64,000 nucleotides of DNA, from contig JAYKKR010000022.1 of assembly GCA_036971615.1 (NCBI GenBank), forward strand, positions 62,001 through 126,000. Direction: 5' to 3'. Shown piece after piece: positions 1-64,000 of the stretch. Position numbers and translations under genes: made by a program. The DNA comes from Amyloporia xantha. Lineage: Eukaryota; Basidiomycota; Agaricomycetes; Polyporales; Adustoporiaceae. The notes beneath the pieces were generated by a model. It saw nothing but the letters and a program-made list of their open reading frames with translations, made no database searches and was not told the DNA's origin. Numbering within the stretch: the stretch's first letter is position 1; the number at the start of each line of letters is the position of its first letter.

Positions 1-891
1 TGCGTGACTCTTCGCGCGGCTGGAGTCAGGGTTTCTCTGAGCAGTCTTCACTGCTCTCTTTTCGGTCTCACCGGACTCTCGTCTCGCCTCGAAGGCGATC
101 GCGACGTCCGATTCGTTCTCGCGGCTCGACTACGTGTCACTCGGACGCGTTCCGTCCAGTGACCCTGCCGCTCTCACTACGACGAGCTCCGAAAGAGCTC
201 ACCAATTTCGAGCTCAGCGTTCAAGAAGATCCGTCCCTCCCTGAATTAGAGAGTGCCATCTCCGCGACCTCTCACAATAATACCCCTACATTTTATTGCA
301 TATTTGTATTGCCCCATTCAAATGGATCCCAATGATGTATAACAATCCTATATTGAATATTACCATATTTGGAATGGCCCATTCAAACGAATTCTAATGG
401 TGTATATACTGGCTATTACCATATTTGGAATGGCCCATTCAAGCGGATTCTAATGATATATAATAATCCTGTATTGGATATTACCATATATGGATTGGCA
501 GAAATAAGCGGATTTTAATGATATATAATGATATATGACCTGTACAGCAGAAATGTATGATTATATTTATTACAAGCTTGCCCAGTATTTAACTGAAATT
601 GTCAAAAATGCGGATTTACAAACCAGGTTAACATTGTACAAAGGCTAGGCAGGTTTGTGGATTGTCAATCAGCAGGCCCAGTTGTATTACAAGCCTTGTA
701 AAACCCTGGCCAAGTTGTGCACAGAGCTAAGCCCAGGTACCTGGGCAATTGTTGTACAACTTTGGATACCACAGGTGATGGCGTCGGTATGCCTCTCGAG
801 CGTATTTCCTCAGAAACGGAATGAGCTCCTTGTCCGCTTTCCTGCGTCGCCATCAGCTGCCGTTAACTTAGCACAAAGGTCGCGCTCCCAC
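1..891. other. No gene recognised; GC-rich start then AT-rich repeats
   Basis: The first about 250 bases are GC-rich without a recognisable product. The sequence then turns AT-rich (about 280-600) with degenerate tandem repeats annotated separately. Between 600 and 780 short palindromic TTGTACAA-like words and repeats of a GCCCAGTTGT-like word occur. This looks like transposon flank or subterminal sequence, but no element could be delimited. Confidence 0.4.
303..540. repeat. Degenerate 56-65 bp tandem repeat, about 4 units, AT-rich
   Basis: Units start near 303, 368, 424 and 489. Each begins with a word close to TTTGGAATGGCCCATTCAA, continues with GGATTCTAATGATATATAA and ends with TATTACCATA. 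The second unit is about 9 bases shorter and the fourth is diverged and cut short. No coding capacity. Confidence 0.7.
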
Positions 892-1406
892 TCACGCCGA
901 AGATCCAGCCTTGACCTCTTTGGCGTCATTGTTGAACGCATCCGCCTTCATCTGGTAGTCCGCCTTTGCGTCCTCATCCAGTTTGCCCCAATACTCGCTC
1001 ACTACCTTGGTGTATGCGCCTATCTCCTGGTGGGCCAGACCTCGTCCTCCCGTCCTTTCGTTGGCCACCCTTAGCAGCTCTGTTTTGTGCTCCTCTTGAT
1101 ACATATCCCTCGCTGACCGTTTTTCGTTCCAGGGATGGGCACCTGGGGTTCTACGATTCGGTAGTGGTTGCTGAAATAGGTCCCCAGGGACTATAGAAAT
1201 GTGTGAATGACGAAGATGACAATGCCATGAACTGTTGGTTTGACCTTTTTCAGGCCATTTTTATCTGTCAGCTCTGCGAATTGTTCCATGAGGATATTGA
1301 CAGCCTCATCGACAATGGGTGCCCTCGCAGTGCCTTTGGTGTTGCGCCATCGCTCTATTTGCTCTGGGATCTTGTCTAGATATGCCTGCAGGATAGCTAT
1401 TCCCAT
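892..1406 (-). pseudogene. HMG-box-like DNA-binding protein fragment, transposon-associated
   Basis: Two minus-strand open stretches lie close together. The upstream one (1191-1406) has a helical segment with IERWRNTKGTARAP. The downstream one (892-1104, continuing upstream in frame through WNEKRSARDMYQEEH) has alternating Trp, Tyr and Lys spacing like an HMG-box: WNEK, then EYWGKLDEDAKADYQMKA. I know such HMG-like proteins as common neighbours of fungal DNA transposons. No clean GT-AG intron joins the pieces, and the product would be short. It is therefore called a fragment. It could be a small intact gene with an unrecognised intron. Confidence 0.35.
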
Positions 1407-1853
1407 GGCGAGGACAACAAGCAGACCGAGATGCTCTCAGGATGACAGACACTTGGGCACTCCCAACTGAACATTTGCCCAGACGTGTCTGACCTCCGGT
1501 GATACTTTCGTCCTGTTCTAACCCCGCTGATCTCTCTTACACTGCAAGCGTCCATGTCGGGGCAGACCCGACCGGCATCCCTCCGGCGGAGCGCGGCATC
1601 TCACAGGCCGAGGCCCCGGCGTAATGGCGCCGTGGTCGAGAATCGCGGTCCACATGCCAATGACGCGCCTCGATCACCGGATCACGCCTTGCCGATCGGC
1701 TGGGCCTGATCTTGCCGGCGCTTGCTCAACGATGTGATCGACCAAACAAGTGTGCAAAGCTAATGGACATGCTGTTGCAGCATGGTCAGTAGATGGCAGA
1801 TTGAGCAATAATGCGAGATGGGCGTGTATCTCCATCCATCTCGTCTGTAAGCC

Positions 1854-3113
1854 ATGATAGCGGGCAGCGGCTTGGAGCTCAGCGACACATTGGCAGCTTG
1901 CATGCGCGATATGTTTCAGTTTTGGCTACACAAGCTTCGGAATGCAGCCGGACAACCGAGAAACCCACAGCCTCCCACACATATCCGCGCCGATATCGTC
2001 GTCGAATGCAGCCAGATCGCGCACCAGCTCGCAAAGGCATATATCAAACCTGGTGTGTACTCTTGGATGCTGTGGGCATCTACTCATGCTGCGCTGACCG
2101 GAAAGTAGTGCGCTTATCCTGGGACATTGACCGGTATTCTGATGCTATAGGCGTGGGCAACACCGGACAGAACGTGAATCTGGAGGCGCAGCTCAAGACT
2201 AAATGGCCGCCTCTCCTCCCAGACACCACCGTGGTTCTAGATGAACCCTGCGTGCTCCTCGACCAGCACTCGCGCATCCTAGCATGGGTGCTTCCGGGCG
2301 TCCTTCATGTGAATCGCCAGGTGGGCTCATTCATCTTCCGCCATGCACCGTGCTCACTACGCTGTGTCGGCAGAGGGAGATACAATTGGCGACGGCCCAC
2401 CTATCAACACAACTGATGCGTAAAGCCCCGGGGGTCAGTTGGCGAAACCATGAAGCATATTTCCGCGATCGATCAACCTGCACCACACCTCCGGGGACTG
2501 TCAATCTGTCTCCAGGATGGCACGCGCTGGGTCACACGGTACGCTGACGATCCCTTAACTCTGATGACTGGCGAATGACGGCGCATACATCCAGGGCCCA
2601 TTGGACCCAATGCTGCCTTCGGCGAGCTTACGCGATAAAGATGGCCAGAGTGGATGGCGATGGTTGACCGCCATCCGTGAATCAGCCGCCATCCTATCCG
2701 GCATGATGTCCATCATGCATCCCGACCTGTATGCTGCGGGACATACATGCATGGAGTCGCTTCTTGGCGAAGTGGAGTATCCCGCAATAGTAAGCGCTTG
2801 GTCTTCGATCTTCAATGGCGTTCAGGTCATCAGCAATCGCGAGACGCCGCTACACCGCGACAAAAACTCGCGCAAGCAGTGGTTCGACCTTCTCACCACG
2901 GTAGGGAGCTACGGCGCATTGGAAATGCAGCTGGATGGTCCAAATATCGCTATAGACTACAAGGCGGGTAGCGTAGTTGCGCTTTGCGGAAAGCTTCTGC
3001 GCCATGGCGTTCAGAGATGCGATGGAGAGCGCATATGCTACGCTTATTTTATGAGGGACTCAGTGCATGCCGCGATGAATGTCAAGGCACCGCACTGGAT
3101 GGAGTGGACTTAA
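1854..3113 (+). CDS. TET/JBP-family 2-oxoglutarate/Fe(II) dioxygenase, KDZ-associated
   Basis: Four exons (1854-2052, 2151-2320, 2374-2538, 2595-3113) join in frame through GT-AG introns of 98, 53 and 56 nt to give about 350 aa. The last exon carries the double-stranded beta-helix dioxygenase core: PLHRDKNSR supplies the HxD iron ligands, LRHGVQRC the second histidine, and GERICYAYFMR the arginine expected to bind 2-oxoglutarate. All three motifs are intact, so the enzyme may be active. Family knowledge: TET/JBP enzymes oxidise 5-methylcytosine or thymine in DNA, and basidiomycete copies are expanded together with KDZ transposons. Here the stop lies 74 bases from that of a KDZ transposase on the other strand. 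The start is the first in-frame ATG; an upstream exon cannot be excluded. The DNA substrate is inferred, not shown. Confidence 0.8.
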
Positions 3114-3186
3114 GGTTGCATACACAGATCTGTATTTGTGTCAAGTCTATGTTTGTGTATCTAGTAGGGTCGTGAATGGCGAACCA

Positions 3187-6100
3187 TCACACACATGTAT
3201 TAAAGCGAGAAGCGGCATGCTCCGCCATGCGCGTCCACAGCGAGACCTGACGGCGCGCATAGCATACATGACCTGGAGGCCCATAGAGGCGGGAGCGCCA
3301 TAGGTTCGCCTTGTTATGGAAGCTCGCCTGCGTCCACGCCATCTCTGCCGTGACCATGACAAACTCCTCCGCCCACCTATCCTTACGTGATTTTGCACGG
3401 AACCAGTTGACGCGATGCACTGGCGCGCTGCAGTCAGCATTGCGGGCATTGGATGGACCACAAGCGCACTCACACTCCGTCAACCAGTTGGACTGCGTTG
3501 AATCGCCCTCGATGTCTACGGTCCATATCCAGGACAACTTGTCCTGCCGTGTTCCTCGGATGGAGTTGTCCAGCAGCGCGGTGATCGCCTTGAGATCATC
3601 ATGTTGAATGGCACGGAAGCGCGCTTTGATGGCGTCAGTCGGATTCAGAGCGAGGATGGCGTGGCGGCTTTGACTGTAAATGCGCACGTTCTCTAGCACC
3701 GCCCTCTGCGTGGAGATGACCTCGTCCCAGGACCGGAGCTTTTGGCGCTGGCTCTTTGCATGACGAACCGCCGTACGAAACAGCACTGACTTGTAACCAA
3801 TGGCGAGGCGAATCTGATGAAGGGCGTCATTGGCCTGCCCAATGCGCAAACTCAACTCCTCCGAAGCGATGTCCTCTAAACCGCTGGCCACGACAACATC
3901 GTAGCCAAGCTGCGATGGAAGCGAAATGATGGCGCTCTCAGGCTGGATTCCAGAATCGATCTCACCGGTGTAAATCTCATCAAGAGGATTGACATCTTCC
4001 TCCAGTGCATCCCATTCAGACCCGTCATAAGCCTCTGAGGCGCCATCCCCATCGGGCTCGGCCACAAGTGGAATGTACGAAGCGGCTTTGGACTCGAATG
4101 TCACTATACGCTTCTGAAGGCGCTGACGGCGCTCCTCCAGCGCAAGGCGGTCCGCCACCAGCGGATGCCGGCCCATCTTCCGTTTCAGTTGGCTAATGAC
4201 CAACCTAAGACCTGTTGTGAGCTTGGCACCCGATGTTCAATGACGCTACCTACTGCAATTCCTGAATCTTCATGCCCGTGGCTATCCATGCAGCTACGCC
4301 CTGATGGCGATGTTGCGATGTTTCCGTTTGCGTTAGTTGAAGTTGGATCTGCATCCGGGTGGGTGCTGCGCCACATCATTAATCATGGCCGTACCCTCTA
4401 GTGTGCACTCTCACCCTTTCTCATCTGCACGTCAAAGACATCCATCGCGCTGATTTTAGCGTCACGCATGGCGAGCGCCTCGCCCTCAGCGGCTCGCCAC
4501 TCTCCTAGCTGCTCCTCCGTGCTCGATCTCTCAATGAACTCCAACACATCCCCGCTCTCCGTGGCGCCGGCTTTGGCCTTTCGCCATTTCCTAACAAGGG
4601 TGTTCGCTGTTGAAGCCACAGTCAATCAACCTCTCCACCAATGTCAAGGTTGGCCCACCCATCCCGGTCAACTTCTTCCAATTGGAATCATTCATGTGAT
4701 CGTCAATGACTTCCTTTCTATGTGCTGTGGTCATGCCGCGTGTGCTACCCGAAATGAGATTCAACGGCGCCCAAAGGGTTTCAATCACTTCGCCATCAAT
4801 CTGACCAGCACCGGGAATGAAGTTGGGTGAGTAGCGAGGAAAGCATGTGTCTTGATGGCCGTGGACATGAAACAGGCCTATTCCGCGCCGTATCTCCACG
4901 TTCGGCGGCATGTGCAAATACTCACTCTCCCCAAACCGCTTCATGAGATTGATGCCGTATTGACACATGATGTCGTACATCACCAGCAGCACCTGGATAC
5001 CCGCCATGGTGGCGAGGACCTCGCTCAGCGCGTAATCCATGTTCATCTGTCTGATGGCGGGTGTAAGTGAACAAAGGAAATAGCAAACCACTTACCTCTC
5101 GCCTTTCTGAAATCAACCACCGCATGCGGCATGAAAAACCCATGGCGCGCACAGGCCGCGGCGCCAATCCCCGTGGCTTCAAGGTTATGGCGATCTGCAT
5201 TCGCCTGGTTGACGGCGCGATGATCGTGACAGAAGGATTTCTACATAGGCTATGAGCGTCCAACGGTTCATCCACTAGGAGTCGATCACGGACCTCTTTA
5301 TGCTCGATGGCGACAGCGAGATGCTTCTTGTAGGTGTCATCGCCCACCATGAAAGCGTTGCCATCGCTGAGAATTACGTCGTCCTCTGGGCGACGCATCT
5401 TGAGATGCTCCGCGCTAAAGTTGCCGTCCATTACGATGCTCCTCATGTACTTCCATCTGCTATCGCGTTACACATGCCGCCCAAAACGTCTTACATGGCT
5501 CACTGTACGGGGTCATCACGCCATCCGGAAGCGAGATTCACGCCAGGCTTGGGACATGCCGGGCACCCCAAAGCGAGGCCACCAGCTGGTATCGCGTTGG
5601 AGGCGCCATGACCATATCCATGCCATTTGCGGTATTTGAGGTTTCGCCATTGGCGGGACACCCGCAGAAGCTCTCTGTAACGGTTCTAGCCCCTTCTCAA
5701 CGGCGAAAACAGCTTCATATGCACATAGCGGCTTACCTGCACTGAATGCGGGAACGCGGAGTTTGTGACACGTCGAAGCTTGCTGTAGTAATTCATCCCC
5801 GAGGTTTTGCACTCCTTGTTGGTAAGCAAAAAATCATCCAACACCCGAAATGTGAACGCAGTGCGTGGCCGCTTGGTGCTCCCAGGATAGAGGCCCATGT
5901 CCAATAGTTGCAGGTCTCGAGTGAGCCTGTTATCGCACCGACACCACACAACGTCCAGGCTATGCATCCCCGTAACATCTACAATGGTCAAAGTGTCAAA
6001 TGCGTAGTGACTTGGCGCCGTCGAGTCCGCTTTGATTGGCTCTTCATCCTCTTCATTGTCCCCGGCGTCACTCACGTCGTCATCTTCGCCATCGCTATCA

Positions 6101-6743
6101 GCATCCCCATCCAGCGGCGTGATCGGGGACTCCGCATCCACACATGGTTCGCCATCATGCCCGAGATGCATCCGCACCCCAACCTCCCGAAGCCACGCCG
6201 GTTCGAAGAACCCATCCGCCCACTTCTCCACCCGATGCAGCGGCATGCGGCGATGCGTCAACTGCAGGCAGTCCTCGCAATACACGGGGCGCCCAAAGCA
6301 TTCCAAGCAGCGCCAATCGCCATGCGCATCAGCGCATTTGCTGCATCGTCTCTCACCTGGTGGAGCTTCTAGCTCGATGATGTGGCTTAGATACACATCG
6401 CGAAGTGGAAGCCATTCGCGCATAAAGTCGTTCTGCGACTGCCCGCCTTCGGCGTTGACATTGAGCGACCCAAATAAGGCGACGGTACTCACCTTGTGCA
6501 GACTCTTCATCGGCATCACATCGTCAAACACCACATGCTCCTGCACGGGTTCGGAATATGCGTCATGAGACGCGGCTTTAGAGGGGATTTCGACGGCGAT
6601 CTTGATGCGCTTGTCGGCACATGCGCACGCGGTAGCGGTGCTTCCTTGGGAACGTATGTGACGGCGCCTCTTGCAGTTCGCCGTTCTTCGCGACGCACGA
6701 ACACCGCATCGCCACTGACATGTTGCTTCTTCGTGCGGGCCAT
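3187..6743 (-). CDS. KDZ-superfamily DNA transposase with CxC2 zinc cluster, one frameshift
   Basis: Reading from ATG 6743 (MARTKKQ), exons 5737-6438, 5504-5685, 5294-5456, 5096-5240, 4659-5050, 4415-4606, 4254-4365 and 3187-4204 splice through 45-54 nt GT-AG introns. In order they encode QNDFMREWLPLRDVYLS, the CxC2 cysteine cluster (CSKCADAHGDWRCLECF, then VYCEDC), NRYRELLR, CPACPKPGVNL, DHRAVNQAN, the transposase core (YDIMCQYGINL, FHVHGHQDTCFPRY, GQIDGEVIETLWAPLN) and HMNDSNWKKL. The Asp and Glu in YDIMCQ and GEVIETLW are the likely catalytic acidic residues (family knowledge). Frame bookkeeping shows one missing base in exon 5096-5240, between the D and F of an expected VVDFQKGER at about 5109-5114. 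The junction near 6601-6653 is either a weak intron (donor GTTCCC) or a second shift. The copy is probably inactive unless the missing base is an assembly error. Confidence 0.85.
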
Positions 6744-7018
6744 GGCCGTATCACTGCGGACAGATGACAATTGGCTTATTGTGATCCATGACAGCTTCCT
6801 TTTCATACTGAATGGCGATCTCTCACGCCCCTGCCTCCTGATCCCTTATCAACAACGGATCATATCCACGCGATCACCTTCAGATACTTGGCCGATGCTT
6901 ATCTCCGACGGATCTTCGCCATGACCTTCCCTCGAGGCGATCACCCGATCCACCATCGACTCCTCAAATTCGCCTTGCATTTCGCCTTGGCCTACCAACC
7001 CATTCACCCCACGGCGCA

Positions 7019-7773
7019 ATGGCTCTCGCCTTGAAGAATCGCGAACAGTCCCTCTCCAGCCTCATCGCTATCAACCGCCGACTGATCTCATACTATGCCT
7101 GGCGCTGCGAGCAGGCGCTAGCGACCATCATGTCTGTCGCCGCCGGTAGAGACAAGGTGGCTGGCTTCGACATCACCTTGGCGCGGTGGGAGATTGGCCT
7201 CCGCATGGAAATGGTAAGCTTCGCCTTCCCCAACGTGTCTGCTCTGACGCTCAGCAGGAAGCCCTTCGCGACTGCCTTGGCCGCCTCGCCCTCGTCGGCA
7301 TCACCGACGTCGAGCTCCCCGACGTCGTCCGCAAGATCAGCGACGCCACCGTCTTTGGGGCCGTCCCACAGATCCACGTCCTCGAGATACAGCCGTTCAC
7401 GCCGCTCGCCTCGCCGCCATCCTTGCAGCTACAGAAGCTGCACACAGAAACCGAGCCCGCGTGGTGGACTTGGCCAGACGACCCTCCCAGTCACCTTCCA
7501 GCATGGTGGAAGTATCCACTGCATGACAGAGTAAGTCGCCACCCCGCTCCCACCTTTTCAACACATTCATTCACATAAATTGCATCGATTGCCGCATAGC
7601 GTCGCGGAGACACCTATCAAGTCAACTACCGCGATATGAGAGCGGTCAGCCATCGATTGGATGACGTCGAACGCCTGGTCACCCGCTTCGCCGAGAGCCG
7701 CCATCGCGATGCCGGCGACCTCACAAGGATGTTGGACGCCTTCAAAGAGGTGCTGTTGCCAGATGAGGAGTGA
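7019..7773 (+). CDS. Passenger gene of the KDZ element, unknown function, 214 aa
   Basis: Exons 7019-7213, 7255-7530 and 7600-7773 join in frame across GT-AG introns (GTAAGC..CAG, GTAAGT..TAG). The predicted 214-aa protein starts MALALKNREQ. Its middle has an acidic-aliphatic stretch (DVELPDVVRKISD), a Trp-rich segment (EPAWWTWPDDPPSHLPAWW), and a helical C-terminus ending LLPDEE. It starts 276 bases from the KDZ transposase start on the opposite strand, so the two could share a promoter. I recognise no domain. Position and codon style suggest a cargo gene of the same element. A first ATG at 6921 is in another frame and soon stops. Confidence 0.55.
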
Positions 7774-8281
7774 GACCGGGTCTCTGCGCGCCATGTCGTA
7801 GGTGGATCTCGCCGTCGTCTGTATGTATTTCTTGTCGCTGCCTTTATGAGCACGAGTGCATGACGTCCCCAGCGTCTCCCATTTGTTCAATGGACCTTGT
7901 ATTTAAGCGGCTGAATCACATTACCATCCAATCATGTGGATGGCGATGCGATTCAGACGGCTTAACTTCGGGGTAGCATTGACGAATGGCCGAGCTCGAG
8001 GACGCCAGCAAATCATGCTCTTTGGACATCGCGCCATGTCAAAGGTGGGTGTTTTCAGGTGGCGTATGTATCCGTTTCGTCTGCGCGGTGAGTGCATAAA
8101 TGCATGACGTCCTTCTGCGCCAGCCAATTCTTCAATGGCCTTGGTATTCAAGCAGCTGAATCGGATGGCCATCCAACAATGGTTGGATGGCGATTCGATT
8201 CATCCAGGGTAGCATTGAGGAATCATGCAGGTCGAGAACGCCAGCACATCACGCCGGCTGCGCACCATGTGCCTCGCCTGC

Positions 8282-8905
8282 GCGCGCCATGCACGGCGCC
8301 ATCGGATGGCGCATATTGCCGCTGAACGAGGCGGCTTCATCTATGACCTTCGGAGCCACAGGTATGCGGCTCTGAAGAGCATAGATGAAGGCGCCCTGTC
8401 TGGCGAGCCATAGCGCCATCTCCCAACAGTGAGCATGAGCGCGCCATGCACGGCGCCATCGGATGGCGCATATAGCCGCTGAACGAGGCCCCTTCTTCTA
8501 TGACCTTCGGAGCCACAGGTAAGCGGCTCTGAAGAGCATAGATGAAGGCGCCCTGTCTGGCGAGCCATAGCGCCATCTCCCAACAGTGAGCATAAGCGCG
8601 CCATGCACGGCGCCATCAGATGGCGCCCGTCGCCGCCGGACAGCGCAACTTCAGTCTGTGGCCCTCAGAGCCACAGGTATGCGGCTCTGAAGACCATAGA
8701 TGAAGGCGCCCTGTCAGGCGAGCCATAGCGCCATCTCCCAACAGCGAGCATGAGCGCGCATGCACTTCGCCATCAGATGGCGCCCGTCGCCGCCGGACAA
8801 GGCCCATTTGACTTATGTCCTTCTGAGCCACAGGTATGCGGCTCGGAGGAACATAAGTCAAGTCTTCCTGTCTGGAGTCTGACTCATTCATGCAAGGCGC
8901 TGTTG
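8282..8905. repeat. 157-bp tandem repeat, 4 units, each with a hairpin
   Basis: Units begin with GCGCGCCATG or a close variant at 8282, 8439, 8596 and 8754, a spacing of 157, 157 and 158 bases. Each contains the GAGCCACAGGTATGCGGCTC hairpin core followed by a CTGTCTGGCGAGCCATAGCG-like stretch. Units 1 and 2 are nearly identical. Unit 4 has a completely different outer stem. Confidence 0.85.
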
Positions 8906-9450
8906 GATTAACCCATTAACTCCTTGCTCTCTACGTTCACCAGTGGAATCGAGTTGCCCTCAGCGCCATGAGTACTCCGGATGCAGCTGATTTGTCCATC
9001 AGCATCAGGGGTACTCTCAAAACGTGGACGGCGATTCGATTCCTCTGGCTGACCCAGGGCAGCAAGGATGAAATGGCCCAGTCCAACAGCGCCAGCACAT
9101 CATAACACCTGCTGGCGCCCGTCGCCGCCGGACAAGGCCCATTTGACTTATGTCCTTCTGAGCCACAGGTATGCGGCTCGGAGGAACATAAGTCAAGTCT
9201 TCCTGTCTGGAGTCTGACTCATTCATGCAAGGCGCTGTTGGATAAACCCATTAACTCCTTGCTCTCTACGTTCACCAGTGGAATCGAGTTGCCTTCCGCG
9301 CCATGAGTACTCCGGATGCAGCTGATTTGTCCATCAGCATCAGGGGTACTCTCAAAACGTGGACGGTGATTCGATTCCTCTGGGTGACCCAGGGTAGCAA
9401 GGATGAAATGGCCCCGTCCAACAGCGCCAGCACATCATAACACCTGCGTG
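8781..9450. repeat. 335-bp direct duplication
   Basis: The sequence from CGCCCGTCGCCGCCGG at 8781 recurs at 9116 and is nearly identical over the copied length, including one hairpin, the CACCAGTGGAATCGAGTTGC stretch and the CGCCAGCACATCATAACACC stretch. The high similarity suggests a recent duplication inside the hairpin array. Confidence 0.85.
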
Positions 9451-9538
9451 CCATACGCCTCACAATGTGGCAGGCAAGGTACGTGGCGCATGGTTGCATA
9501 GCGCGTCTGGACATGGTGGCGCCATGATTCCATAGCGC

Positions 9539-9875
9539 ATGCTGCCGCTGGAGATGGCCATTGGATCTGTGTCCCGCAGAGGGTCCAGACAGCTGGATCC
9601 TTTGAAGGACACATATCAGATGGCCCAGTCTCTGCGCGTGTCTTGGGTTGGGCGAGAATATGTATTAGATGCTGGTAGGTGGGTAGATCCAGTTCAAATG
9701 ACCTTAGCGTACATGAAATATGTATAGCGGTAGAATATAGCGCAATGCTGCCGCTTGAGATGGCCATTGGATCTGTGTCCCACAAAGGGTCCACACAGCT
9801 GGATCCTTTGAAGGACACATGTAAGATGGCCCTGTCTCTGCGCGTGTCTTGGGTGGGGTGTATGGAGCCGTCGGA
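9539..9875. repeat. About 206-bp direct repeat with 31-bp-arm hairpins
   Basis: ATGCTGCCGCTGGAGATGGC at 9539 recurs at 9745 with small changes. Each copy holds a hairpin with arms of about 31 bases (GGCCATTGGATCTGTGTCC against GGACACATATCAGATGGCC) and a loop near CAGCT. These are the longest stems in the array. Confidence 0.8.
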
Positions 9876-10069
9876 AATGGCCAATCAGTCCTTGCGCTTT
9901 GAATTGTAGTCACACCACTGACCTGACCACACACGAAACGTCGTGATGAATGACAGATTGCAAAGCCTAATGGATGGCGAGGCATTATTATTATTATACA
10001 TACAGCATGAGATTTATTGAAATGCATATAATTAAAGCGTAGAAAAGGAAACAATAGGGCGGAATATAC

Positions 10070-11040
10070 TACTTCAAGGCGAGAATATACCACGATAATA
10101 TGGCGCAGTCGGCCGCGCCGTGTCTACAGGCTATATTATAGCCCTCGGCCGACACTACTTCAAGGCGAGAATAGACCACGATAATATGGCGCAGTCGGCC
10201 GCGCCGTGTCTACAGGCTATATTATAGCCCTCGGCCGACACTACTTGCAGGCGAGAATATACCACAGAAATATGGCGCAGTCGGCCGCGCCGTATCTAAA
10301 GGCTATATTATAGCCCTCGGCCGACACTACTTGCAGGCGAGAATATACCACGATAATATGGCGCAGTCGGCCGCGCCGTGTCTACAGGCTATATTATAGC
10401 CCTCGGCCGACACTACTTGCAGGCGAGAATATACCACAGAAATATGGCGCAGTCGGCCGCGCCGTATCTAAAGGCTATATTATAGCCCTCGGCCGACACT
10501 ACTTGCAGGCGAGAATATACCACGATAATATGGCGCAGTCGGCCGCGCCGTGTCTACAGGCTATATTATAGCCCTCGGCCGACACTACTTGCAGGCGAGA
10601 ATATACCACAGAAATATGGCGCAGTCGGCCGCGCCGTATCTAAAGGCTATATTATAGCCCTCGGCCGACACTACTTGCAGGCGAGAATATACCACGATAA
10701 TATGGCGCAGTCGGCCGCGCCGTGTCTACAGGCTATATTATAGCCCTCGGCCGACACTACTTGCAGGCGAGAATATACCACAGAAATATGGCGCAGTCGG
10801 CCGCGCCGTATCTAAAGGCTATATTATAGCCCTCGGCCGACACTACTTCAAGGCGAGAATAGACCACGATAATATGGCGCACTCGGCCGCGCCGTATCTA
10901 AAGGCTATATTATAGCCCTGGGCCGACACTACTTGAAGGCGAGAATATACTACGGAAATATGGCGCACTCGGCCGCGCCGTATCTACAGGCTATATTATA
11001 CCCTCTCGGCCGACCCTGCACTGCAGGCTATAGCGATGGC
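10070..11040. repeat. 86-bp palindromic satellite, 11 copies, dimeric higher order
   Basis: TGGCGCAGTCGGCCGCGCC (TGGCGCACTCGG in the last two) starts at 10101 and then every 86 bases exactly to 10961. Each unit contains two nested inverted repeats: AGTCGGCCG..CGGCCGACA and GGCTATATTATAGCC. Two variants differ at CGATAATAT/CAGAAATAT and GTGTCTACAGG/GTATCTAAAGG. From the unit at 10187 to that at 10789 they strictly alternate, giving a 172-bp higher-order repeat. The last two units are diverged. Short chance ORFs run through the array; none looks coding. Confidence 0.95.
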
Positions 11041-11129
11041 GTCGGCCGACGTCCGCTCTCCTTACTAAGTAATAAAAATTTCACCCATATCTCTCCCTAT
11101 AGAGTAGGCTATAATGACTGAATGGGCTC

Positions 11130-11441
11130 CCAATCTGCACAAAGAGTGAGGAGCGATGATGATTGCTCAGGTCCAAGGAGGTAAGATTTGTGTGCGGCAA
11201 CGGAACATGTGTGTGGGTGCAGGAGATAGAAATTCTCAGGATCACAGACAGAAGATAGATGCAGCCTGTGAGCGACTGAGGAGAGGATGGAGCCAGGCTC
11301 TCACAGGCTCTGTCTTTTGTCTGTGATCCTGAGAATTTCTATCTCCTGCACCCACACACATGTTCCGTTGCCGCACACAAATCTTACCTCCTTGGACCTG
11401 AGCAATCATCATCATCGCTCCTCACTCTTTGTGCAGATTGG
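11130..11441. mobile_element. Foldback (MITE-like) element with about 125-bp inverted arms
   Basis: The left arm begins CCAATCTGCACAAAGAGTGA at 11130 and the right arm ends with its reverse complement at 11441. The arms match almost perfectly for about 120-125 bases and then less well inward, so the whole 312-bp unit can fold into one long hairpin. No ORF of note. Target-site duplication is not clear (GGGCT left, ATCCA right). It is non-coding; any mobilising enzyme is unknown. Confidence 0.8.
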
Positions 11442-11798
11442 ATCCATTTACCATGTCCGACACTGACACATCTGTCCTGATGCCGCATCAGATCTCCCTA
11501 CGGTTTTTGCCTCTGCTCACTCAGTCTGCAACAATATATTATTGGCATCGTTACCATAATATTCTCGCAGCCTGGGCAATACCTCACCACATGCACGGCG
11601 AGCAGGCATAATAACCTAATTAACATAGTAATAATAACAACGAGGACAATTCTGTTTCAAGATTGAAACAGTTACATCAAGCTATCAATCAAATCTTCTA
11701 GATTGCGAATATTTATTGTGAAGTATTCGCATACTGGTTCGCAATGTAATGCATGGTGAACCCAATACCAACCCTCACCTATATAGAAAATACTATAT
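11442..11798. other. No gene recognised
   Basis: Mixed-composition then AT-rich sequence between the foldback element and the PLE. A short AAATCTTCTAGATT palindrome-like word and a TATATAGAAAATACTATATA inverted repeat are visible at about 11692 and 11781. The missing 3' part of the gene interrupted at 18382 is not found here. Confidence 0.4.
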
Positions 11799-12275
11799 AA
11801 TTAGCGCCGGGGTAACGTGACATAGTCACGTGACATGGGGCGTCTAATATACGCGCTCGATGATGTCATGTTCCAGGCCCGCCTGGGCCATGACGTCAGG
11901 GGTGGCACATGTGATTGCATGAATCACATGCACCGGCTCGGCTACTTCGGTGACTTATCGGACCGGCGGAACTCCGTCGGAATGACGTCACTCCTAATAA
12001 TAGGAGACAGGTCTAGACAATGACATCATAGTCCGAGTCCACCCGATAGCGGGATAATGCTATTGGCTCGGTCTCGTCGGCAACTATTAATAAGATATTA
12101 TGCCGTCGTACGATTCTCAAAGTCGTACGATGCGAGGTATTTCTCGCTTACCAAGATAGAGGGCCTGATGAGTCTATAAAAGACGAAATGGGTCGGTGTT
12201 GGATCCCCAGCACCTCATTGCCTTGCTCTGTCTCCCGCTCCTCAGCAACTTCCTCCGCTAAGGTCGCCTTCGGCT
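11799..12275 (+). repeat. 5' pseudo-LTR of the PLE (first part, before the intron)
   Basis: Identical by eye to 17864-18340. It contains CACGTGAC and TGACGTCA-like palindromes, a GTCGTACGA..TCGTACGAT inverted repeat near 12106-12132, and a hammerhead ribozyme. Identity with the 3' copy stops abruptly after GGCT at 12275 and resumes at 13587 (CCCATAGCTCCGTCG) for about 42 bases, ending at CCACCTAACC. Confidence 0.9.
12155..12232 (+). ncRNA. Hammerhead ribozyme (type I) in 5' pseudo-LTR
   Basis: Core CTGATGA (12165-12171), stem II GTCT/AGAC (12172-12175 with 12181-12184), GAAA (12185-12188). Stem III pairs ATGG (12188-12191) with TCAT (12215-12218), then GGTGTTGG (12195-12202) with CCAGCACC (12207-12214) around loop ATCC. 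Stem I pairs GGGC (12161-12164) with GCCT (12220-12223). Predicted cleavage falls after T12219. Hammerheads of this short form are established PLE features and are thought to process the element RNA. Confidence 0.9.
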
Positions 12276-13586
12276 GAAGACCCACGCGGGAATTGTAAGT
12301 TATGTGTAATGCGGGTGGCTCCTGCTTTCCGCCTCTGTGACGGGGGGGTCCCTTACTGCTCTAATAGCATGGGGTGGTAAGGTGCCGGGTTTTCGTCTGG
12401 CTTACTCCCTCCTTGAACATGTGGGTTACACCTCTGTCGATGCATCCGCTTCAGGTACGTGGGTCATTTGGCCGTGTGCGGTGGTCTGTCACACAGACAG
12501 TCAGGGACTCCGGTCCTTGGCTTATCTCCCGTGCAAGTCAGCGCAGCAGCTGGCGACATGTCCAAACTGTTCTGGAAAGCCCTAAAGGCTTAGGTACCGC
12601 CACTAGGGCGTAAGCCCTAGCGTGTAGACGCCTCTTACTCTGTCCCCAGTAGCCTGTCGAAGCGGTCTTAGGACCTGCGGGGCGAAACGGCGGTTAAAGC
12701 GCGCACTTTGATGGCACCGGTGGGAACCGGGTACGGTAATAATCCTAAGTATGAGCGATGGCGCGCCTTCTGGGTGTATACCCTGGGACGTTCGAAGCGA
12801 AATGGGTAATCAGCAGCCAACCAGCTTGGCGCGTTTATTCGCGTCGAGGTGAGGGGTTCAACGACTAGATGGATGTGGGCGGACCTCTGATTCTTGCCTC
12901 TGTGACGGGGATGGTATTCCTGGGGCGGCGTTTCCCGGGCAGCTGGCCTTAGTCCCGCAAGGGGCGACGGTTCGGCTCGAACTCCTCCCTTGAACAAGTA
13001 AGCAAGTCCGCTTAAGATATAGTCTATATAGCAGCGAAAGCTGTGGTAGTACGCTAAACACGATAAAACGGTGGTGTTGTAAGCGACGACGCATCACCGG
13101 GGGCTGTCTGCTTATGGGGTTCCTGCCCTGTCCCCTCGTGCCTGAACGACTACGCTGTATAAAGCCGGACGGAGGCTCACTGTTTTGGGTAAATCCGAAA
13201 CATGTCTTCGTTCGCCGGTAGTAGCTTGTGGTGTAACAGCCCTTTGCGAACCCGTGTCCACGTGACGAAAAGGCGGTGGCCCCTTAGCGAAGGGTCTTAA
13301 ATGGGAAGTGTCCCAGCACAGCCGAAGTAGGTCCGTAAAACCCTTGTTGGTCTCCCCTTAGTGAAGGGAGTTCGCAGTGACACTAGTCGCGCCAGCAGTT
13401 GTGGCCCCTTAGTGAAGGGTCTTAAACCGGCAGTAGCTGGGCAACCTTGTGGGTGGGATTTCCTGAGTTGTATGCGCTCAGAATACACGGAGATGACTTG
13501 TACAGTAACCGCGGCATGCCTAACTTCTCAACTGTGACCCGCCTGTGAAAGCAGGTGGTGAGGATGGAGTAAAGCCGTTATCCTTG
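12276..13586 (+). ncRNA. Group I intron inserted in the PLE 5' pseudo-LTR
   Basis: The 3' pseudo-LTR reads GGCT-CCCATAG with nothing between; the 5' copy has 1311 extra nucleotides exactly there. The 5' exon ends in T and the insert ends in G (13586), the group I rule. Core signals occur in order: P-like segment near 12553-12585 (CCAAACTGTTCTGGAAAGCCC region), Q-like AATCAGCAGCC (12808-12818), R with GACTA (12863-12867), S AAGATATAGTC (13014-13024). P7 pairs GACTA with TAGTC (13020-13024), and P8 pairs GCGGAC (12879-12884) with GTCCGC (13006-13011). A P6-like hairpin GGCGCG/CGCGTC follows Q. The 560 nt after S hold three CCCTTAGYGAAGGG hairpins. The internal guide sequence is not resolved. 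No homing endonuclease is recognised. It would self-splice from PLE RNA. Confidence 0.8.
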
Positions 13587-13673
13587 CCCATAGCTCCGTC
13601 GTCGCTTCGTCGCTCCACCACCTAACCATACCACCAACGACGCGCCCCCCGTTAAGTTCTTACATTTCTCACA

Positions 13674-16600
13674 ATGTCTTCGTTCAACTTCTCTGTTGGA
13701 ACCCCAGCCTTCCTCCGCGCCGTCTCTCCCCTTGCAGAAGCTTCTCGCATCAGCAACGTGGCGGCGCAGTCAGGCGAGGAGAGTAACACCTCCTTGCTAT
13801 ACGGCCGTCACACGGCGATTCTCGCGGCCAACACGGTCGATGAAGTCGTCTCCATGGTGTCTCCAGACTACCGTGACGTTCTCCGCGGCCCGCTCCTTGA
13901 GCTCGCCAAAACCGTCAGCAAGTGCTGTTCGGCGCGGTCCACTCTAGCAAAGTGGGAGCACCACAAGAGTGCCGGAACGTACCCTCAGCACCTCCGCGTC
14001 GCAAAGCCCGACCTTCAGCTCACGAAGGAGTACTCGGATTCGACGGGTGCCGCCGCGCACAAGAAGAAAATCTCGGATGACTGGGATAAGTACTTGAGCG
14101 GTACTTTGGAGGAGTCGATCCGGGCCAAGCGGGACGACGTAGCTCATTTAGAGGGACTTTTGGGTCGAGATGTGTTGTTCCAGCAGCTCGACAATATCGT
14201 TAAGCATCGGTGGCAGGTGGTGAAGACACAGGCCCTTGTACCGAAGCTCGTTGCTGCGCCCAACGACCCGAACGAGACAGTCGTCGACGGCTGGGAGGTG
14301 TCCCCTGTAGCGGTCGCCGCCTATCACGCCTGTCGAGAAGACTTGTCGGTCTTCGTCTTGCGCATCCAACGGCTCGTCGAGAGTCGTGATGCTGCGTCTC
14401 GCCTTAAGCAGGACGCCAAGAAGGAGATCGCTGCTGCCGCCGACGTCGAAATGGTCGATGTCTCTGACAACGCCGTCGCTGGTCCCGGGCCCTCTACTAT
14501 GGCCCTGATCAACAAAGCAGTCGATGCGCGGTATCACAAGCTCGCGGACAAACTCTCGAAGGAGTATGCGGCTAAGCAGAAGGTAAGTCCAGGCCCATCG
14601 CTTGGCACCAAAGCTTACACGCTAATGTCGTACCTAGAAGAATGGCGGGTCGACTCAGTCCAAGGGCAAAGGGAAGGAACTCCCTCGTCCCCCGGAGGTA
14701 AAAAGGTACATTCCTCCTCCTCCCCGCAGTCGTCAAAGAAGCGCGACTCAGGGATCTCTCAGCAGAAAGGCCAAGGCTATTCGCGCGGCGGGAGGGGTAA
14801 AGGCTCATCAGAAGAAGGAGCAGGCGAAGGAAAAGAAGGGGCGGGGAGGAAAGAAGGGTGGCAAGTAAGCGCGTACTATAACGATAACACATCGTTTACG
14901 CCGTTGTCAGAGGGTGAGGCTTTGTCTCGGACTTTTTCGTATCAATATGGACGTCCCTCTTCTCTCCCGGACTGGCTGCTTTCGGTCCCGCATCCTGTGG
15001 CTGTATCTTGTGTACTTTTAAATACTCCAGTTGATGTTCTGCGAGCGTCCCAATTTAAAAGTTACGTTCATCTGTCCACCGGTGTCTCTGTCCCCCGTGA
15101 GATACAATATCAGTTAAGTATAGGCATGAAATTCATGTTCTATTCGCCTTACAATCGTGAACTCATACGCGATGCATGGCGAGAGTTTAATCGTCGCATT
15201 CATTGGCGACTGTTTTTCCACTTGACCGATCAAAATCAGTGGTTTGATCCTGAGTATGAGGTGAAATCTGAGCATCTTGCGAAAAGAGTACCTCAGCTAC
15301 CGCACTATATCGAACAAGGACTTCTCAAAGGCAGGCTGTTCGTTAACAAAACGCTAGCCAATATGCCAGAGTCGCTGGAGTCGGAAGACCACCTTAAGCC
15401 GCTCGGTCCGAATCTCCGCCAAGTTCGAGACTTCTTGAAGGCTCACGACTATATTGTGACGCCTACAGACAAGAATCTGGGAATTGCGGTGTCAGAGCGC
15501 ACCTGGATCATCTCTCAAACCTTGGAGGTGCTGTCAAATGCTAAGGATTATCGACGCCTTAACAGATTAGCAGCCAACGAAATCCTTCGAGTAAAATGTG
15601 CAGAAATGAATGCGCTGGCAGACTTAACTGAGGTCTACCTTGCGCTTGAGGAGCCGTCTAACCTGTCAGACTTTTTGCGGTCTAAGATAACACCGGCAGG
15701 TTCGAGTAACCATCATATACCTATATTTTACGGTATACCTAAAATTCACAAATACCCTGTGAAGTTTAGGCCGATAATTCCATGTCACTCGGCCATTCAA
15801 AATCCTGCGGCTAAATTCGTTTCTAAAAAACTCAAACCGATTGTCGAATCGGCGCCAACCATTCTTCATGGTACCAAACACTTGGCGATAAAATTGAGTC
15901 AGTTGAAGTTGCGTCGAGACCGTCGCTGGTACATCGTTACTGGTGACGTCGTCGCGTTCTACCCAAACATTCCTTTGGACAAATGTCTGAATATTGTCAA
16001 CGAGCTTTATCTCGAACATTATTGGAGTGTGGATCCGGAACGCGGCGGAGCTGATCATGCAGCGAAGGTTCGAGAGATCTTTCGTCGCTGTCTCGAAGTC
16101 GGCAACACTAGACTGCTTACACAGTTTCAAGGTGTTCTATATGAACAATTGCGCGGCCTAGCAATGGGCGTAGCGGACTCACCGGATCTAGCTAATCTGT
16201 ATGGTTGGTGGTTCGAGCGCAAATGTGATATAATGAATAACGACTTAGTCCCTTTCTACGGTCGTTACATCGATGATTGTCTCGCAATTGTCTACGCTTC
16301 TAGTGAACAAGAGGCGCTTGATATTATCTCGTACAATATTCACTTCGATGGCTGTGTTATTGAGTGGAATGTGTCGCATCGGTCTCAGGTGTTCCTGGAC
16401 ATGACGCTCTACAAAGATGAATTTGATAGACTGCAGCACATGCCATACCGCAAAGCGGCATCCCACCAAGAAAGGATTCCATGGATATCTCATCACCCAC
16501 TCGACGTAAAGAGGGGTACCTTTATAGGGGAGATGTCACGGCTTGCCACCCTGAGTAGTACTAAGCATACTTACTTACAGGCCATGCAGGGCTTGGTCGC

Positions 16601-17234
16601 CCTGTACATGTGCAGGGGGTATCCCGAACAACTCGTGACTCATTGGCTGAAGAATAACATCTCAGAACGATGGGAAAAACGGCTCAGTGTACCGCGTGAC
16701 GGCGGTGAGCCTAAGGCGTCGCAAGGCGTTCTTGTACTGAAGTCTGAGTTTAACGAGGCATGGAACTACTTTCAAGCGAAAGAGCTTGGAGACGTCATCA
16801 CTGGATATTGGCGTGAGTGGTGCACACGTGCCGCCACAGGGGACTGGTCACCAGAATACCCGTACGAAGATGACAGATCGGGCAGAGCCTCGTTCGACTC
16901 GGCGTTGAAATTCCGTAGTTGGCATGTAGGCGAGGAAACCCAGTTTGTTGATATTCGTAAGACTGATATCCTTGACCGTCGCTGGTTAGTGTCTCGTAAA
17001 AGAACACGAAACCTAGCCGACATCGCAAGTGTCTGGAAAAAGATGATTCTCGAAAAGCTGGACGAGCGTGTCGTCAACGAACAATCTGCGGAAAGTTCGT
17101 CAATGGCGGCACCTAGTGTTCAAGGCGGCTCGCAGTTGCCCTTCACTCAGCCAGAGGAAGTCTCTGGGGTTTCTGATGAAGATACCATATATCTGCACCG
17201 TCACTCGCCGGACCCATTTGGGTGGGCGCATTAG
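13674..17234 (+). CDS. PLE ORF: N-terminal ORF1-like region fused to Penelope reverse transcriptase
   Basis: Uninterrupted 1186-aa frame. Residues 1 to about 300 are unrecognised and charged. Residues about 300-400 are low-complexity, rich in Lys, Gly and Ser. The reverse transcriptase follows: FYGIPKIHK at 685-693, GDVVAFYPNIP at 757-767 (first catalytic Asp 758), GLAMGVADSPDLANLYG, and YIDD at 865-868 (Asp 867 and 868), then a thumb-like region through SHHPLDVKRGTFIGEM. This motif set is the Penelope RT type, related to telomerase RT. The last 180 residues contain no GIY-YIG motif, so the protein should lack the PLE endonuclease. Start ATG 13674 follows the spliced 5' leader by 45 bases. 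An intron candidate at 14583-14637 would change the frame (see separate entry). No stop or frameshift is seen, so the copy could be active. Confidence 0.9.
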   Translation: MSSFNFSVGTPAFLRAVSPLAEASRISNVAAQSGEESNTSLLYGRHTAILAANTVDEVVSMVSPDYRDVLRGPLLELAKTVSKCCSARSTLAKWEHHKSAGTYPQHLRVAKPDLQLTKEYSDSTGAAAHKKKISDDWDKYLSGTLEESIRAKRDDVAHLEGLLGRDVLFQQLDNIVKHRWQVVKTQALVPKLVAAPNDPNETVVDGWEVSPVAVAAYHACREDLSVFVLRIQRLVESRDAASRLKQDAKKEIAAAADVEMVDVSDNAVAGPGPSTMALINKAVDARYHKLADKLSKEYAAKQKVSPGPSLGTKAYTLMSYLEEWRVDSVQGQREGTPSSPGGKKVHSSSSPQSSKKRDSGISQQKGQGYSRGGRGKGSSEEGAGEGKEGAGRKEGWQVSAYYNDNTSFTPLSEGEALSRTFSYQYGRPSSLPDWLLSVPHPVAVSCVLLNTPVDVLRASQFKSYVHLSTGVSVPREIQYQLSIGMKFMFYSPYNRELIRDAWREFNRRIHWRLFFHLTDQNQWFDPEYEVKSEHLAKRVPQLPHYIEQGLLKGRLFVNKTLANMPESLESEDHLKPLGPNLRQVRDFLKAHDYIVTPTDKNLGIAVSERTWIISQTLEVLSNAKDYRRLNRLAANEILRVKCAEMNALADLTEVYLALEEPSNLSDFLRSKITPAGSSNHHIPIFYGIPKIHKYPVKFRPIIPCHSAIQNPAAKFVSKKLKPIVESAPTILHGTKHLAIKLSQLKLRRDRRWYIVTGDVVAFYPNIPLDKCLNIVNELYLEHYWSVDPERGGADHAAKVREIFRRCLEVGNTRLLTQFQGVLYEQLRGLAMGVADSPDLANLYGWWFERKCDIMNNDLVPFYGRYIDDCLAIVYASSEQEALDIISYNIHFDGCVIEWNVSHRSQVFLDMTLYKDEFDRLQHMPYRKAASHQERIPWISHHPLDVKRGTFIGEMSRLATLSSTKHTYLQAMQGLVALYMCRGYPEQLVTHWLKNNISERWEKRLSVPRDGGEPKASQGVLVLKSEFNEAWNYFQAKELGDVITGYWREWCTRAATGDWSPEYPYEDDRSGRASFDSALKFRSWHVGEETQFVDIRKTDILDRRWLVSRKRTRNLADIASVWKKMILEKLDERVVNEQSAESSSMAAPSVQGGSQLPFTQPEEVSGVSDEDTIYLHRHSPDPFGWAH
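14583..14637 (+). other. Candidate frame-switching intron in the PLE ORF
   Basis: GTAAGT..CTAG, 55 nt, inside the open frame. If removed, ORF1 continues in another frame for 76 codons of very basic sequence (KGKGKELPRPPEVKR, then KKEQAKEKKGRGGKKGGK) and stops at TAA 14866-14868, giving a separate 379-aa ORF1. If kept, the 1186-aa ORF1-RT fusion is made. Both frames are open across the whole overlap. Confidence 0.5.
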
Positions 17235-17863
17235 TACCTGCGTTGGTGAAAACTGTAGCCAGCGTGTGGGAAAGTGTGTCTGCTAGCGAGTCAGCCAGCA
17301 TGTGGCTTTTATTTGTTATACTCTGGAGACTATTCTGTTCGCCCGTTGGCGGCCTCCTTTACATTCTCAGAAGTGTGGAAGGCGCATAACTGGGCCTGTG
17401 CCTCTCAGGGGAGGTGCCGCGAAAACGGAGTTGCCTCTGATGCATGGGGGGAGGGTACTACGACTACTCTTATGGATGAACTGACCCTGCGCGGCAGTCC
17501 TGCGACCGTTGTATAACTGATAATTTCATGTGCTGTAGCTGGCAGCCCGCGATTCGAATGGTAGTTCCTCACGAGCTCTCACTCAGTGTCTTTCAGCTGT
17601 TTGGGAAGGGGGGAGATCAGCAACTCTTTCGCACCTCACTTGCAATATCTTGTAAGTACTACGGTTTCTGTGTACACCGCAGACGGTATTAACCGAGGCG
17701 TTTTACCTAATTTAACCTAACCAGAACCTAACCTAACCGTATGTACATTCCTTAATCGGAAATACAATATTGCTGACTAATTGATGTCATATCAAAATAG
17801 TAACCTAACCGAACCTAACCTAACGGACCTAACGGTCCGGGCAAGGTGCGTAGTCCTTAATGC
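17235..17863 (+). repeat. PLE 3' untranslated region with degenerate CCTAA-type repeats
   Basis: No further ORF of note. From about 17700 to 17835 the words TAACCTAACC, CCTAACCTAACC and CCTAACGG recur in two clusters (17708-17730 and 17801-17835) separated by an AT-rich stretch. They resemble a degenerate C-rich telomere strand, although the usual fungal repeat CCCTAA is not perfect here. Confidence 0.6.
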
Positions 17864-18381
17864 AATTAGCGCCGGGGTAACGTGACATAGTCACGTGACA
17901 TGGGGCGTCTAATATACGCGCTCGATGATGTCATGTTCCAGGCCCGCCTGGGCCATGACGTCAGGGGTGGCACATGTGATTGCATGAATCACATGCACCG
18001 GCTCGGCTACTTCGGTGACTTATCGGACCGGCGGAACTCCGTCGGAATGACGTCACTCCTAATAATAGGAGACAGGTCTAGACAATGACATCATAGTCCG
18101 AGTCCACCCGATAGCGGGATAATGCTATTGGCTCGGTCTCGTCGGCAACTATTAATAAGATATTATGCCGTCGTACGATTCTCAAAGTCGTACGATGCGA
18201 GGTATTTCTCGCTTACCAAGATAGAGGGCCTGATGAGTCTATAAAAGACGAAATGGGTCGGTGTTGGATCCCCAGCACCTCATTGCCTTGCTCTGTCTCC
18301 CGCTCCTCAGCAACTTCCTCCGCTAAGGTCGCCTTCGGCTCCCATAGCTCCGTCGTCGCTTCGTCGCTCCACCACCTAACC
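17864..18381 (+). repeat. 3' pseudo-LTR of the PLE, lacking the group I intron
   Basis: Matches 11799-12275 and continues without interruption into CCCATAGCTCCGTCGTCGCT, the sequence found at 13587 in the 5' copy. It ends at CCACCTAACC about 18381, where it meets host sequence. This is the empty-site counterpart that defines the intron boundaries. Confidence 0.9.
18220..18297 (+). ncRNA. Hammerhead ribozyme in 3' pseudo-LTR
   Basis: Exact counterpart of the 5' ribozyme, offset by 6065 bases: CTGATGA at 18230-18236, GAAA at 18250-18253, predicted cleavage after T18284. Cleavage at both ribozymes would release an RNA spanning 12220-18284. Confidence 0.9.
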
Positions 18382-18388
18382 CTAACTT
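18374..18388. other. Telomere-like CCTAACCCTAAC at the PLE/host junction
   Basis: The last element bases (CCTAACC) run into CTAAC of the interrupted gene; read on the minus strand this is GTTAGGGTTAGG, two copies of the common fungal telomere repeat. This is the arrangement expected if element RNA was reverse transcribed from a G-rich 3' end. Confidence 0.6.
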
Positions 18389-19298
18389 CTCCGAGATCGC
18401 GATCTGGATCATGTTCCCCGCTAGCAGCCCACCGTGCTCGACGTTCAACTCCGCCAGCAGCCGAGTCGCCTCCATCTTGTTGATCGGCCGATCGTTCCAC
18501 TGGTGCGGAACGAACACCATCCCCAACTCCTTCGCGAGGAAGTCCAGCAACGGCACCCGCACATGCCCGTACAGCGCCTCCGAAATCTTCGCCTCCAGCT
18601 TCGCCACCTCCTCCCCGCGTTCCTTCGAGTCGTCCGTCAGCCCGATCGCGGTCGTCATCTTCCGCAACGCATTCTAGATCCCCGTGCGATCGAACGTCAA
18701 TATCACATCCAGCCCGATCATGTTAATCTTACGTACCTCCGATCTCTCCGCTTCCCTTTCCGCCTTCGTCTGCTCGTCTTCCTCCTCCGCGGCCTCCTCC
18801 TCCCCGTCCCCCTCCCCACTCTCCCCGTCCCCGTCGCTCACCTCCTGCGCCTTCTCCTTCCCCTTCCCCTTCCCCTTCGCCTTACCTTTCGCCTTCGCCT
18901 TACCTTTCTTCTTCCCCTTCGCCACAGGAACAACCTCCTCCTCCACCACCACATCATCCTCGTCCTCGTCCTCGTCGATGACTGCACCGACTTTCGACGG
19001 CCCAGCGATCGTCGCCTGCTTCACAGGCGGCGCAGCAGGCTTCGACTGCCGACGTGGCGGCGCATACCCCTGCGGCACCCCAGCACGCTGACCGCGCAGC
19101 GTGATCGGCCGACTCAGCTGTGTCACAGCCGGCACTGTCCACAGCGTTATCCATGCACACTCTCATAGGTATATGCTACTCACCTTCTCCTCCTCCTTCT
19201 CCTTCTCCAGAGCTGCTATCAATCTCCTCTATCTCAGGAGGATCCGGTTGCTTGCGGCGGCGGCCTCCTCCGGTTGTCGTTGCTTTCTTTGGAGGCAT
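18382..19298 (-). pseudogene. Lys/Glu-rich protein gene, 3' end truncated by the PLE
   Basis: Exon 1 starts at ATG 19298 (MPPKKATTTGGGRRRK) and ends at a GTGAGT donor; exon 2 starts PAVTQLSRPITLRG after a ..GGACAG acceptor. After RSE a GTACGT..CTAG intron leads to NALRKMTTAIGL. The protein has a proline/arginine-rich start, an acidic stretch (DEDEDEDD), KGK repeats, an EEAAEEEDE stretch, then a folded-looking segment (VPLLDFLAKELG, NKMEATRLLAEL, GNMIQIAISEKLG). The frame is lost at the PLE junction, and the missing part is not found left of the PLE. I do not recognise the family; nuclear localisation is only suggested by the basic tracts. Confidence 0.55.
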
Positions 19299-19424
19299 GG
19301 TACAGGTACGTCTCAGTCTCTGTGGAAGTCGAGGCGTATCGAACGACCAACGCAAACCAGCGCCCAGTCGATCGATACGATCACTCGACTCTCACAGTCA
19401 CATGCATCGCCCGCACGTGCCTTC

Positions 19425-19825
19425 TTCGCGCATCCGCATGACCGAACGGATGCGCGATATCGAGGGTATTTTCGTGGTCTACACAAGTGCGCAGATCGCG
19501 CTTCCGTTCGCTCGTGCGGATGCGCGTTCGACGCGGTAAATATATCCCCAAATGTATAGCCCCAAAGGGCAAAAAACGCGCTTCCGTTCAATCGTGCCGA
19601 TGCGCGTTTTTTGCACTTTGACACTACACATATTTACCCCATCGATCGCGCTTCCGTTCGATCGTGCGGATGCGCGTTCGACGAGGTATATGCGTATAGT
19701 ACCCGAGTGCGTCGAACGCGCATCCGCACGAGCAAACAGAAGCGCGTTCGTGCATATATTTCACTTCTGTACATTCAGTACTCCGTTCGCGCTTCAGCAC
19801 GCTCTATCCGAAGCGCGTTCTTGTC
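19425..19825. repeat. Family of quasi-palindromic 28-34 bp repeats
   Basis: At least six copies, in both orientations, of a word near GCGCTTCCGTTCGATCGTGC followed by GGATGCGC: about 19431, 19498, 19578, 19646, 19706 and 19786. Each is a near-palindrome with mismatches at matching positions of the two arms. Spacing is 60-80 bases with AT-richer sequence between. It lies 130-530 bases upstream of the truncated gene's start. Binding-site array or hairpin repeat; function unknown. Confidence 0.65.
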
Positions 19826-20033
19826 TCTCAACTCATATATTCACGGTATAGTACCCTACTGTACAGGGTTTCGCTACGTAAATGTACCTCCCCCATCCTA
19901 ATCGGACCTACCCAAACCCAGAAGGGGGGTAAGTGTACCCCAACCCAGTTACGAAAACCCTATATAATGTCCCCCACTCGGACGAAAGGAAACTCACCTT
20001 GCTATTTATACCAAGAAGCACCGCCCCAGTGGT

Positions 20034-20546
20034 ATGCGGAATCCCCTTAGCTTCGATATACTATATGAACTAATGCAGTCAAACATTCTAATTAAGAATG
20101 TCAACCTGACGATAGTTTCGCAATGTCGCCATGGCGTGCCCCAAGCACAGTCACGGTCAACTCTGGCCAAAGACACCCCGACGGCGACCCCATTGCCTCC
20201 AACTGGTCGCGAGAATGTGCAAACAGGGCACAAGAGGGTCCACGATGATTCCCAGGTACCGCGAAAGAGACAAAAAAATGATCACGAAAATTCGAAGATT
20301 AAACCGGAGCCGGCACGCGATACTATACCAGTGCACGCTGGTCCCTCTACGACCACGAGCCACGCTGAGCTTTGTGACGATGATTCTGTCACAGAGTCTG
20401 AGTCCGAGGAGGAGCTGGATCTTCCTGAATGGCTTTTCGAGAAATTGGTAAGTATAACTATTTAGTCATTGGAAGTTCCGTGCTCATGGAGGGATTACTA
20501 GGCTCGGCAACTGGAGAAGAGGAGAATAGCAGGATCGTATCAATGA
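20034..20546 (+). CDS. Hypothetical protein, about 152 aa, acidic with C-terminal helix
   Basis: Exon 20034-20447 and exon 20502-20546 join through a GTAAGT..CTAG intron of 54 nt. The product has a basic middle (VPRKRQKNDHENSK), an acidic Ser/Glu stretch (DDDSVTESESEEELDLPEW) and a short amphipathic end (LARQLEKRR). No domain is recognised. The start is the first in-frame ATG after an AT-rich stretch; an upstream exon is possible. It lies in a repeat-rich zone, so it may be transposon-derived. Confidence 0.35.
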
Positions 20547-21542
20547 AGACAGACGAGGAACGGGATTATGGGGCAGCTGGACCATCGCCGTGTCAATACC
20601 AGTACTTGAATCGCAGAGTACAGTGACACAGTTTAGCACATAGAGCCCGATATGTAGTATGCAATTGAACCGCATATATTCATCATGAATAGTGCGCATT
20701 CGTCAGCAACTTGAACGTCTGCTATGAAAGCTTCCATAAGGCGTCGAAATGGCGGACGTCTGCCGGGCGCACGTCCGAGTCCGAGTCCGAGGCTGGTGAA
20801 GCTCAGCCTGAGAGTAGTAGTGCCAGTGCCAGTGAGGCTGGCCGCCGCGAGCGCAAAGTCGACTCAGATGGGAGAGCGTTGCCAGCCAATCGTGAGTGTA
20901 TCATAATAGAGAGTCTAGTAGCCGTACTCAGGATGCGATTGTGAGCTGCTTGGTGGCCGCTTGCAAGCGCGACTATTCTCGTATCCACTTGCGCGACGCG
21001 TGGCAGGCGTCTGATTCTCCCCTGCCTCATAAGGAACTCCCGACGCGTCTAGGAGACTATTGTACATTGTTTGTACTCCACGTGATACTAGCGCGTCTTA
21101 CAACTTGGCCGCGCTTTTTGTGATGTCTACTTGCTTAAAACTACTTGCTCCAACTCACGCCCAGTGCGGAGCTTCTGCAAGACGAGCAGCACCGCTGCTA
21201 GAGTCTCGTTCGAGATCGCCTCGAACGAGCCTTCACGCCTTCGACCGGTCGACTTTCGTATCCGACCTCTGACGTGTCGTCAAGCAACAGCCGCTCGACG
21301 ACGACTCCCTCAACGATTTGGGGCTCCTGCAGAGCCCACCAATCCTCGATCTCTGCGCATAGAAGACCTGCGGCTCCTATTTCGAGAGCTCACTACGCCG
21401 ATCTCTCACAAGGCGCTGACCTAGGAGCACACCAGGTGCCGACCTACGCAATAAGCGCCTCTCTAGGTGCACGCTAGGCGCTGACCTAGGCATTAAGCGC
21501 CTGCCTAGGATTCCGGTCCTAGCTCAGCCTAGGAGGTCTCAT
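20547..21542. other. No clear gene; CCTAGG-rich short repeats near the end
   Basis: A Ser/Glu-coding stretch at 20760-20880 might be an exon but could not be linked to others. From about 21412 to 21530 the words GCGCTGACCTAGG and AAGCGCCT recur, giving a run of CCTAGG palindromes just before the transposase remnant. Confidence 0.4.
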
Positions 21543-22070
21543 AACCCTTATCGCAATGCTCGCCTTCGCATTTCTGTCTTTCACTCGGCTGTCGCGACGT
21601 TCTATGCACCGAGTGATCTTTCAGGTACTGGTGGTATGCGCCGCGAATGGATCCGCGCAACTCCGTCCTGGCGCTCAGGTGCTAGTCGGTACAACACAGT
21701 TCTTGTCAGCAAAGACCCAACACAAGAAGGCTTCCGCGCGTTCTACGTAGCGCGGGTGCGACTTTTCTTCTCCTTCTTCTATAATCAAACATTATATCCC
21801 TGTGCATTAGTGGAATGGTTCTTGCCTGTTGGAGATGAGCCGGATGACGACACTGCTATGTGGATTGTCGAGCTGGAATTTGATGCAGATGGGCGCAGAC
21901 CTTGTGAAGTCATCCACCTGGATACTATCGTACGCGGAGCTCATCTTATTGGCATATATGGTGAGGGTATGCTACCCCCGAAGTTTAAACATTCAGATTC
22001 ATTGGATGCCTTTCGTGCATTCTATGTAAATAAGTTCGCTGATTATCACTTGCACGAAACTGTATTCTAA
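21543..22070 (+). pseudogene. C-terminal fragment of a Plavaka-type (CACTA-like) transposon protein
   Basis: The frame is open from about 21543 through RISVFHSAVATFYAPSDLSG and GMRREWIRATPSW. It runs on to YPCALVEWFLPVGDEPDDDT, then IHLDTIVRGAHLIGIYG, and ends SLDAFRAFYVNKFADYH. I recognise this as the tail region common to Plavaka-type fungal transposases, where the CALVEWF, DEPDDDTAMW and IHLD motifs are conserved. The catalytic upstream part is absent, and no ATG opens the frame before 21636. It is a decayed or 5'-truncated copy. Confidence 0.6.
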
Positions 22071-23468
22071 TAGCATGTTAGCGTAATGTGTATATATTAT
22101 CCAGTGCGAGTTGAATGTATGATACTCTGAACGACTGGGCGGTCTGACTACAACGAAGGTATGCTAACTTGGAAGCTACTAGTCAGACGGATCAGGTCCT
22201 TCAGGCAAATTCCAGGCTCGTCAGACGATTTCAGGCGCATCAGGGTAACTCAGGCTCTGCGCCACTTTGCTGATGGAGAGAGACGAATGAGCCTGGCTAG
22301 CAGGCAGGGGGAGCCGGAACGAGCGTGCTGGGAGTGTGAGTATATGTAGTAGGAGAGCAGCGAGGACAGTGAGTGGCAGTGGGCATTTGATGCGAGTAAC
22401 GGAGGAGGCCGGTGGTCTTGCATTGAGGCTAGCGCAATGAGGAGGCGTCGGAAAATGGTCAAAAAGACCACACTACAAGCGGGTTTTCATATTGGCGAAG
22501 GTTGCGTCATAGCGAAGGACAAGGAGTAGCAGCAGGGGCCAGATAGCGGACGCGCACGCAGACGTGATCGGGATTTCACAAGGCATAGCACAACGAGGGC
22601 ACCGAAAATAAGCCAGCCCATCGAGATGCAAATTAGTCTTCACCTGCCTCACGGTGGTCGCGTTTGCACCGAGGATGAGAGCCAGCGCAATTGACTAGAC
22701 AAGAGCCGAACAGATCAAGGTCAGGGTTGTAATTTCGAGGCTACAAAACCAGAAGGATTGAAGCGACCTCGGAATTTTTCAACGAGAGATGTCCAGCGTG
22801 ACTAGTCTGACCGGTCGCACCGCCGTTTGATGCAGAGGATTGTCGTCGTGCAGGAAAAATCAACCAAGGAGATTGTTGCAGATGCGAGGTCAAGCCGAAA
22901 GAGGGGAGCCGCCAGACGACCCGCATCGAAGCGACCTCGGAGAACTCGATATCAGGGGGTAGATGGGACTTGCGTGGATCGATTGAGATGGTCGCCGAGG
23001 TGGTGGAACACTAGACGGCCGAATCGCGTCGGGAGAGTTAAAGACGAGTAAATGCGCATTTATCCCAGCCACCTAACACAGGCTCTAGCGAAAGGGTCCT
23101 GCCCGTAAGCTTCTGCCCACCGTGCATGCCATGCCTAACCCCCGAATTCAACGCATAATAAAGCACCTTGCTTCCTGCTATCTCAAGGCTCAACACATCC
23201 ATACCACCTGCCTATTGACCTGCAGACGATAGTGACGCCCTCTCATCTGCTCTCACACAACCAGTAATTATTAGCACAAATTGGGTCCATAACGTCAGAT
23301 GGGATACTGTCTGGATCAATAAGCTCGAGCAATCGAAGTACTAGTTCACAAGCACTACGATAACAAGGGACGCATGAAAAGTGACGTTAACAACATACAC
23401 AACATACAACAGTGCGCAAGCAATACAACATTACGAATGACCACGTCTTTTATCCCGTAATCTATCGC
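22071..23468. other. No gene recognised
   Basis: Only short ORFs without family resemblance. The stretch 22140-22260 repeats TCAGGC/CAGACG words, and CGAAGCGACCTCGGA recurs at about 22757 and 22925. The last 450 bases are the 3' flank of the eIF3e gene. Confidence 0.4.
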
Positions 23469-25066
23469 TCAGCGCGCACCCTCGACAACTGCCGGTTGAT
23501 TCTCCTCTTGGATACCAACGGGTGGTGCTTGTGGTGTTCTCGACATAGCTGCACCAAGAGCCTGCGTGCGAAACGCGAGCCCGCGTGTCTTTTCTATAAC
23601 AGATTGGTATACGGGAAGTGGTGGCCGATTGATCTCAATTACGTTCTGCAGGCCGAACGATCAGTACTGACGGCATGAAAATAGAAGAAGAGTACCTTTT
23701 CGAGATCAATCTTCGCGTCAGCACCCATGCGGGTCTCCCGAATGAGATTGACTATCCACTTTTCGCCTTCATCCTTGGACAGGTTCAGGCGTTCAGAAAG
23801 GTCGCTATGATACGATAGCGTTAGCGAAGTCAATATAGCAGAGTGCAAGCATACCTGATATCAATCCGCTGGTGGATTCGACAATATGCCTCGCTGATCA
23901 AATAGCGAGCATTGTCCATAAATTCTTCCCTGAACTCGCCGAGGAAGAAGTCGTTTGCGACCACGCGCTCCGCTAGCCCCAGCTCACGCTGAGCCGCCTC
24001 AAAATCGAACTCGACATACAGTTCCTTCAAGAACGCAGTAATTGGGTCCTGGTACTGGTATTCTTCCATCTGAATGACCTTTACGATCTCGCGAATCGAA
24101 TGTCGTACACGCGAAGACGGCGCGCCAGACGCAGACTTGCGCGAGAGAATTGCGGCAGTTGCAAGGTAGCGTAAGATCCAAGGGGAGGAAGTTTGAATGG
24201 TGTTGAGGTATGTGGGCGACAGGAATGTCTCGAGAAGAAGGGTGCGACCCTGAGGATGGTTGAAATAGACAAAGAGTGACCAATGCAAGAGCCAAGTACG
24301 CGAATGTAATTGGGCGAGTGCCGGGTCTGTGGTTGATGAAGAAGGTGCTGATGCGAAGGCGGGAACCGAAGGTGCACGTGAATCAATGGTTTCTCGCAGT
24401 GTGTTCAACTCCTCCAGGGCGACGTCCCACTTTCCGGTAAGAATGTCGGAGGCAAGCTTGCCCCAGTGAGCAGATATGGTCAGGTCAGGATCGGTAGACA
24501 GCACGCGGAAGTGATAAAGGTAATCGGCAGCCCCACTATAGTTGCCGTATGTGTACTGAAATTGACCAAAATTGTAGAGGGCATTGATTTGCTCCAGGGT
24601 CACCTATTAGTAGCGATCATGAGTGTTCATAGGAGTAATATTTGGACGAAAACAAACATTGTAATGCTCTTTGAGGTACTGCAAGTTTTGATTTTTGTCC
24701 TGGCGCAACGATTGTGCGACCTCAGGATTCTCGATAACATTAAGGACAGCTTGTGCTTCCTGTTGTAGGCGTTCATTCGTCGATAGGGCATTATCCCGCT
24801 TTCCAGCGAACTCTGTCGAGAGATGAGCACATTCACTTGTTTCAGAGTGTGTTCCCACCTTCTGGTACCTCTTCGTCAGGATGCAGCTGTTCAAACAAGC
24901 TCACTGTATAGTCGACCATGTTTGTCTCCTTCGCGAGCTCATACTGGGCCGCCTGCACTTGTTCGACCGGAAATAGATCACCATCAGCCAGATGAGCAAG
25001 GAGAGGAAAGACAAGGTGACGATCGCAATGAGGGATGATGGTTTTGGTGAGATCGTATTCCGCCAT
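23469..25066 (-). CDS. eIF3e: Eukaryotic translation initiation factor 3 subunit E
   Basis: Five exons (24859-25066, 24658-24812, 23855-24603, 23696-23804, 23469-23645) splice in frame through 46-54 nt introns to 465 aa, close to the family's usual 440-450. MAEYDLTK opens exactly like known eIF3e, and [44 protein letters not shown] and [11 protein letters not shown] match conserved blocks. The C-terminal half is the PCI domain that docks the subunit in the eIF3 complex ([13 protein letters not shown] block, [25 protein letters not shown]). Role: assembly of the 43S preinitiation complex in the cytoplasm. Intact. Confidence 0.95.
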
Positions 25067-25255
25067 TTTGAATGCTGAAACGAAGCAGTCAGACTTAGGA
25101 GCAGGTCCTTGAGCAGGTCGTCGATTGGTCGTCGATGAAGACAGAAATTTCCGACTTCCTAAACGGGCATGCCATCTGCACGTGGCCGACACGTCCATCG
25201 TCCTCCCGCGACAGCCCCGCGTTCCTGTACAGACCACGACTGCCTCCTCACCAAC
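25067..25255. promoter_or_regulatory. Shared promoter region of eIF3e and MPDU1 homologue
   Basis: Only 189 bases separate the divergent start codons, so both promoters and 5' leaders must lie here. No TATA box is evident. Confidence 0.5.
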
Positions 25256-26256
25256 ATGACTGCTATCACTCAAAATCTTCCCTGGTTCATTAGAGACCTG
25301 GGTGTCTCTATTGTTGGTCAGGTATAAGACATCGCCGTGGCTTGTAAGCTGTGGTTCACTCACGCTGTCGGCTCCAGAAATGCTATGATTCCCTGGTCAA
25401 AAATCTCAATGTGCACGACATAGAGTGTATCAAGTACTCAATCTCTAAGGGTCTAGGCGTGGGCATAGTTGTTGGGGGCTCAATTATGAAAGTGCCGCAA
25501 TTATTATTGAGTAAGTCACCTATCATCCCGTACTGCCTGTGCTAATTGTTTCTAGTCGTATCCGCGCGGTCTGCGCGTGGCCTCTCGCTACCTGCATACG
25601 TGCTCGAGACACTCTCATATGCAATTACGCTTGCCTACTCCTATAGGAACGAATTTCCCTTCTCTACTTATGGCGAGAACCTGTTCCTCGCTGCGCAGAA
25701 CGCTGTCATCACCCTCCTCATTATTTCCTACAATCCTACACGACAGCTCACTCTTGCAAACCCGAGCAGTTCACGTGTGGCAATTGCAGTGGCCATTATG
25801 CTTGTTTCCAGCGTGGCCCTAATTGCTCTTCCAGGTCCAGCACTCGCGCCTCTTCAGTTAGCGACCCTTCCGCTGTCGCTCTTCTCCAAGCTTCCCCAAA
25901 TCCGACAGAATCATCGAGCAAAGAGCACAGGTCAGCTGTCTGCTTTTGCAACGATTGCTCAGATTGGTGGCTGTCTGGCTCGCTTATTCACTACCGCCAC
26001 GGAGGTTGGCGACCCTATCGTTAGTGCTGGATTTGCCCTGGCTTTGATACTCAACTGCGTCCTCGGCGCGCAGATGTGGATGTATTGGGGTATGGACGAG
26101 AAGGAAGAGCTCGGAAGGGTACCCGTCATGGCTACCGAAACCAAGCAGACCGCGCCGTGGCAGCCCGAGAGTCCGAAGTTCGAGGTAGTGGTACCACCAC
26201 AATCACCTACGCCCAGATCACCGGCTGGCAGGAAGTGGGCCAGAAAAGTCGAGTAG
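25256..26256 (+). CDS. MPDU1: MPDU1/Lec35-like PQ-loop membrane protein (dolichol-sugar utilisation)
   Basis: Exons 25256-25321, 25378-25510 and 25556-26256 give 299 aa. Hydrophobic segments alternate with two PQ-loop motifs, IMKVPQLL near residue 60 and FSKLPQIRQNHRAKSTGQLS near 177-196, the second with the strongly conserved STGQLS signature. LETLSYAITLAYSYRNEFPFSTYGE between them matches the family too. MPDU1 is an ER membrane protein needed for use of mannose- and glucose-phosphate dolichol in N-glycan and GPI assembly. The C-terminal 50 residues are polar and proline-rich, longer than in animals. Confidence 0.85.
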
Positions 26257-26485
26257 TGCTGCCCACTAGGAGACAGTAATATTTAGTTGGTCGTCGTAAT
26301 CAGTATAATTATTAGCGTCAAATATCTCTTTCCGCACTTCGATAGGAGTGGAAGATGGTCTCATAATGTGGCAGAAGGGCTGTCATGTTCGTTGGAATGA
26401 AGTTGGTCTAAGATTACACGCGAACTGGAGGCGAGACAGCAGCAACGACGTCCGTATCTGCTTGGAATGTTGACAGCAACTCCTT

Positions 26486-28438
26486 CTAATCGGACCTATT
26501 GTCAAGGGAGGACACCTCACTAGCTCGGCGAATATAACGTGTCTAAAGTCCATGTCGTCAGGTTAACGCTAGGTATTATTTCACTACTCACAAACTCGTA
26601 GGTCTTCACAGCGTCTTCGTAGGAGCTCAAGATGTCGGAGCGTGCTTGTGGTTTCCGAACTGCATCGATCATGGTCGATAACTCCGTGAAGAACGGGTCA
26701 TCCTGGAAGTATACCGGTTGTTAGGTGATGATATTGGCTATGCGTAAGAATGCGACTCACATTGGTGAATGTTGTTATTTCTATTGGTGCAGTTCATGAT
26801 GCCAGACACATGAGTCAGGACGGATGCAGATAGCCTCACATCAACAGACCTTCGGTGCTCAGACCTGGCCTTCGCACAGAAAGAACGGGAGTATTGTAGA
26901 GATCGATTAATTTCAGTCGATAACCATCGGCATACACTTCAAACTCCGTATCGTATGTCGTTCCTGAGCGACTCAGTGTTCATTTGTGAGCCCCATGGAG
27001 ATGTGAAGTGATGGTCTAACCATGAAGCGCGATGACGTGTGTCAGAGCGCCAACAGCGCCGTTTGTGTATTTCCAGGTCGCACTTGTCAAACGAGGAATG
27101 CGGTTCTCAGGTAGTATGTTCTCTTCCTCGAAGCGTTTTGCCGACAAGTGACCAGGAGCCTCGAAGTGCTCAACTGTATGAGCTGCGATTGAACGAAGAG
27201 ACACGTCGCCAGCAAAATAGCGCGAAAGATCGCCTATGACATTGCCCAAGTTCAGACATAGGGCGCATAGCAAGCGAGGTGATTTAGCCCACAAAAATGA
27301 GTAGCTTGTTCCACAATGGCTGCCAAGAAGCGATTAGGGTGAACAGATCTGAGCAGGCGACCATTCCGAGTACGTACGACCGCCCGAGGATGTCTTGTCC
27401 CACCACAACTGAAGATAATGGGCTCGGTATTTGCATAAAGAGTTACAACTCGCACTTACAGACTTTCTTGCGTACTCGCTGTAGGGAATAGGTCGCCAGT
27501 GATCAGACAAGGCTCTGACGACACGCACTTACTATGCCATGACGTATCTTGCATTCGTCCCCATCACGATTAAGTTGTTCTCATCAATGATCGCCCTGCA
27601 TATCAATATTCACTCTGAATACGCGACAACAATCGTTCTGAGCACCTACTTCATGGCTCGCACAGCTTCGATCGTGCGAAGGATGGAGCACTTAGGCAAA
27701 TAAGCCTCCAGGAATGTCAAGCACGACTAGCTAACCTGCGGAATAGCGGAGCATGTAACCAACGGATACCAGAGTACGTCTTCTCTCGAGTTCTGCGGCG
27801 ATGCGCCAACAAGCGTCTTCAGGGCCACTGCTGACCGGCTTTTCGACGAAGATAGCGCAACCCGGGTACGCGTTGACAAGCTGCAGTTCGAGATCCTGAT
27901 CGGGAAAATCTGTACCTCGGAAAGCGGGTGGAGTGCCTAGAATTGCAAGTCTTAATGGACTGTGTTCAGAGCCACGGTCTCGCTTGTCGTACTTATTCAG
28001 ACGTACTGAGGTGATGCATTTTCTGACAATGCCTGTGCAGCGACACGAACAGTGGAAAATATTCTGCAATCCTTGTAAGCTGATGCAGCATCGGTAACAA
28101 GTTTGGATTCGAGGGCTGCTGTCGCGCGGCCAGTATCTGGGTCAATCAGACCGACGACTCTGAGTCCAGCCCCAAGCTTTCTATAACGAGTAAGGCCCGA
28201 CATTATTATGGATGAGTCTTCGATGACATACTGTTCAAGGCGCAGGGTCTGGAGGAAAAATTTCAGTTGAGACGTAAATTGGATGGCAGAACTGAATATA
28301 CATGGTTCCATGGACCCTCGGGTGATCCTACCACGTTATCTCGATTACTTGGCCTCCAGAATCAAAACGAACGAACAGACCAAAATTGATCTCGCCTGCT
28401 CCAATGAGTAAGACGTTCATATCAGCTTGGGTTGACAT
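26486..28438 (-). CDS. Gfo/Idh/MocA-type NAD(P)-dependent oxidoreductase
   Basis: Many short exons read from ATG 28438 (MSTQADMNVLLIGAGEINFG) to TAG 26486-26488. The start holds the Rossmann nucleotide-binding GAGEINFG. Further on come LRVVGLIDPDTGRA, AILGTPPAFRG, AIFVEKPVSSGP (the EKP catalytic motif of this family), VSVGYMLRYS, VEQATHFC, GDLSRYFAGDV, ENRIPRLTSATWKY and DDPFFTELSTMID. The later blocks match the fungal putative-oxidoreductase C-terminal domain. Substrate unknown, perhaps a sugar or sugar acid. At least eight introns of 50-60 nt are needed; I did not verify each, so a small lesion could be hidden. The final exon encodes RRASEVSSLDNRSD. Confidence 0.8.
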
Positions 28439-28775
28439 GTCTACTAGTAGTGAGTCAGAGTGAACGAACTTCAAGTTGAAAGCAAAGGTTATGGCCGTCA
28501 CAATCAAAGGAGATCGTTGGCACGTGTCGTGTACATCTTGCGATCGGAACTCAGGAATTGAGACTATACTTTCCTTCCATATCAATTATTTTGGCGACGT
28601 ACATGATTTCACCGCTACTACAATAACTCCCAATAATGAGTATCCAACACAATATGACATTTGTCGTCACAGTGTATTGCCATATGTTGGGCCGGGCATC
28701 ATCTACGCATACAGAACGCCAGATCAACTGGCATTATTTAATGTTCTACTTTATTTTCATAGGTTATAAAAGGTA

Positions 28776-29465
28776 CAGTGTAGCGGCGTTCCTTTTCACA
28801 CCACCGTTCCTTTCTACACCACCGTTCCTTTTCACACCAACGGATAAACTCCGTAAATTATGTTGGATTTCCCTGAAACTTTGCATATATACTCTTGTAG
28901 TGCTAAGCTATAATTGTACCAATTTTGAGAGTGGTCCGTTGAGTTGAATTGAACGGGCAGTGTTTTTAAGGTCGAAAATCAGGTGAGATCAAGTACAGAT
29001 CACTTTTACGATAGCTTTCGTTCTTAATCTCTTGATATTGAAACAATTTTGTACACATTACTTGGAACTATATATCCATGGGTGCAAACTCCTCTCACAG
29101 ACTAAGAGAATCAGACATGATATGACAGAGATATTCAAGATATTTACCCGAGAAAGTGTGACAGACGCGCGACTATCTTTCGGCATGTCGTGTGTCACGC
29201 TACCTGCTAAACTCACCGCGCGGCAGGCAACTGTCACACCTAGTCACGCTGTGAAAAGGAGTGCTTTTGCGTGACTCCAAACCGCTGCGAACGTTTTCAG
29301 GTCGAAAGTGAGATAGGCATTGAATACTCAGAAAGTATTGACACAGAAAGTATGTTTAGTCAATTCTGAATTGATCTGTCTCTTCAGAATTTTGTCGAAT
29401 CTGGTTTTAGGCTAGCGAGACTGAAATTTCACTTTGGTGTGAAAAGGAACGCCACTAGTACACTG
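28776..29465. mobile_element. 690-bp MITE with CAGTGTA terminal inverted repeats and TA target site
   Basis: The left end CAGTGTAGCGGCGTTCCTTT and the right end, read inverted, CAGTGTACTAGTGGCGTTCC share about 28 bases, with a 4-base insert on the right, and continue TTTTCACACC. Both ends are flanked by TA, the duplication typical of Tc1/mariner/pogo transposases. No transposase ORF inside. Two extra copies of ACCACCGTTCCTTT lie just inside the left end. Confidence 0.8.
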
Positions 29466-29693
29466 TAGACGATCTGCGACCGCTTTAGATTTCCTGACGA
29501 TATATTGGAACAGACGTATCTTGCAAGTCATTTACCTTGCGGTGATCTGGTCTCACTTTTGAATTGATACATACATTGGTCACCGACCAACATAAAGCGT
29601 TATGACTCATCTCGTGGTTTGGGGATGGCAGCACTTCAATAATGTTAACATAAAGCTCCTATGTGAGCAACAATAACCTGTATGCTGTCTCCC

Positions 29694-30911
29694 TTAGCCT
29701 TTACCAAAAGGCCCCGTCTTAAAAAGCCCTCGCACGTTCATGCCCATGAGAATTGAAGCTGAGAGGAATTCGGGAACCATGTGGAAGATATAGAACGTCA
29801 TTTTGGAGGACGTGCTGTTCAATGAGCAGGGTGCCGTAGATTCCAAGGCGTATGTCTGACACCGCATGACTGTAAGCCGATACACGGCTATGATTGACTG
29901 GGAACAAATTGTAAAATTCAGGTTCATGAAAAAGCCCGCACACTTATACACCTCAATGCTCACCAGCAGGCAGGTAACCAGACAAATAAAAAGTGCTCTG
30001 TTGCGTGCAATGCGTGGGTTCGTCATCCATGATGTGAATGCTGTGATGTTTGTGGCTTGTAGGAGAATCAGGGCCAGTGCACTGCTCACATATCTAAATT
30101 ATTCGACATCAATTACCATAGGCGACACCTGGAAAGACCTCAGAAAACAAGCGTACCTCAAGTGTTGAACTGATTGGGCCTTATCGGGATCTGTCGTCGC
30201 CTTATAATAGGAATTTCCGGCGATAAGGCCGAGAAGTAGCGCGATGAAGAAGGGGATTCTCATGACTCCGCATATTTGCTGAATCCGACGCCGACGATTT
30301 GGATCGTCTACTGCAGTTCGAATGAAGAGCGAAGTAGATGAGGTGGCGGCAAATGGATTCCTTTCTACGTCATTTGCTGCAAACTGCTGGACGTCTACGG
30401 CTTTGTTCTCATTCACCAAGGCATTGCCTTCCGTTGGTTTTTGAAGCTCCATGTCATCGGTGTTGCCTGTACTGGCATTGAAGGTAGGAGTGCCTTGCGT
30501 CGCGTTAACGAGCAAACACCGTAGGACTTCGAAGATGCTGTGACTCATGCCAATGAAACCGGCGGCATACGAGCCCTGAAGGTATTTAATAAGAAATGAT
30601 GAGGTTCGATCACTTGGAACACGAGCTTCTTGCGCTCTTATGGCAGAGTCTACCATCCTAAACAACATGGCACGACCGGGATGGGTGAATGAGCGTAAGA
30701 AGATATCATGATGCAGACGGACACACCGCTGTACACCAAAAATCATGGTCCCCGCCAGGATAATGGTACGCGACTTGCGAGAAATGCCACGGTACACGAT
30801 GAGTGGAACGAGACAAGCATATAACAAAGCGAAGGCTATAGAGGGAGCCAAATCAATATGAAAAGGGACGCCGCCTACAGGAGAAGGGAAGAAATATTTG
30901 GCCGAAGACAT
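29694..30911 (-). CDS. Hypothetical multispan membrane protein of basidiomycetes, 384 aa
   Basis: Exons 30157-30911 and 29694-30093 with a 63-nt intron (GTACGC..TTAG). At least six hydrophobic segments: near residues 16-38 (IAFALLYACLVPLIVYRGI), 45-65, about 125-145 (YAAGFIGMSHSIFEVLRCLL), 222-240 (IPFFIALLLGLIAGNSYY), the ALALILLQATNITAFTSWM helix, FICLVTCLLVSIEVYK and the last (FYIFHMVPEFLSASILMGM). A polar loop of about 70 residues follows the third segment. It resembles seven-helix fungal membrane proteins of unknown role. No signature of a known receptor or transporter is seen. The start is chosen at MSSAKYFFPSPVGG rather than 17 codons upstream, because the upstream part is not hydrophobic or conserved-looking. 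Confidence 0.7.
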
Positions 30912-32418
30912 CGAGAGAGTATGGACGCCTTGGGTTTGGATCAGTGTATATATACACATCAATTGCGCGGTTGGAAATTCTCCCGTGCTGCGAAAACGTT
31001 AGAAGCCGTCCCTTGAACAGCCTTGAACATGGTGATCGCGGTGATGCAACAACGTTTGACAACGATCTACGGCGAAGGAGTTGTGTCAATGATGATGCTT
31101 GGAATAGCCGGACTGTTACCGGTGCAAACGACGTTGTCGCAGAGAACTAAAGCGATGCTACTCCATTTCGAACTGTGCCACGCTTGACTGGTCACGAGTA
31201 CTCTGGTCGTCAAAAAACCTCTTCCATTGAACCTTGAATCATGTCATCAGCGTAAGCCGTACCTGGAGCCGTTCATACTCGTCCGCCTGTGCCCGAGTGT
31301 CCCCCGGGTAGACGGCAGTTGAACGTAGGCCCCGAAGACGGGAGTACCACAAACCTATCGGCTATAGACTGATTTGCTATCGATGCTCCAAATAATAGTC
31401 CTAAAGAAGAGAAATTAGCAACCGCAAGTGCCCCTAGGCTATCGCCAAGTGGCTATAGCTGTACGCGCTACACTCCCGATCATGTGATGACTCATAAGCA
31501 TTTGGTAAAGCGCGTACTGACGATCGGGACGCTCAAGGGCAAGGATCCGCAGGCCCCGTAGGACTCGGGTCACCGGCATCCATCTCTACTTGTGGTCATT
31601 ATTCAAAACAAGTGAGGTAGCTAGGGGGCCGTGCCAGAATGCCGCGGCCGCAGTCCCGGTAACCTGCAAAACAATCACAGGTGACAGGTCAGCCTCGGAA
31701 GTAGCGAAGACTTGAACTTACTTGAACACAAAGGGAATGTCTTCGAAGTTCGTCCGCACGACAGATATTCATCTATCTGGTCATTCGGGTGGCCCTAGGG
31801 CGAGTAGCTACCACAGGCTCTACGATAAGCATCACCAGATCATCTCTACGCGCAGGAGCGTCACCGATCGTTGAAAATAATCTCATCATTTCCAACGTCT
31901 CGTACTCAGCGCCAGACCATATCGCTATATTCTGCGCATCAGCGAGCTGTTAGAACGTCAATACATCATAAACTCAGGAGACGTGCGTACACCACAACTT
32001 GGTGAAGAGTCGGCTGAGCTGAGCACTATTCAAATATCGGGTCTATCGCTGTGTATTCTCCAGTCATAGAATTGAACTGCCCGATTTCAAGTTGCCCGGA
32101 TGAGAAAGATGTTCGAATTGTCAAGCTACCACCAGCCACACCTGTTCTGGACGCTTATCACATGATCTTGGTCGTCGCAGGAATCCCTCTTGGTCTTATG
32201 GTTCTCCTCGTGCACATGAACTTCCACTGACACACGTCACTGGGGCTGGTAAAGAGGAATATTTGGCTATTATTTGATAGTAGCGCTTCGACGAACAATA
32301 CATGCAACTCAACCTACCCAATACACCTGGATATAGACGACTACAAACTTGAACTGAACTCTATCGTACACCACCTTCGGACTCATGTCCTACGTTATCT
32401 CCCCTCATGCTTGACTGC
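30912..32418. other. Mostly non-coding; possible exons of an unrecognised gene at 31760-32229
   Basis: On the plus strand a frame without ATG reads VATTGSTISITRSSLRAGAS and then NNLIISNVSYSAPDHIAIFC up to about 31951. A GTTAGA..TGAG intron (69 nt) could then join EHYSNIGSIAVYSPVIELNC. The last part reads CPDEKDVRIVKLPPATP and a terminal hydrophobic segment MILVVAGIPLGLMVLLV with stop at 32227-32229. That would be the C-terminus of a surface or membrane protein, but no start was found. The rest shows nothing recognisable. Confidence 0.25.
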
Positions 32419-33718
32419 TCAAGGATTTCGGACCTTGTAATCTCTGCCAACTGCGTCAGCTCCCTTGATCGCATGCAAAACGATATCCTCCGTGATAATC
32501 CTGTCCATATTCCAAATCGTCTCATTCGGTGCACACGCAAGTGCCGCGACGCGACGCAGCTCCTCGTCACTCGCTTCACCAATTCCAAGATCTGCGAGCG
32601 TTGTCGGCAAACCCACAGAGACCATCAATGAAAGGTAGCGGTCCAATTCTGCGGCCGATGCGCCGTCGAGTATAAGCTGGCATATTGTACCGAAGGCGAC
32701 TGATGGCGAAGCACGATCAGCGCAAAGGTTCTACCCAACTTAACGTGAGTTACAGACCCTTTTCTCCGTGCATCATGGTGTGCAATTTGTGGTTGTCAAT
32801 CGCCGTCATCCCGTTGTGGATCTGCAGACCCCATCAGCATGACAGGTGAGCCAAAAAAAAGACGATCAATGCACTGACAGCATGTGCGGCGGCCAGACCC
32901 CCAGACTCGAAGCCTAAACCAGACAACAGGGTGTTTGCCTCCACGACTGCCTCGAAAGCAGGTGTCACCGCCTTTGCCTTGTTAGCTTCGACAGCCTGGC
33001 GCCCATATTTGAACAAGATCTCCTCGCACTTCGCCCCGATCGCAGCAGAGACCTCCGTGGGCAGCCCTCCGCCGAAGTTTGGACTGTTTCGCGCCGAGCG
33101 TGCCTCGAGGTTCGTTGCGAGCGCATCGCCGATGCCGGCTACGAGGAAGCGTGGAGGTGCATTTACGACGACGCTCGTGTCGACGAGCACAATAGTCGGG
33201 TTCTTGGAATAGAAGCGGTAGTTTTCGAACTCGCCGTTCGGGCGGTAAAGCACGGAGAGTGCGGAGCAAGGTGCGTCGGTTGATGCGGTTGTGGGGAGCA
33301 CAGCGACTTGCAGGCCGAGATCGTCGGCGATGGCCTTTGCAGTGTCGATGGTCTTGCCACCTCCGAGCGCGACGATGAAGTCCACCGAGTTCTCCTTGCT
33401 CATGCTTGTGAGGCGCTGGATCTCGTCCTTGGAAGCCTCCCCGCCGAAGATACCCCTAGTCACTTTGAACTTGGCGGCTTCGAGGGTCGCAGTCAGGTCC
33501 TTACCGGCTATACAACATTGAACGAATGAGCAACCGGCGACTCTCCGCCGACTGTGAGATCACGCACCGATCCCATACACCAGCTCATCTGAAAGTAGAA
33601 GCGGAGCCTTGCCGAATGAAGAGAGATAGTGGGCAGCGTTGTGGATTGCCGCGGGGCCTTGGATATACTTGGAGGGTGACTGGAAAAGTCTCTCGGTGAT
33701 GGCTTTCGGGTTAGGCAT
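32419..33718 (-). CDS. Glycerol dehydrogenase-like iron/zinc-dependent alcohol dehydrogenase
   Basis: Start ATG 33718 (MPNPKAITERLFQSPSKYIQ). The first intron is 33508-33567; two further introns flank a short exon encoding IHNGMTAIDNHKLHTMMHGEK. Conserved blocks are VALGGGKTIDTAKAIAD (NAD binding), PTTASTDAPCSALSV, VAGIGDALAT (metal-ligand Asp), AHAIHNGM and MMHGEKVAFG (metal-ligand His residues). These are the ligands of the GldA branch of family III alcohol dehydrogenases, which oxidise glycerol to dihydroxyacetone with NAD. The C-terminus is helical, ends DYKVRNP and is complete. Cytosolic. The length of about 370 aa is normal for the family. Confidence 0.9.
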
Positions 33719-35538
33719 GTCGGTGTGAGCGGGTGATTTCTGGGCTGCAGCGCAAGAGGGACAAGATATATGATACGCCCTGGGTAAATGCGACGTCTAG
33801 ACGGGCCGGGTCAGCTGCAGTCACCAGGAGGAAGGACGTATTACCGATGGGGCGTAGGGGCCCCTTGAGCTCCGGCCAATGGCCGACGACGTTGAATGGT
33901 ATCTGGGCCGAGTGAGAATGCGACCTGGAGCAGTCCAGTTTCTGGAAGCCCGAACAAACGACATCGCGAGTGTTCTGAGATGTCTAAGGTCTGTTCAAAT
34001 GTATGCAGATTCTGGGCACTGTGGGCTGGACTTGCAGCTGAGCGTACAGCAGTAGTGACTAGTGAAGGCTGGACTCTCTGGCGGAAGAATGGCTGCGAAC
34101 CCGTGTCTCATAAGTACCCACCCATCGACGTCATATGTACAATTGAGTTGATCCTTCACGTCAGATTCGAGAGACGCATGGTACGCAACTGACTCGTGCA
34201 GAAAGCCCTCAGGGTCTCAGTTACTTCACGGCTTGATGGCACTGTGGCCACTTGGTATCCCTTAGTCTGTGGAGCGTGCAACCCGTCACCATCTCATGGT
34301 GGCATACATTTGGCATACATACTAACCCTGTGATGGGCCGTGCAGACGTCCTGGCTAACCTGCCGCTTCGGACGGGGTGCTACCCCACGCAACAAGATAT
34401 CCAAGCTGCAGGCAGTCAGATTGCTCACTCTGACGTCGACAGAGTGCACGCCGATATCGTCGCTCGCGGTTGGTGACTCTTCCTAGCTGCAGCTGCAGCT
34501 GACACAGCCTCCATTATATTGTCGAGTGGTTACAGAATCAATGAAAGGTGTCACTCTTCGTAGGTCCTAGAAGACAGGTGAAAGGCTGACCCGTTGGAGG
34601 TCTTCACCAGCCCTGCAGTTGCTGGTAGGTAGCGCGCCTCCACACACATCGAAGTTTGTCGCGAAACAGGAAATGACGCAGCTTGTCCATTCCAATGTTG
34701 TCACTGATGACGGCCCGCCGCGACCGGCACGCAAGTTGTTCCTTCTATTAGTTTCATTTGTAACGGTCCGCTGCGAACCATGCATGAACGTGGATGAACA
34801 CCTGTTACCACTATCATGCTACCAATCGACTAACGAAAACAGAATTCGAAGCGAGAAAACTAGTGATGCGCTCGGATGGTGTTTTTGCAGGTCTGGCAGG
34901 GTAGTTGACTTCGCAATTCGCTCTGGGAGGCGGGGTTCTCATCGCTGCAGGAGCAGTTTGATAGGGTCGCGAGGCTGTTGCATAAATTGCAGAGGAGAGG
35001 CCAAAAATTCGAGGCGGTTTCTGAATACGTGGAGACAGAGTCCAAATCGAATGCTAAGTCTTAGTTCTCAGTACAGCATCCGAAAAGTAACATCAGACCT
35101 CTCCTCGACCTGGACAAGCTGGTCGGATTGCGGTGATAGGCCGAACATGATTTCACTGGGAGATGAATGGGGGCACTGATCCCTAGTGGGGTCTTCGTTT
35201 TCATTCAAACACGAAACGAGAGGATGCATGGCTGAGAATAAAATTTCTCAGAGGATCAGAATGCAACCGCGCCACATCGGCGGGTTACTCTGATCCTGAC
35301 TCCTGAGTGGCACAATCAACCAGTGAATGGGACTCCATCTGAACCTGTCGAAAGGCCTAAGCTGATTGTTTCTCTGTAAGCCGAGTAATAGTCATCGACG
35401 TGCTTATACATACACATCGGACGACCGGATCCAAACAGATGCGTCCGTCGAGCCCTCCTAATCTGGAGCTCAGACGGTAATAGGTGCACAGGCATACCAT
35501 ACATTTCAGGGAGCCATGAACCAGTAATGAGCCTGACA
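33719..35538. other. No confident gene; one coding-like exon near 34937-35062
   Basis: On the plus strand, after a TGGGAG acceptor, a frame reads AGFSSLQEQFDRVARLLHKL, then RGQKFEAVSEYVETE, to a stop at about 35062. This looks like a coiled-coil C-terminus, but upstream exons are not resolved. The rest is short ORFs without resemblance. A TAGCTGCAGCTGCAGCTGA palindrome lies at about 34484. Confidence 0.25.
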
Positions 35539-36826
35539 TTATACGCCATGCTCATGGCCATGTCCCACGAGACCACCCACCGCAAGCGGAACGAACATTC
35601 CCCAGACGGTAAGTAATATTCGCAACTTGTCATCAACATCTTCTGCCGGACCATGCCCGGACACCGGTCGGAGGACTGTGGCGACGTACAAGAAGGTACC
35701 GCCCTGAGCGTCGGAGAACACCGGGAGCTGTCAGTGCTCTCGAGTTTGATGTTGGTTTGACAGAACGCACCGAAATGAGGAGCGCAACGCCCGGCCAGTG
35801 ACCTCCGCCGCTCGTGCCGAAGAAAGACAGGAGCGAATAAGACACAAGAGCACCGATAGGAGTAGACGCACTGAACACAGCAATGTGCCTTTTGCAATCA
35901 GGCCGCGGGAGGGATGTGGTTAGAAGTGATGTGGTTAGGGCCAGGGCCGTAGGGGCTGCATCAGGCCGCAAGTCACAAATGAGAAAAATATCAACATGAA
36001 ACATCACCAACGCGACGCGGGAGTGCCTGTATCAGCGCTCATGGACGAGCGTGCGGGAGCGAGTGGCAAACTGACCTTTGTGAATGACTAACGTGAAAAA
36101 GACGACAAGGGACAAGCTCGAAGGCAGTGCAGATGCCGGGATGGACGGATCCGAGTTGGGCTTGGAGAGGGCGGAGGAGCCCAGTGCGAGACCGTCTGCG
36201 AGTGCATGCATGACGAGACCGAGCGTCAGGGGGAGTGCACGTGCCCTACCCTCTGCATCTTGGGTTTGCGGGTGCACGTTTGCGCTCGCACGAGGATCAG
36301 TTGCCTCAATTCCCTCGGTACGCTCAAGTTCTCCCAGCTCTACATCGAACTCTACAGCTGCTGCTGTTGAAGAAGGTTGAGACACATGGGCAGTGGATGA
36401 CACATGTTGAGACGACGGTCCAACGTGCGAGTGCGGGGACAATAGCTGCTCGACAATGAGCATGAAGGAGAAACCCGTGAGTAGGGAGAGTGATATTGCG
36501 ATTGTAGGCAGCTCTGATGAGCCATAGCCAGAGGCAAGTGTTTCAACACCCCTTCTGAAACGTCATCCTCCATTCCGCAGGTAGAACTGCTGACATACAT
36601 ACTCGGGAATAATCACACCCAGTGCTGCGCCGAGCAATAGCCCGGAGCCAAAGGCAGACAACTTTGCTAGAGAGGATTCTAACCACATAGAGTGAGCTGC
36701 GCCCACGGCTTGACACAGCTTGTTGAGACACTTACTTGAAAAAGTAAACGAAAGCGGAAGAATTCCGACGCCAAAGGAGGCTACGCCAAGGAGGGCGGAC
36801 ATGAACAATACGCTAAAGAATGCCAT
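35539..36826 (-). CDS. ZIP-family zinc/iron transporter
   Basis: From ATG 36826 (MAFFSVLFMSALLGVASFGV) the exons splice through GTAAGT, GTATGT, GTCAGT and GTGCGT donors to a stop at 35539. Membrane segments: the N-terminal helix, KLSAFGSGLLLGAALGVIIPE, TIAISLSLLTGFSFMLIVEQ, LTLGLVMHALADGLALGSSA with the HALADG metal-site motif of ZIP helix IV, SLSLVVFFTLVIHKAPTALAL (H-K-A-P of helix V), then GALVSYSLLSFF, GGTFLYVATVL and GMFVPLAVGGLV. A His-containing cytosolic loop of about 75 residues separates helices III and IV. The end GHGHEHGV may bind metal. It resembles the ZIP9/Zrt3 group of organelle zinc exporters; the location is inferred. Confidence 0.85.
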
Positions 36827-37606
36827 TGTGACAGTATTTCCAATCCGACGAGGTTTGACTGGACTAGGAGCTTTCAGAGGTGCCCTCCGTTGCAGGCACC
36901 TAGTGTCGTAGATGGTACAGACAACGAGAGACGACTCGGTTGTGGTACATTTTCAAGCTAACACCGAGTCGCGCTACTCAAGCTGTGCATGTGAGGACCC
37001 GGGCGTGGGTGTCACATGAAATGCTGACTCAGCAATAATTTCCGCGAGTAAGCGCCCGACTCGTCATAAGGATGCAAGGATGGCCCGTGCAGTGCAGCGT
37101 GGAAGCGGCTACAACTCTCCTCGGTATGAAGCACAGCCTACCTTTCTACGAATATGGCAGAATCATCTCGAACAATGGTGCAAGTCGTGCATGAAGGCCG
37201 CCATGGGAATACTGGTGCCCAGGTGGCTCCAAATGAATCCGGAGATACTCTCGACAAGGGAGTGAAGCCCATCTCTAACCCTGACGAGCATTGGTGCATA
37301 GCCACAGGCCTCTGTCGACTTCAGGCTAGAGGGTTGCGCGCAAGACCCGCCCTCGGCCAGTCATGACCGCTCGCGTCTATTCTCCGAGCCGGTGATTTAT
37401 ACGTAAGTGACACCTTCGGTGGTCGGCAGAAATGATGGTTCGGCCGCTCACCCACATCTGATGACCGCGGTTACGCGGTACCTGGAGTCCTCTGGAGTTC
37501 TATAAATTGGCACTCGCTTGAGTCGACAAATTCCCCAATCCCACCGCACCTCCCAATAACCTCACCATACCCAACTTTAAAATCTACCGCCTCCATAATC
37601 CTCATC
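36827..37606. other. No gene recognised
   Basis: Promoter region of the divergent ZIP transporter and secreted-protein genes. Only chance ORFs. Confidence 0.4.
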
Positions 37607-38147
37607 ATGTTCTCTTCACTTAAGTCGCTCTTCGTCGTCGGCTGCCTTGCCGCTGCTGCCCTCGCGCAGGAAATTAACATCGCTCTGCCAACCCAGTCGG
37701 CGACCATGAGTCCGGGAAGCAATATAACCGTCCAGGTCGAGAGGGGTGTACGTTCCTCCACTGCTGTGTAGCCATGCACGTTGACTGACGCACATGCTAC
37801 ATAGGACACGCTCACTGGCTCTACTGAAGTCGGCATTGCTATTTGTTTGGCATCCTGTGGCGGAAGCTGCGCCAACTTTGACGTGTCACAGCGACTCGGT
37901 GATATCCTCTATGTTGGAGGATTTGACCCCGAGTTCGGCACCGGAGCATGGTATCCGTTCCAGAACTTTACTGTGCAGGTACCCTCGTCCTTCTCGTCCG
38001 GTGAGGCGGCGCTTTCAGTGACCCAGCTTTCCCTCGTTGGAGTAAGTGATATCTCTTCGCTTTACAATTTAGGTATTGACTGGGCTGTTGCAGGCTGGTC
38101 CCTATCCCTACACTCAGACCGTCAACACCACGGTGGTCATCTCATAA
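37607..38147 (+). CDS. Small secreted protein, 143 aa
   Basis: Exons 37607-37747, 37805-38041 and 38094-38147 with GTACGT and GTAAGT donors. MFSSLKSLFVVGCLAAAALAQ is a clear signal peptide. The mature part is beta-rich: NIALPTQSATMSPGSNITVQ, DTLTGSTEVGIAICLASCGG, YPFQNFTVQVPSSF and SVTQLSLVGAGPYPYTQTVN. Three cysteines cluster in CLASCGGSC. N-glycosylation sites are NITV, NFTV and NTTV. This is a common secreted family of Agaricomycetes whose role is unknown, perhaps in the wall or interactions. Complete. Confidence 0.8.
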
Positions 38148-39700
38148 AGCAATGCGTTCTGCAGACTCAGGGCTTTCGATGTCTCGCACTCCAAAACTAA
38201 TGCCCCTGGACTGTCTTGCGCAGACTTTTCATGAACATTTGGAACTTTGCCGCGTGCATGGACTGGTTGTTTTGGATAGTTTTCTCATGGACTTCGCTAT
38301 CTACTCGAACTGCACTTACTATACCTCGATTCACCTAATTCCTTACTAGCGTTTGTCGTGTAATTCATGGTACCTTCTAGCTTTTACGGGTAGTCTCGCG
38401 TAGACTAACGATGGTTCAACGGAAAACATGCTTTTTTGGTTTGTGACTATTGTTCTGAATGGAAGGCGACAACTGCCTTTGCGTAATGGCGAATTCAAAG
38501 CACATGTCAATGTGAAGCCGTGTGCCGTTCCAGTTTGTTTTACTACGATTCCTGGGAGCAGCTACTTACATGATAGTTACATCCATTACGGACACTAGAC
38601 GAAGGTTAACCGCATCAAGAGTGCGGGTTGTTGCCGGACCTAGACCCCAGAGTCTCATTGGTTGCTCCCACTCAAACGGCCGTTTGCGATCAATACGATG
38701 GTCACGTCATGCCATGGGCAATGCTGTTCTGATCCTGTCACTCCCTCCCCTCCGACTGGTCAAAGACAGCCTGTTTTCGCCCGGCACCTGAGCGCTGAAG
38801 ATGTTACGTACTCCCGTGCTACATAAATACCCTTTCTTCTCTGCGTTTCAAAACCGCCCGAGACCGTCGCGAAATTCTTGATTTCTCACACTACCTTCTC
38901 CGAGCGACAACGCGACCGCTCGAGGGTGTATTATAGTCACCTGTACGTCCTCAAAGGAGACTCGGCGAAGACAATATTTTCTATGCTCGAAGAGTACGGC
39001 CAGAGTTTCCAGTCATAATGTGCTCCGAGTGAATGGAAACGTCCCCTGTGACTTCTGACTGCCCTACTACTTGTGAAAGGATCCGCACAGACGTTTTAGG
39101 TTATTATCACAGAATAAAAGGTTTGGCGTCGCCGATCGTCAATTCGTGGAACAGTGCTTGCAGAGCCGCATGCAGATTTAGCAGGGTGTCTTTACTTGTG
39201 CCCAGTAATACTCGATCCGAATGTATGCGAGGTCGATTTGCATACATTGTGATCATATGTCCGGGATACGATAACCAGGTATGCTGAAGTTCGTTCGTCA
39301 TACCGCACGTGAGTGAATCGAATTTGCTACAATTGTTAGTGATGAAGAGCGGATATTAGCAATTTGCAGCAGAGGCACGGGGTCACCTAAAGATAATCTA
39401 TCCGTAGCGTAAGTCTGGTCATTCTTTGATGTCGTAATGTCAGCCGAATTCAATTTTATGACACCAAATGCTGTAGACGCCAGCTAGACTCAATGCCGCG
39501 CGTGCTGTGAATGGAAGACCAAGGCTTGTCTCAGAACCTCGATTCAGTCGATGGTGGTTGTTTATCTATATTATCTTGGTAAGTATTACCATTCATTTCT
39601 CGAAGTTACAGGGCGCGCGTTGTGGAGAAAGCCACGCTGTGCGTAGATTCTGAGAAAAATTCAGCATTGTGTCAAGAAAGAAGGATCATTTTGGGCATCT
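38148..39700. other. No gene recognised
   Basis: 3' flank of the secreted-protein gene and about 1 kb of sequence with only short OR-frame fragments; no splice-consistent coding run was found on either strand. Confidence 0.4.
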
Positions 39701-41817
39701 TCATATGTACGTATGTTGCCGCGTTGCTTCTTCTTGGTTCCGTTTTATGGAGAGTTGGACTACCTTATCCCAATCTGTACCAAGACTGACCACGGCATAT
39801 TCGCCCAGCCCAACTACAAATAGCGCCACTACTTGGCCTATGTAGGTAGCGGACCATGCGTGAACAAAGAGCAAGGTTTGAGGAAGACGTGAATCACAGA
39901 CCTATCCACAAGCCTTGCAGTCCGAGGTTTGTCCGTGGATGAAAGGCGAGAGCCATTCCCATGGGCAGCGCCAGTACATAATATGCCACAAGGTTGAACA
40001 TTGCGCCGAGACGTTGACGGCCTGACATGAATTAGCCAAATGCCAAATGAATGGCCAAATTGAGCATGCACATGGGCTGAAGGCAAGACGCAACGTGAAC
40101 TTACCCTGTCCACGGAGAACACCTCCACAAGACCCAGCAAGACCATCCCAGATCTAGGCGGACCGACGATGAGTACACATGGTGCACAGTCAGGCTTATT
40201 GCATACCTGGAAGGACGCTACAAGTGGCATGACATTGCTCACTAATGCGATGACATTTTCATCATCGCTGAAGATATGACCGAAGCTCTGCATGACAGAA
40301 CATCAGTAAGCCGGATCATCCACAACACCCATTTGCTATACGCACTTTCCTTATTGCCATCAGAACACCCATGATCATTACGCCTACCGCGATGCTCAGT
40401 AATGCTGAAGCATGGCTGGCGTGCTTCGCCGCTCGTGCAGCACCAGCGCCGATGAGGTTTCCGATACGTGTAGAAGCAGCCACACCTAGTAGACATAAGC
40501 TCATCAAAATGCTCTCATATGATACGACGTGGCGATTACCGATTCCAAAAGGTATCGTGTTGAGAACTATGTATCACGTCAATATATATTTAACCAGTCA
40601 AAAAATTTAAACAGCTCACTCTGATCAGCAGTCATAATTGCAGACTGCGCAGCAAGAGGAAGAGAGCCCAAGTGACCTGCGGCTAATGCTACGATTTCAA
40701 ATGCAGCCCTGAATGTCTGTCAGAAAACTTCACATTTGTATCGAGTTGACATACCATTCCGTGCCGACCATAAAAATACCAGGTATCGCTAAACTGAGAA
40801 ACTCCATACAACTCTTGACATTCAACACCGTGACTAGACGGAGTTCGGTCCACGTCTCATTATGTCGATGGTCAGGTGAGAAGCAAGCGAATCCTGCGAG
40901 GAGTAAGAAGCAATGCCAAAATGTAAGGGAGATCGCAGCCGGAGATCCAAGTAAGCCGAGGGGCGTGTAATGCACAAAATAGACGTTCAGCGCCAGATTG
41001 ATAGGAGCGACTGCTATAAGCACATATGTGGATGCTCGCATAATTCCTTGAAACCTTGTTCAGATTCAACATTTTGAAAAGATGTGAGATATCACCTTGA
41101 CATTGCAGGTACTTCTTGAGACTTTCGAAACCAATGTATCCCGGCGCTCCGCAGATAAGCACACGCAAGAAGCTCTGAACATCACGGCTCAATTTTTCTT
41201 CCTGTCCTAAAATGAGTAAGATAGGCTCGATGAAAGCCCAGACCAAGGCGACGGGGATAAACAAGATCCATAAGAGGACCACACAACGCTGGAACTGGAT
41301 CGAAAGAGATAAACGATTGCCGCTTGTGAAAGCCTGTGATCCTAAAGTGTCCAGGGCAGTTGTTCCGCCTAATGCGATGCACCATCCTAACACGTCGATC
41401 GGCATTAATCGCGGGAGACTTATAGAAGTTGGTACGAACCAAGAATACACACCTAACATAGCTAGCATGAAGGAGAAGGCGGTGACAGACAACTCGTGGG
41501 GACCGAGACGCCCTGTGACCAGAACTGAAACCGTCTGGATGGAATTTAGTAGTATATATGATAACGCCACTGTGGAAGTAAATGAGTTCGTGCTGAAGAA
41601 GCTAGCGAACGACTTTATGATTACCTGGGATTGAGTCTACAAATAGAGACAAGAAAAGAGGCCAGAATGTAAGGCTCGTCTTCCCTGCCACGTCTGAGAC
41701 CACGGTAATACAGGCGATCGATGGGCAAGGCGAGACTCCATCTTCATTATTGGTGTGGAGGTGGGTCAACAACGGTTGCCTCTCGTTCAATGAGTTTGCT
41801 ACAGAAGGAGAGGTCAT
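39701..41817 (-). CDS. MATE-family multidrug/metabolite efflux transporter (copy 1)
   Basis: Read from ATG 41817 ([20 protein letters not shown]) to TGA 39701-39703 with several short introns. Conserved MATE blocks: [40 protein letters not shown], a long membrane stretch ending [56 protein letters not shown], and an [15 protein letters not shown] block. The [18 protein letters not shown] block and a charged tail close it. MATE proteins expel organic cations with a proton or sodium gradient. The cytosolic N-tail holds ERQPLL, an acidic-dileucine motif that suggests vacuolar or endosomal sorting (inference). It lies in the same orientation as a closely similar paralogue about 1 kb upstream. Exon boundaries were not all checked. 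Confidence 0.85.
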
Positions 41818-42777
41818 TGCAAATACGAATACGGCCGCGGAGAGTACATTCGAGGGGGGATTTCTCTTCTGTATCTCGGACAAATGGGCTGTGTTCTCTA
41901 AAACTCGACAAGGGTCTAGGCTATGGCGGCAGTCAAACAAGTCCAGGCCATAAAACCCGCAATATGGGTGACAAATCACCGATCATGTATAAGATTTACC
42001 GGCAGTGAATGTCCGTCGTTGATGCATCATTGGGAACTATACCCCGATCAATCGTCGATTGACTTAAGCCCAGTCGCTCGTAAAAGGACTTAGATTCGAT
42101 GAGCGCAATAGTGTGCCTCTAGAGGGACAGGAATAGAATAGATATTCTCCTATGAGTACAATAATGCTACTCAGCAGAGTTACACAACATTTTCTCCTCA
42201 CCTTCGAACATGAAGACGCCTCCAGGAAGAAATAAACGCTCGCTCGCTGATCGGGCGTTTAATATCAATACTCGGAGCGCCGAAGCAGTCGCCCAAAGTA
42301 CAGAAATAGGGGATGTGAAATGAAAGCCACCTCAAATAACGTCCTTTTGGTCTCGAATGCATGTAGTTTCGTATGCCCGCACCTGGGCCACATCCCGTTA
42401 TCGGAGACATTGAGGGCGTCACTGCAAATGGACCGGTGTTTCGCGGCTAGGGTCGGAGTTCTTTGTGTTCAGGTAAGAGCAGCGTCAGAATCTCACCGTG
42501 CCACCCGAGTTCGATCACTTCGAGGTCAGTCATTCCACTAGAACGATTCGAGAGCTCCCTGTCAATTAGCTAAAGAAAGGGGGACATGAGCCATACAGAA
42601 GGTAGCTATGGTCTATCATTACAGGTGTGCGTACATCACTGATCGTTTTCTACAGGTGACATAAGTAAATAACTCATCTGCATAAGTGTTGGCATCGTGG
42701 ACATGGAGGTAATTTGCCTGATGCCAGCTGAACGTTTGCTATTGATACAGTGGGAACTCTCGCACGTATTGCGATTA
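41818..42777. other. Spacer between the two MATE genes, no gene recognised
   Basis: Promoter of MATE copy 1 and 3' flank of copy 2. Short ORFs only. Confidence 0.4.
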
Positions 42778-44931
42778 TTATCCTTCATGCAATCGACGTC
42801 GCTTTGCTTCCACTTCATTTCGCTCGATGCTGCGCTGCACCTCCTTATCCCAATCAGTGCCTAGCCACACGACAACATACTCGCCGAAAGCAATGAGGAA
42901 CAGAGCCACGTCTTGTCCTGAGTTATAGAAGAGCGGTCATGATATATCAGGCTGTTTTGACGTGAGACAAGGCCGACGCACCTAGCCACAAGCCTTGTAG
43001 TCCCATGTGCGTCCGTGGATGAAACGCGACAGTAATACCCAGGGGTAGTGCCAGTATATAATACGCCACGAGGTTGAATATCGCTCCGAGGTGCTGGCGA
43101 CCTACCACGCGGTCAAGTCGTGTCAATAACAGCTGACTGGTGTGTACGGCAACAAGTCACTTGCCCTGGCCCCGAAGGACACCACCGCACGAACCAGCGA
43201 GAGCATCCGCTATCTGTGCGAGCGATTTATTCAGACGCTGTAATCTGCGTCGAATCGGACGAGTATGCATGACGTACCTGGAAAGACGCTACGAATGGCA
43301 TCACTTTGCTCACAAGCCCGACGACAGCTTCGTCGTCGCTAAAGAGATAACCAAATACCTGAGAGGGCTTCTGGTTCAGATAAACTCGCATTTGCGAGGG
43401 CGCAGACGACTTACGTCCTTGGTAAGCAACATAACGGTCATGACGACCGTGCCGACTAGGATACTGAGGAGGGCAGACACATGACTAGCTTGCTTCGCTG
43501 CTCGCGGTGCTCGGGCACCGATCAGGTTGCCGACGCGAGTGGATGCCGCAACACCTAGGGCCGTCGGACGTAAACATCCACATCAGTCGGTCGCCTGCAA
43601 AGCTTACTCACTGATACCGAAAGGAATGGTGTTGAGAACTTGTGACCATCTCAATATATAATTACACATATCGAGACGTAAAAGTGGACTAACTTTGATC
43701 TGTGGTCATGATCACTGATTGAGCGGCAAGAGGGAGGGAGCCTAGACGTCCAGCCGCTAACGCTACGATCTCGAAAGCAGCCCTGAGTGACTGGAGTAAA
43801 TCAAACAAGCTCATTGACAGATTTGAAAACGTCGATCAACGAACCACTCTGTCCCCACCATGAGAATTCCGGGGATAGCAAGCTTGAGAAAATCCACGCA
43901 GCTCCGGAAGTCTAAAACAGTTGCGAGACGAAATCGGGTCCAGGTCTGATTGCGGCGATGAGCGGGAGACAGATAGGTGAACAGAATGAGAAGGAGAAAA
44001 CACAGCCAGTAAGTTATCGAGATAGCTGTAGGAGATCCGAGCAAGCCAAGACCCGTGTAGTGCACAAAGAATATGTTTAGCGCCAGATTAACGGGGGCGA
44101 CCATCAGGAGGACATAAGTTGACGCTCGCATTATTCCTGACATCATAATATTGGAAATGAGGAAATGACATGCGCGCGAAAGCGGCTGCATACCTTGGCA
44201 CTGGAGGTACTTCTTCACGCTCTCAAACCCAATGTAGCCAGGCGCCCCGACTATCAGGACGCGCAAAAAGCTTTGAACATCGTGACTCAGCCTCTTCTCT
44301 TGCCCAAGGAAGAGCAGCACCGGTTCAATAAAGGCCCAAAGGAGTGCGACAGGAATAAAGAGCAGCCATAGGAGGATTAGGCAGCGCTGGAGATGAATAG
44401 ATACGGAGGGCCGGTCACCACCGGTGAACGCTTGTGATCCAAAGGTGTCAAGAGCGGTGGTCCCCCCTAGCGCCACACACCATCCTTTCGTACGGGAGAA
44501 AATAGATGGTTAAGGGATAGTTCATGATCAGGATTACGGCAGGCTGCAGACGCACCCACCATGGCCAACATGAGGGCGAAAGCTGCGGCCGATAGCTCGT
44601 CTGGACCGAGACGTCCTGCGACGAGGACGGCGATGGCTTGAATGGAGTTTTGGAGGACATACGAGAGGATGACTGTGTGGAATATGAGAGAGAGACGACG
44701 CGGGCGAAGATGAGCGTACTGACCTGGGATAGAGTCGACGAGGAGAGAGGAGATGAGGGTACCGAGACCGTGGGAAGCAATTTCTGAATCGGGGAGGTCT
44801 GCAGCAGAGGTAGTGGGAGAGGCGCCGAAGACGGTTGAGTTGTCCAACGACGACGACCGTCCATCGTCGTGCTCGTCGCCCAGCAGCGGCTGTCTCTCGT
44901 CTGTCTTGGGTAGAGCAGATACAGCGACCAT
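42778..44931 (-). CDS. MATE-family multidrug/metabolite efflux transporter (copy 2)
   Basis: From ATG 44931 ([20 protein letters not shown]) to TAA 42778-42780, spliced through several introns. One joins [10 protein letters not shown] to [20 protein letters not shown] with a GTGCGT donor. The blocks parallel copy 1 almost one for one: [109 protein letters not shown] and [18 protein letters not shown]. The same ERQPLL sorting-like motif is present near the N-terminus. A tandem duplication is the simplest origin. It is divergent from the agmatinase-like gene at 45503. Start at MCK 44940 is an alternative. Confidence 0.85.
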
Positions 44932-45502
44932 CTTGCACAAGCCAAAGGATAGGGGGGACGCTATCTCATCTTGGCGTGCTTTTCTAGTCCGAGCTTCATC
45001 ATAAACCCAGCCTCAGCTCCTAACGCTGGGTGCAATAAACTTGTGGCTTGTGCCACTTGCCGCGTGCATGTTTGTCCTTAATGATCAGCTCTCGTAAGTT
45101 TTCGTCCGACCGCCCAGTGCCTGGAAATCCGTACGTCTGACAACATCGATCTTCTCTCGGAATTTCAAGCCAACTTGCACTGACGAATGCAATGCACCGT
45201 GCCTGCTGGAATACATTTTCCGCATTCGTGATAAGGCGTCCGGATGACTTTCCATACGCTTCCGAAGGGCCATACCGTAAACCCTTCCGTTTGCATGTTT
45301 GTTTTCCCAATCTATTTCACGATAGCGCGCACATGCAATGGTGTCACCGGTCATGGGGCAAAACATGCGTTATCTCGAGCGTCCTCCTGAGTCACTTTCA
45401 GCCTCGTTGCCCCTCTACAATTTAAAGCTGCTCGTTTTCTTCGACCGAGTCCTGTATCTCGCGCTGACCCACCTTGACCATACACGTCACAGCCTCACCG
45501 CC

Positions 45503-47085
45503 ATGAACCCATTTATTTCCCTCCTCGCTCTTGCTTCACTAGCGGTCACAGTGCTCGCGCACGAGGGCCATGATGATCATGACACCCAGATGCCTCTTGA
45601 CTACGTCAGGTTCCCCTACGAAGCTGTCTACCCCGGTGATAATGAAGGTCTGTCTTTTGAGCACTCAAGATGGTCGCCAATACCCCTCTCACATGGCCTA
45701 CCTTTACATACAGTGACCGCGGACTCTATCTTCTCCGGTATAACCACTTTTGCCAAGCTGCCTTGGGTTCAGTGCCTCGGCAAGGACAGGAACGTGCCCT
45801 TTGATATTGCTTTCATCGGAGCGCCGTTCGTGCGTACTATCTTCTCCTCCAGTGACGCCTGTCTGACCAGACTTGCAGGATACCGGTACTTCCTATCGAC
45901 CGGGTGCTCGGTTCGGACCTGCGGGCATTCGAGCCGGATCGCGTCGTCTTACGCTATATGGCGGCTACAACGTCCCTCTTGAAGTGAACCCTTTCCTGGC
46001 AGGCCTCAAGCTCGTTGATTGTGGAGACATTCCGGTGACGCCTTACGACAACAAGTACGCCATCAAACAGATTGAAGACGGGCACAAGGCGCTTCTGCAT
46101 CGTCCGACATTCTCCCCGCTTGGTAACGACTCTGTCACCGGTCAGCCTCTAGTGCCCATCTCCGCGGATGGGAAGCATCACCCTCGTATCATTACTCTTG
46201 GCGGAGACCACACTATCGTCCTTCCGCTTTTGCGGTCGATATATAGTGCTTACGGTGCCATCTCTGTGATTCACTTCGACAGCCACCTAGACACTTGGAA
46301 GCCGCAGGTCTTCGGTGGTGCGCCCTCAGATCAAGCGGCTATCAACCATGGAACGTACTTCTACTGGGCGAGCCAGGAAGGGTTGATAAGAAACGGCTCA
46401 TCCATTGCAAGTATCATTTTCTCCAGTCATGATAGCCCCGCACGGTTTCTTCTATATTCTTTGTGCGATACATTTGATCCTAGTTGAAGGCTTCTTCTTA
46501 CAGCACGGCGCTATTCGGACGACGCTCTCCGGCCCGGCAGACTACACAAATGACGATGCATCTGGTTTCCAGCGTATCGAGGCCCGCGAAATTGATACGA
46601 TAGGAACGTGCTTTGAATTGTTTGCCCAGATCGCAGAGCTCAAACATTTGGTATACAGGTACCGCCGGCATCATCAAAAAGATCCGCGACACCGTGGGCG
46701 ATATGCCCGTGTATCTGTCCATCGATGTCAGTCTTTTCCCCAGACCCATTTCGGATCTGAATACTGAGTTTCCATGTCCAGATCGACTCCATCGATCCCG
46801 CGTTCGCACCTGCCACCGGTACCCCCGAGACAGGAGGATGGTCGACACGTGAACTGCGTACCATCCTGAGAGGTCTTGACGGTTTGCATATCGTTTCAGC
46901 AGATATTGTCGAAGTCGCTCCTGCGTACGACACTAACGCCGAATTGACGACCATGGCAGCAGCCGATGTGAGTTCCTGATAGCCCCGTCATTGGCGTACC
47001 GCCGCTGATTATCGTCAATACATAGGTTTTGTACGAAGTCATGAGTGTCATGGCTAAGACGCCTCTAGGTAAGGTCTCGGCCTAA
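45503..47085 (+). CDS. Secreted agmatinase/arginase-family ureohydrolase
   Basis: Start ATG 45503: MNPFISLLALASLAVTVLA is a signal peptide, followed at once by a His/Asp-rich HEGHDDHD. Several short introns interrupt DYVRFPYEAVYPGDNE, FDIAFIGAPF, DTGTSYRPGARFGPAGIRAG, LGGDHTIVLPLLRS, HFDSHLDTWKP, INHGTYFYWASQEGL, VYLSIDIDSIDPAFAPATGT and GLHIVSADIVEVAPAYD. The manganese ligands of the ureohydrolase fold are all present: His of GGDHT, the DxHxD of FDSHLD, and the DxD of SIDIDSID. SRPGARFGP-type and TGTPE motifs favour agmatinase over arginase. Reaction: agmatine or a related guanidine to amine plus urea, here probably in the secretory pathway or outside the cell. The C-terminus ends KTPLGKVSA. 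Confidence 0.85.
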
Positions 47086-50000
47086 GGACCGGCAGATATC
47101 GCATGTTTCAGCTAGCCTGCGCTCTCGCTGTTTGTTTCATGCGGCATTGGCAATCCTGTACAATCTTAGCACGAATCATACAATTTGGGTTGTTTGTTGT
47201 GACACGTGTGGTGCTATCTGGGAGCGTCCTTGCCTTGTAAATTCGCAGACGCCCGCATGAGCTCGCAATGTTCCCGACCATTCCAAAAGAGTTGTTCGTT
47301 GAGAAGTGTGGCTCGGAAGCGTTTCTCGGAATAGAGGACCAGTTGGGTAGTGCTGATCCGACAGGTCGCTTTATTACGAAGGCAGCGTGGGTCGCGGACG
47401 GCCCGTGCAGGGTCGGGGAGCATTTCTACCGCGTAATCGCCCTGCATTGGCTGAAAGGTCAGCGCCAAGATTATATACGACTTGACGTTGATCTTGATGC
47501 GCTTCTCATGTGCAAATGGTGCGCTTCTTAAAACTCTGTTCTTACTGAACTTCCTTTTACGCTCACCCTTGGACAAACCATGTGCGCTTCCACCCAGCAG
47601 CTCTGTGAGGCGCCATAGTTTTTGCTTCCGGCGCATAACCTCGTCCACTCTGTTCCATTCCGCTCAAGCAGCCAGGCTTGACCAGAACAAGCAGCAATTC
47701 TGATACTGTGCGCAGGGTGGCTCTCACGTTTGCCGTCTGCCTCGAGGCCGATAGCATGAACCGAGGAGAGGCGGTGAGCATTAACATGTCTATTGTAGAA
47801 TGAGACCGAACGGTCATTCCCACATTGGTCGGCCTTACGGAATTGAACGAAGGATGCCGCAGACTACGGTAAAGGGAACGAGCGGGCTGCATTCAGTTGG
47901 TATGGTATCTCCGGTCTACACACATACGCGCTTGACCTCGTTCTCATTCAAGGACTCAGACCGGCAGGAAATGATTATTCCCACTGGCTATCACACGCGT
48001 CTCTCATTCGCCATGATGAATCGCCTCGAGGCAGTGGGTGCCTTCCCCAATTCGCCAGCACTTTGGGTTATGTATCTTCTCATCTCTCATGACGGAGGCC
48101 GTGGAAAGTTCTGATCGACCACTTGACCAGCTCGCGTAAGTGTCTTCTCAGGAATTGCTAAGCTATTGACACATGCGTTATACGGCCGTGACAGTACCAC
48201 TCATGCTACTACTGCATCTGGTCAGTGTTCGGAACGGGCTCGAAACTTACTCTCATTCAGTCTGCATATCTCTATTGACTGCGCTGAGCCATATTGTTGA
48301 GCGCGGACCCACTCAATTGTGTACTCAAAATGTACCAATTCTCGCACATTGCGGGTGAGCCCGTGTACTGATTGAATAAGATGGTTTAGTACGGCACTCA
48401 CATGTTCTTTGCGTCGAATCGAGTTTAGGAACTTCCTCGTATCAAGGCCGATATCACACTGGAGTCCTCGGGAACGCCATGTCCACCGTGCGTCGACTGA
48501 TTGCAATCGGAGCCATGCCTGTCCCGGTCAAGTAAACTGATGCTAACTTAGCTACAGGATGGCCATTACAAGCAGCGCAGCAGAAGGTGCCGGGTATCTG
48601 GCCAGCGGTGGACTCCACTGACCACAACAACCGCCAGTTCGGCCCTGCTTGCCACCGGCGATACCGACGTGCAGCCTAGTATGACAGCGATGATGAGCAC
48701 ATTCGAGTTCTCCCCGTGAGTTTCGCCTTGCTCGTAGATTACTGAGTCGGGTGTTCCGCCTTGAGATACGATGTCTGATGATGTTATCTCTTACCAGCTG
48801 CCATCGTGGGTATGCCTCATGGCGAAGAACCAAAGTCTTCCTCGTGGGACCAACCGCCAGACCACCTCGTCTGCGGTCTTATTCGTGTGCTGAGACCAAT
48901 CACGGACCTGTGCGTTTATCTTTGCCTCAAACTTTTCGACTTTGTTCCCGTATCACGGAGCATACTATTACTCTGCGCTAACGGCTGAGAACTTGGCATC
49001 CTGGTCTTGCCTGACAGTTCTGTCATTTCAAAATTATCACATATTCATTCCGAGAACCTTCGTAATCCCGAGCTACACCTTACAAGCGTGGGGATCGATG
49101 CAGCTCTCCGAAGACCGTCTATGACCCCTCTATGTCCGGCCACATGTCCATGAGCGGTGTTCCTAAACTTCTGTGCTTCGTCTCTTCAAACCTCTTGAAA
49201 TTTTATGACAGGATTAGCATCCTCATTGTCAATTATTTCACCGAAGCTTTGAGCGCACCCTCTCTCTTATGCTAATTCTAAGACTTGCTTCCAGAGTCAA
49301 GGTCATGAATGGGCATTGAACAACGCCATGACAAGTACGAGGTTGCCAATATCTCAGCACTACTTGTGGAGTAGCCGCAACGACTGGGGAGGTGCGTGGC
49401 GTCTTTCTGTGCTTATATCTCATGTCTCATGATGTGTCTCTAGCTTATCTCTCGTGCGCTCCGTTGGATGTCCAAGCTAGTGGGCGCCCTTCATTATCAG
49501 TATGTGTATACCGAGCGACATGGTCCGTGTATTCTCTGGTATTTTTGCAGCCTACGTCGCAGTGGAGACAACCCCTGGCTTTCATCAAATCCGAAGATAC
49601 CGCGTAGTATCTCCAAAGCCTGGTTTGCGACGATTTTGAATCCGGATTGACGAAGTTGAATAACAGTCGTACTAATCCTGAGTTATGGCGTGATATTCGA
49701 GAGAGCCTCTCCGCGTGGGCTGATTACTTCTTACCGGAAAAAAAGAGGTATAACTAACCGTGTATCATACGGGCGGACCGTCGCGGTCCCTCACAGGTGA
49801 CTCGGAGGCAGACCTTACGAGAGAAGGAGGAAGGGCAACTGTTTAACAGGCCTGGCGGTGATGTGCACACCATCGATACAGGGTCATCTGCTGTGTCTTT
49901 TGGATGTACTATCAAGAGTGTCATAAGAATATATTCCAAGGCTATTCGCACCGATGGTCAGCTCCTAATTGGGTGGACGATCCGAATTGCCATTATAATA

Positions 50001-50233
50001 CGGTCTTCCGTCGTCCGAAGGGTAGTGGTCTCGGAGGTCCACTCGCAATAATCAGGTCGTTGTAGAAGGAAGTCTACTCGCTTCATAACCGACAAGGCTA
50101 ACCTGAGTCTGATATCGCCTCTGATCTTGGAAGCGAGCGCTGTATATAGTGTAGTGTTTTACTCAGATTCCGTGAAGGAAAACAGAAATCGTGATACCAA
50201 GTTTACATAACTACTTTGGCAGTAACAACTCAC
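47086..50233. other. No confident gene in about 3.1 kb
   Basis: Short open stretches occur (for example plus-strand YTHTRLTSFSFKDSDRQEMI near 47900-48110 and TTTASSALLATGDTDVQPSM near 48620-48700) with possible splice signals, but they do not assemble into a recognised protein. They may be a decayed gene. The remainder shows nothing. Confidence 0.35.
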
Positions 50234-50306
50234 AGCAACATGGCGCAGCTGGAAGCGCGCGGGGCTCATAACCCCGAGGTCACTCGATCGAAACGAGTTG
50301 TTGCTA
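50234..50306 (+). tRNA. tRNA-iMet: Initiator tRNA-Met (CAT)
   Basis: A 73-nt cloverleaf with no intron: acceptor AGCAACA/TGTTGCT, D-stem GCGC/GCGC, anticodon stem CGGGG/CCCCG with loop CTCATAA (anticodon CAT), variable AGGTC, T-stem ACTCG/CGAGT. Three features mark the eukaryotic initiator: A1-U72, the G-C run of the anticodon stem, and T-loop ATCGAAA with A in place of T54. A T-run follows about 10 bases downstream (GACTTTTTG). Confidence 0.95.
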
Positions 50307-50515
50307 TTGTGTGACTTTTTGTTATTCCTACATAGATCCCACTGAAAAATTTTGCGACTCATGAAGAGGACTCGAGGCAAATTGAAGCCGAATGACCCTA
50401 TTTTTGCATGACGCGAAATGTAGGGATCATTTCGCACGACGTCCACAGGCTATAATTCACAACAATACTACAACATGCACTTTTATACAACATTGCTACA
50501 GCCATGGAACGGGAC

Positions 50516-53500
50516 TCATGACAGATCGAAACCTGCATTAGAATTGATCGCTTGCAAAAGTTTCTCGCGGAGGATGTTTTCGCTTCGGTAGCGCGGTAAC
50601 TGCAATATAAAAAACGTGAATTCCAACACACCATTTAGAGACTGGCCATGAACACTTACCTTCAACAGGTTCACGCACGTACTTGCCGTAGGTAAACGGT
50701 TTTCGTCCGACCCAGCATCTCGAATCGCAAAGTTCGGCACTAGTTCCTTAAAGCCACTACGGTATGCGATTAGACAGAAGTAGCTACCGGATGATCATAC
50801 TGAAGACTCACAGTAAAGGCGGACGGCTACAGCTAGTTGCGAATCGTAAGAGAGAACGTCGTTGTTCCTGATCAAACGAATTGACGACCTATAATACTGT
50901 CAGCATCCACACACATCAACAAAACGACTTAAATAATGACTAACTTTCCAGAACATCTGGATGGTGGTTTCGTGATCGTCATAAAGTCCGCCATAATTCG
51001 TATGCTGCCGTAAGTCGTCAAGGTCAACCGGAGCATTCACTCCTCCAAGGAGGATCTGCAGTTCCTGTTGATTGAACATCCTACAAAAGAATGTAAGTAG
51101 CTAGCGATTGCCTCACGTATCAGATTACTTACCGAAGCCATTTCGGATCAATCATGTCTGAAAGACCCTCAAAGAAGGCTTCACTCTGTCGCTTGATCTG
51201 CTTATTTAAGCGATAGTGCGAAACGAGGTAAATGTATTGCAGCCGGTTCTCCTTGGTCACGGCAATATTGCTACCATTTGGAATGAGTTCGATGGTTCTG
51301 GTCACGCCGAATTCTAAGGTGATATAAATAACGACAAATTGGTAGACAGGGCACTGTGACCTACCTTCTTCTGCAACAGTGAAGTTCAAGGACAGCTCCT
51401 CAGGATCGTCTTCGGAGTGTTTGAGGAAAATCAAGCCTTGATAAAGATCTGGATCGAGAGAGGCTAAATCGTCGAGGAAGCTCTGTTTCCCAAGCCACTG
51501 GAGACCCGCACGTCAATATGGGAAAGAGGAGAATGATTATCGACGAACCTTGGCAAGGAAGAAGCCTGCAAATGCGATGTCTACTAGGATACCGTCATAC
51601 AATGCCTTGCCCAGAATACGACCAATGAACCGATACCAATTCAAACTATGGGCTACACAAACGATCCTACACGTTAAGAATCAAATCGCGGAGAACAGGA
51701 TTGAGGGAACTCACGCTCGGTCGCATATGAATGTGGATTGGGATAGAGCTCATTCTTCTTGTTCGCCAACCAGAGACCGCGATTGGTATCGAAAACCTCT
51801 CTACAGAGCGATGTCAGGAACTCTTTAAACACGCCTCCTCCATCTATTCCGGCTCTGTAATGGGGTGGTCAATTTCAGCCTTTCCGAGTTCCGCTTCAAT
51901 GATAACACTCACTCTTCGTTTCCGAACTGATCTATAAACGTGATGGCGATAGGTGCATGCAAATCTACCTCTCCTAGCTTGTCGAACCCGTCCTCCGCGA
52001 CATATGCACGCCGCACTGTGACTCGCACCCGGTCACGGTGTCCATAGACATCAAGGCCCCTCGTCATTATATCGTTCGCGACGAAGTGTCGATAAATGGA
52101 CACGCGGACTTCGAACGGCATAGCGAACGGGATGTTATGCAGGACACCCAAGCGTGGCGACATGTAGGCTACCTGACGCTTGCTCAACATGCGGGTTCCT
52201 TCAGGTTGAGCGAGATTCCGCTCCTCGAGGCTACAAAGATGAGGAGTCATTAGAGGTAGAGTAACCAAGTTCATTCATACGCACACTGCGGCTTGGATAA
52301 AGGTAGCCATATCGACTTGCGATGTCACTAACCAGTGGTCAGGAGGCGTGAAAGGTCTTCGAGAGCTGAGCACCTTTGCGTCAGAAGGCAATTGGATCAA
52401 GGAGAGGCACATGAGCCACTCACTCTCTTGCATGAATGGCTTGCAGACATTTCGTGAGCTTCTCTCGGACGCTCTCCCACTTCAGATTGCCCAGACCAGG
52501 AACGCCGCCTTGCTGTATGTTTGATGGATCTTCACGCCAGTACAGAGTGAACGCAATATTGAGGAGCTTCCGCGAAAACGTCGTCAGCTCGTCAAGCGTC
52601 AATGGGTTCCGTGGGGTGCTGGCATTGACAGAGGTAGAAAAGAACTCATCGTCGCCCATCGTGAGAAGCGCCTGTGTATAAAGATCCACCAGAAACAGTA
52701 GCGGTGGCCATGTTTCTGCGTAATCCGGATCTATGAGAGCATTCATCAGAGCTCAATATCAGATGATTGGTATCGGTCGACATGAGGCACCCACCCATGA
52801 CTGCGCCTGGCTGATCATCACGGCCCAATGGCGAGCTTCTAACGTAAAGACGATATATCTCGCGTACAAGGCCTCCTCTGTTGAAGGCGACGACGGTGCT
52901 AAGGACTTTATCCCTCCTCGTCGGCCAAACAGTAGTCAACGCAAAGCAGAACGAGATGAGGCTAAGCCGCGATGGATGGTGCTGAGCAGCAGACAGCAGT
53001 GTGTTCATATGCTGCACCGACGGGAACGTCAGCAGGCGTGATAGAGTACGCTTATCGAGTTGCGGAAGCGGCGGCGGGCTGTGTTTAGGCTCGAAAGAGG
53101 TAACGACAGTGACTTGCGGTGCAGCATCGTCATCAGAATCCTCATCATCTGCCCAATTTCGCGCCAGATCGCGCTTGTTCTCGGGTGGTTCAAGCGCATG
53201 CGTAGGAAGCAAGTTCATCAGCGCCGCAGTAAGTTGAAGATAGGCGTCGAACGCGCCCGCAGGCAGCTTGGAATACCGTGGCGGTGTGAAAACGACCAGA
53301 TTCGCTAGTAAATGGACCTTCGCTTCGGGTGAAGATAATGCCGGGCTGTCAACGATGCCGGGAATCGAAGAGGAGATGACAGTCAAGGAAGACAATGGTA
53401 GGCGCGATGACAACAGCGTCAGCGACTCAAGCGGCAGTCGGTTCGGTAAAAGAGGGATGCTAAGAATATGTAGCACTAGGTCCTGGAGGCATTTCTGCAA

Positions 53501-54280
53501 CAGTTCCGATTTCGACAAGGGCATCGTTAGCAGTGACACTAGTGGTGGAAGGCTTTGAGATGTCTTGGATTCAACAGGCTAATAAGAATGATTAGTGATT
53601 GGGTATGTTTGTTGGTAGTCGGACCCACGATTCGCAGCAATGCTTGTCCAAGCAGCTCGTAAAATCCATGCCTGAGTAAATATTCAGTATATTCAGGTGC
53701 GGCTGGGGTACTATATGAGAGGAGATTGAGGACCGCAAGATGCGCCAGAGCATATTGAGATCTGCGACCATGTGAAAACAGATAATGAGGCACTATGAAT
53801 CAGAGCTTACTGTGGTTCAGTCGCGAGAGATTGCAAAAGCGACAGGGCAGTCCGGCGCAGCAGGACAATCCAACTCTCCTCGGCATGCAGCAAGATATCT
53901 GTGGATAATTGTATAGACACTCTAGCACGTGGATCGACACACGTACCTTGCGCTCCGTTGGCAACTGTGGTAGACCAGAGACCCAATGCATCCTGGTCTC
54001 GACCGAGGAGCACAAGACACCTAAGTCCGACTAGACCTGTTACATCCTGTTCAAAGGCGCGTCGGAGATCTTGCCGCACGGATCGTGACTGTAGAGTACC
54101 CCTCCACCATGCCTGTATTTTGACTGCGCTATCTTGTCTGCGCTTCAAATCGTGGCGTCTGGAGCGCTGAGCCTTGGCTTCATTCAGGATCTCAGCGTAG
54201 TTGGAGGTGGCGCGAGTGCCTCCCAGGTTGATCTCTTTGCGTCGTCTAGAGATGTCGTCTCCACCAAATAGTGGTCTCAT
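50516..54280 (-). CDS. HECT-type E3 ubiquitin ligase, UBE3C/Hul5-like
   Basis: From ATG 54280 (MRPLFGGDDISRRRKEINLGG) to TGA 50516-50518, with more than ten short introns. An IQ-like helix (DSAVKIQAWWRGTLQSRSVR) lies near residue 55, as in UBE3C and Hul5. A long helical middle follows, with an acidic insert (WADDEDSDDDAA). The HECT domain includes FEVRVSIYRHFVAND, AGIDGGGVFKEFLTSL, LYPNPHS, HSLNWYRFIGRILGKALYDG, DLYQGLIFLKH, RTIELIPNGSNIAVTKENRL and NYGGLYDDHETTIQMFW. The active-site region is STCVNLLKLP, whose Cys forms the ubiquitin thioester, and the protein ends NSNAGFDLS. Hul5/UBE3C extends chains on proteasome-bound and misfolded proteins. It appears intact. Confidence 0.9.
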
Positions 54281-57200
54281 TCTAGCAGAAATAAGATAAG
54301 AGTGTGATAGGGATTTTATATGAGAAGGCCGGTCGTGGTTGTAGAGGTGAGACAGTAAGCAGACGACTTGCAGACGAAGCGTCGTAATTATGAGCCTGGT
54401 CGCGGCAATTTGCTGACGTAATATCCCATCAAATCTCACCTGATCTTACCGACCGATCGAATTGTCGACGACTGATGGCCAGCCATCCTGTTCACCTCAG
54501 CCACTACACTGGTACCATTCTTCTCCTAACAACCAGTTATTGTGAGTAGGTATTGACTGTACATGGACCTCTCATGGGCAGAGCAGACCGCGGTCGGTAG
54601 ATACCAGTATGAGCATCGAGCATCGGTAATTGCACTGACACCGTGGGTCATCGCTCCTCTGTATTGCTATAAACCAGAAACATTACAGTGAACGTGTTTA
54701 TGCACCCATCTGCATCGAGCACTTCTAGCCACGCGGCACCCATTCGCACCCAGGGTACGAGATACTAATGTGCCCACGGAACATCAGCGAAGCCCACTTC
54801 CGAGTCCAACCGCTCGATCCAGGTCATAACTGTCCATTCATCTCATTAGCTTTAGGAGCAGCCCCGGAATACAGTGCGTCTTGTTCTGTCGCGCAGAACA
54901 ACAACCGCTGGGCAAGGAACAGTACCGTTCAACATCGCTCAGAGGCTAAAGGGACGCCGCTTCATGTGCGACACTGGCGTTCCGGTTCAAATCCGACTTG
55001 ATGTTTCCTATGCACGGACACCCGGATGGCTAGGTCCACGATACACCATCCTACATGGATTGCCGGCAATAAGGCCGTATAATCTAGCTAGCTCGTCCGC
55101 GAACACCAAGGTGGCCTGTAGGCACGCGATGGTCAAGACGACAAGTAAATCACACATTTGCTCATCTGATACCGCTCCTGCTGTCTCACGTTGGCCTTCG
55201 TGGGACCGTCGCGGGAGGCATCGAAGTCCAGCGGGATGAAAGCTTGTCCAGGCGAAGAGGTGCTCACGACGCATACTTTCTGGTCGACTCGGCGGTCACT
55301 AGAAGCGTTGGCAGTAGGAGTTTCGAGAAGTGGAAGTGGCTTGATGGTAATCATTTCTTGTGACGCAGGTGAAGGTTATAAAATTTGCAATCTAATCAAG
55401 AACGTTGACTCCGAACTGTATATCATATCCGTGTTCGGTAAGGTCCTCGGTGCGATGTATCATGACACCGCTGAGAGCAAGCAGTCAGGGTTGACTACGG
55501 GCGACCGCACTGTTCTTGCCCATTCATGAACAGAACATGTAGTTCCAACTTTTTCACATAGCAGTCAAGGAATGATCTTGTTCATGACGAACGGTCATTT
55601 TGGGCACAACTCTGGTTCTGACGTGGCTCCCTCGATCGAGTGCACTGCGGCCAAGTCGAGCCCCAAAAGTATCGTGTCCTTACCCGTCTGCGTCCTCAGC
55701 TCCGCAATGGTCCGTTCGCTCTATCTCTGCTCCGAGACGCCATATAAACTCTGGCATTGTGCTGCAGCAATGCCAGATGAGTTCTCACCTCCCGCAACAA
55801 TTCATGCGCCCATACTCCCATACCTTGACAGTCTCATTCCCTATCCCGCTGTTCCCACGGATGATGATTATCACCGAGTCCGACAGATACAGACTGTCCT
55901 TCGCATGCCACTTTGACCTCGGAGGGAACGACTGGCTAAATTTGACGGCTTCAAGGGAGCTGAGAATTTTCTAAAGATGAAGTTACGAAGGACGTATGTA
56001 TTGTATATACAATCCCTCCCTATATTGTTACCGACTTTCCGTCCTCCCCTCCCTCGGTAAGGTAACAATTTCAGAGTCTGCCTACGGGAGACAAACAAAA
56101 TCCCTCCAGATGTTGAGTGTTACAGTCGTGACAAGAAAGGCATCGTAATCCCGACGCGGGCGGCATATCGAGCTCGAGCGCATATACCTCGAGTGCGCTC
56201 CGGCATCAAGCGAATGCCGCCACCCACCGCAGCGACGCCAGCATGAGCCATGTGAATGCGACTCCCCTGCAATTCGAAGGGTGACGTCTGTCAACTAGAT
56301 GCCATGTAGTGTTCATTCCCACAGGCCAAGCGGGTGGCAAAACTAAAAGTTTCGACCCTAGGTACCCTAAAGTTCAGATAGGACCCCAGAACGAGTTTCG
56401 AATACTCGAATACTCGATACGTAGCTGGCATATAACGACAAGAAGTACTAAACTCACGACATGACTCTGGATCGAACCCCCGTCCTGCGTGCGCCATGCT
56501 AAAAAAGCACTTCAACAAACCGCTTGGCCAAACTGACAACATATGTATGTAAATTGTATTCTATATATTGTCCTTACGCTGGCTCGCGAGTTCTCGCCGC
56601 AACTTTCTGCTGACCACTGGCCCCTTCCCGGGCGGCTAGTATTCATGAGCAGAAAATCAAGTAGCTATGGTTCCTCGGGACTAGGGAAGACCATTCTTTG
56701 GTCTCATTGTCACCTTTTATGTATTTCCAAACAAGCCTGTGAAATACATAGTGAAATGGTGGTCTGTGTCAGGAAGTTCATCGGCCTGGTCAGAAAGTTT
56801 GGATGCCAGGACCCCAGGCCCCAAATGGTATTGAATATGGGGGGTACGTAGGGTCAAGATCTGGAATCTTGCCACCCGCTTGCCACAGGCCCATTGGACA
56901 TTCGTGGTCACCAATATTCGCCATCTCGAAACACAAAAAAGAAACAATTAGAAGGAAAATTTCTCCTCCTTGTTAGACCTCATACGAAACGGCAAACCGA
57001 CGCTCGCCACTCAGGGCTGCAAATTAATGATATCCGATCGGATTTATTCAGGAAATAGACGGCCGTGAGGCTTGAGCGCAAGCGCTACAAATACTACGTA
57101 CTATGGTCCAAGAGTGTTAAAAAGGGAAGACGGACGGACTGACATTACGACGACGTGAGGGATAACGTATGATTAACGTACAAGCATCGTCAAGCTATAC

Positions 57201-57449
57201 GGGTGCAACGTGAATGATGATGATATGATGGGCATAACATGGCACTTTTTTGCTTCTGCGAAATGCGGCGGCTAGGCGGTCAGAGCAATGAGTGGCGAGG
57301 GGCGTGAAAGCAAATAAGAGAGATTCTTCATAGTCCAGATACCGATGTCGCTCTAGCGAGCAGCGTCTAAAGTCCTGCCGCCACACGTCAACACGATCGC
57401 GTTAGGGGATAATGAACAATGTGCCAACCTTCGTGTCCATCTCAACGTA
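54281..57449. other. No confident gene in about 3.1 kb
   Basis: ORFs up to 124 codons occur on both strands (for example 54874-55239 and 55572-55916 plus), without recognisable motifs or consistent splice signals. Near 56390-56420 GAATACTCGA words repeat. A tRNA-like promoter pair lies at 56455-56540 and is listed separately. Confidence 0.35.
56455..56540 (-). ncRNA. tRNA-derived or SINE-like sequence with Pol III A and B boxes
   Basis: On the minus strand TGGCCAAGCGG matches the A-box consensus and GGTTCGATCC nearly matches the B box about 50 bases on. The region between folds a stem around TTTTTTA. Acceptor and T-stems do not pair, so it is not a working tRNA. It is either a tRNA pseudogene or the head of a SINE. 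Confidence 0.35.
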
Positions 57450-58869
57450 TCAGTGATCTCTGGGGATCTGGTCGTACCGAGGGGGCACTTCGTTCTGGAT
57501 GTGCTCCTCCTCGGGCGTCGCATCTAATCGACCGCCATCCTGGTGCTGCACAATTTGAGACGGATCGCCCTGATTCACGACCTGCATACCCGAGCGCCGC
57601 GCCATCGCCTCGCGCTCTTTCGCAGACGGGAGCGCCCCCGAACCGGAGTTCGGCCCACTCGAGCTTGTCATCGCCAGCGAAGGGCCAGGCGACGGCTGCC
57701 GGAAGTCGGACGGGTACCCACCAGCACCGGGGGCCCCTGCATACTCTTGCGGGTGCGCGTAGCTATTGTACGCCGCGTAGTCGGGATACTGGTCCGATGA
57801 GGACGGCGTGTAGTGTGACTGAGACTGCGACTGCGAGTAGTGTGACGGCGCCGAGGTCACCGGCGGGCTGGTCGCACGAGCGGCACCCGCGCCAGCCAGA
57901 CCACCCGCGAGGAAGGCGGGGACATTGCCGTGCTGTCGCATATCTTCGCCCGGGTGCGACGCACCGTTTGGCTGATACGTGTACGGCTCGACCTCGTCCG
58001 CGCCTGCGAGGTCTACGTGCGGGAGCGTTGCCCCATCCCGCCCAGACACTCCAACCACACGATCAGGGTCGAAGTTCCCGTCAAAGTCATCGCGTCGGCG
58101 GCGGCGGCACAGAAGGAAGAGCACCACCATCAGCACCGCGAACCCGCCCACACCACCGACGACACCACCGACGATTGCGCCCGTGTGGTTCTTGGACGTG
58201 GTCGCGTCCGAATTGCTGCTGGGCAAGAGCGTCGTCGTCGACGTCTCGGTCGCAATGAGTGTCGTGGTGTAGCTAGATCCGGCTGCGTTGGTCATGCTGC
58301 GGAGCGATAAGATGATGTAGCACAAAGACAAGAGTAAGAGCTCGACTCACACAGCGACGCTAGTATGGGTGAACGTGGACGTTGAATACGAAGTGGACAT
58401 CACTGAAGACGTGGAAGTAGACGTCGAGGACGAATGAGAGGCCCGAGCTGGCAGCCGTCGCGGATCCGCTACTTGTGCCTGCATTGGTCGAAGACGAGGT
58501 ATCGGACGGCGAGCTGGGTGGGCTTGAGCTGCTTGTCGGGGGTGTGGAGGAAGAGGCTGGAGGAGGAGGACTGGACGTAGAAGGAGGGGGCGTGGGGGTC
58601 GGAGTTGAGCTGGCGCTCGTCGGGGGCGGTGAGGAGGAGGATGGAGGAGGAGTCGAAGATGAGGAGGATGGGGTGGTCGACGAGCTTGCTGGCGAGGACG
58701 AAGAAGAACCTGAGGAGGACGGAGGGTCAGAACCGGTGGAGATGGAGGACGATGCGGGCGCGGTGGACGAGGCGGGAGGCATCGAGAGAGAGGAAGCGTC
58801 TGAGGACATACTGGGCGCCGGGGGAGACGACGTGGGGGATGGGAGAGGCAACGGGGACGACAAGGACAT
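57450..58869 (-). CDS. Ser-rich single-pass surface protein, Mid2-like
   Basis: Exons 58473-58869, 58351-58402 and 57450-58296 join in frame (introns of 70 and 54 nt) to 431 aa. The first 165 residues are almost entirely Ser, Pro and Thr, as expected for a heavily O-mannosylated ectodomain. Then come SYTTTLIATETSTTT and one membrane helix, GAIVGGVVGGVGGFAVLMVV, followed by the stop-transfer CRRRRRDD. The cytosolic tail of about 230 residues is low-complexity, with SQSQSQSHY and ending PPRYDQIPRDH. The layout is that of fungal wall-stress sensors (Mid2/Wsc type), but no WSC domain is present. No convincing signal peptide follows the chosen start, so an upstream exon is possible. Confidence 0.65.
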
Positions 58870-60512
58870 GGCCGTCGAGAGGAAGAAAAGAGGCCATGAG
58901 GAGGAGAGATTACTCTGTTTCGCTGAGCTTCTGGCGTTGTGTCATGCCATACACGCTGCCTCGGCCATCGCTCCGCAATCTCGAATACACGCTTATACTG
59001 AAGTACTCACTATCTACTGCGCTAGCGCTGTTCGCCAGCACCGGGGTCGACAACGCACTCGACATCGTTCAGACAATGAAAACGGGGAGCAAACTTCCTC
59101 CGTCCGGTGCTGCGCGTGCTCTATATACCACTTCGGTCACATGCTTTTTTCTCTCCTTTCTGCAACGGCCGATCCAGCCTTCCCACTGCCTCGCCCCTGC
59201 CGTCAGAGCTCTCACCCTCAATTCTATCACCGTACGCATGTCGTATGACCTCGAGCAGTTACAACAGGTCGTTGGAACCGCTCACTGGCGCTACAGTCTT
59301 GAAAGCTTGGAACAGATCGCCGGGTCCAGTTACCCCTAGAAGCCCCTATTCAGCTTGTCTTTTTATTTGGCTGGGGCCAGTTCGACGGCGTTCTATGGCT
59401 CATTGTTGAAGTCTTGGAGGCTGCAGCAATGTGTTATCTTGCAAGTCGCTTCCTGTTCATCTCCGTGCGCTAACCCGGGTCCCGGCATATACCGTCGCGG
59501 ATCGAAGCCAACAACTCTACGTATAAGAGCCAACTCGCTGAGGAGAGCTTCTCCCACTGTGGCATTCCCCAACTCGCAATGTACAACAATTGACCTTCGC
59601 GGCACGAGCCTATCACGTCTATTTCAGAAATGGGACCGTTATGTCACTACCAGCCAAGCTGCTTAGCAGCCGTCGAGCATCTCGAACAGTCAAGAAATAG
59701 GCACACCACCCGATTTGACTACCTCTGTCTCTATCTTTGGCTTTGCTCAGCATCGGATATGCACGGAAGTTAGGATTTGTGCGACATTTTGCCACTCTCC
59801 GTGCCGTGCGAGTCTTCCAGGTGGGGTCTCATCTCGGTTCCCACAGTCCTGCTGCGGCGCTGAGGGGAGCTCGAGATCACCATCCGTGCAGTGTCGGACC
59901 TACCATGGCACTTTGACGTTGTGCTGGCGTCCCGCATTTGTAATGATACTGAAACTGCTTGGCAAACTATTGCTCATGGACATTCATAGTCGTATTTCGA
60001 ACGCCCAGCTCGTATCTGCATCACAGCATTCCGGGAGCGCGACCGTCAAACCTGTCGCTCTATAGTTCACACAGATCCACATGCGCATGCACTTAGGTGT
60101 ACGTATGGAATTCACGGGCAATCGCCCATATTATTCCAAGAGATTGAGCATCTAGAGACTAGTGATAATCCTTCGAGAGGCTGAAAAGTGAGCGCTCGAA
60201 ATGTAACTTTAGCAGTCCACTGCGAACAACCTCGACAGCGGTTCGAGAGTCAAGATATAGAAGTCAGTACTAATGGTAGTAAGATGCAGAGTCCGTAGGC
60301 AAATGGTACGTGCTTGAGAGTGCAAGTCCTCGCGGGTATGGTACAAGGGGGAAGTGGATAATGTAGCAAATGATCCAGGAGTAAGGTGCATGGACGACAC
60401 TATAAAAATGAGACAGCTGTACAATATATAAAGCAGCAATGAATCCAATCCGTCCAGAGTCCACGATGCAGGGAGGGCGGTGTACGATCTTGTCTCAGGG
60501 GTGGACACACCA
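58870..60512. other. Intergenic, no gene recognised
   Basis: Promoter and flank of the two serine-rich protein genes. ORFs here are chance frames without motifs. Confidence 0.4.
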
Positions 60513-62521
60513 CTAGAGGGCCTCCCCCATGGGGTATGTTTCCGCGTCATCAGCTGATGCTGTCCCCGGGTGCGATGGCCCAAGCCTACTCCGGGCTCCA
60601 GGCGGAGGGCTAGCCGCCGTTCGAACAGATGCCGTCTCCGTCCCCATATTAGTGACGAAAAGCGGGCTCTGCCACGAAGGCGACCGCGGCGAATCGGGCG
60701 ACCTAGGTATCAGCGTAGTCTGCGACGTCGCCCGAGTGTGCATCCCCAAGCCCCCACGGGGATCAGACTCGTCTGCGACCGCTCGAGGACTTGGACCTCC
60801 ACTAGAAGCAGGTCCCATGACGTCGTCCACGATCCGATGAAGGTCGTCCGACGACGCTGCGAGGAGTGGATCGATGAACGCCGATTTTGGCGGTGGCCAT
60901 ACCGCCTCCTGGAACATGGAGCCCGATTCCGACGTGCGCATGCCCATGAGGTGTGGCGACGGGGAATAACGAGACTGCATGATCGCGTCGTGGGACATGT
61001 TGGGAGGAAGAGGATGGCCGGCCAGCGACCCTGCGTTGTAGGACGTACTACGAGAAGCGGCCGAGCTCGACGCAGGGAAATCCTGGTAGCTCTGCATGGA
61101 AGGGCCGTGAAGATCATAGTCGTCCATATCTTCGCCAGCGAGGAGCATGCTGCGTGGTTTCGCCTGCTTGCGACTGAAGAAGTTGAGCTTTTTGTTCTGG
61201 TGGCGCCTGTAGAACACGATCATGGCCAATGCCAGAGCGAGGAAGGCGGCTACACCGACGACACTGCCTGCTATGATTGATTTATTCGTCGCGTCTGACG
61301 TTGTTGATGTGGGTGCACTCAGAGTTGTCGTAAATGGCACCAAGGTCTGTCGATGTGGATCAGCTCGCGTTGATGGCATGGCCTGTTAGTGAGACATACC
61401 GTAGTCGGGTGCCCGTTGACCGTTTCAACAATGGTCTTCGTGCCGGTCGATGTAGATACACCACTGCCATTGCTGGAGAGAGAAGTAGTCGTTGAAGATG
61501 AAGGTGTTGATGTAGTTAAAGAGCTTGTGGAAGAGGTTTGACTTGATGAGGATGTCGATGCCGCAGATGAAGATGAAGATGAGATAAGTGATGAAGACGA
61601 GACTGAGGAAGCGGTTGAGGAAGAAGACGAAGTCGTAGCTTGGGTGGAGGAAGTCAATGAAGTCGACGAGGTAGGAGAAGACGATGATGTCGGAGGTAAC
61701 GAACTCGAACTTGATGCACTAGATACTGATGTGGAATCTGCACTGCTGCTGCTGCTCCTGTATGACAATGTGAGCAATAGACGAAAATCTGAGGTTCATG
61801 TACCGGGACCAATTACGCAAGGGTTATTGACATGTTGTTAACAGGAGGCAATGGCTCTGAGATCAGTTTCTAGCGTCGACTAATATCAAGAAAGAACCGA
61901 TCTACGCGTCTAGACAGCGACGATGGGAGTTTATCGTACGGAATAGACCCAACAGGCCGCCAAGAGCCTTTCATCAGCACGGACGGACACTACCAGAGCC
62001 AGAATACAGCTCATGTCAAAGATCATATGCCGACTGACATGGCCCTTTGAGGCTCAAATGATGGTATCAATGACGTTTAACAACAAGTCAATAGCCCCCC
62101 AATCAATGACCGAACACTGCCAGAACGTACTGAATTATACGTACGATGTGGACGATGGCGTGGAAGACGGTGTACTAGAAGAGACACTCGTCGAAACCGA
62201 TGGGGAGCTCGACGTTTCTGTCGACGGGGGATCCGAAGACGAGCTTGAAGCGTCACTCTGGGAGCCGCCGGTATCAGACGGAAGAGGAGGAACCTCAGAG
62301 TGAGACTGAGATATTCCAGGTGTATTTGTGCCGCTAGGGACTCCACTCGAGCTACCACCGCCTGCCGACTGAGATGCTTGCCTTTCCAGAAGGCGACGCT
62401 GCCGACGCGTACCAGAGTATGTTGAGCTACTGTAGGGTGAAAGAACGTGGACAGTACTACGCACCTGTCCTACATCGGTTGCAGCGCTAGAAGGCACGAC
62501 CGCGAGCATTCGTAGGGACAT
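60513..62521 (-). CDS. Ser-rich single-pass surface protein, Mid2-like (second gene)
   Basis: Exons 62145-62521, 61400-61757 and 60513-61346 join in frame through introns of 387 and 53 nt; the long first intron is unusual here. The ectodomain is Ser/Thr-rich (about 240 residues). TNKSIIAGSVVGVAAFLALA and LAMIVFYRRHQNKK form one membrane helix and its basic stop-transfer. The cytosolic tail of about 240 residues is Ser/Pro-rich with few motifs. It has the same architecture as the neighbour at 57450-58869 without clear sequence identity. The first 55 residues (MSLRMLAVVPSSAATDVG) are not a strong signal peptide, so the true start may differ. Confidence 0.65.
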
Positions 62522-62766
62522 TGCGACCTTTATTACAGGCTTGAATCCGGTGAGTCCAGCAATTAGAACTATGGGTATTGCACTATGCAGGATATCAATG
62601 CATCAGGAGAAGAGATAAAGTATGCAGCGGGTGCACCGCCGCCGGTCGCCATTGGCCGGGTGTACGCTGAAACGACGTACATTGACATCACGTGCGGCGT
62701 CGCGTCGACTTGCAATAAATCATGCATAACTTCACTCGACTGCAGCAGACTTGTCAGGCGTTGCTT

Positions 62767-63684
62767 ATGTCGAGACGACACAATCCGTGGTCTACAGAAG
62801 ATGAGGCGGCACTCATTGCCTTTTTGTCTGAACACAAGGCCGAGCCAGGGGCCAAGCTCGCTTTCAATCGCCAGGTCTGGCGAGACGCCAGCGCGATGAT
62901 GGCCAAACGCGCGAGTGCGAAAACGGAGAAGGCACTGAGGTCTAAATGGCAACGCGTAGGTCATCCTGTCTTCACTCGCGTCTCTCAAGCTAAGGATCTC
63001 ACAAACAGCTCATAAAAGTGTACAACATCGTTAACGCACTCTCTGAGCAAACAAGTTTTACTTGGGACTCTCAGCAAGGTCTCATCATGGACGAGAGCTC
63101 TCGGAGCTCGTGGAAGAATTATGTGAAGGTTAGGGGTCAGCGCTTCAGCCACTAAAATTATACCTCAGTGACCAAGTCCTGTTACGACATATTAGGCGCA
63201 CCCCGAAGCAGCTCCATTTTGTCACGAGGGGTGGGAGCACTACGATACCATGAAGCTGCTTATACCTCCCACGACGAGGACTGCCCATGAATTAAGGCTA
63301 AGGGAGCATACCGCGGAAAGCGCCACCCCGCAGTCAGACTTATCGTTCTCAGATGAATTCGACTCGGACATCGACTCGGAGGAACTGGCCTTCACAGTAG
63401 CAGCAGCTGCGGCAGCCGTTGTACTCGTGGCGGTCAAGAAACTCGTTCCACCTGAACGATTCCGACGAGGTGTACCTCATTCCGTGGCAGAAGACACGAT
63501 CCAAAAGGCTATTGCTCGCGCTACAAAGGAGGAGAACTTAGACCCCGATCGTCTCACCGCCCTTAGCGACCTATTCAGGATGGACTACAACGCTGCGCAT
63601 GTCTATATGTGCCTCAATCGCAAAGGCACCCGCAAGGCATGGATTCAGCGTAAACTGCCGCACTTCCCGTGGGACAATGATTAA
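62767..63684 (+). CDS. Myb/SANT-like DNA-binding domain protein, 265 aa
   Basis: Exons 62767-62955, 63009-63128 and 63196-63684 join in frame. The N-terminal half is the Myb/SANT-like fold common in fungi: NPWSTEDEAALIAFLSEHKA, the spacing Trp (VWRDAS), TEKALRSKWQR, LIKVYNIVNALSEQTSFTWD, SSWKNYVKAHPEAAPFCHEG and WEHYDTMKLLIPP. The C-terminal half has an acidic Ser/Asp/Glu stretch (SFSDEFDSDIDSEEL), a hydrophobic Ala/Val run (FTVAAAAAAVVLVAV) and a basic end (KGTRKAWIQRKLPHFPW). Relatives occur both as regulators and as accessory proteins of DNA transposons. It is divergent from the serine-rich gene, 245 bases away. Confidence 0.75.
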
Positions 63685-64000
63685 CTGGTCTTCGGTCTCG
63701 ACGTTCCAGCCGAAAAGAATGTGACTATTCGATGGCCCGCCTATCTATATTCACTCATGTCCGTCTTCACATCAGGTATCGTATTTCTCTAGCTTTATAT
63801 TGGTGCCGATCGAAGATATCGGGCGGATCCGTCAAGCGTCACTTCTGCTGGCCTCAAATGAACGATATGTACTGCTTGGATAATTGGCGCTATTTGCTAT
63901 TTGACTTCAATCTGACTGGTGGGCGTTCGTTGGAGATGGTCCATTATATATTCCCCTTTCGCGAAGGCCACCTACCGCAGAACGAGGAATGTTTGTCTGG
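63685..64000. other. 3' flank, no gene recognised
   Basis: Short sequence after the Myb/SANT-like gene to the end of the window; nothing recognised. Confidence 0.4.

Follow-up and report, generated by a model that had tools for sequence, protein, structure and literature searches.

The 1311-nt insert in the leader of a Penelope-like element (PLE) described here is, with near certainty, a group I intron. We analysed a window of 64,000 nt (bases 62001-126000 of contig C15) and searched the genome from which it comes (46.8 Mb, 60 contigs); labels such as C6, C10-C13, C15, C22, C27 and C47 denote contigs of this same genome and are used for the PLE copies that they carry. Based on its match to the ribozyme model, on guides matched to their sites, on compensatory changes and on the discord between intron and element, the insert is a ribozyme of the group I class, lies outside rDNA and has a history independent of that of its carrier. 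The sequence itself shows the insert and its ribozyme structure, the guides matched to their sites, the several sites and the discordant history. On balance, we think it probable that the intron splices out of the leader of this telomere-associated PLE, freeing the leader of the ORF, and that it persists or spreads when the PLE's own reverse transcriptase (RT) uses intron-bearing PLE RNA, unspliced or reverse-spliced, as template.

The PLE spans positions 11799-18384 of the window and consists of two pseudo-LTRs, an ORF of 1186 aa and the 3' end CCACCTAACC (Table 1). It had been predicted that the pseudo-LTRs are alike save for 1311 nt after GGCT, and this is indeed the case: 477 nt are identical, the insert is present only in the 5' copy, and past the insert the match resumes (13587-13630 versus 18341-18384, 43/44, 97.7%). 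The junctions are fixed to the base and no sliding is possible (exon T, intron G...G, exon C), in agreement with the exon U and intron-terminal G rule that the original prediction had invoked and with its use of the empty 3' repeat as a control that fixes the splice sites. Its assignment to group I is confirmed by the Rfam covariance model Intron_gpI (RF00028), matched over its full length and above the gathering threshold. The scores are similar in the three copies that hold the core and both ends (59.8 bits in C15, 59.9 in C22 and 63.2 in C11-B, all above gathering), while a truncated copy in C27 scores 31.4 bits, below gathering, and copy C11-A, from which the core is missing, gives no match to RF00028. 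One tRNA and the group I intron are the only Rfam matches at or above gathering in the 64-kb window. No rRNA family matches in the window, and the intron sits in the PLE leader, not in an rRNA gene.

Table 1. Features of the intron, its insertion sites and the carrier element (positions in the window)
Feature	Position	Strand	Remarks
5' pseudo-LTR of PLE, to 5' splice site	11799..12275	+	477 nt identical to 17864-18340
Putative hammerhead ribozyme in pseudo-LTR	12155..12232	+	predicted cut 12219/12220, 56 nt 5' of intron
5' exon (leader exon 1), predicted hammerhead cut to splice site	12220..12275	+	no ATG
S1 equivalent position	12239..12240	+	C11 copy A (L006), 5'-truncated, 3' junction only, joined to CCTCAGCAAC; 36 nt upstream of S2
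S1b equivalent position	12242..12243	+	C27 (L005), 5'-truncated, 3' junction only, joined to CAGCAACTTCC; 33 nt upstream of S2, 3 nt from S1
Group I intron, 1311 nt	12276..13586	+	homing-endonuclease ORF: none recognised by eye
P1 extension 5' strand GACCCACG	12279..12286	+	8 bp with 12458-12465; identical in 3 copies keeping the 5' end
Stretch matched by Rfam Intron_gpI (RF00028)	12455..13046	+	59.8 bits (gathering 50), E 1.1e-12, model 1-253 of 253
P1 extension 3' strand CGTGGGTC	12458..12465	+	pairs with 12279-12286; 7/8 pairs in free fold
Internal guide sequence GGCCG	12470..12474	+	pairs with exon CGGCT (12271-12275), G.U at splice site
P7 5' strand GACTA	12863..12867	+	pairs with 13020-13024
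P8 5' strand GCGGAC	12879..12884	+	long peripheral insert, then 13006
P8 3' strand GTCCGC	13006..13011	+	pairs with 12879-12884
P7 3' strand TAGTC	13020..13024	+	pairs with 12863-12867
P9 hairpin, GAAA loop	13031..13044	+	compensatory changes in C27 copy
Long structured P9-side domain ending in terminal G	13047..13586	+	25/38 compensated pairs here
3' exon (leader exon 2), up to ORF ATG	13587..13673	+	no ATG within
S3 equivalent position	13628..13629	+	C11 copy B (L006), both junctions, CCACCTAACCT / TCACCACC; 42 nt downstream of S2
PLE ORF, 1186 aa, uninterrupted, reverse transcriptase	13674..17234	+	without GIY-YIG motif by pattern
3' pseudo-LTR without intron	17864..18384	+	empty site 18340/18341; end = CCACCTAACC + CTAA-type repeat

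P1, the guide sequence, four other copies of the intron and the other insertion sites go beyond the original prediction and were found here. DNA searches of the genome detected five intron copies, all in the sense orientation and all in PLE leaders, and a search with the first 25 nt of the intron found three copies with an intact 5' end; these counts are lower bounds, as more diverged copies could be missed. Site S2 (GGCT/CCCATA) is occupied in C15 and C22. The element in C11 contains two introns, copy A at S1 and copy B, 1192 nt long, at S3, and the C27 copy lies at S1b. The 5' flanks of S1 and S1b were deduced from empty copies, and since the S1-type copies lack a 5' junction, the 3-nt offset between these two sites could be a small deletion. 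Erosion of the chromosome end, instead of RT stops, may account for the two truncated copies. Both the U before the intron and the terminal G are present in C15, C22 and C11-B, and the terminal G in all five copies; the intron begins with GAAGACC in each of the three copies that retain the start and ends with ATCCTTG in five of five. Variable insertion borders in other copies had been named in advance as evidence against a group I intron. Other copies do lie at other sites, but the intron termini are constant wherever they are present, which argues for a moving intron and not for a wrong call.

Among the pseudo-LTR ends that reach S2 in the stretches examined (n = 37), 35 are empty and two contain the intron, so the empty-site control holds beyond the element in the window. 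Five of the empty ends are in leaders (C10, C12, C13, C27 and C11, the last two with introns at other sites). The other 30 stop at most 44 nt into exon 2, as 3' pseudo-LTRs do, and none of these 30 has an intron. This census leaves out C10:1-1300, C27:1-900 and C34 beyond 12364, as well as pseudo-LTR matches ending before position 477 (the C6 and C32 leaders among others). That all examined 3' pseudo-LTRs are empty fits splicing of the intron from the element's RNA, though it does not amount to proof. Eight copies of the subfamily include the start of the ORF; introns occur in C15, C22, C11 and C27 and were found in none of C6, C10, C12 and C13. If four insertions were distributed at random over the 4854-nt intron-less element, the probability that all would fall in the 143-nt leader is 7.5e-7, selection ignored.

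The guide sequence starts four bases past the P1-extension strand CGTGGGTC, at the same aligned position in the S2 and S3 introns, and differs between them: it is GGCCG in C15 and C22 and GGGUUAG in C11-B (L006:2281-2287). With its own exon, each guide forms 5 bp (S2) or 7 bp (S3), with a G.U kept at the splice site; with the exon of the other site only 2 bp form. Duplex energies of guide and exon follow the same order, with -7.5 and -8.5 for the own exon versus -3.4 and -2.2 for the exchanged one. Between C15 and C11-B, P1 has three double changes and a U.U mismatch that becomes U-A. When the final 30 bases of the exon and the first 210 of the intron are folded freely, the minimum-energy structure contains P1 with 5 and 7 bp in the S2 and S3 introns, respectively, together with 7 of the 8 P1-extension pairs in both. 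In C11-B, of 1182 positions, only that of the guide can form 7 bp or more with the exon. For C15, at least 5 bp to the exon can be formed at 12 of 1301 intron positions, two of them within the first 300 nt. When all U positions of the own leader are compared (34 and 30), the true site ranks best for each guide. Along the complete element without intron, the C15 guide can form at least 5 bp at 22 U positions and the C11-B guide at least 7 bp at 6, so the guides are not unique within the element. The guide is kept in three of the five copies, two of which have the same guide, and thus the P1 covariation rests on two guides. A Helitron or other DNA transposon was considered as the nature of the insert and is ruled out by the ribozyme match and P1.

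The P7 and P8 pairings were recovered where the original prediction had placed them (Table 1). In C11-B a short hairpin takes the place of P8 and the long P8 peripheral insert is absent. An RNAalifold consensus of the five copies has 320 pairs, 38 of them with a compensated change and 25 of these after P9; this automatic fold fails to reproduce the core pairings. In helices placed by hand, double changes were counted in P1 (3), P2 (1), P2.1 (4), P6a (2), P8 (1) and P9 (2), while P1ex, P3, P4, P5 and P7 are invariant among the copies holding both strands and are uninformative either way. The cmscan alignment places a long insertion between the P5 strands, which bears on an assignment to subgroup IC1. 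A search for P10 by eye gave nothing convincing. One module is duplicated in the P1 loop and the P8 loop (12322-12345 and 12887-12910), and another is present twice in the P9 domain (13276-13309 and 13401-13434).

In an alignment of 1305 bases, the introns of C15 and C22 differ at a single one, with 7 further gap columns (the single-base gaps of C22 may be sequence errors), versus 205 differences over 2004 positions in the N-terminal parts of the ORFs, i.e. in elements that are ~10% diverged (Fisher 3e-45). In the ORF tree C22 groups with the intronless C10, and a C15+C22 grouping is rejected (p-AU 7e-63). In contrast, the intron tree (four rows) joins C22 to C15, and a C15+C11 grouping is rejected (p 0.010). 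Exon 2 of C22 is also identical to that of intronless C10, and, going outward from the intron, the exons of C15 and C22 first differ at base 18 on the upstream side and base 7 on the downstream side. The conflict between the two trees, together with the near-identity of the C15 and C22 introns, indicates that the intron's history differs from that of its host element, and independence of the two is strongly supported by these comparisons. The intron appears to have moved between element copies and to different sites within the element. The empty site in C10 could represent loss via a spliced copy, and thus the transfer may have run either way.

Another account of the C15/C22 pair is gene conversion or recombination between PLE copies in subtelomeres. 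In this account the intron is ancestral, that of C22 was overwritten by that of C15 or the reverse, and no mobility specific to the intron is needed. Subtelomeres recombine, and the exons of C15 and C22 are identical beside the intron for 17 nt upstream and 6 nt downstream. However, the ends of the conversion tract must then fall inside those 17 and 6 nt, and conversion leaves the S3 and S1 sites, the constant intron ends and the guides that fit their sites unexplained. We consider this account unlikely.

Under the reading that we favour, in which the intron splices and spreads through PLE RNA, this RNA would start at or upstream of the hammerhead cut ~56 nt before the intron, and the intron would remove itself with guanosine to leave a joined leader ahead of the 1186-aa RT ORF. 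The intron contains 20 ATG triplets and the joined leader is free of them, so that translation of the ORF by ordinary scanning would require splicing. Unspliced PLE RNA, with the intron still inside, could be reverse transcribed at the telomere by the PLE's enzyme. Alternatively, the excised intron could re-enter PLE RNA by reverse splicing via its guide and then be reverse transcribed. In this way the intron would enter new copies, at times at another site or in another PLE lineage. Beyond the sites and guides themselves, we infer that the intron splices and reverse-splices and that RNA containing it serves as template. The available text of PMC3846280 proposes, for introns of PLEs generally, a template that is antisense or unspliced. 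The changes of site with constant intron ends fit reverse splicing, and an RNA-level route via reverse splicing and the PLE enzyme is our best reading of the movement, with about an even chance of being correct. The S2 guide forms only 2 bp with S3 and vice versa, so a simple S2-to-S3 jump by reverse splicing with an unchanged guide is not expected; the guide must have changed, either before a move between S2 and S3 or by improvement after insertion at a poor match. The C11-B guide GGGUUAG resembles the telomere G-strand repeat, and could therefore pair with C-rich telomeric or PLE 3'-end RNA. Being complementary to the telomere-repeat-like end of PLE RNA, it could address many telomeric transcripts, and the intron might then be a natural case of the full pathway of reverse splicing and reverse transcription, an idea for and against which we see the scales evenly balanced.

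Movement at the DNA level would involve a homing endonuclease encoded elsewhere that cuts empty leaders, with repair copying the intron in. Homing is the general route by which group I introns spread, according to the available text of PMC1299323, and the S2 introns of C15 and C22 are nearly identical, as homing would give. Yet the intron uses three or four sites that differ in sequence, and no likeness to an endonuclease was seen by eye among the listed open frames of at least 70 aa in three intron copies, in which the longest stop-to-stop frames are 141 aa. Co-conversion of the flanks is not seen either: C22 departs from C15 as close as base 18 upstream and base 7 downstream of the intron, and its exon 2 equals that of intronless C10. 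We therefore regard homing as improbable. It is highly improbable that a real ribozyme core has lost splicing and now serves as 5' UTR structure, e.g. one that supports uncapped translation or makes the RT pause: splicing is a prediction from the sequence and two copies break off inside the intron, but P1 is kept by compensating changes at the splice site, as expected if the 5' splice site is in use, the ATGs lie within the intron and outside the joined leader, and no copy has lost the terminal G.

The 3' end of the PLE, CCACCTAACC, continues into telomere-like repeats. At non-leader PLE ends (n = 29), at least one further CTAA unit follows in 22, at least two in 9 and none in 7, and several PLE copies adjoin (CCTAA)n at contig ends. 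At contig ends the telomere repeat is five bases long, (CCTAA)n / (TTAGG)n, and CCCTAA occurs among the units now and then (e.g. L041:1-190 and L063:1-130; in the window, 17700-17830). The hammerhead model RF00008 scores 20.1 bits at 12144-12188, below its gathering threshold of 48.5, and the stems and cut position of the putative ribozyme were assigned by eye. Its core, CTGATGAG...GACGAAA, occurs at 34 places in the stretches examined, in 10 distinct sequences.

The full 1186-aa ORF has no Pfam match, and its matches to RT models of NCBIfam are weak. A search with the RT core found 305 relatives at E <=1, and many of the 120 listed have precomputed PF00078 (RVT_1) annotations; on rescanning, RVT_1 was recovered in 2 of 6 RT-core relatives, with scores at or below gathering. 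Among the ORF relatives listed, the only organism given by name is Armillaria ostoyae, and no PLE relatives were confirmed in viral contigs. A first structure model of the RT has a pLDDT of 31. Based on the pseudo-LTRs, the putative hammerhead and known motifs, the RT presumably belongs to the PLE type. A pattern search for GIY...YIG found no match in the ORF or in the 121 relatives examined, and the PLE apparently lacks an endonuclease.

Endonuclease-deficient, telomere-associated PLEs include Athena and Coprina. Like elements of this type, the PLE described here has pseudo-LTRs, a hammerhead-like motif, an RT ORF without a GIY-YIG pattern and CCACCTAACC joined to telomere-like repeats; unlike them, as far as the covered part of the literature goes, it has a group I intron in its leader. 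We found no description of a group I intron in a PLE in the open full-text literature, whose coverage is partial and leaves key PLE papers outside, and none appears in the available text of PMC9587614, PMC7761336, PMC6155905, PMC7473861, PMC11167929 or PMC3846280. PLEs disperse intron-containing genes, according to the last of these sources as far as available (PMC3846280). Known PLE introns are host-spliced or lie in captured host genes, whereas this intron has its own ribozyme and its own history.

Like the nuclear rDNA group I introns of Tetrahymena, Physarum and fungal SSU and LSU genes, the PLE intron matches the full model, keeps the order of P1-P9, is preceded by U and ends in G. Twin-ribozyme (lariat-capping) introns resemble the PLE intron in being nuclear group I introns of large size that carry long additional domains; unlike them, the PLE intron has no recognised endonuclease gene. 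A second, lariat-capping ribozyme was also sought and rejected, as no second ribozyme family matches in 10500-19500 at E <=5 save hammerhead-like matches. Nuclear group I introns are restricted to rDNA according to the available text of a 2021 paper (PMC8395846). Changes of intron site in fungal rDNA have been ascribed to reverse splicing, in the part of the source available (PMC1299323), where the sites have 4-8 nt of 5' exon in common; here, exon and guide both differ between S2 and S3. Unlike the rDNA introns, the intron in the PLE leader rides on an RT-encoding retroelement and uses several sites within ~80 nt. The same available text names RT availability as a likely main determinant of movement by reverse splicing (PMC1299323). 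The present intron is carried in RNA that encodes its own RT, and one genome offers sites with and without the intron, guides of two specificities and a host phylogeny, which opens an old question to direct tests. The case further suggests a way for a self-splicing intron to survive within an element that makes copies of its own RNA.

Contig C47 (180.8 kb, taken as mitochondrial) has six group I matches (L050-L055); 26 of 868 genome candidates were scored, and other nuclear group I introns may be missed. Descent of the PLE intron from the C47 introns was rejected, as among the matches listed there are only exact runs of 12-14 nt (E >=0.26). Four of the C47 matches have equal length and score in both orientations, which suggests repeats or assembly duplication. 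With up to one mismatch allowed, a conserved motif of SSU rRNA was not found in the assembly, from which rDNA may thus be missing.

A second PLE subfamily is present in the genome (L035:1501-5025 in C13; protein identity 71%), with pseudo-LTRs ~72% alike in C1, C6, C7 and C13, and the DNA searches of the genome detected no intron copy in it. Just upstream of the PLE in the window are a ten-copy tandem array of an 86-bp unit and a near-perfect long palindrome (9982-11055 and 11130-11441), the latter with matches to miRNA families that score under gathering.
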